Source of the DNA: a virus
Strand: one strand, 5' to 3'
Virus record (IMG/VR): IMGVR_UViG_3300020582_000035
Span: 1 to 21,504 of that record
Length of the DNA: 21,504 bases
The notes under the pieces are model-generated. The model did not search any database. It saw nothing but the letters and a program-made list of their open reading frames with translations, and was not told where the DNA came from. Shown here in pieces: positions 1-21,504 of the stretch (the first letter of the stretch is position 1; every line of letters begins with the position of its first letter). Position numbers and translations under genes: made by a program.

Positions 1-113
1 ATCTCGATCGCGTTCTCGGGGATCTCTGGGCCTTCATCCGGCTCGCCCATGGCCTGCTTAACGAGCCGCAGCCCGAGCGCTTCAAGCTCGCGTTTCAGCG
101 GATTGTCGGTCAT
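1..113 (-). CDS. Partial CDS, unknown phage protein (N-terminus only)
   Basis: An ATG at 111-113 opens a frame that runs off the left edge; 37 complete codons are visible, beginning MTDNPLKRELEALGL. The start overlaps the TGA of the 809-aa ejection protein in an ATGA arrangement, so the gene looks translationally coupled and is the next member of the morphogenesis operon. The visible part is charged, probably helical at first (LKRELEALGLRLVKQAM), then acidic and proline-containing. I do not recognise the family and too little is present to assign a function. Confidence 0.7.
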   Translation of the reverse strand, partial: MTDNPLKRELEALGLRLVKQAMGEPDEGPEIPENAIE

Positions 114-2539
114 TGCAGCCCCAACTCTTGCGCGGTCAGTGTGGCCGCCGGTCCGGCGATAAACGGGGCGACACGCCGCGACGGACCGAGCGGAGGCTTG
201 TAGCCACCGAGCACTTGAAGCGATTTCTGCGGATCGCTGATGATATTGGCGATCTGCATGGCCTGATCCTCGGGGATGTCACCCTTGAGGCGTTCCCAGG
301 CTTTGAGGATGTGATAAATCCCGCCAAACCAGCGCCCGCTTGATAGATTGGCCGTTGCCCCCGCGATATGTGCCCCCGTGTCGGCGCTCTGGTCCTCGGC
401 GACGCGAGCGGCGGTCTGTGAGCCGCCCCTGATCTCGTATTTCTTGGTGAACAGCAGGTTTTCGGCGTCGATCGAGTTGGCGAACTGGGTGAATTCGTCA
501 TCCGAGCGGAAAAACGGCCGGATTTGCTGCCGCAGCCAGGAATCAGGCTTGTCGCCGGCGACTGCCGCCGCCTCATTGCCCGAGCCGCCCTTTTGATACA
601 TCCGCTTGCGCAGATTGGCCGCCAGCCCGAGGCGGGCGAACTCCATATCGGCCGGAGTCATCCTCGCGACATCGGCGGCGATTTCCTCGGGACGCTTTTT
701 CATCCATCCCTTTTCGCCGTAGCGCACCGCCTGCATGGTCGCCGTGTCGCCCGACCACACCGCGCGCGCCTTGGCGTAAGCCGGGTTCAATCGGTCGAGT
801 TCTTCGATGAATGCGCGACGCATGCCGTCGAGATGCACGCCGGCCTTGTTCAGCCCAGCGCCCAGGTCGCCGTCCTCGTGATAAATCGGCTTCTCTAACT
901 CGGCGTCGAGCCCTTCCTTGGCCGCGGCGAGTAGCCGCATCGTCGGCACCTTGCCAATGATCGCATCGCCGTTGGCGTCGTAGCCCTTGATCGCATACTC
1001 GCCGATGTTCATGGGCACGCCTTCGGTCACCGCCTTTTGGCGAGCCTGCCTGACGCCGGTTTGCAGCCCGACCTTTAGTTCCGGCTGATTGAGGAACTGC
1101 TGCAAGCGAGGCGTCCACACCGCGCCGGGCACATTGTTGTCGATGTCCTCTTGTGCGCTGTTCACCATATCAAGGATAAGCGAGCGTAGATCCTGCTGTT
1201 GCGCGTATTTCTGCTGCGCCTCACGCAATGCGGAGTTCGCTTCGCTCAACTCGGTGTTCGCGCTGTTCACCAAATACACGTCATTGCCGGCGCGCTGCTG
1301 TTTCGCGGTGGCCTGCAAGACCTGTCGCTGTGCGTCGGCTATCGCCTTTTGTGCCTCTTTCTCGGCGCGGCCCACCTCGACATAGGCGTCCTGAAACTGC
1401 TGTTTCAGCGGCGCGATGCTGCCGCCTGCCATCGCGTCATTCCATAGCGGCTTGCCCTGTATGCTGCGCAACTGCTTCAAGCCGTCGACCGCCTCGGATG
1501 GCTTCACAGCGTCGCTCGCCAGCGCCTTGTCCATTTGCGTTGAAATGCGACCGGTGGCGCCAGCGTCGGTGTCTTTCAGCCATTTTATGATCGCTTGGCG
1601 TTGCGCGCCGGGCTGGCGTTGCAGCTTGCCGATGAGGTTCAACAGGTTCTCGCCGCCGGCATGGGCCGCAGTCAGCGGCGTGTCCGGCGTGAGGTTCAGC
1701 AAATCGAGCATGTCCTGCGCGGTCGGACCGCCGCCCTGGATGTCGGTGGTGATCTTGTCGTAAATCCGGTTGACGGCTTTGTTGAACGCCTTGCTGTCGG
1801 CATCGAGGCCCCAGCGCTGCGCCATATTCCAGAGTCCATTGAGAACCTTGCGGCCGACCCATTCGACTGGCGGCAGGGCGCCGCCGACAAATGCGCCGGC
1901 GCCCACTTGCTCGGCCTTTTCGCCGGCGTAGCTGCCGGGCGTTGTCACCGGCTGTTCGGCGGCGATTGCCGCGCCGGTGCCGGCACCTGTCGTCACCCGC
2001 CGCAGCATGGAGGGGATCTGAAGCGTCCTTGCCGCCGGCTGCATGATGCCGAGCCCGCGCATGATCGAGCCGAGCCCTTCCGGCCCCCACGTCATCGGGT
2101 TGGCGAGATTGCCGAGCACCCGGCCTGACTCGTCTAGCTCGCCCGGCCTTGGCGGTGCGGTGCCCGGCACGTCGTAGGAGCCAGGATCGTTCTCGGCCCC
2201 TGCGAAGCGATTGGCCGCCTTCGGTGCGCGCGCCTTAATGTCCGCCTCGCGCTTCTGCATCCAGGCGTCGAATGCCTCGCTTGGCCCTGGCCCGGTCGCC
2301 CCGGACAGCAGATGCGTGCCCAACTGCGCGGTGCCGAGCACGGGATCGAGCAAGCCAGTGCCGACCATATCGAGTTGCGACAACGGCGCGGGTGCGTTCG
2401 GGTCAGGCGTGGCGCTGTCCGGTCCGGCGGCAGTCTGTTTGGTCGCATAATCCTTCATGGCGCGGCTGATCACCGCCGGATCGGTGCCGTCGGGGAAATT
2501 GTGCAGCACGCCGTCGGCTGAGCGGGTCTGAATGGTCAT
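110..2539 (-). CDS. Large internal virion / DNA-ejection-type protein (809 aa)
   Basis: An 809-residue protein at the end of a run of three very large virion genes, the place where podoviruses encode internal (ejection) proteins. The N-terminus (about residues 3-32) carries an ADG...FPDGTDP..I..AMKDYA pattern that I associate with phage internal proteins; this is recognition, not a database match. Residues about 140-235 are Gly/Ala/Pro-rich with hydrophobic stretches. Residues about 379-450 are Ala/Gln/Glu-rich and look like a long coiled coil (for example AEKEAQKAIADAQRQ). Residues 560-700 are mixed helical. No catalytic motif is evident. The start overlaps the stop of the 833-aa gene by 4 bp (ATGA, 2536-2539). 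The likely role is forming or stabilising the channel for DNA entry. The family assignment is inferential; that the gene is real is nearly certain from its length and coupling. Confidence 0.75.
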   Translation of the reverse strand: MTIQTRSADGVLHNFPDGTDPAVISRAMKDYATKQTAAGPDSATPDPNAPAPLSQLDMVGTGLLDPVLGTAQLGTHLLSGATGPGPSEAFDAWMQKREADIKARAPKAANRFAGAENDPGSYDVPGTAPPRPGELDESGRVLGNLANPMTWGPEGLGSIMRGLGIMQPAARTLQIPSMLRRVTTGAGTGAAIAAEQPVTTPGSYAGEKAEQVGAGAFVGGALPPVEWVGRKVLNGLWNMAQRWGLDADSKAFNKAVNRIYDKITTDIQGGGPTAQDMLDLLNLTPDTPLTAAHAGGENLLNLIGKLQRQPGAQRQAIIKWLKDTDAGATGRISTQMDKALASDAVKPSEAVDGLKQLRSIQGKPLWNDAMAGGSIAPLKQQFQDAYVEVGRAEKEAQKAIADAQRQVLQATAKQQRAGNDVYLVNSANTELSEANSALREAQQKYAQQQDLRSLILDMVNSAQEDIDNNVPGAVWTPRLQQFLNQPELKVGLQTGVRQARQKAVTEGVPMNIGEYAIKGYDANGDAIIGKVPTMRLLAAAKEGLDAELEKPIYHEDGDLGAGLNKAGVHLDGMRRAFIEELDRLNPAYAKARAVWSGDTATMQAVRYGEKGWMKKRPEEIAADVARMTPADMEFARLGLAANLRKRMYQKGGSGNEAAAVAGDKPDSWLRQQIRPFFRSDDEFTQFANSIDAENLLFTKKYEIRGGSQTAARVAEDQSADTGAHIAGATANLSSGRWFGGIYHILKAWERLKGDIPEDQAMQIANIISDPQKSLQVLGGYKPPLGPSRRVAPFIAGPAATLTAQELGLQ

Positions 2540-5037
2540 GGCGCGGTCTGCGCCGCCTTCGGCGTAATCGGGTTGCCCTGGTTGTCGTAGTCAATCACGC
2601 CGGGCTGCGCCGCGGCCGGCGTCGACGCTGGCGCTGGCGGCTTGCCGATGTTGCGCAGCCGCGCGTCGGTTTCGGCGATCTCCTGATTCATCGCGTCTTT
2701 GCGGTTGTCCATACCCTGCTGCATCGTCGCCATGACCTTGACCAAGGACTCGCGGTTCATCGCCCCGTTGATGAGACGATCGCCTTCGGCGCGCGCGGCG
2801 TCCGACGTGACCGCGTTTCCCGCCCCGGCAGAACTCATAATCCTTACATATTCGTTCTTAAATGACACAATCGCGGCGTTGAATGCGTTTACGTCGGGAT
2901 CGCCTTGGATCTCGGCGCGGCCGGCCTGTAGCCAACGGTTGATGACAGGGATCCCGCCGGGTGCGCTACCCTTCACCATCAGCGTCTTAACGAGGCCCAT
3001 TTCCTTTTCCGCAAGGCCCTCGAAGCCTTCGATTTGGCCGCGTAGCTTGGTAAGCGCGGTAAGCGTCATCTGATCGGCCTTCACGCCGGAGCGCACCGCC
3101 AGCACGTCCTCGGGTGACCAGCCGCGATCCTTGGCGATTGCCGAAGCGCGTTCGAGGATCTGCGTTCGCACGCCCGACGAACCAAAGCCGAGCGACGGCA
3201 TGACGCCGGTTTCGAGGTAAGAGGTCGCGGCGAGGTCGATCGTATCCTTGTCGGGCGGTGCCGCGCCGCCAAACGCTGCGATGTCGGCGTAAGCCTTCAT
3301 TATCGCCGTTGTCTGATCGTCGCCCTCGTCGAGATGCTTCTGTTTGGCGGCCAGGAACGCCGCGGTTTTCGGCGAGGTCGACTGCATACGCTTCGACTCG
3401 GCGAGCAAAGCGTCCGCCTTGCGGTCTAGCTCGCCCTCGGATGCCTTCGGGTCCGCCTTGCGCAAATCGGCCTTTATGTCCTCAAGCTGCTGCCCCTGGA
3501 TCGTCTTGGTGTTGCGCGCGTCGATCAGCATGCGCGCGAAATTCGGATCGCTCCTTTGTTCTTCCTCGCTCGGCGGGTGACCGTAGGCCGCGGTGTATCG
3601 GCCGATCGCAATGGCCTTGTAGTTTTCCTCCGCAGCTTGGGCCGGGGTCTGCGGCTTGCTCTCTTTCGTGCGCTGGATGGACTCGCGGTTCGCCTGATCC
3701 TTGGCGGCGCCAGGGTCCCAGCCCTCGCGCACCAGTTCGCGCCACCGCGTCTCGAACACCTGTCGCTCGGGTGTGCCGGCCGTCGGCCCGAACATATTGA
3801 ACTGGTCGAGCTTTTGCTGTTCCTGCGCGATCTTGGTTGCCGTCTCGTCGCGCTGGCGGCTTAACTCCCAGGCTTTCTCGTATTGGCCGGCCTCGAACAG
3901 CACCTCGCTTTTCTCATCGCCATAAATCTGTGCGATGGATTTCAGTTCCGCCTCGCCGAGTATCGGATCTTCTTCAAGCCGCTTCCACGCTGCGTTGTAG
4001 CGCTCCTGCACGATCTCATTGCGCCTAAGCGCAAGCTGCGAATTGTATTGGTAGGCTTTGAACGCTTCTTCGTATTGCTTCTGATTGCCGGCGTCGCGCG
4101 CCTCGATCGCCGCCGCCATGCCGTTCATCGCGGCAATGCCGGGTGTGTGCGAGAACCGCGAGGCGAGTGCGGCGAACACCGCGCCGAGCGAGGCGAGCCC
4201 ACCGATCGGATCAGGCTGCGGCGGCTTCATCGTCCACGGCTTGAGAGCCGGATCGTCCAGATCATGCTTGAGGTCGCCGTATTGCCTATCGGCTTCTTCT
4301 TCGTCCTCCCGCATGCGCTTCAATCGGGCGTCAATGAGCGGCTGTTGGGCTTGCCGCTGCTGTTCGTTCAACAGCCGCATTTGCTCGATCGCGCCGGTCG
4401 GATCGTAGGCCGGCGGCAGGCCGGCCAAGGCTCGGCGACGGTATTCCTCGAATGTCGGCATCCCGCCGCCACCGCCACCGCCAGGACTGGCAACGGTGCC
4501 GTCGGGATTGAGCGAGCCCCCGGCCTGCTTGGTCCACGGCTTGAAGCCGTATCGGTCATACAGCGCGTGCGCGACCGCATCCTGCACCTCTTTCGGCGCG
4601 TCGATGGCGTGCTGCCACTGCGACACGTCGATGCCGGCGAGTTGGCCGCCCTCGCGCCACGTTGAGTCGACGATCTGGAAAGGTCCGCCGGCGGTGTAAT
4701 AGTCCGGCCGTTCGGCGTGCTTGTAGTTCCAAATGTTCTGATCGCCGGAGGTGCCCTCGCCGCGCTCGATCAGCAGGCGCGCGCGCTCCCACGGGATCAT
4801 CCGGTGATCGTTGGGATCCCCCTGCAAGGGCGCCACAAGCGGCGGCTGCGAGCGATCAATCGGCGGCGCATAAGTCTTGTATGCAGCGGGCACGCCGAGC
4901 GTCGCGGCATTGGAGTTCGCCGCCGGCGTCGCCACACCGAGCGATGAGGCCACCTTATAGGGATCGTTGGGGCCAGCCGGTTGCGGGATGTCCCAAACGT
5001 CATCGTCGGTGGTGGTGTCAGGCGCGGTGGTCGCCAT
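2536..5037 (-). CDS. Ejection-type virion protein with lytic transglycosylase-like domain (833 aa)
   Basis: An 833-residue protein whose N-terminal third holds a lysozyme-like transglycosylase domain at about residues 85-170. IERGEGTSGD places candidate catalytic glutamates at E91 or E94; N101-N104 follow, then AGGPFQIVDSTW (116-127) and YDRYGFKPW (160-168), in the order seen in resuscitation-factor/SLT-like domains. Such virion enzymes cut peptidoglycan locally during DNA injection; T7 gp16 is the classic case. A Gly-rich linker follows (about 184-193), then long charged helical regions (about 215-265 and 325-460) and a Pro/Ala-rich tail. The start lies 1 nt after the TAA of the 628-aa gene and the end overlaps the next start. 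The virion-enzyme call is strong; which glutamate is catalytic is not settled. Confidence 0.82.
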   Translation of the reverse strand: MATTAPDTTTDDDVWDIPQPAGPNDPYKVASSLGVATPAANSNAATLGVPAAYKTYAPPIDRSQPPLVAPLQGDPNDHRMIPWERARLLIERGEGTSGDQNIWNYKHAERPDYYTAGGPFQIVDSTWREGGQLAGIDVSQWQHAIDAPKEVQDAVAHALYDRYGFKPWTKQAGGSLNPDGTVASPGGGGGGGMPTFEEYRRRALAGLPPAYDPTGAIEQMRLLNEQQRQAQQPLIDARLKRMREDEEEADRQYGDLKHDLDDPALKPWTMKPPQPDPIGGLASLGAVFAALASRFSHTPGIAAMNGMAAAIEARDAGNQKQYEEAFKAYQYNSQLALRRNEIVQERYNAAWKRLEEDPILGEAELKSIAQIYGDEKSEVLFEAGQYEKAWELSRQRDETATKIAQEQQKLDQFNMFGPTAGTPERQVFETRWRELVREGWDPGAAKDQANRESIQRTKESKPQTPAQAAEENYKAIAIGRYTAAYGHPPSEEEQRSDPNFARMLIDARNTKTIQGQQLEDIKADLRKADPKASEGELDRKADALLAESKRMQSTSPKTAAFLAAKQKHLDEGDDQTTAIMKAYADIAAFGGAAPPDKDTIDLAATSYLETGVMPSLGFGSSGVRTQILERASAIAKDRGWSPEDVLAVRSGVKADQMTLTALTKLRGQIEGFEGLAEKEMGLVKTLMVKGSAPGGIPVINRWLQAGRAEIQGDPDVNAFNAAIVSFKNEYVRIMSSAGAGNAVTSDAARAEGDRLINGAMNRESLVKVMATMQQGMDNRKDAMNQEIAETDARLRNIGKPPAPASTPAAAQPGVIDYDNQGNPITPKAAQTAP

Positions 5038-5038
5038 C

Positions 5039-6925
5039 TTATGCCGCCGTTGTGGTGTTCGTGTTCGATGGGGTCAGCGTGTATTGCTGCGAGCCGCCAC
5101 CGGATAGCGCGCGCGCGAGGTTGGCAATCGCTTGGTTCGTCTGGTTGTTCAGCGTCGTGTTTGTCGACAGCAGGTTTTGCAGATCGGCGACGGAGGTTCC
5201 GATCAGCGAACCACCGGAGGTTAGCAGGGAGTTCTCGATTTGCGCCGCCGCAGCAACGGCGCGCGTCTGAATGCCGGCGATGTCTTGCTGTTCGGCGGTG
5301 CTGTTCGGCCCCATGCCGTTCGCGGCGTATTTCGCCTTGATCGCCTGAATCTGCTGCTGCGTCGCCAGATTGAGATTGGTCTGCACTGCGGGCGGCAGTG
5401 TGCCGGTCGCGAGGTAGCTTTCGAGTTGCGTGCCGAGCGCTTGCTGCTGATCGGCGACGCCCTGCAATTGGGTTTCGTTGGCGATCGGATTGGTGACCGC
5501 GCTCTTGGTGCCAAGCGAACTGAGCAGCCCATAGCCGGCAGCACCCAGGCCCAGCAGTTTGAACGGGTCAGACAGATCGTTGGTCAGCCCGGTCGATAGC
5601 TTGGAGCCGAAGTTCGACAGCCAGCCCCCCACGCCACCGCCGCTGCCGCCACCAGCGACCGGCCCGCCGCCGGCCGCCGCGCTATAGGCCGTTTGGCCGG
5701 GCGTCAGGCCGGTTGTCGGGTCCGGTGGCTCGATATAGCCCTCGGGGAATTGGCTGGTGTCGAAGGTCTGCAAATCGGAGGGGATGCTTGACGCGTCCTG
5801 CGTCGAGGTGGCGCCAAGGAACACGCTGTTGTCGCCGGTGCTGGCATCGCCGACCAGATTATCCGGCGTCGCTGCCGCCAACTGCGACAGCGAGGGGTTC
5901 GCGCCAAGGCTCGCCAGACTGTTGGTTGCCGAGAAATCGCCGGTCGCGTTCGCCGCGGCTTGGGCGTCATTCGCGACCGCCGTCACGTCCCCGGTGGCAT
6001 CGGCCGACGCGTTGCCGATACCGAGAGCGGCGGCGGGATCAGCCGAACCGAAGCCACCGCCGAGCGCCCCGGTGACATCGCCAGAGGTGACATCTTCCAG
6101 CGCCCCGGTGACATCGCCAGAGGTGACAGCCGCATCGCCCGCGGCGCCCAGGCCGCCCAGCAAAGCCTCGCCACCGACCGCGAGGCCCGCCGCGCCTACG
6201 AGCCCGCCGACGATCTCGGGAAAGATCGCGCCAAGCCCGCTCTCATTCTTCTTCGCGTTGGCTTCGTCCGTGGCGACTTGTTGGGCGGTGTAGGTATCGA
6301 ACGCCGAAAGTCCCTGCTGGCTTAAATCCGCATAGCCCGAGGGGTTGATGGTGAAATCGGGATTGCCGGGTGTCGCCAGGAATTGCGCGGCATCGTCGGG
6401 AGCGCCGGGAACCGTCGAGATCAGGAACGGATTGGTTGGCGTGCCGCCCTGCGGCGTGCCAAGCGTGGCGTAATAGTCGTTGACGTAATTGAACATCGCC
6501 GGGTCGATCGGCGCCGCGTTCGAGGGCGAGGCGCCGTATGAGGAAACCAGCGCGGAGTCGAACGGCGATATGCTGGAGTCAGGCACGCCGCCCTGATAGC
6601 CGATGTTCGACGGCACGAAACCGGACGGCGTTGGCTGGTCAACAAAGGTGCCGGGTGCGCTCGATGTCGTCTGCGTCTGGCCGCCCGAGCCATCACCGCC
6701 GCCACCGCCATCGTCAAACTGCGGCAAGCCCGTGCGCGGGTTGCGGTTACCCCTGCCGCCCATCGCCATCAGGATTTGCGCCTCGCGCGGATTGATGTGC
6801 GCAAGCATGCTGTCTCGCCCGCTGCCCATGGCCGCGAGGTTCTGTGCCGCCGATGCCATCTGCGGTGTCAGCATCGGCCGCATCATCGGCTGCATTCCGC
6901 GGCCGGGATTCATCGTGGCGCTCAT
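5039..6925 (-). CDS. Large Gly/Ala-rich internal virion protein (628 aa)
   Basis: A 628-residue virion protein, the first of three adjacent large ejection-type genes. Residues about 41-71 carry HINPREAQILMAMGG followed by NPRTGLPQF, a pattern I recognise from other phage internal proteins. A hydrophobic glycine-rich stretch lies at about 231-262 (LGAIFPEIVGGLVGAAGLAV) and could interact with membrane. It is followed by a 12-residue tandem repeat, VTSGDVTGAL at 267-276 and 279-288. The C-terminal third (about 430-628) is Gln/Ala/Asn-rich and helical, with ANGMGPNSTAEQQDI as a distinctive segment. The start ATG overlaps the upstream TGA (ATGA). No enzyme motif is seen. The position suggests an ejection protein comparable in place, not proven in fold, to T7 gp14/gp15. 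Confidence 0.75.
   Translation of the reverse strand: MSATMNPGRGMQPMMRPMLTPQMASAAQNLAAMGSGRDSMLAHINPREAQILMAMGGRGNRNPRTGLPQFDDGGGGGDGSGGQTQTTSSAPGTFVDQPTPSGFVPSNIGYQGGVPDSSISPFDSALVSSYGASPSNAAPIDPAMFNYVNDYYATLGTPQGGTPTNPFLISTVPGAPDDAAQFLATPGNPDFTINPSGYADLSQQGLSAFDTYTAQQVATDEANAKKNESGLGAIFPEIVGGLVGAAGLAVGGEALLGGLGAAGDAAVTSGDVTGALEDVTSGDVTGALGGGFGSADPAAALGIGNASADATGDVTAVANDAQAAANATGDFSATNSLASLGANPSLSQLAAATPDNLVGDASTGDNSVFLGATSTQDASSIPSDLQTFDTSQFPEGYIEPPDPTTGLTPGQTAYSAAAGGGPVAGGGSGGGVGGWLSNFGSKLSTGLTNDLSDPFKLLGLGAAGYGLLSSLGTKSAVTNPIANETQLQGVADQQQALGTQLESYLATGTLPPAVQTNLNLATQQQIQAIKAKYAANGMGPNSTAEQQDIAGIQTRAVAAAAQIENSLLTSGGSLIGTSVADLQNLLSTNTTLNNQTNQAIANLARALSGGGSQQYTLTPSNTNTTTAA
6063..6128. repeat. 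Tandem direct repeat, two 30-bp copies with 36-bp period
   Basis: Positions 6063-6092 and 6099-6128 are identical over 30 bp and start 36 bp apart. They lie in frame inside the 628-aa virion gene and encode VTSGDVTGAL twice with a 12-residue period. The near-perfect DNA identity points to a recent slippage-type duplication. Confidence 0.9.
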
Positions 6926-7407
6926 GTCGGGTTGGTTTCCAATGAAACGACGAATATATCCATGCGGGTGACCTTGCCGACACGGCGGCCGATCACGTCG
7001 CGCGGCACATCAGAGAAGCAATCGACGCACAGTTTCGACGCGCCGATATGCGAGGCCCAGGTTTTCAGATCGCGGTAAAGCCCGGCCGCTTCCTCCCAGT
7101 CATCCTCGCTCTTGGCGATGCAGAATTCCTCGTCGACGCGCATCTTGCGCATCGGTGGTGTCACCACTTGCGCCAGCAGGATCGCGTTCTCGCTCGCGAT
7201 GAAAAACCAATCGGGCGAGGGGATGCAGTTGCGCAGAAAGTTTATGATCTGCGTATCGCCATAGCTCGGATACGCCTCGCGCAGCCGCGGCATGAGCCAC
7301 TGCGCTTTGTTGTCAATGTCGAGTTGCTGCGCGCGATGCACCTCTTGCGGCTTGTCAGGAATCGCGTCCGCCCGCCCCAAAAAAAATCGGGTTTTCGTTT
7401 CGCTCAT
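6922..7407 (-). CDS. Small virion-associated protein, possible T7 gp13-like position (161 aa)
   Basis: A 161-residue soluble, mixed alpha/beta protein directly upstream of the three ejection-protein genes. T7 gp13, an internal virion protein, holds the comparable place. Segments such as DWFFIASENAILLAQVV (beta-rich) and WEEAAGLYRDLKTWASHIGA (helix) followed by KLCVDCFSD would fit an acetyltransferase-like fold, but I see no clear acetyl-CoA loop, so this is a weak suggestion. The ATG follows the TGA of the previous gene with no gap (TGAATG), and its own TGA overlaps the next ATG. A run of eight T followed by four G lies at codons about 7-11 of the coding strand (7375-7386). The gene is real; the function is unknown. 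Confidence 0.65.
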   Translation of the reverse strand: MSETKTRFFLGRADAIPDKPQEVHRAQQLDIDNKAQWLMPRLREAYPSYGDTQIINFLRNCIPSPDWFFIASENAILLAQVVTPPMRKMRVDEEFCIAKSEDDWEEAAGLYRDLKTWASHIGASKLCVDCFSDVPRDVIGRRVGKVTRMDIFVVSLETNPT

Positions 7408-7740
7408 TCAATCAACTCCTGTGAGCGCGGCATAGTTCTGGTGGCTCGTAAAGTTGTTGGTTATCCAGTTCGAGAGCGAGTCCGGGTCATCCACATTGAG
7501 CGTCGTCATGTCGTAGCTCGGGGTGCCCAGGACGGCATCGAGTTCCGCGTGCATCGTCTGGTGTTGCAGCACCGCGGTTTGATTGCGCCAATCGAATGGG
7601 TCCATCACCCAGGAGTCGAGATTGGTGGTGATCGGCACCAGATAGTCGATAATCCGCCGATGCAGGTCTTGGTGGTTGAAGTCAAACCACGCCTTGTCGG
7701 TCAAAGTCTGCGGCGTGTCCTCGATTTGCGAGAGTGACAT
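7408..7740 (-). CDS. Small conserved phage protein (110 aa)
   Basis: I chose the ATG at 7738-7740 (MSLSQIEDTPQ) over the upstream in-frame start at 7773, which would overlap the preceding gene by 29 bp. The chosen start lies 4 nt after the TAA of the fibre-like gene and has a weak AGGG upstream. The 110-residue protein is rich in Trp, His, Asn and Asp, with AWFDFNHQDLHRRIIDYL near the N-terminus, LQHQTMHAELDAVLG in the middle and LSNWITNNFTSHQNYAAL near the end. This His/Trp/Asp pattern is familiar from small unannotated genes beside tail and ejection genes in podoviruses, but I cannot name the family. It is probably structural or an assembly factor. Confidence 0.7.
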   Translation of the reverse strand: MSLSQIEDTPQTLTDKAWFDFNHQDLHRRIIDYLVPITTNLDSWVMDPFDWRNQTAVLQHQTMHAELDAVLGTPSYDMTTLNVDDPDSLSNWITNNFTSHQNYAALTGVD

Positions 7741-7744
7741 GGCA

Positions 7745-8488
7745 TTACCCTGAAATAGAGACTGCGCCGGCACCCGTGACGATGCCGAGGTAATCGTGCG
7801 TCGTGCTGTTTGCCGTGGTCACGGTGCCGGACAGCGTGATCCCGGTGTTGGTCGTGAGCGTGATCGTCTGCCCCGAGGTATTGATCACCCGGAAGCGGAA
7901 AATCGTGCCGGTCGCGGCCCCCGGCAGTGCGGCGATGATGTGCGCCGCGGTGTCCGATTGATCGTTGATGCCGCCCGACGGCGAGCCGGCGCGGCTGATA
8001 ATGCCCTGCCCGGTGCCCGCGCCGGTCATCTCCGCAGCGGTCATGGTGACGCCGGTCGCCGAGGTGATCGAGGATGACGCGCCGGCCGGCAACTGCGGCT
8101 GCGCCGGATTGATCAGGTGAAAGCCGCCGACGCCGGAATTGAGGTTCGAGTCGTAGGCCAGCAACACCATGTTGGCGAAGATCAGTTCGCCGCCGGCGAG
8201 TGCGATCGGCCCGGCCGAGCCCTGTTTGTAGACATTCATCGCCGCAAGCCCGGCCACTTGCGCGGTCGTGGCGCCCGTGTTCGCCGCTGCGACGTAGACG
8301 CCGGCGAACAACTGATAGTCGACATAACCCGCGACCGTCGGCGTGGTGCTGATCGGCGTGAGGGTCAGCGCGTTGGTGCCCGCGATGGTGCACGTGATCG
8401 TCACGTTGTAGCCGAGCGTGAGGAAATTCGCGTCGAGCCACGACAGGTCGGGCGAGTTGGACGATGCGAAAGCAAATGGCAGAGGCAT
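7745..8488 (-). CDS. Fibre-like / beta-rich structural protein (247 aa)
   Basis: A 247-residue protein rich in Thr, Ser, Ala and Gly with very few charged residues, the composition of trimeric beta fibres or head fibres. The N-terminus MPLPFAFASSN...LSWLDANFLTLG resembles the opening segment of many tail-fibre or virion-attachment proteins (PLPF..., then L..LD.NF..L). The C-terminus alternates short beta strands (GQTITLTTNTGITLSGTV). A GGGGA-type ribosome-binding site lies upstream of the ATG at 8486-8488, 3 nt after the TAG of the 543-aa gene. It is probably an adsorption or decoration component. The exact role and receptor are unknown. Confidence 0.65.
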   Translation of the reverse strand: MPLPFAFASSNSPDLSWLDANFLTLGYNVTITCTIAGTNALTLTPISTTPTVAGYVDYQLFAGVYVAAANTGATTAQVAGLAAMNVYKQGSAGPIALAGGELIFANMVLLAYDSNLNSGVGGFHLINPAQPQLPAGASSSITSATGVTMTAAEMTGAGTGQGIISRAGSPSGGINDQSDTAAHIIAALPGAATGTIFRFRVINTSGQTITLTTNTGITLSGTVTTANSTTHDYLGIVTGAGAVSISG

Positions 8489-8491
8489 CGC

Positions 8492-10123
8492 CTATCCCCG
8501 ATACTGCGTGACGTTGGCGCCGAGCGTCATAGTGAGCAGCGTCATGTCGGCGCTATTGGTGTAGAGCGTCAGACCAAGCATGGTGCCGTTCTGTGCAATC
8601 GCCGTCGGCGGAAACACCACAATGCCGATGCTCGCCCCGCCCCAGGTGACCGCACCGGGGATCGCCACGTTGGTCCACGCAATATCGAGGTCGCCGCTTA
8701 CGCTGTTGATCCACGTGATCGGGTTCGGCGAAAGCGCCAGCGTTTCCGGCGCGGCCCCCACCTCGCAGTCAATCGTCAGCGACAGGTCAGGCGCAACCGT
8801 GCTGTTGTAGATGACCGCACCCCATAGCCTTGTGGCCGCCTTTTGCAGCAAGGCGCCGCCCTCGCCGGGGAATAGCTTGGACTGAATAATCTTGCTGAAA
8901 CCGGCCGACGGCTTTTGAAACAGCGGATAGATGCTGGTCCCGTCGGTGCCGAAGCCGGTGATAATCGAGTTGATCTCCTGCGACGAAACGAATGTGAAGG
9001 TGATTTCCTGGCTGGCAAACCACCACTTGCGGCGATCAAAGCAGGCCAGCTTGACTTGCTCTTGCCCGGTGATCGGGCTGATAACGGGGATCAGAACGCA
9101 ATAGATGCGGCGGCCGTAAACGATCGCCTTGCACGCCGATAGCACGGCGCCGTTGAAATTCAGATTGAGGCTATCCCAGGTCGTATCAATCTTTTCCGAC
9201 AGCTTCCCCACAGCACTACCCGAGCACTGATGGGCGCCGAACGAGTTGGCGAAAACGATGTCGCGCGACAGCACTTGCACGCTGTTCGGGTAGGGTGTGC
9301 CGATTTCCGGGTCGGCATTCTGGTTTTGGAATGTCGTGGTGAGCGGGTCGCCGGCCGTGCTGACTTGGTTGATGTAATTGATCGACGAGTCGCCTATGAG
9401 GAACAGGAAGCCGGCCGTCTGGATCAGGCGGACGTAGAGAATGCGAAGGAACGAGTCGAACGATGTAAACGCCCCGCCGCCGTCCATCGTCGAGAAATCG
9501 CCGGGATCCTGCGGCGCCGAATAGTAGATCGCGGCGCCGTTCGCCACCCAGGCCCGCCCGAGAAACACCTCGACTGATGTTCCTTGGATCCCCGTCGGCA
9601 CCGTCGTATAGCCGGGCAGCGCTTGGCCGGGGTAGTAGAACGTCGTGCCGTCCCAAAAGAACATGCCGTTGCCGGACGGCTGCGAGCCACACACGAAAAT
9701 CACATACTGGTTGCCCCACTGCGAAATGCCGATATTCAACTGGCTCGCAGCGGTGACCACGGCAGGAGCGATGAGCGTGGCAACGCCGCTCTGTGTGGCT
9801 AGCGCCCATAGATCGCCGTTGGTCAGGACCACAAAGCAATAGGGCACGTCGGCGACGTTGGCGAAGCCGAAAAACACGATCGGGTTGGTGCCGGGTATGT
9901 TGAATATCGAGGCGCCGATCCCCGGCATGGTGCGCGCGGTCGACTTGCCGACCGGCATAAAGCTGTCCATCCACGAACATTCTTCGTCCTCGATCGAGGG
10001 ACGCGCGGCCAGGGTGTTCGTGCCGTCAAAGCCCGTGAACACGATCGGGCGCATCTCGCGCGGGATCGGCCCCTGTGCTTCGGGGTGCTCGCTCTGCTGT
10101 GGTTGTGGCGCGCGTCCGCTCAC
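8492..10123 (-). CDS. Tail stabilisation / tubular-type structural protein (543 aa)
   Basis: A 543-residue, strongly beta-rich protein with repeated aromatic/Gly blocks (for example VFFGFANVADVPYCFVVL, GMFFWDGTTFYYPGQALPG and FLFLIGDSSINYI), suggesting a propeller-like fold. The segment DIVFANSFGAHQCSG followed by GKLSEKID (about residues 290-312) is reminiscent of podoviral tail hub and packaged-DNA stabilisation proteins (the P22 gp10-like role), where a similar 'source-of-trigger' strand is followed by an S-E-I/L-D motif. The start is GTG at 10121-10123, directly abutting the TAA of the upstream gene. An internal ATG at 10052-10054 (MRPIVFTGFDG) is an alternative that would remove 23 Pro/Gln-rich residues. 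It likely caps the connector or forms the tail tube. Assignment is by pattern and position. Confidence 0.7.
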   Translation of the reverse strand: MSGRAPQPQQSEHPEAQGPIPREMRPIVFTGFDGTNTLAARPSIEDEECSWMDSFMPVGKSTARTMPGIGASIFNIPGTNPIVFFGFANVADVPYCFVVLTNGDLWALATQSGVATLIAPAVVTAASQLNIGISQWGNQYVIFVCGSQPSGNGMFFWDGTTFYYPGQALPGYTTVPTGIQGTSVEVFLGRAWVANGAAIYYSAPQDPGDFSTMDGGGAFTSFDSFLRILYVRLIQTAGFLFLIGDSSINYINQVSTAGDPLTTTFQNQNADPEIGTPYPNSVQVLSRDIVFANSFGAHQCSGSAVGKLSEKIDTTWDSLNLNFNGAVLSACKAIVYGRRIYCVLIPVISPITGQEQVKLACFDRRKWWFASQEITFTFVSSQEINSIITGFGTDGTSIYPLFQKPSAGFSKIIQSKLFPGEGGALLQKAATRLWGAVIYNSTVAPDLSLTIDCEVGAAPETLALSPNPITWINSVSGDLDIAWTNVAIPGAVTWGGASIGIVVFPPTAIAQNGTMLGLTLYTNSADMTLLTMTLGANVTQYRG

Positions 10124-10381
10124 TTAGCCGACCGGAGACTTGGGTATGGTGACCTTGGCCGGCGCTACCGCCGGCGCTGGCGGTGGCCTGGGCAGGAGCG
10201 CGCCGCCCTTGTGCAGCCACGCGCTAGGATCGCTCATCCGCGCGTCCCATTGCGCATCGGTCAGCGCCAGCAGATCGGCCGCCGGCGGCAGATTCGGGTA
10301 GTTATGAAAGTCCGTGTCATACCAGCCGATGACGGGCTGCGGTTCCGGCTTGGTGTGGTCGAATCGCGCGTATTTCACCAT
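10124..10381 (-). CDS. Small protein downstream of tail fibre, possible fibre-assembly protein (85 aa)
   Basis: An 85-residue protein starting 1 nt after the stop of the tail-fibre gene. The first 50 residues contain IGWYDTDFHNYPNLP and LLALTDAQWDARM. Small proteins with a W-x-A-R pattern and this position are common fibre-assembly or fibre-associated genes. The C-terminal third is Pro/Ala-rich and probably disordered. Neighbour context and the W-D-A-R element support a tail-related function, but the chaperone role is inference. Confidence 0.65.
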   Translation of the reverse strand: MVKYARFDHTKPEPQPVIGWYDTDFHNYPNLPPAADLLALTDAQWDARMSDPSAWLHKGGALLPRPPPAPAVAPAKVTIPKSPVG

Positions 10382-10382
10382 G

Positions 10383-11201
10383 TCAGTATCCGATTGCGAT
10401 GTAGCGGAAGATGAGCGATCCGGTCAGGATGAAGCCGGTGGCGATGTTGTTGAACTTCGCCGCATACAGCCCGAAGCTCGATGCCGAGATATTCTCCACG
10501 CCGTAGACCACCGGCTGCGGTTCCATGGACGCCCAGGCCGTCGGGTCGGCGTCCATGGCGATGACTTGGCTGCACGCGTTGGGAAACGCGAGCGGGAAGG
10601 CGATCGTATCCGCGCCCGTCGTGTTCGTCCCTTTGTAGCTCTGGATGATGTTGCCATTCGGATCGCGGAAATACTGCCAGCCTTCGTTGCCGCTGTTCTG
10701 CCGCGCGAAATCACTCAGGTTGACCGCTTGTGTCGAATTGCCCGAGCCGAATGCACCAATGAGGATCGAGAGAGCGCCGGCGACGCGCGCATTGCCGCCG
10801 TCTTTCAGCAGCGCACCGGTGGCACCATTGAACAGTGCCACGTCGCCGTCGGTGGATGAGCCCGGCCCCACCACGTCGCCGCCGCCGGCGCCGGGGAATG
10901 CGTAAGTGACGCCGTTGATGATGACGACAAAGCCGACATTGGCCGCGCCGTCGTAGCCCGCGACGGAAAGCGCCGCGTTGCCGGTCGCCGGATCGAAGCC
11001 GAGGCCCAACTGATTGTAGGCGCCCGTGACCGGTGCATTGGCGATGCCGAAGCTGACCAGCGAGTTGCTTTGCAGGCCGAGCGTGGTCAGGAACGGAGCG
11101 CTTGGCGTGCCGCCGTCCTGTATCACGCCGTCGGTGGTCCAGGCGGCCACATGGCCCGGTGTCACGCTGCCGGATTGCTCGACTTGCGGCTGATACGGCA
11201 T
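10383..11201 (-). CDS. Tail fibre protein with gp53-like C-terminal domain (272 aa)
   Basis: A 272-residue fibre. The N-terminus has VTPGHVAAWTTDGVIQDGG (about 13-31), a frequent opening of phage fibre shafts, followed by a Gly/Ala-rich, low-charge beta region. The last about 100 residues resemble the gp53-like tail-fibre C-terminal domain: GWQYFRDPNGNIIQSYKG, then TIAFPLAFPNACSQVIA, closing with FRYIAIGY. That C-terminal YIAIGY ending preceded by FP.AFPN.C is a strong family signature. The protein is short for a fibre, so it may attach to another component. Start and upstream stop share one base (TGATG at 11201). It probably mediates host adsorption. Confidence 0.82.
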   Translation of the reverse strand: MPYQPQVEQSGSVTPGHVAAWTTDGVIQDGGTPSAPFLTTLGLQSNSLVSFGIANAPVTGAYNQLGLGFDPATGNAALSVAGYDGAANVGFVVIINGVTYAFPGAGGGDVVGPGSSTDGDVALFNGATGALLKDGGNARVAGALSILIGAFGSGNSTQAVNLSDFARQNSGNEGWQYFRDPNGNIIQSYKGTNTTGADTIAFPLAFPNACSQVIAMDADPTAWASMEPQPVVYGVENISASSFGLYAAKFNNIATGFILTGSLIFRYIAIGY

Positions 11202-12127
11202 CAGTATCTCCCGTAAGGATTGACGCGCCGGCCGGGTCTGACCGCGGCGTTGAATCGCGCGATCATGTTCATGTAAAGCTCGAACAATTCGCGCGACGCG
11301 TTGCGGTTCTGGATTTCCATGAATGCGAGGTGCGCGCCGAAATACGGCACCAGATCCGTCCAGGGATCGGGGATCGGGCAGACACTTTCATTGGTGCGCA
11401 AGTCTTGCGGCAAACAGAAACAATCCCATTCCATCTGATAGGTCTGCGAGGCAATCGGATAGGTGTATATGCTTCCGTCACTGCCTTGTCCGAATTGGCT
11501 GCACACGGCCGGCACATACTGATACTGAAATGGATACTGGCGGATCCACGCCTGATAATCGCTGAATGAGTATTGCGGCAGGCTATAGCGGTAGTTCGAG
11601 AAGATCAGCGACACCGACTGCACCATGAAGATGCTCGCCACACCGGGGAACGGCGACAGGTCGATGCCCGAGAACGGATATACCTCTTGCGACTGCAATT
11701 GCAGGTTCATCAGCGAGAGATTCGGCTGCACGGTGGCGCCCGTGCCGGTCGGATCGACGATCGTCAATTCCGGCTGAAAGTAGCCGCTGCCGCCAAACTC
11801 GATCTCCACGTCAACGATCTGGCCGCCCAGTTGCCGCGCGACGCCGATGGCCTGCCTGCCGCCGGGGTATTTGCCGCCGCCTGATGGGAAATCCGGCGGC
11901 GTGATGACCAAGGTCGGGCTCGTGTAGCCAGAGCCGGGCGTGAGGATGGTCGCCGAGGTGATGGCACCCGAGATGGGCGTGAGCCGGCGGATGCAGTGCG
12001 TCGCCAGTGCCACCTCGCGGCGCGCGCGATTGGTGTATTCCGTGATGTCGCGCTCGTTCAGCAGTTCGAGCTTTTTGTCGGCACAAAACCGGCGGATCTG
12101 CTGGTTGTAGGTAAAGAGCGTCGCCAT
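11201..12127 (-). CDS. Head-tail adaptor paralogue 2 with inserted beta-repeat module (308 aa)
   Basis: I start at the ATG at 12125-12127 (MATLFTYNQQIRRF), which shares one base with the TGA of the upstream gene; an upstream in-frame start at 12169 would add an unrelated basic extension. The protein is clearly paralogous to the 247-aa protein at 12771-13514. YTNRARREVALATHCIR (31-47) matches YINEARGQLAGTAECIR, YPFSGI (150-155) matches YPFSSI, and QFGQGSDGSIY with PWTDLVPYFGAHLAFM matches QYGQGVNGSIY with LWTDAVPFFAAYLALM. Between residues about 52 and 146 it carries an insertion absent from its partner, containing PGSGYTSPTLVITPP and GGSGYFQPELTIVDPTG, also related to repeats in the 383-aa structural protein. 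It is probably a connector ring or tail-tube subunit joining portal to tail. Confidence 0.72.
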   Translation of the reverse strand: MATLFTYNQQIRRFCADKKLELLNERDITEYTNRARREVALATHCIRRLTPISGAITSATILTPGSGYTSPTLVITPPDFPSGGGKYPGGRQAIGVARQLGGQIVDVEIEFGGSGYFQPELTIVDPTGTGATVQPNLSLMNLQLQSQEVYPFSGIDLSPFPGVASIFMVQSVSLIFSNYRYSLPQYSFSDYQAWIRQYPFQYQYVPAVCSQFGQGSDGSIYTYPIASQTYQMEWDCFCLPQDLRTNESVCPIPDPWTDLVPYFGAHLAFMEIQNRNASRELFELYMNMIARFNAAVRPGRRVNPYGRY

Positions 12128-12774
12128 CAGGCGCCGCCTTCCGGCTTCGCGCCGCCCATCGGCGGCCACTGCTTGTTCTTCAGATATTCGTCCATCTGAT
12201 TCGGTGTCAGCACACCGCGGTCAGCCTGATCGGGGCTGATCAGGGGTTCCGGTTTCTGAGGAAACGGCACCACGTCGCCGGCAAGCTGCACGCCGCTCTG
12301 CAAAGACGACTGCGGCCTTGACCATAGCGGCGCCACCTTGCCGGCGTCCTGCGGGCGCATGTTCTGCCAGCCAGCCTCGCGATCCTCGGATGCCTTGGTG
12401 GCGGTCGCTTCGTCGGGATAGGTCGGGAAATTGAGCCCGGTCTGTTTGGCGTATGCGGTCGCTTGATCTTCGTCGACGTGCACCGGCTTGCCGTCGACGA
12501 TCCACATGCCGGGGAGCACCGCCCAGCCGTCGCCGTAGGGCACCGTGTATGTCATCTCGGATGACCAGCCGCCGTCGGGGTTCATCAGGTATTCGCCGGG
12601 CGCCAGCGGGCGCGCGTTGCCCTGCACTTGCGGCGCGATCTGCGGATTGAGCGTCAGTTGCCCCGGCAGCGGACCGAGGCCCGGCATCTGCGGCACAGGG
12701 TCAGCCGCGTTCACGCCGAGCGCCGTTGCCGGGTCCGTCGGCAGGATCCCGAGTTGCTGCGCGGTGCCGCTCAT
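12127..12774 (-). CDS. Virion protein with NPDG / VDGKPV domain (215 aa)
   Basis: The start is ATG at 12772-12774 (MSGTAQQLGILP), overlapping the upstream stop in ATGA fashion; longer in-frame starts would read into the adaptor gene. Residues about 60-140 contain PGEYLMNPDGGWSSEMTYTV, then PGMWIVDGKPVHVDEDQATAYA and TYPDEATATKASED. This matches from memory a small domain seen in phage internal or structural proteins: NPDG with S/T strands, a VDGK hairpin, a helix with AxxYxxxTG, then a P-D-x-A-T helix. The C-terminus is Pro/Asp/Gln-rich and probably flexible. It lies between the two adaptor paralogues and may act in connector or head completion. Function is inferred from position. Confidence 0.65.
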   Translation of the reverse strand: MSGTAQQLGILPTDPATALGVNAADPVPQMPGLGPLPGQLTLNPQIAPQVQGNARPLAPGEYLMNPDGGWSSEMTYTVPYGDGWAVLPGMWIVDGKPVHVDEDQATAYAKQTGLNFPTYPDEATATKASEDREAGWQNMRPQDAGKVAPLWSRPQSSLQSGVQLAGDVVPFPQKPEPLISPDQADRGVLTPNQMDEYLKNKQWPPMGGAKPEGGA

Positions 12775-13514
12775 CCTGGCTGCGCCTGACCACGCTGCCG
12801 CGGCGCAATCCCAAGCTGATTCTGCCTGACCGGGCTCGGCGATTGCTCCCAAATGTCCGGCAGAATGTCCGGCGTCGCGGAGCGCCGGGCGTTGGTCATA
12901 AACTCCCCGTAGCGCTCAAGCATCTTGTCGGCTTCCTGCGACCGCGCGCCGGTCTGCGACGCCATCAGCGCGAGGTAGGCCGCGAAGAACGGCACGGCAT
13001 CCGTCCAGAGATACGGGATGGGCTCGGGCGTGGTGTCCGTGGTCAGTGGGCCAGGGAGCCACACCGGATCGGTCGATAGCGTGTAAGTCTGGTCAGGTGC
13101 CGGCGAGAGGTAGATCGAGCCGTTTACGCCCTGGCCGTATTGCGCCCATTCGTCCGGCGGCCCCTGTTGGTTCTGGATCGCCGGATTGTTCGCGTTGTAG
13201 ACCGCGAACCACGGGTAAGGCCGCGGCGCGATGTAGTGGTATCCGCCGTTGCCGATCTGTTGCCAGAGATTGCGCACGTGAATCGGCGCCAACAGCCCTT
13301 GGCCGGCTGGCACCACAATCGACGAGAACGGATAGGCGATCGTGCCTTGCGTGATGATCAGCGTCGCCGGCACACGAATGCACTCGGCCGTGCCCGCAAG
13401 CTGGCCGCGCGCTTCGTTGATGTATCCGGTTAGGTCAGTCTCATTGTAGAGGGGCTGCGGCGCAGCCGGGTTCTGTAGAAGCTGCGCCGTGCGGGTGAGG
13501 TATTGCGTAAGCAC
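12771..13514 (-). CDS. Head-tail adaptor (connector) protein, paralogue 1 (247 aa)
   Basis: A 247-residue protein with an N-terminal helical part ending in YINEARGQLAGTAECIR (31-47), then a short beta block YPFSSI, an aromatic Pro-rich stretch (PRPYPWFAVYNANNP), YGQGVNGSIYLSPAPDQTY (127-144) and a C-terminal helix LWTDAVPFFAAYLALMASQ (169-187). This organisation resembles podoviral adaptor/connector proteins. The start is GTG at 13512-13514, preceded by a GGGAG at good spacing. An ATG 7 nt upstream with the same Shine-Dalgarno is out of frame and opens only 26 codons. The GTG is favoured because the N-terminus then aligns residue for residue with the paralogue at 11201-12127. Confidence 0.72.
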   Translation of the reverse strand: MLTQYLTRTAQLLQNPAAPQPLYNETDLTGYINEARGQLAGTAECIRVPATLIITQGTIAYPFSSIVVPAGQGLLAPIHVRNLWQQIGNGGYHYIAPRPYPWFAVYNANNPAIQNQQGPPDEWAQYGQGVNGSIYLSPAPDQTYTLSTDPVWLPGPLTTDTTPEPIPYLWTDAVPFFAAYLALMASQTGARSQEADKMLERYGEFMTNARRSATPDILPDIWEQSPSPVRQNQLGIAPRQRGQAQPG

Positions 13515-13532
13515 GCTGCATCTCCCCCTCCT

Positions 13533-14684
13533 TTACTTGGGCTGAACTTGGATGGAGTCGGTGATCGACCCCATGACCACGGTCACGCTCGCGAGCGCCG
13601 TCGGGATGTTGCCGCCGCCGGGCGCGATGGCGTCCGTTGGCGTTCCGACGAACAGGCCAGGATCTTGGATCGAAACCGCGGTGATCGAGCCGCCCGCGTT
13701 GCACGTGCCGGAGATGACGAACTGGCGCGGCCGATAGCCGGTCAATTCGATCGCCGGGTTGCCGATGACAGCGGCGGCCACCGAAATCGGCAGGCCGCCG
13801 ACCGAGGTAATGAGCGCCGGGTGCGTCGCGTCGCCCCAGCCCGCACCCGCGGCGACCACGCCGGCGGAAACCACGGTCTGCATGATGACCGGGGTAATCG
13901 TGGCACCCGAGCCAGCACCGCCCGCGGCGGTCAGCGTCAGCGAAAGCGCCGGACCGGCAAGCGGGGTGCCGCTGTTCGTGCAGAGCGCCGCCGTGATCAG
14001 GCCGGTGTTGGTCAGGACGAATTGCACCGTGCCGTTGGTGATCGAGCCGAGGTTCGGATCAAACGGGCTCGGGACCAGCAGCGCCGAGACGGTCGCCTGC
14101 GTGTAGCCCGCGCCGACGTTGACCAGCGCCACGGCGCTGACCGTCGCATTGGTCAGTGTGGCGTTCGCGGTCGCCGGCACGCCGCCGATGCCGTTGGCCG
14201 ACACCGACGGCGGATCGGGGATCAGGACCAGCGGGCGGATCGTGAAGCCAGCGCCAGGATTGATGATGGTGGAAACGGTCAGCGAGCCACCGACCACCGC
14301 CTGCCAGAGCGAGCCGCCAGCGCTCGCCGTGATCGAGGCGGTCGCCTGCGTGAAACCGGTGCCGCCACCCGCGACCACCGCACCGACCGGGCAACCGGTC
14401 AGGTTTGCCACGCGGCGGGTGAAGCCGTCCGAGTTGACGGTCTGCGCCTGCCCCTTGGTCGCGTTGAGGTTGCGCCACGTGCCGGTGATCGGATCGAGGT
14501 ATTGCAGCACCGACACCGAGCCGGTTTCGACGATCCACTCGCCGGCCGGCAGGACAACCGCCTCGCCAGGAGCCAGACCGAGGTATGCCGTGCCGAAATC
14601 GAGCGGCGCGTCGTAGAGGTCGGTCGGGTAGAGGTTCGTCGGTAGCGGCAGACCAACGCCGGGACCAGAAATGCGCAATGCCAT
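13533..14684 (-). CDS. Repeat-rich structural protein downstream of capsid (383 aa)
   Basis: A 383-residue virion protein with almost no charge in its centre. After an N-terminal segment about 100 residues long (LYPTDLYDAPLDFGTAYLG, then LPAGEWIVETGS), it carries diverged beta modules each opening with G-x-G-aromatic: GTGFTQATASI (109-119), GAGFTIRPLVLI (145-156), GAGYTQATVSA (191-201) and GAGWGDATHP (280-289). Related G-S-G-Y motifs sit in the inserted module of the adaptor paralogue at 11201-12127. The gene directly follows the capsid gene with a good AGGGA site 8 nt before its ATG, so a head decoration or minor capsid role is plausible. I do not recognise the whole protein. Confidence 0.65.
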   Translation of the reverse strand: MALRISGPGVGLPLPTNLYPTDLYDAPLDFGTAYLGLAPGEAVVLPAGEWIVETGSVSVLQYLDPITGTWRNLNATKGQAQTVNSDGFTRRVANLTGCPVGAVVAGGGTGFTQATASITASAGGSLWQAVVGGSLTVSTIINPGAGFTIRPLVLIPDPPSVSANGIGGVPATANATLTNATVSAVALVNVGAGYTQATVSALLVPSPFDPNLGSITNGTVQFVLTNTGLITAALCTNSGTPLAGPALSLTLTAAGGAGSGATITPVIMQTVVSAGVVAAGAGWGDATHPALITSVGGLPISVAAAVIGNPAIELTGYRPRQFVISGTCNAGGSITAVSIQDPGLFVGTPTDAIAPGGGNIPTALASVTVVMGSITDSIQVQPK

Positions 14685-14706
14685 CGTCTATATCCCTGTA
14701 TATGCG

Positions 14707-15759
14707 TTAGTAGCTATTGCCACCAAAACCATAGATCCACGCACCCGATACAGACTTTGCGGTGATAAAGTTATATCCGAGCACGCACACGCCTTGCTGG
14801 CCGATCTGATTGAGCGGCACGAGCGAATAGAAGCCGCTGAAATCGAGCGCGGCGTCCTCGCTCAAGTAGAAGTTGGAGTATTTGACGTTGATCGCGAACA
14901 TATTGCCGACCGGGCAAAAATGGTCCGCAAAGATCGGCACGCCGGCGACGTTCAGGTTGGGGAACGATGAACGGATCTTGGTGTCCATCGAGTAGCTACG
15001 GCCGGGTTCGAGGTATTGATTTTCAACCCCGATAAACGATGCGTTCAGCGTCGCGTGGTCCGCGGGGTTCATCACGACAAAGGTCGGTGCCTCGCCGCCG
15101 GCGGCATCGGTGATCTTGGTCAGCAGCGCCGACATCGCCTGACGGTTCCAGCCAGTCGTCGCCGTCGTGTAATTCGTGTTCCATGTCGTGCCGCTGCCGG
15201 CGTTGATATATTGGCCCTTGAATGCGCCGTTGCCCGCGGCGTTTCGATTGATGCCGCCATAGGTCTGCGCGTTGGTGCCGTTGTCAAATGCGTCAAGGAA
15301 GGAGTTTGGATAAAGCGGATTGCTGGAATTCAACGTGTATAGCAGGCCGGCGACGTTCTGCCGTGTGACGGCGTAAACGTCATTCATTCGCGCCTTGAGC
15401 AGCGAGATTTCACGATCGGTCGCTTGCAGGATGGTTTCACCAAACGGCAGCGGGACCGGCACCACCCAAAACGCCATATTCCATTGGCCGTTTTGTGTGC
15501 CCGGTGTGATGACTGGCGCGTTGAAGCCGCCGCCGTAGCCAGTGAACTGGCCTTGCACAACCGACTGACCCTGCATGGGAATTGTGATCTGATTGAGACC
15601 ACCGGCCGCGCGTTGCGCGTTGCCCCACAGGTAAAACAGCGACGGCGATGCAAAATAGATTTGCACGAACAGCCGCGGCACGAATGCCCTTCGCGTGACG
15701 GACGCGAGTTCGTTGAATAGTTGGCCGGTCGGCGCAACACCAGTGCCGGGAATAGGCAT
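14707..15759 (-). CDS. Major capsid protein (350 aa)
   Basis: A 350-residue protein of the length, composition and position of a major capsid protein, directly downstream of a charged, helical scaffold-like gene. It has an N-terminal helix (FNELASVTRRAFVPRLFVQI), a long acidic-helix candidate (ATDREISLLKARMNDVYAV, about 115-133), a helix plus strand typical of HK97-type A-domains (NRQAMSALLTKITDA then PTFVVMNPADHATL) and late beta segments (NVAGVPIFADHFCPVGNMFAI). A good AAGGA ribosome-binding site lies 9 nt before the ATG, overlapping the TAA of the scaffold-like gene; it is one of the stronger sites in the operon, fitting high expression. The first seven residues, MPIPGTG, are identical to those of the upstream protein. 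The HK97-fold assignment is inference. Confidence 0.78.
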   Translation of the reverse strand: MPIPGTGVAPTGQLFNELASVTRRAFVPRLFVQIYFASPSLFYLWGNAQRAAGGLNQITIPMQGQSVVQGQFTGYGGGFNAPVITPGTQNGQWNMAFWVVPVPLPFGETILQATDREISLLKARMNDVYAVTRQNVAGLLYTLNSSNPLYPNSFLDAFDNGTNAQTYGGINRNAAGNGAFKGQYINAGSGTTWNTNYTTATTGWNRQAMSALLTKITDAAGGEAPTFVVMNPADHATLNASFIGVENQYLEPGRSYSMDTKIRSSFPNLNVAGVPIFADHFCPVGNMFAINVKYSNFYLSEDAALDFSGFYSLVPLNQIGQQGVCVLGYNFITAKSVSGAWIYGFGGNSY

Positions 15760-15771
15760 TCGCTCGTATCC

Positions 15772-16389
15772 TTATCTGCGCAACTGCTGCTGCTGTGACC
15801 GAAACTCTGTGAGCGCCTTGTGCGTCTCCGCGCGCAGCGCACCCTCATCATCCCCGCGCGACTCCATCATCTTTTCGATGAAGCCTTTTTGATCGCCTTC
15901 GCTCGGGGTGAAGAAATCCCAAGAGCCGTAACCGTTGCCCGCGACGGGCTCGGCCGGGGGATGCAATTTCTCGTAGTGCGAGGCCGCCATTTCGAGGTCG
16001 GCCACGCCGCGCTCGATGGCGAATTTCTCGATCTCGGCAATGCCGTCCGCGCGCCAGCCTTGCTCGCGCAGCGTTTGCTTCTGCCGCTCCCAACCTTCCG
16101 CAAACCGGCGGTTGGTTTCTTCAACCTCGCGCTTCTGGTCGCGCTCGGCTTGTTCCTTGCGCCAGTCCGCAATCTCTTTCTGCACCGCTTGGACGGCGTG
16201 CAATGCGGGCTGTGCGGCGTCGATCTCGGGGATCGGTGCGCGCGGATCCTGTATCTTGCGCGCGCGCAGCATGTGGGGGCGCGATTGCGGGTTCGCCAAA
16301 ATCGCGCCGACCACCTCATTGACGCCGCGAAGCGACAACAGTTCGGACTCGTCGATTTCGACGAGCTTACCCGTGCCGGGTATTGGCAT
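15772..16389 (-). CDS. Putative scaffolding / head assembly protein (205 aa)
   Basis: A 205-residue, highly charged, Glu/Gln/Arg-rich protein immediately upstream of the capsid gene, as scaffolding proteins usually are. Residues about 66-125 form a probable long coiled coil (AVQKEIADWRKEQAERDQKR, then EETNRRFAEGWERQKQTL). A central block contains ERGVADLEMAASHYEK, and the C-terminus is basic/Gln-rich (FRSQQQQLRR), as expected for capsid interaction. It opens with MPIPGTG, the same seven residues as the capsid protein. It ends 12 nt before the capsid ATG. No protease motif is seen. The scaffold role is from position and composition, with no clear family match. Confidence 0.62.
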   Translation of the reverse strand: MPIPGTGKLVEIDESELLSLRGVNEVVGAILANPQSRPHMLRARKIQDPRAPIPEIDAAQPALHAVQAVQKEIADWRKEQAERDQKREVEETNRRFAEGWERQKQTLREQGWRADGIAEIEKFAIERGVADLEMAASHYEKLHPPAEPVAGNGYGSWDFFTPSEGDQKGFIEKMMESRGDDEGALRAETHKALTEFRSQQQQLRR

Positions 16390-16395
16390 ACCGGC

Positions 16396-16557
16396 TTACT
16401 TGTTCGGGACGTGCGAGATGGACATGGATTGCGAGGTGCTGCCGGCAGGCAGGCTCGACTTGCGACCACCGATGTCCAATTGCTCCATGTCCACACGAAC
16501 GATCTGCTTGTCATTCGTCGGGATGGATTTCTGGCTGTCTTGGAAGATGTTGGGCAT
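16396..16557 (-). CDS. Small uncharacterised phage protein (53 aa)
   Basis: A 53-residue frame from ATG 16555-16557 to TAA 16396-16398. It fits exactly into the gap between the Pro/Gly-rich gene and the scaffold-like gene, with 9 nt upstream and 6 nt downstream. AGGA lies 7 nt before the ATG. The protein reads MPNIFQDSQKSIPTNDKQIV and continues through VDMEQLDIGGRKSSLPAGS to SHVPNK: small, polar and without a membrane segment. The tight fit, ribosome-binding site and position between head genes support a real gene. I do not recognise the family. A minor head or decoration protein is a guess. Confidence 0.7.
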   Translation of the reverse strand: MPNIFQDSQKSIPTNDKQIVRVDMEQLDIGGRKSSLPAGSTSQSMSISHVPNK

Positions 16558-16566
16558 TGCTCTGTC

Positions 16567-17046
16567 CTAACCAGGGAGTCCAGGGGGCGGCCCACCGGGC
16601 ATTGGCGGCGGCGCACCGCCGGCACCGGGACCGGGCGCACCGGGAGGCGCACCACCGCCAGCGCCAGCGCCACCACCACTCATCGCGCGTAGCGCGGCCA
16701 TCTGCGGCTGCATCTGCATCTGCCGCATACGCAACGCTTCAAGCTGATTGTTTTCGGCGGCCGGCGAGACGGCGCCCGCGGGCACGTGTTTGTTCAGATC
16801 ATAGATCGCCTTCGCAATGTCTTTGCCCATGGGCGACGCTGCGCCGACTTTGTTCATCAACTCGCCAAGCATCTTGATGGCGAGAGACATCCCCTGAACC
16901 GCCTGGGCCTGTAGCCCGGTGTTCGGTGTTGCGCCGGTAGCCGAGGACGATCCTATAGGCGGTGCACCCGACCCCGCTCCCCCAGGTGAGGGGGGAGGCG
17001 GAGGCGCAGCACCGGCACCGGGAGGTCCAGGCAGTCCAGGGGGCAT
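16567..17046 (-). CDS. Pro/Gly-rich head-region protein of unknown function (159 aa)
   Basis: The ATG at 17044-17046 is preferred; a TTG two codons earlier is possible, and neither has a clear Shine-Dalgarno. The protein has three parts: a Pro/Gly-rich N-terminus (PPGLPGPPGAGAAPPPPP), a helical core (about 45-122, with VQGMSLAIKMLGELMNKVG and DIAKAIYDLNKHVPAGA), then a Met/Gln-rich segment and a Pro/Gly-rich C-terminus ending PPPGLPG. The same PPGLPG word marks both ends, and the DNA at 16571-16600 and 17020-17045 is similar. The core could be an oligomerising helix bundle of a portal- or scaffold-associated protein, with flexible collagen-like tails. It stops with TAG. Function is not recognised. 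Confidence 0.65.
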   Translation of the reverse strand: MPPGLPGPPGAGAAPPPPPSPGGAGSGAPPIGSSSATGATPNTGLQAQAVQGMSLAIKMLGELMNKVGAASPMGKDIAKAIYDLNKHVPAGAVSPAAENNQLEALRMRQMQMQPQMAALRAMSGGGAGAGGGAPPGAPGPGAGGAPPPMPGGPPPGLPG

Positions 17047-17064
17047 TGCCAACGGAGTGAAGCG

Positions 17065-17109
17065 CTACTTGCGCTTCATTTTCCGCTTATGGCGAAACCG
17101 CGGGCTCAT
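17065..17109 (-). CDS. Tiny basic peptide ORF 2, MSPRFRHKRKMKRK (14 aa)
   Basis: ATG at 17107-17109 and TAG at 17065-17067 encode 14 residues, nine of them Arg, Lys or His. The start follows the TAG of the preceding tiny ORF without a gap (TAGATG) and in the same frame. Readthrough of that amber codon would give one basic peptide of about 27 residues. No separate ribosome-binding site is visible, so expression would rely on re-initiation or readthrough. It could be a nucleic-acid-binding mini-protein, part of a leader, or a decayed fragment. Confidence 0.4.
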   Translation of the reverse strand: MSPRFRHKRKMKRK

Positions 17110-17148
17110 CTACCGGCGGTGCTTCCGACGACGGAAACGCTTGTCCAT
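17110..17148 (-). CDS. Tiny Arg-rich peptide ORF 1, MDKRFRRRKHRR (12 aa)
   Basis: A 12-codon frame with ATG at 17146-17148 and TAG at 17110-17112; nine residues are Arg, Lys or His. It is preceded by one of the best Shine-Dalgarno sequences of the window, AAGGAG with 6-nt spacing, and is the first reading frame of the leftward morphogenesis operon. The strong site argues that ribosomes do start here. Two readings are possible: a leader peptide tuning the operon, or a genuine mini-protein that binds DNA or RNA. A longer overlapping frame (17087-17311, TTG start) lacks any site and is less credible. Confidence 0.5.
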   Translation of the reverse strand: MDKRFRRRKHRR

Positions 17149-17154
17149 GTCGAT

Positions 17155-17160
17155 CTCCTT
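17155..17160 (-). promoter_or_regulatory. Strong Shine-Dalgarno (AAGGAG) before the tiny ORF
   Basis: On the minus strand AAGGAG lies 6 nt before the ATG at 17146-17148. Most genes here have weak sites and depend on coupling, so this marks a deliberate initiation point. Confidence 0.75.
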
Positions 17161-17339
17161 CGGTTGCGTTCACCCGGCCGGGATCATCCGAGGCACCACC
17201 ACCAGACCGGGATTGGTCCGAAAGCGATGTGAAACCGGGCAATTGCGCACCAAGGCATGACTCGGCCTCGCGTGGAATGTTCTTAAATGCAAATGATCCC
17301 AAAATAGCCAAACCTGTCTCACGTTGTTAGAACGCGCTC
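17161..17339. promoter_or_regulatory. Intergenic region between divergent operons, probable promoters
   Basis: About 180 bp separate the leftward tiny ORFs from the rightward helix-turn-helix gene. The stretch 17275-17320 is AT-richer than the surroundings. On the minus strand TTGGCT and TTTAAG are spaced 18 nt apart, a passable -35/-10 pair for the morphogenesis operon. On the plus strand TTCTTA (17280-17285) followed by AAAATA/AAATAG is a weaker candidate for the cassette. These are readings by eye; no operator palindrome stands out. Confidence 0.35.
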
Positions 17340-17591
17340 ATGGACGATGAGCAGCCGGTCGTGGTCATCGCGGGGGCGCGGTATTTGCCGCTCAAGACGG
17401 CGGCACAGCTCCTCGCGCGGTCGCGACAGTGGCTTCGCTATCGGCTCGATAAGCCGGGGCATCCGCCGTTCAGATGGGTTGGCGGTCGGCTGCTGCTACC
17501 CGAGGACGATTTCATGGCGTGGCTACAGGGAGATTTACGCAATCCCCGGCCGCCCATTCACCGCAATGGCGCAGGAGTATTCCGCGGATGA
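17340..17591 (+). CDS. Helix-turn-helix (excisionase/AlpA-like) DNA-binding protein (83 aa)
   Basis: An 83-residue plus-strand protein with a winged helix-turn-helix of the excisionase/MerR type. YLPLKTAAQLLARSRQWLRY (15-34) supplies the recognition helices and FRWVGGRLLLPEDDFMAWL (44-62) the wing and following helix, the usual 'R.VGGRL.IP..D...WL' layout. It is the first gene of a two-gene cassette transcribed opposite to all its neighbours, and overlaps the next gene by 4 bp (ATGA). No strong Shine-Dalgarno precedes the ATG. It may regulate its own cassette or the divergent morphogenesis promoter just upstream. No integrase is in the window, so an excisionase role is not supported locally. 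Confidence 0.72.
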   Translation: MDDEQPVVVIAGARYLPLKTAAQLLARSRQWLRYRLDKPGHPPFRWVGGRLLLPEDDFMAWLQGDLRNPRPPIHRNGAGVFRG

Positions 17592-17842
17592 GCATGACCA
17601 GAGGCTTGCCGGTCGCTGGCTACACCGACCAGCCGCAAGACAAGATTGATCAGGTCAACGCGAACAAGGTCGCCGAGGAACAGGTGCTCCGCACGATCGA
17701 CCGGCTACAGGCGCAGAGCGCCGGCGATCCCCGCATGTTCGCCCTCGCGCGCACCAACATCGAACAAGGCTTCATGTGGCTCAATCGCGCGATTTTCCGG
17801 CCCGAGCGCGTGGTGCTTCCTGGGGACCCTGGCGCGGCGTGA
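17588..17842 (+). CDS. acb2: Acb2/Tad1-family cyclic nucleotide sponge, anti-CBASS/anti-Thoeris (84 aa)
   Basis: An 84-residue protein matching the Acb2/Tad1 helical hairpin domain by pattern. A polar N-terminus with GYTDQ is followed by helix 1 (PQDKIDQVNANKVAEEQVLR) and then helix 2 with the typical DPRMFALARTNIEQGFMWL and NRAIFRPE ending; family members usually end in D-R-x-x-x-A-x-T-x-x-Q-x-x-F/L-M-x-x-x-R-A-x-x-x-P. Acb2 proteins form compact oligomers that bind cyclic di- and trinucleotides and so starve CBASS effectors; Tad1 relatives bind Thoeris signals. Tyr12 and Lys27 have the same 15-residue spacing as ligand-contact residues I recall for Acb2 (Tyr11, Lys26), which needs an alignment. 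AGGAG lies 10 nt before the ATG. The gene overlaps the helix-turn-helix gene. Ligand choice cannot be read from sequence. Confidence 0.75.
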   Translation: MSMTRGLPVAGYTDQPQDKIDQVNANKVAEEQVLRTIDRLQAQSAGDPRMFALARTNIEQGFMWLNRAIFRPERVVLPGDPGAA

Positions 17843-17870
17843 TATAGCTGCTATGCCTGACTAGGTTGAG

Positions 17871-17917
17871 AGTGGGAGCGCCGCGAAGAACCCCCGTGGG
17901 TGACGTTGGCGCTTCGC
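17871..17917 (+). other. Possible structured 3' UTR between the cassette and its terminator
   Basis: AGCGCC (17877-17882) can pair with GGCGCT (17908-17913), or GCGAAG (17883-17888) with CTTCGC (17912-17917), around an inner ACCC/GGGT hairpin. These alternatives sit just before the terminator, so a folded 3' UTR or small RNA is possible. The evidence is complementarity alone. Confidence 0.3.
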
Positions 17918-17924
17918 CCGAGGG

Positions 17925-17954
17925 AAAAGCCCGATGCGAACCCATCGGGCTTTT
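17925..17954. terminator. Strong bidirectional intrinsic terminator
   Basis: A perfect 12-bp stem (17925-17936 with 17943-17954) closes a 6-nt loop. The GC-rich core GCCCGATG is flanked by AAAA and TTTT, giving a U-tract in either direction. It lies between the end of the plus-strand acb2 cassette (17842) and the end of the minus-strand portal block (17957), exactly where convergent transcription should stop. Confidence 0.92.
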
Positions 17955-17956
17955 CT

Positions 17957-18220
17957 TCAAGAGAAGCACCGGTCCGGCGGCTTGCGGTCGCTGTCAGCGT
18001 CCAGCTTCACGCCGTAAGCCGGCGCCGCGTGGTCCAGCCGACCGCATGTGACACAGCGGAAACCGACCCATACCATGCCGAGTCTGTCGGTCGCGGCGAC
18101 CACGTTCCCCCGATTCCAGCCGAGGCGATGCGCCATGCAGTGTGAGGCATGCGAGAACAAGGGCGGCGCGCTGGTCTGGCGCTGGCGGCCTCGCAAGCGG
18201 GCGAGAAAGCCGCCGTTCAA
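17957..18220 (-). CDS. Putative small Cys-containing protein (up to 87 aa)
   Basis: The last frame of the portal block. The longest version starts at TTG 18218-18220, overlapping the TGA of the 73-aa gene (TTGA) and giving 87 residues; an ATG at 18134-18136 would give 59. The most gene-like part is C-terminal: MVWVGFRCVTCGRLDHAAPA, with C56-x-x-C59 and nearby His plus C28 and C85, suggesting a small zinc-binding or redox element. It ends 3 nt before the terminator stem, which fits a genuine last gene, but neither start has a ribosome-binding site. I do not recognise the family. Confidence 0.5.
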   Translation of the reverse strand: MNGGFLARLRGRQRQTSAPPLFSHASHCMAHRLGWNRGNVVAATDRLGMVWVGFRCVTCGRLDHAAPAYGVKLDADSDRKPPDRCFS

Positions 18221-18438
18221 GGAACTGCGTCAGGTCTGGAAAAGTTGCTCTTGTCGGTCGGCGCCCATTCCAAATCCTCGCGTTGTGTTGCGGCCGAGGT
18301 TATCCCCCGGTAGCGCACAAACACGTAGTTCGGATTGAGCGAGGTAATCACGCCTTCCTCGGGCGCAGCGTAGCCCGAGCGGTCGCGATAGATCACCCGC
18401 CGGCCGATGTCCTTGTCCGTTGCATCAGGCGTCAGCAT
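18217..18438 (-). CDS. Small conserved phage protein, SH3-like (73 aa)
   Basis: The start is ATG 18436-18438 (MLTPDATDKDIGRRVIYRDR), overlapping the stop of the GcrA-like gene by 7 bp; the upstream extension of this frame lies antiparallel in phase over that gene and looks non-coding. The protein matches a small family I know from many alphaproteobacterial phages: D-I-G-R-x-V-x-Y, then EEGVITSLNPNYVFVRYRG and ATQREDLEW. Its alternating strands suggest a small SH3-like barrel. Members are usually found among structural or packaging genes and have no established function. Confidence 0.72.
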   Translation of the reverse strand: MLTPDATDKDIGRRVIYRDRSGYAAPEEGVITSLNPNYVFVRYRGITSAATQREDLEWAPTDKSNFSRPDAVP

Positions 18439-18689
18439 CCGGCCAACGACGCCAGTGGCGGCAGTGTCACCTTGCCGGCGCGCTCTCGCAGCCGCGGCGC
18501 GCGCGCCTCGGGCGGCGTCTCCAACATCGCCATCCCAGGTTTCGCACTGACACCCTTGCGCCAAAGCTTCCCCATGACCGCCTCGCGCGACACGCCCAAC
18601 TGTGCCGCGATCTCGCGCGGGTTTTTCCCCTGCCGTTTCAGCCGCAGGCACTTTTGCCAGAGTTCATCCGGCCATTCGGGGTTTGCCAT
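18432..18689 (-). CDS. GcrA-like helix-turn-helix protein (85 aa)
   Basis: An 85-residue protein whose first 50 residues (WPDELWQKCLRLKRQGKNP, then REIAAQLGVSREAVMGKLWR) closely resemble the DNA-binding N-terminus of the alphaproteobacterial cell-cycle regulator GcrA (W-T-D-E...L...G-x-S-x-x-x-IA..LG.vTRNAVIGK..R.GL). The remainder is Arg/Pro-rich and lacks an obvious sigma-binding domain, so this is shorter than host GcrA. The start shares a base with the portal stop (TGATG at 18687-18691). It could redirect host GcrA/CcrM-controlled transcription, or be a small terminase-like DNA-binding protein, since it sits beside the portal gene. Confidence 0.72.
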   Translation of the reverse strand: MANPEWPDELWQKCLRLKRQGKNPREIAAQLGVSREAVMGKLWRKGVSAKPGMAMLETPPEARAPRLRERAGKVTLPPLASLAGC

Positions 18690-20563
18690 CAGGCCGCCGC
18701 GCCCTTGCCTTTGCCCTTGCCGCCGCCGGACAGGACCTTCGCCAGCGCTTCGGGATCACGCTGCATGAGTTGCGCCATCATCTGTTCGTGCTTCGCTTCT
18801 TTCTCTTTCAATGCCTGGAGCGCCATGTCTTTGTTGGGGAACGGCAGCGTTTCCAAGGCATATTTGCCGTCGACGATACCGGACTTGAGCCCGAATGACA
18901 CCATTTGCACGTGATCGTCGGCGAAGATCGGCGAGCCCGAATGACTGTCCACCGCAACGCGGCGGTCGGATGGTATGTCGGCCAGCAGGAACGCCGTCTC
19001 GCCCGGCTTGTCGGCGTTCGTCCAATAGGCTTTGCCATCCTTGGCTTGCATCAGCGAAAAGCGTAGATCAGCGGCGTCCGCGCACTGACGTTCGACAAGC
19101 AGAGAACGGTCCCTCAATCGGGGGGATGCGGTTTTCAACAGGGTGCTTGCATGCACGCCAGCGCGGACACCTTCCTCGCCGCGGCCAGACAGCAAGTTGT
19201 CAAACCCGCCGATCTGGTCGATGACTTTCATGATCAACTGCAACATTTCCATCGCTTGCGGCGGAAACGTCGGCGTCAGATCTTGCACTTTCCCCTGCGG
19301 CCCAAGGTTCGCGTAGCCCGCGGTGCGAAACTGCGCGTATCTCTCATCATTCGGCATGCCGTCGCCTTCAAAGGCGAGGATCTTGTCAATCTGCAAGCCG
19401 AACAAGCGTTTGATGTCATCAGCCCAGGACGCGAGCAAGCCCTGCGGTTCCATCAGGTCGACGATCTCCGGCATGCCCCAAAAATAGCCGTGGACCATGT
19501 TCGGCTGGATCAGTCTATACGGGTGTAGCTGCGACCCTTGGCCGGGGATCAGCAGATTGCAGCGTTTCAGCAGAGGGGCGATGAGTATATCAGGCTCGAT
19601 CAGTTGGACCGTTGTGTAGTCATCCCCATCCCATATCCAGAGTTCGTGAAACTTGACTACCTCAGCCTCGATCCGCGGTGCCACCACGGCATAAGACGGA
19701 TCCTGATTGAGTTGCACGATACCGCCCGGCCGCGGCCGGTTGATGCCGAACGGCGAGGTGTCCAACTGCGACACCGAAAGCACTTGATGGAAGAACGAAT
19801 TGAATTCCTCCGTGCCAGCGCCCTTGCGCATGCCGCTTTTGATGCGATCGTAGAGCGCGCGCGCGTTCGGCAGATGGTAGATCCGTCGCCACACCTCCGG
19901 CGGCGTCAAGAGCGATGTCTCGACCATGCACGGCTGCTGGTCTAAGTCATTCTGATCCTCGCGATACACGCCGAATTGCCACGGCATGATGAGCGACTTG
20001 CGATAGCCCACGCCACCATCGGGACCGGAGCGATACGGCGACTGCTTCAAGATGCTCGCGCCGTATTTGAGGCTTTCGTAGACGCCGAGCGAAAACGTCA
20101 TGTCGGTGTTGGTCATCTCCCACTCACGGGAGAGCAAGCGAGCGGACACCGCGGCGCGTTCAAGATGAGATTTTGTGTAGTCTCTTTCGTAATCAATAGA
20201 GAACCGTAGTTCGGTCGGCGAGAACAGATGCGCGGCTAGACGATCAATGTGCGTCCGCATAAGATTGATCAGCGCCTTGCCGCCGTCGCTGCGTCCGCTC
20301 TCGATGAAAATATTTAAGGCGCGACAATACGCCGACCGGTCGCCTTGGCTCGCGCGGCACGTTTGAATCAATTCTAAACTCAAGTCGATAAGTTTGCTGT
20401 TTTCGTCGGGCAGTTGCCACAAAGTCTCGGGCGGTGGCTTGGCAGGACCGCGCTTACTCTCGCCGCCACGTCGGCCGCGAGATTGGAATGGGATCACCTC
20501 GCCCATGCTGGAGAGGCGGGAGTCTTCTTCGGGCGAGTTCTCTGCTGATCGGGGCATGGGCAT
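18689..20563 (-). CDS. Portal protein (624 aa)
   Basis: A 624-residue protein with the length and layout of podoviral portal proteins. An N-terminal basic/Ser-rich stretch is followed by helical domains (LINLMRTHIDRLAAHLFSP, DYTKSHLERAAVSARLLS). The centre has beta-rich wing segments (KFHELWIWDGDDYTTVQLI, then PDILIAPLLKRCNLLIPGQG, PYRLIQPNMVHGYFWGMPEI), then the stem helices (PQAMEMLQLIMKVIDQIGGF) and a Gly-rich SGRGEEGVRAGVHASTLL. It ends with an acidic/basic coiled helix and a GGGKGKGKG tail. The start ATG at 20561-20563 (MPMPRS) is preceded by a weak GGTG; a second ATG two codons on is an alternative. The ring it forms is the DNA entry and exit channel of the head. It is the first gene left of the terminator-like hairpin and array. 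Confidence 0.8.
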   Translation of the reverse strand: MPMPRSAENSPEEDSRLSSMGEVIPFQSRGRRGGESKRGPAKPPPETLWQLPDENSKLIDLSLELIQTCRASQGDRSAYCRALNIFIESGRSDGGKALINLMRTHIDRLAAHLFSPTELRFSIDYERDYTKSHLERAAVSARLLSREWEMTNTDMTFSLGVYESLKYGASILKQSPYRSGPDGGVGYRKSLIMPWQFGVYREDQNDLDQQPCMVETSLLTPPEVWRRIYHLPNARALYDRIKSGMRKGAGTEEFNSFFHQVLSVSQLDTSPFGINRPRPGGIVQLNQDPSYAVVAPRIEAEVVKFHELWIWDGDDYTTVQLIEPDILIAPLLKRCNLLIPGQGSQLHPYRLIQPNMVHGYFWGMPEIVDLMEPQGLLASWADDIKRLFGLQIDKILAFEGDGMPNDERYAQFRTAGYANLGPQGKVQDLTPTFPPQAMEMLQLIMKVIDQIGGFDNLLSGRGEEGVRAGVHASTLLKTASPRLRDRSLLVERQCADAADLRFSLMQAKDGKAYWTNADKPGETAFLLADIPSDRRVAVDSHSGSPIFADDHVQMVSFGLKSGIVDGKYALETLPFPNKDMALQALKEKEAKHEQMMAQLMQRDPEALAKVLSGGGKGKGKGAAA

Positions 20564-20569
20564 ATATCA

Positions 20570-20606
20570 CCAAAGAGAAAGGGGCGATCCCCGAAAGAAT
20601 CGCCCC
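20570..20606 (-). terminator. Terminator-like hairpin directly upstream of the portal gene
   Basis: On the minus strand GGGGCGAT (20606-20599) pairs with ATCGCCCC (20588-20581) around a 10-nt loop and is followed by TTTCTCTTT (20580-20572). That is the form of an intrinsic terminator for transcription coming from the right. It ends only about 8 nt before the portal ATG, so there is no room for a separate promoter. Portal expression must therefore involve readthrough or antitermination, or the hairpin is a 5' UTR control or processing element. Confidence 0.6.
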
Positions 20607-21019
20607 CCTCCCAGCCTATCGGCGACCGCCAGACCTTGCCTCGACCAACCCCGGCTGGCCTCGGCCTTCGTCGACCGCCACGCCATCACACGGCTTTCCT
20701 CGCCGAGCCATTACACGACCGCCTGACCATCGCGGTCCACGACCGACCATGCCGGAACCCCGGCATGCCACGACCGCCTAAACGAGCCCCGCCTAACCGA
20801 GCGGCGCCTAACCGCCTCGCCAGGACTTGCCTCGCCTAAACCACTGCCCACCCCGCCTCGCCGAGCCAGGACCGCCCAGCCGCACCGAATCGTGCCGACC
20901 CAGGCCATTCCAGACCCTTGCTACCCACGGCCTACCCCGACCGGCTCGCCTTGCGCCACCTCGCCCCTGCGGACCAAACCAGAACCGCCAAACCCACCAA
21001 GCCCAGCCAGACCCGTGCA

Positions 21020-21046
21020 GACCCGTGCTGCCTCACGTCGACCGCC
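21020..21046. repeat. Long direct repeat copy 1 in the GCC-phased array
   Basis: These 27 bases, beginning GACCCGTGCT and ending ACGTCGACCGCC, recur at 21303-21330 with one extra C. It is the longest near-identical pair I found in the array and shows block duplication on top of the short-word periodicity. Confidence 0.85.
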
Positions 21047-21302
21047 GAACCGAGCGCCAAAACTCGCCTAAACCGCCTTCGCGATCCGACCGAGCCAATC
21101 CAAGCCCTTGCAGGACCGCCAGACCCCGACACGCCTTGCCAAGCCGTCACCCTCCTATGCTGCCCGCGACCGCCGGGCCTTGGCTTTCCGCTCCCAGGAA
21201 CGCCCCGCCCCGACTCTCCACGACCGCCAGCCTGACCAGAGCTTTGCAGACCCAGCCTCGCCTTGCGATTCCACGACCGCCAAGCCAGACCGAGCCTTTG
21301 CC

Positions 21303-21330
21303 GACCCGTGCTCGCCTCACGTCGACCGCC
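21303..21330. repeat. Long direct repeat copy 2 in the GCC-phased array
   Basis: Twenty-eight bases matching 21020-21046 except for one inserted C after GACCCGTGCT. The copies start 283 bp apart. Confidence 0.85.
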
Positions 21331-21504
21331 AGCCCGCGCCGGACCGTGACACGCCAGCCCACACCATGACCGGCTTTGCTTGCCGAACCGTGACAAAGCC
21401 CGCCGTGCCGTCCGCGACCGCCATCGCTTGCCGTCGCCAAGCCAAGCCGTCCCATGACCGCCAAGCCGTGCTCAGCCAATCCACGCCACGCCGAAGCTCG
21501 CCAC

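Follow-up and report, generated by a model that had tools for sequence, protein, structure and literature searches.

Positions 20607-21504 of the window, a 21,504-bp stretch that is an entire IMG/VR record, very probably hold the vrRNA array of a phage-borne VIPR system, encoded on the minus strand and including what looks like a guide against the CapV motif. CapV is the phospholipase effector of CBASS, an enzyme for bacterial self-killing upon phage infection. VIPR (Viral Interference Programmable Repeat) is an RNA-guided relative of CRISPR that is carried by phages, with SUSP1 and a P. fulva prophage as described cases (PMC13142463, 2026). A VIPR system is defined by a Vipr RAMP protein and by vrRNAs in which GGY triplets alternate with dinucleotides (NN), with 9-16 pentamers per guide. 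Decoding uses a 1-nt skip, mostly at codon wobble positions, and Vipr with its vrRNA forms an RNP, binds DNA by the 1-nt skip, and represses transcription (PMC13142463). The VIPR system itself is already described. A decoded guide against a CBASS effector is absent from the main text of that preprint, which names satellites, prophages, and other VIPRs as targets and contains neither CBASS nor phospholipase; its supplement may list such targets or the array architecture reported here (PMC13142463).

Period and units of the array

The array is non-coding and reaches the end of the contig at 21504, so it is truncated and part of it is missing. A sequence-only reading of the window had described a C-rich array at these coordinates with 13 exact GACCGCC words at somewhat irregular distances, and all of this was confirmed. 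The plus strand has 417 C compared to 204 G. The 13 words, against 0.7 in dinucleotide shuffles, are mostly 40-55 nt apart, with further spacings of 74, 92, 98, and 170 nt, and GCC occurs 80 times compared to 49 in the shuffles. The same reading had proposed a 5-nt phase with a longer super-period. Excess autocorrelation was found at lag 5 (20 GCC pairs vs 2.8 in dinucleotide shuffles, z 10) and at lag 93 (18 pairs vs 2.4, z 10.8), but the Fourier period is 4.88-4.90 nt and not 5.0. The spectral peak lies at 4.86-4.92 nt in all sub-windows of the array, with little 3-nt signal. The period falls slightly below 5 nt because each GACCGCC word contains one 4-nt step within a 5-nt lattice. Selection appears to maintain the rhythm, one of the two explanations that had been suggested.

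Read on the minus strand, the array is a series of about 17 repeats, each consisting of GGCGGUC followed by (NN GGY)n. An HMM that combined GGY-NN pentamers with GGCGGUC headers divided this strand into about 17 units, with 150 triplets altogether and mostly 7-10 NN per unit. The parse gives the alternation of GGY and variable NN that is characteristic of vrRNAs, with GGY at 55% and GNY at 69% of triplets and several phase slips. The header nearest the contig end is at 21456-21462 (minus strand). Further headers start, in plus-strand coordinates, at 21416, 21324, 21275, 21222, 21168, 21114, 21040, 20870, 20772, 20717, 20673, and 20624, and variant headers are at 21368, 21071, 20983, 20939, and 20810. 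The assignment of the array draws on autocorrelation, the spectrum, the HMM parse, and the like grammar found beside vipr genes elsewhere.

Identical direct repeats with unique spacers, as in CRISPR arrays, are absent; no repeat conserved along the array greatly exceeds the 7-nt word in length, and a tandem repeat finder gave only short local matches in it. Searches of the array against phage records with blastn and against Rfam gave no match. The global RNA fold of either strand is near that of shuffles (z -2.0 and +1.5), which argues against a large folded RNA. Between headers there is no conserved structured 3' tail like that of SUSP1; only the 7-nt GGCGGUC recurs between guides. Such a tail on each vrRNA belongs to the SUSP1 clade (type II) and is not claimed for all types, and other VIPR types have other array architectures, for example "staggered arrays with overlapping vrRNAs" (PMC13142463). 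The missing tail therefore bears on the type of VIPR and not on VIPR as a whole.

A 17-bp hairpin with a U-rich 3' side (20575-20612, minus strand) separates the array from the portal protein gene (18689-20563, minus strand), which lies downstream on the same strand and was identified by tblastn to annotated phage portal proteins and by gene order in relatives. The hairpin has a folding energy of -34.5 kcal/mol compared to -21.4 in shuffles (z -4.8). It was not among the calls of a simple terminator scan. We consider it the likely, predicted end of the array transcript. A small ORF at 18432-18689 (minus strand), MANPEWPDELWQKCLRLKRQGKNPREIAAQLGVSREAVMGKLWRKG, has the look of what we take to be a GcrA-type regulator, presumably a hint of an alphaproteobacterial host.

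The same grammar beside a conserved gene

A pattern search of IMG/VR for three successive occurrences of GACCGCC-N33..50 matched at least 120 loci. Among the matches listed, 28 of 120 have arrays with the same 4.9-nt period and skew. Across arrays, 197 of the 246 word-to-word distances of up to 100 nt equal 4 modulo 5. With few exceptions, the arrays lie between two genes when read along the G-rich strand, one of about 255 aa before them and one of about 165 aa after them. A profile search found the ~255-aa gene at 26 of the 28 array loci and at none of the 92 other pattern loci, among the matches listed; at the two array loci without it, the array is at the edge of the examined stretch. Starting from the gene instead, 93 loci were fetched from IMG/VR and GTDB genomes, and an adjacent array with the 4.9-nt period was present in 90 of them, with at least two GGCGGTY headers in 50. 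The gene has 513 relatives in IMG/VR. The GGY fraction of gene-linked arrays ranges from 0.22 to 0.67, and the window array, at 0.55, falls inside this range.

The sequence-only reading had suggested a search of other phages for similar arrays between terminase and portal. Dozens of independent contigs, as well as bacterial genomes, do show the same grammar, which is therefore not an artifact peculiar to the assembly of the window; in the stretches examined, 80 relatives of the phage do not have it at that site. Two stretches were noted along the way. L094:2451-3000, on a 64-kb viral contig, is G-rich with a 5.02-nt period, and no vipr was detected in the part examined. L154:1701-2825, on a 70-kb contig, is a 15-word GACCGCC array; the 2.8 kb examined there contain no vipr gene.

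The linked gene and its resemblance to Vipr

The ~255-aa protein belongs to PHROG 4652, a family annotated without function. Its profile matched PDB 36pp, "SUSP1 Vipr protein," with an E value of 0.0016, or 1.3e-5 with a broader alignment, and this was the only match below E 0.1. An AlphaFold model of the protein (pLDDT 67) resembles Csm3, Cmr4, and other Cas7-type RAMP chains; VIA-align Z scores reach 7.4 at most, which is middling when taken alone, but nearly every match listed is a RAMP. By profile and predicted model, the array-linked protein is a RAMP (Cas7-like) protein that matches SUSP1 Vipr. Pfam and PADLOC searches with both linked genes gave nothing convincing. The predicted fold of accessory gene B, which may still be a known one, is helical with no match in the PDB. 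The window contig, which ends inside the array, carries no vipr gene.

Of the roles offered in the sequence-only reading, a minus-strand, NNGGC-rich non-coding RNA fits best, given the (NN GGY)n grammar and the linkage to vipr elsewhere. An R-loop element and a decoy array are unsupported, as the array tracks the RAMP/Vipr gene wherever it is found.

The window array shares with the VIPRs of SUSP1 and the P. fulva prophage its tandem GGY/NN pentamers, its location on a phage, and decoding by a 1-nt skip at wobble positions; in genomes other than the window, such arrays are also linked to a RAMP-fold Vipr and a small accessory gene. It differs in its GGCGGUC headers without a folded 3' tail, its long contiguous form, its decoded target, a CBASS effector, and the lack of vipr on its contig. 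Class 1 CRISPR-Cas, in which Cas7, Csm3, or Cmr4 assembles on a crRNA, resembles it in the RAMP fold of the linked protein and in the logic of an oligomer on RNA. In contrast to those systems, the window has no CRISPR-type repeats and spacers and no cas operon, and the guide is discontinuous with a period of 5 rather than 6. The spacing of triplets by 2 nt also resembles TRAP-binding RNA, in which GAG/UAG triplets every 5 nt are read by a protein oligomer. The window array has other triplets, and its guides are variable and match genes. The idea of a TRAP-like binding track, entertained at first for the array, was dropped after the match to Vipr.

A guide that matches capV

Decoding of the window array covered 14 runs, each with 7 or more NN. 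The unit at 21175-21228 (minus strand) contains 10 NN: GT GA GG GG GT TG GC AA AA CC. Decoded with a 1-nt skip, it reads GTN GAN GGN GGN GTN TGN GCN AAN AAN CC, which are codons for VDGGVWANNP. Nine of these NN, an 18-base gapped pattern, were searched against IMG/VR, and 8 contigs matched at 18 of 18 specified bases. All 8 matches are in patatin-like/CapV phospholipase genes, on the sense strand, at the DGGVWANNP motif of the catalytic Asp, and in all 8 the skipped base is the wobble position. All 10 NN are matched in two of the loci (L228 and L230). PADLOC identified the four matched genes tested as CBASS phospholipases (E 1e-91 to 1e-110), and genes for CD-NTases (oligonucleotide cyclases) adjoin the patatin gene in five loci. 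When the full guide was searched with up to one mismatch in 230 alphaproteobacterial genomes, there were 4 matches compared to 0 for the reversed pattern, and all 4 are patatin-like by their DGG motif. As predicted from sequence, the pairing of this guide with capV would have the wobble-phase, 1-nt skip of VIPR. Since the CapV matches share a conserved protein motif, they do not single out the natural target gene. The guide looks directed at a CBASS effector, a class of target absent from the main text of the preprint (PMC13142463).

The scan of the full viral collection used four guides of the window: the CapV guide and those from 21167, 20869, and 20672. The latter three, as 18-base patterns, had no matches there. 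Those from 21167 and 20869 also gave nothing beyond the control level in the 230 alphaproteobacterial genomes, and the window guides had no significant match in 2.4 Mb of fetched loci. Among the guides scanned, only the CapV guide has a convincing target. With 14 guides, many conserved motifs to hit, and only four guides scanned against the full collection, the CapV reading could be a coincidence, the guide being aimed at an unrelated gene outside the databases searched. We regard this as quite improbable, since the matches comprise 18 of 18 bases in 8 contigs, all within a single gene family and with the same strand and frame, and three other patterns of the same length gave none.

A second unit, at 20817-20876 (minus strand), contains a single 6-nt step and can be read as CT TC GA GG GG GT T(T/A) GA AA CT. 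If the dinucleotide at that step is taken to be TA, this gives LSDGGV(Y)DNL, which is the motif of a different family of patatin-like proteins. An 8-NN pattern from this unit had 3 matches in 101 genomes, all patatin-like by motif, compared to 0 for the control. Because TA was chosen after the fact, this less certain reading is suggestive only, and the unit may be a guide to a second family of patatin-like proteins.

The length of the skip was examined with 783 pooled guides against 6.7 million positions on both strands (E<0.01), with shuffled NN order as the control. A 1-nt skip gave 9 matches compared to 1 for the shuffled guides, while skips of 0 and 2 nt gave 1 and 0 matches compared to 1 and 1. 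A 3-nt skip gave 13 matches compared to 2; this excess is attributed to copies of arrays, because a skip of 3 reproduces the array's own period, and the attribution is a general one rather than a hit-by-hit result. With the 1-nt skip, a guide from the array of L101 matches L114:7373 at 16 of 16 decoded bases. Both are VIPR phages, which fits targeting between phages.

Proposed mechanism

Transcription of the minus strand would produce a G-rich RNA in which variable NN separate the GGY triplets and which ends at the hairpin. The GGCGGUC words would act as guide boundaries, dividing the RNA into guides of about 8-10 NN. The vipr gene would lie beyond the end of the contig; a divergent vipr is present in two sister phages (G019 and G029), and in L164/L169 vipr lies between two arrays. 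As in the published mechanism, a RAMP-fold Vipr would coat the vrRNA, the GGY bases would not pair with the target, and the NN dinucleotides would pair with the target DNA, skipping one base at each step, usually the wobble base, so that the target gene would be repressed (PMC13142463). The VDGGVWANNP guide would then bind and silence capV and counteract CBASS. Because this guide encodes the CapV active-site motif, the array probably serves, at least in part, to silence defense genes of the host or of prophages.

More broadly, VIPR arrays may be a form of RNA-guided counter-defense, with this one silencing capV, and perhaps a second patatin-like family, through invariant active-site codons. 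We put the chances of this at about even. Under a counter-defense role, hosts could not escape by synonymous change, because the wobble bases are skipped. The description of VIPR dates only from 2026, and few clades have known natural targets. If the reading is true, VIPR would be an RNA-guided anti-CBASS weapon with a guide aimed at the catalytic motif of a named anti-phage effector. The grammar, with its 4-nt header step and spacings of 4 modulo 5, should also show, across the 513 IMG/VR relatives, what sets the limits of guides when an array lacks tails.

The phage lineage and the origin of the array

A portal-based pattern search in IMG/VR gave no match, and the capsid gene was used instead. 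It places the window in a phage lineage (80 loci) with contigs of up to 62-67 kb. The relatives have the terminase gene directly before the portal gene, usually with a small zinc-ribbon-like gene. In the stretches examined, none of the 80 has the array beside its portal or terminase genes. This weighs against a recognition site for packaging or replication, which had been proposed from the position next to the portal gene. The position itself is correct, with the hairpin and then the portal gene following the array, but it is incidental to function. In L164/L169, an array-vipr-array arrangement precedes a terminase gene, and this, like the adjoining portal gene in the window, would suit a structural or binding-site element. 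Arrays elsewhere track vipr and not packaging genes, however, and together with the absence from 80 relatives this makes such an element barely credible.

The array might instead have been joined to the contig from another phage during assembly, as it lies exactly at the contig end, where relatives have the terminase. Such a chimera is very unlikely in our judgment: the hairpin forms a clean boundary between the array and the same-strand portal gene, and vipr genes are present in sister phages of the window lineage. A decaying or orphaned array, acquired from another phage, without vipr and with guides that are relics, would account for the phase slips, the GGY content of only 55%, the absence of vipr from the contig, and the close relatives without an array at this site. 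We think this rather unlikely, since 900 nt of array retain the period and the headers, all 10 NN of the CapV guide are intact, and the regularity is within the range of vipr-linked arrays. The vrRNA array of a phage-borne VIPR system remains the preferred reading. The portal and capsid of the window and the terminase of a relative had no match among 79 further vipr loci, and the exact arrangement of the window was therefore not seen in any relative. In the closest relative by capsid, IS200/IS605-type transposon-like genes, as read from sequence, occupy the site of the terminase in the others, just upstream of the portal gene (L002:353-1659).

The sister phages G019 and G029 (L224/L225) belong to the window lineage and carry divergent vipr and accessory genes. 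The L225 protein matched PDB 36pp with an E value of 6e-4. The divergent Vipr (PHROG 4652) and accessory gene are at L225:1480-2124 (plus strand), extending to 2586, and on the minus strand in L224. The intergenic region of L224/L225 contains repeats of about 100 nt that share a AAATGAAAAGTTT...TTTGCCA element, apparently another vrRNA architecture.
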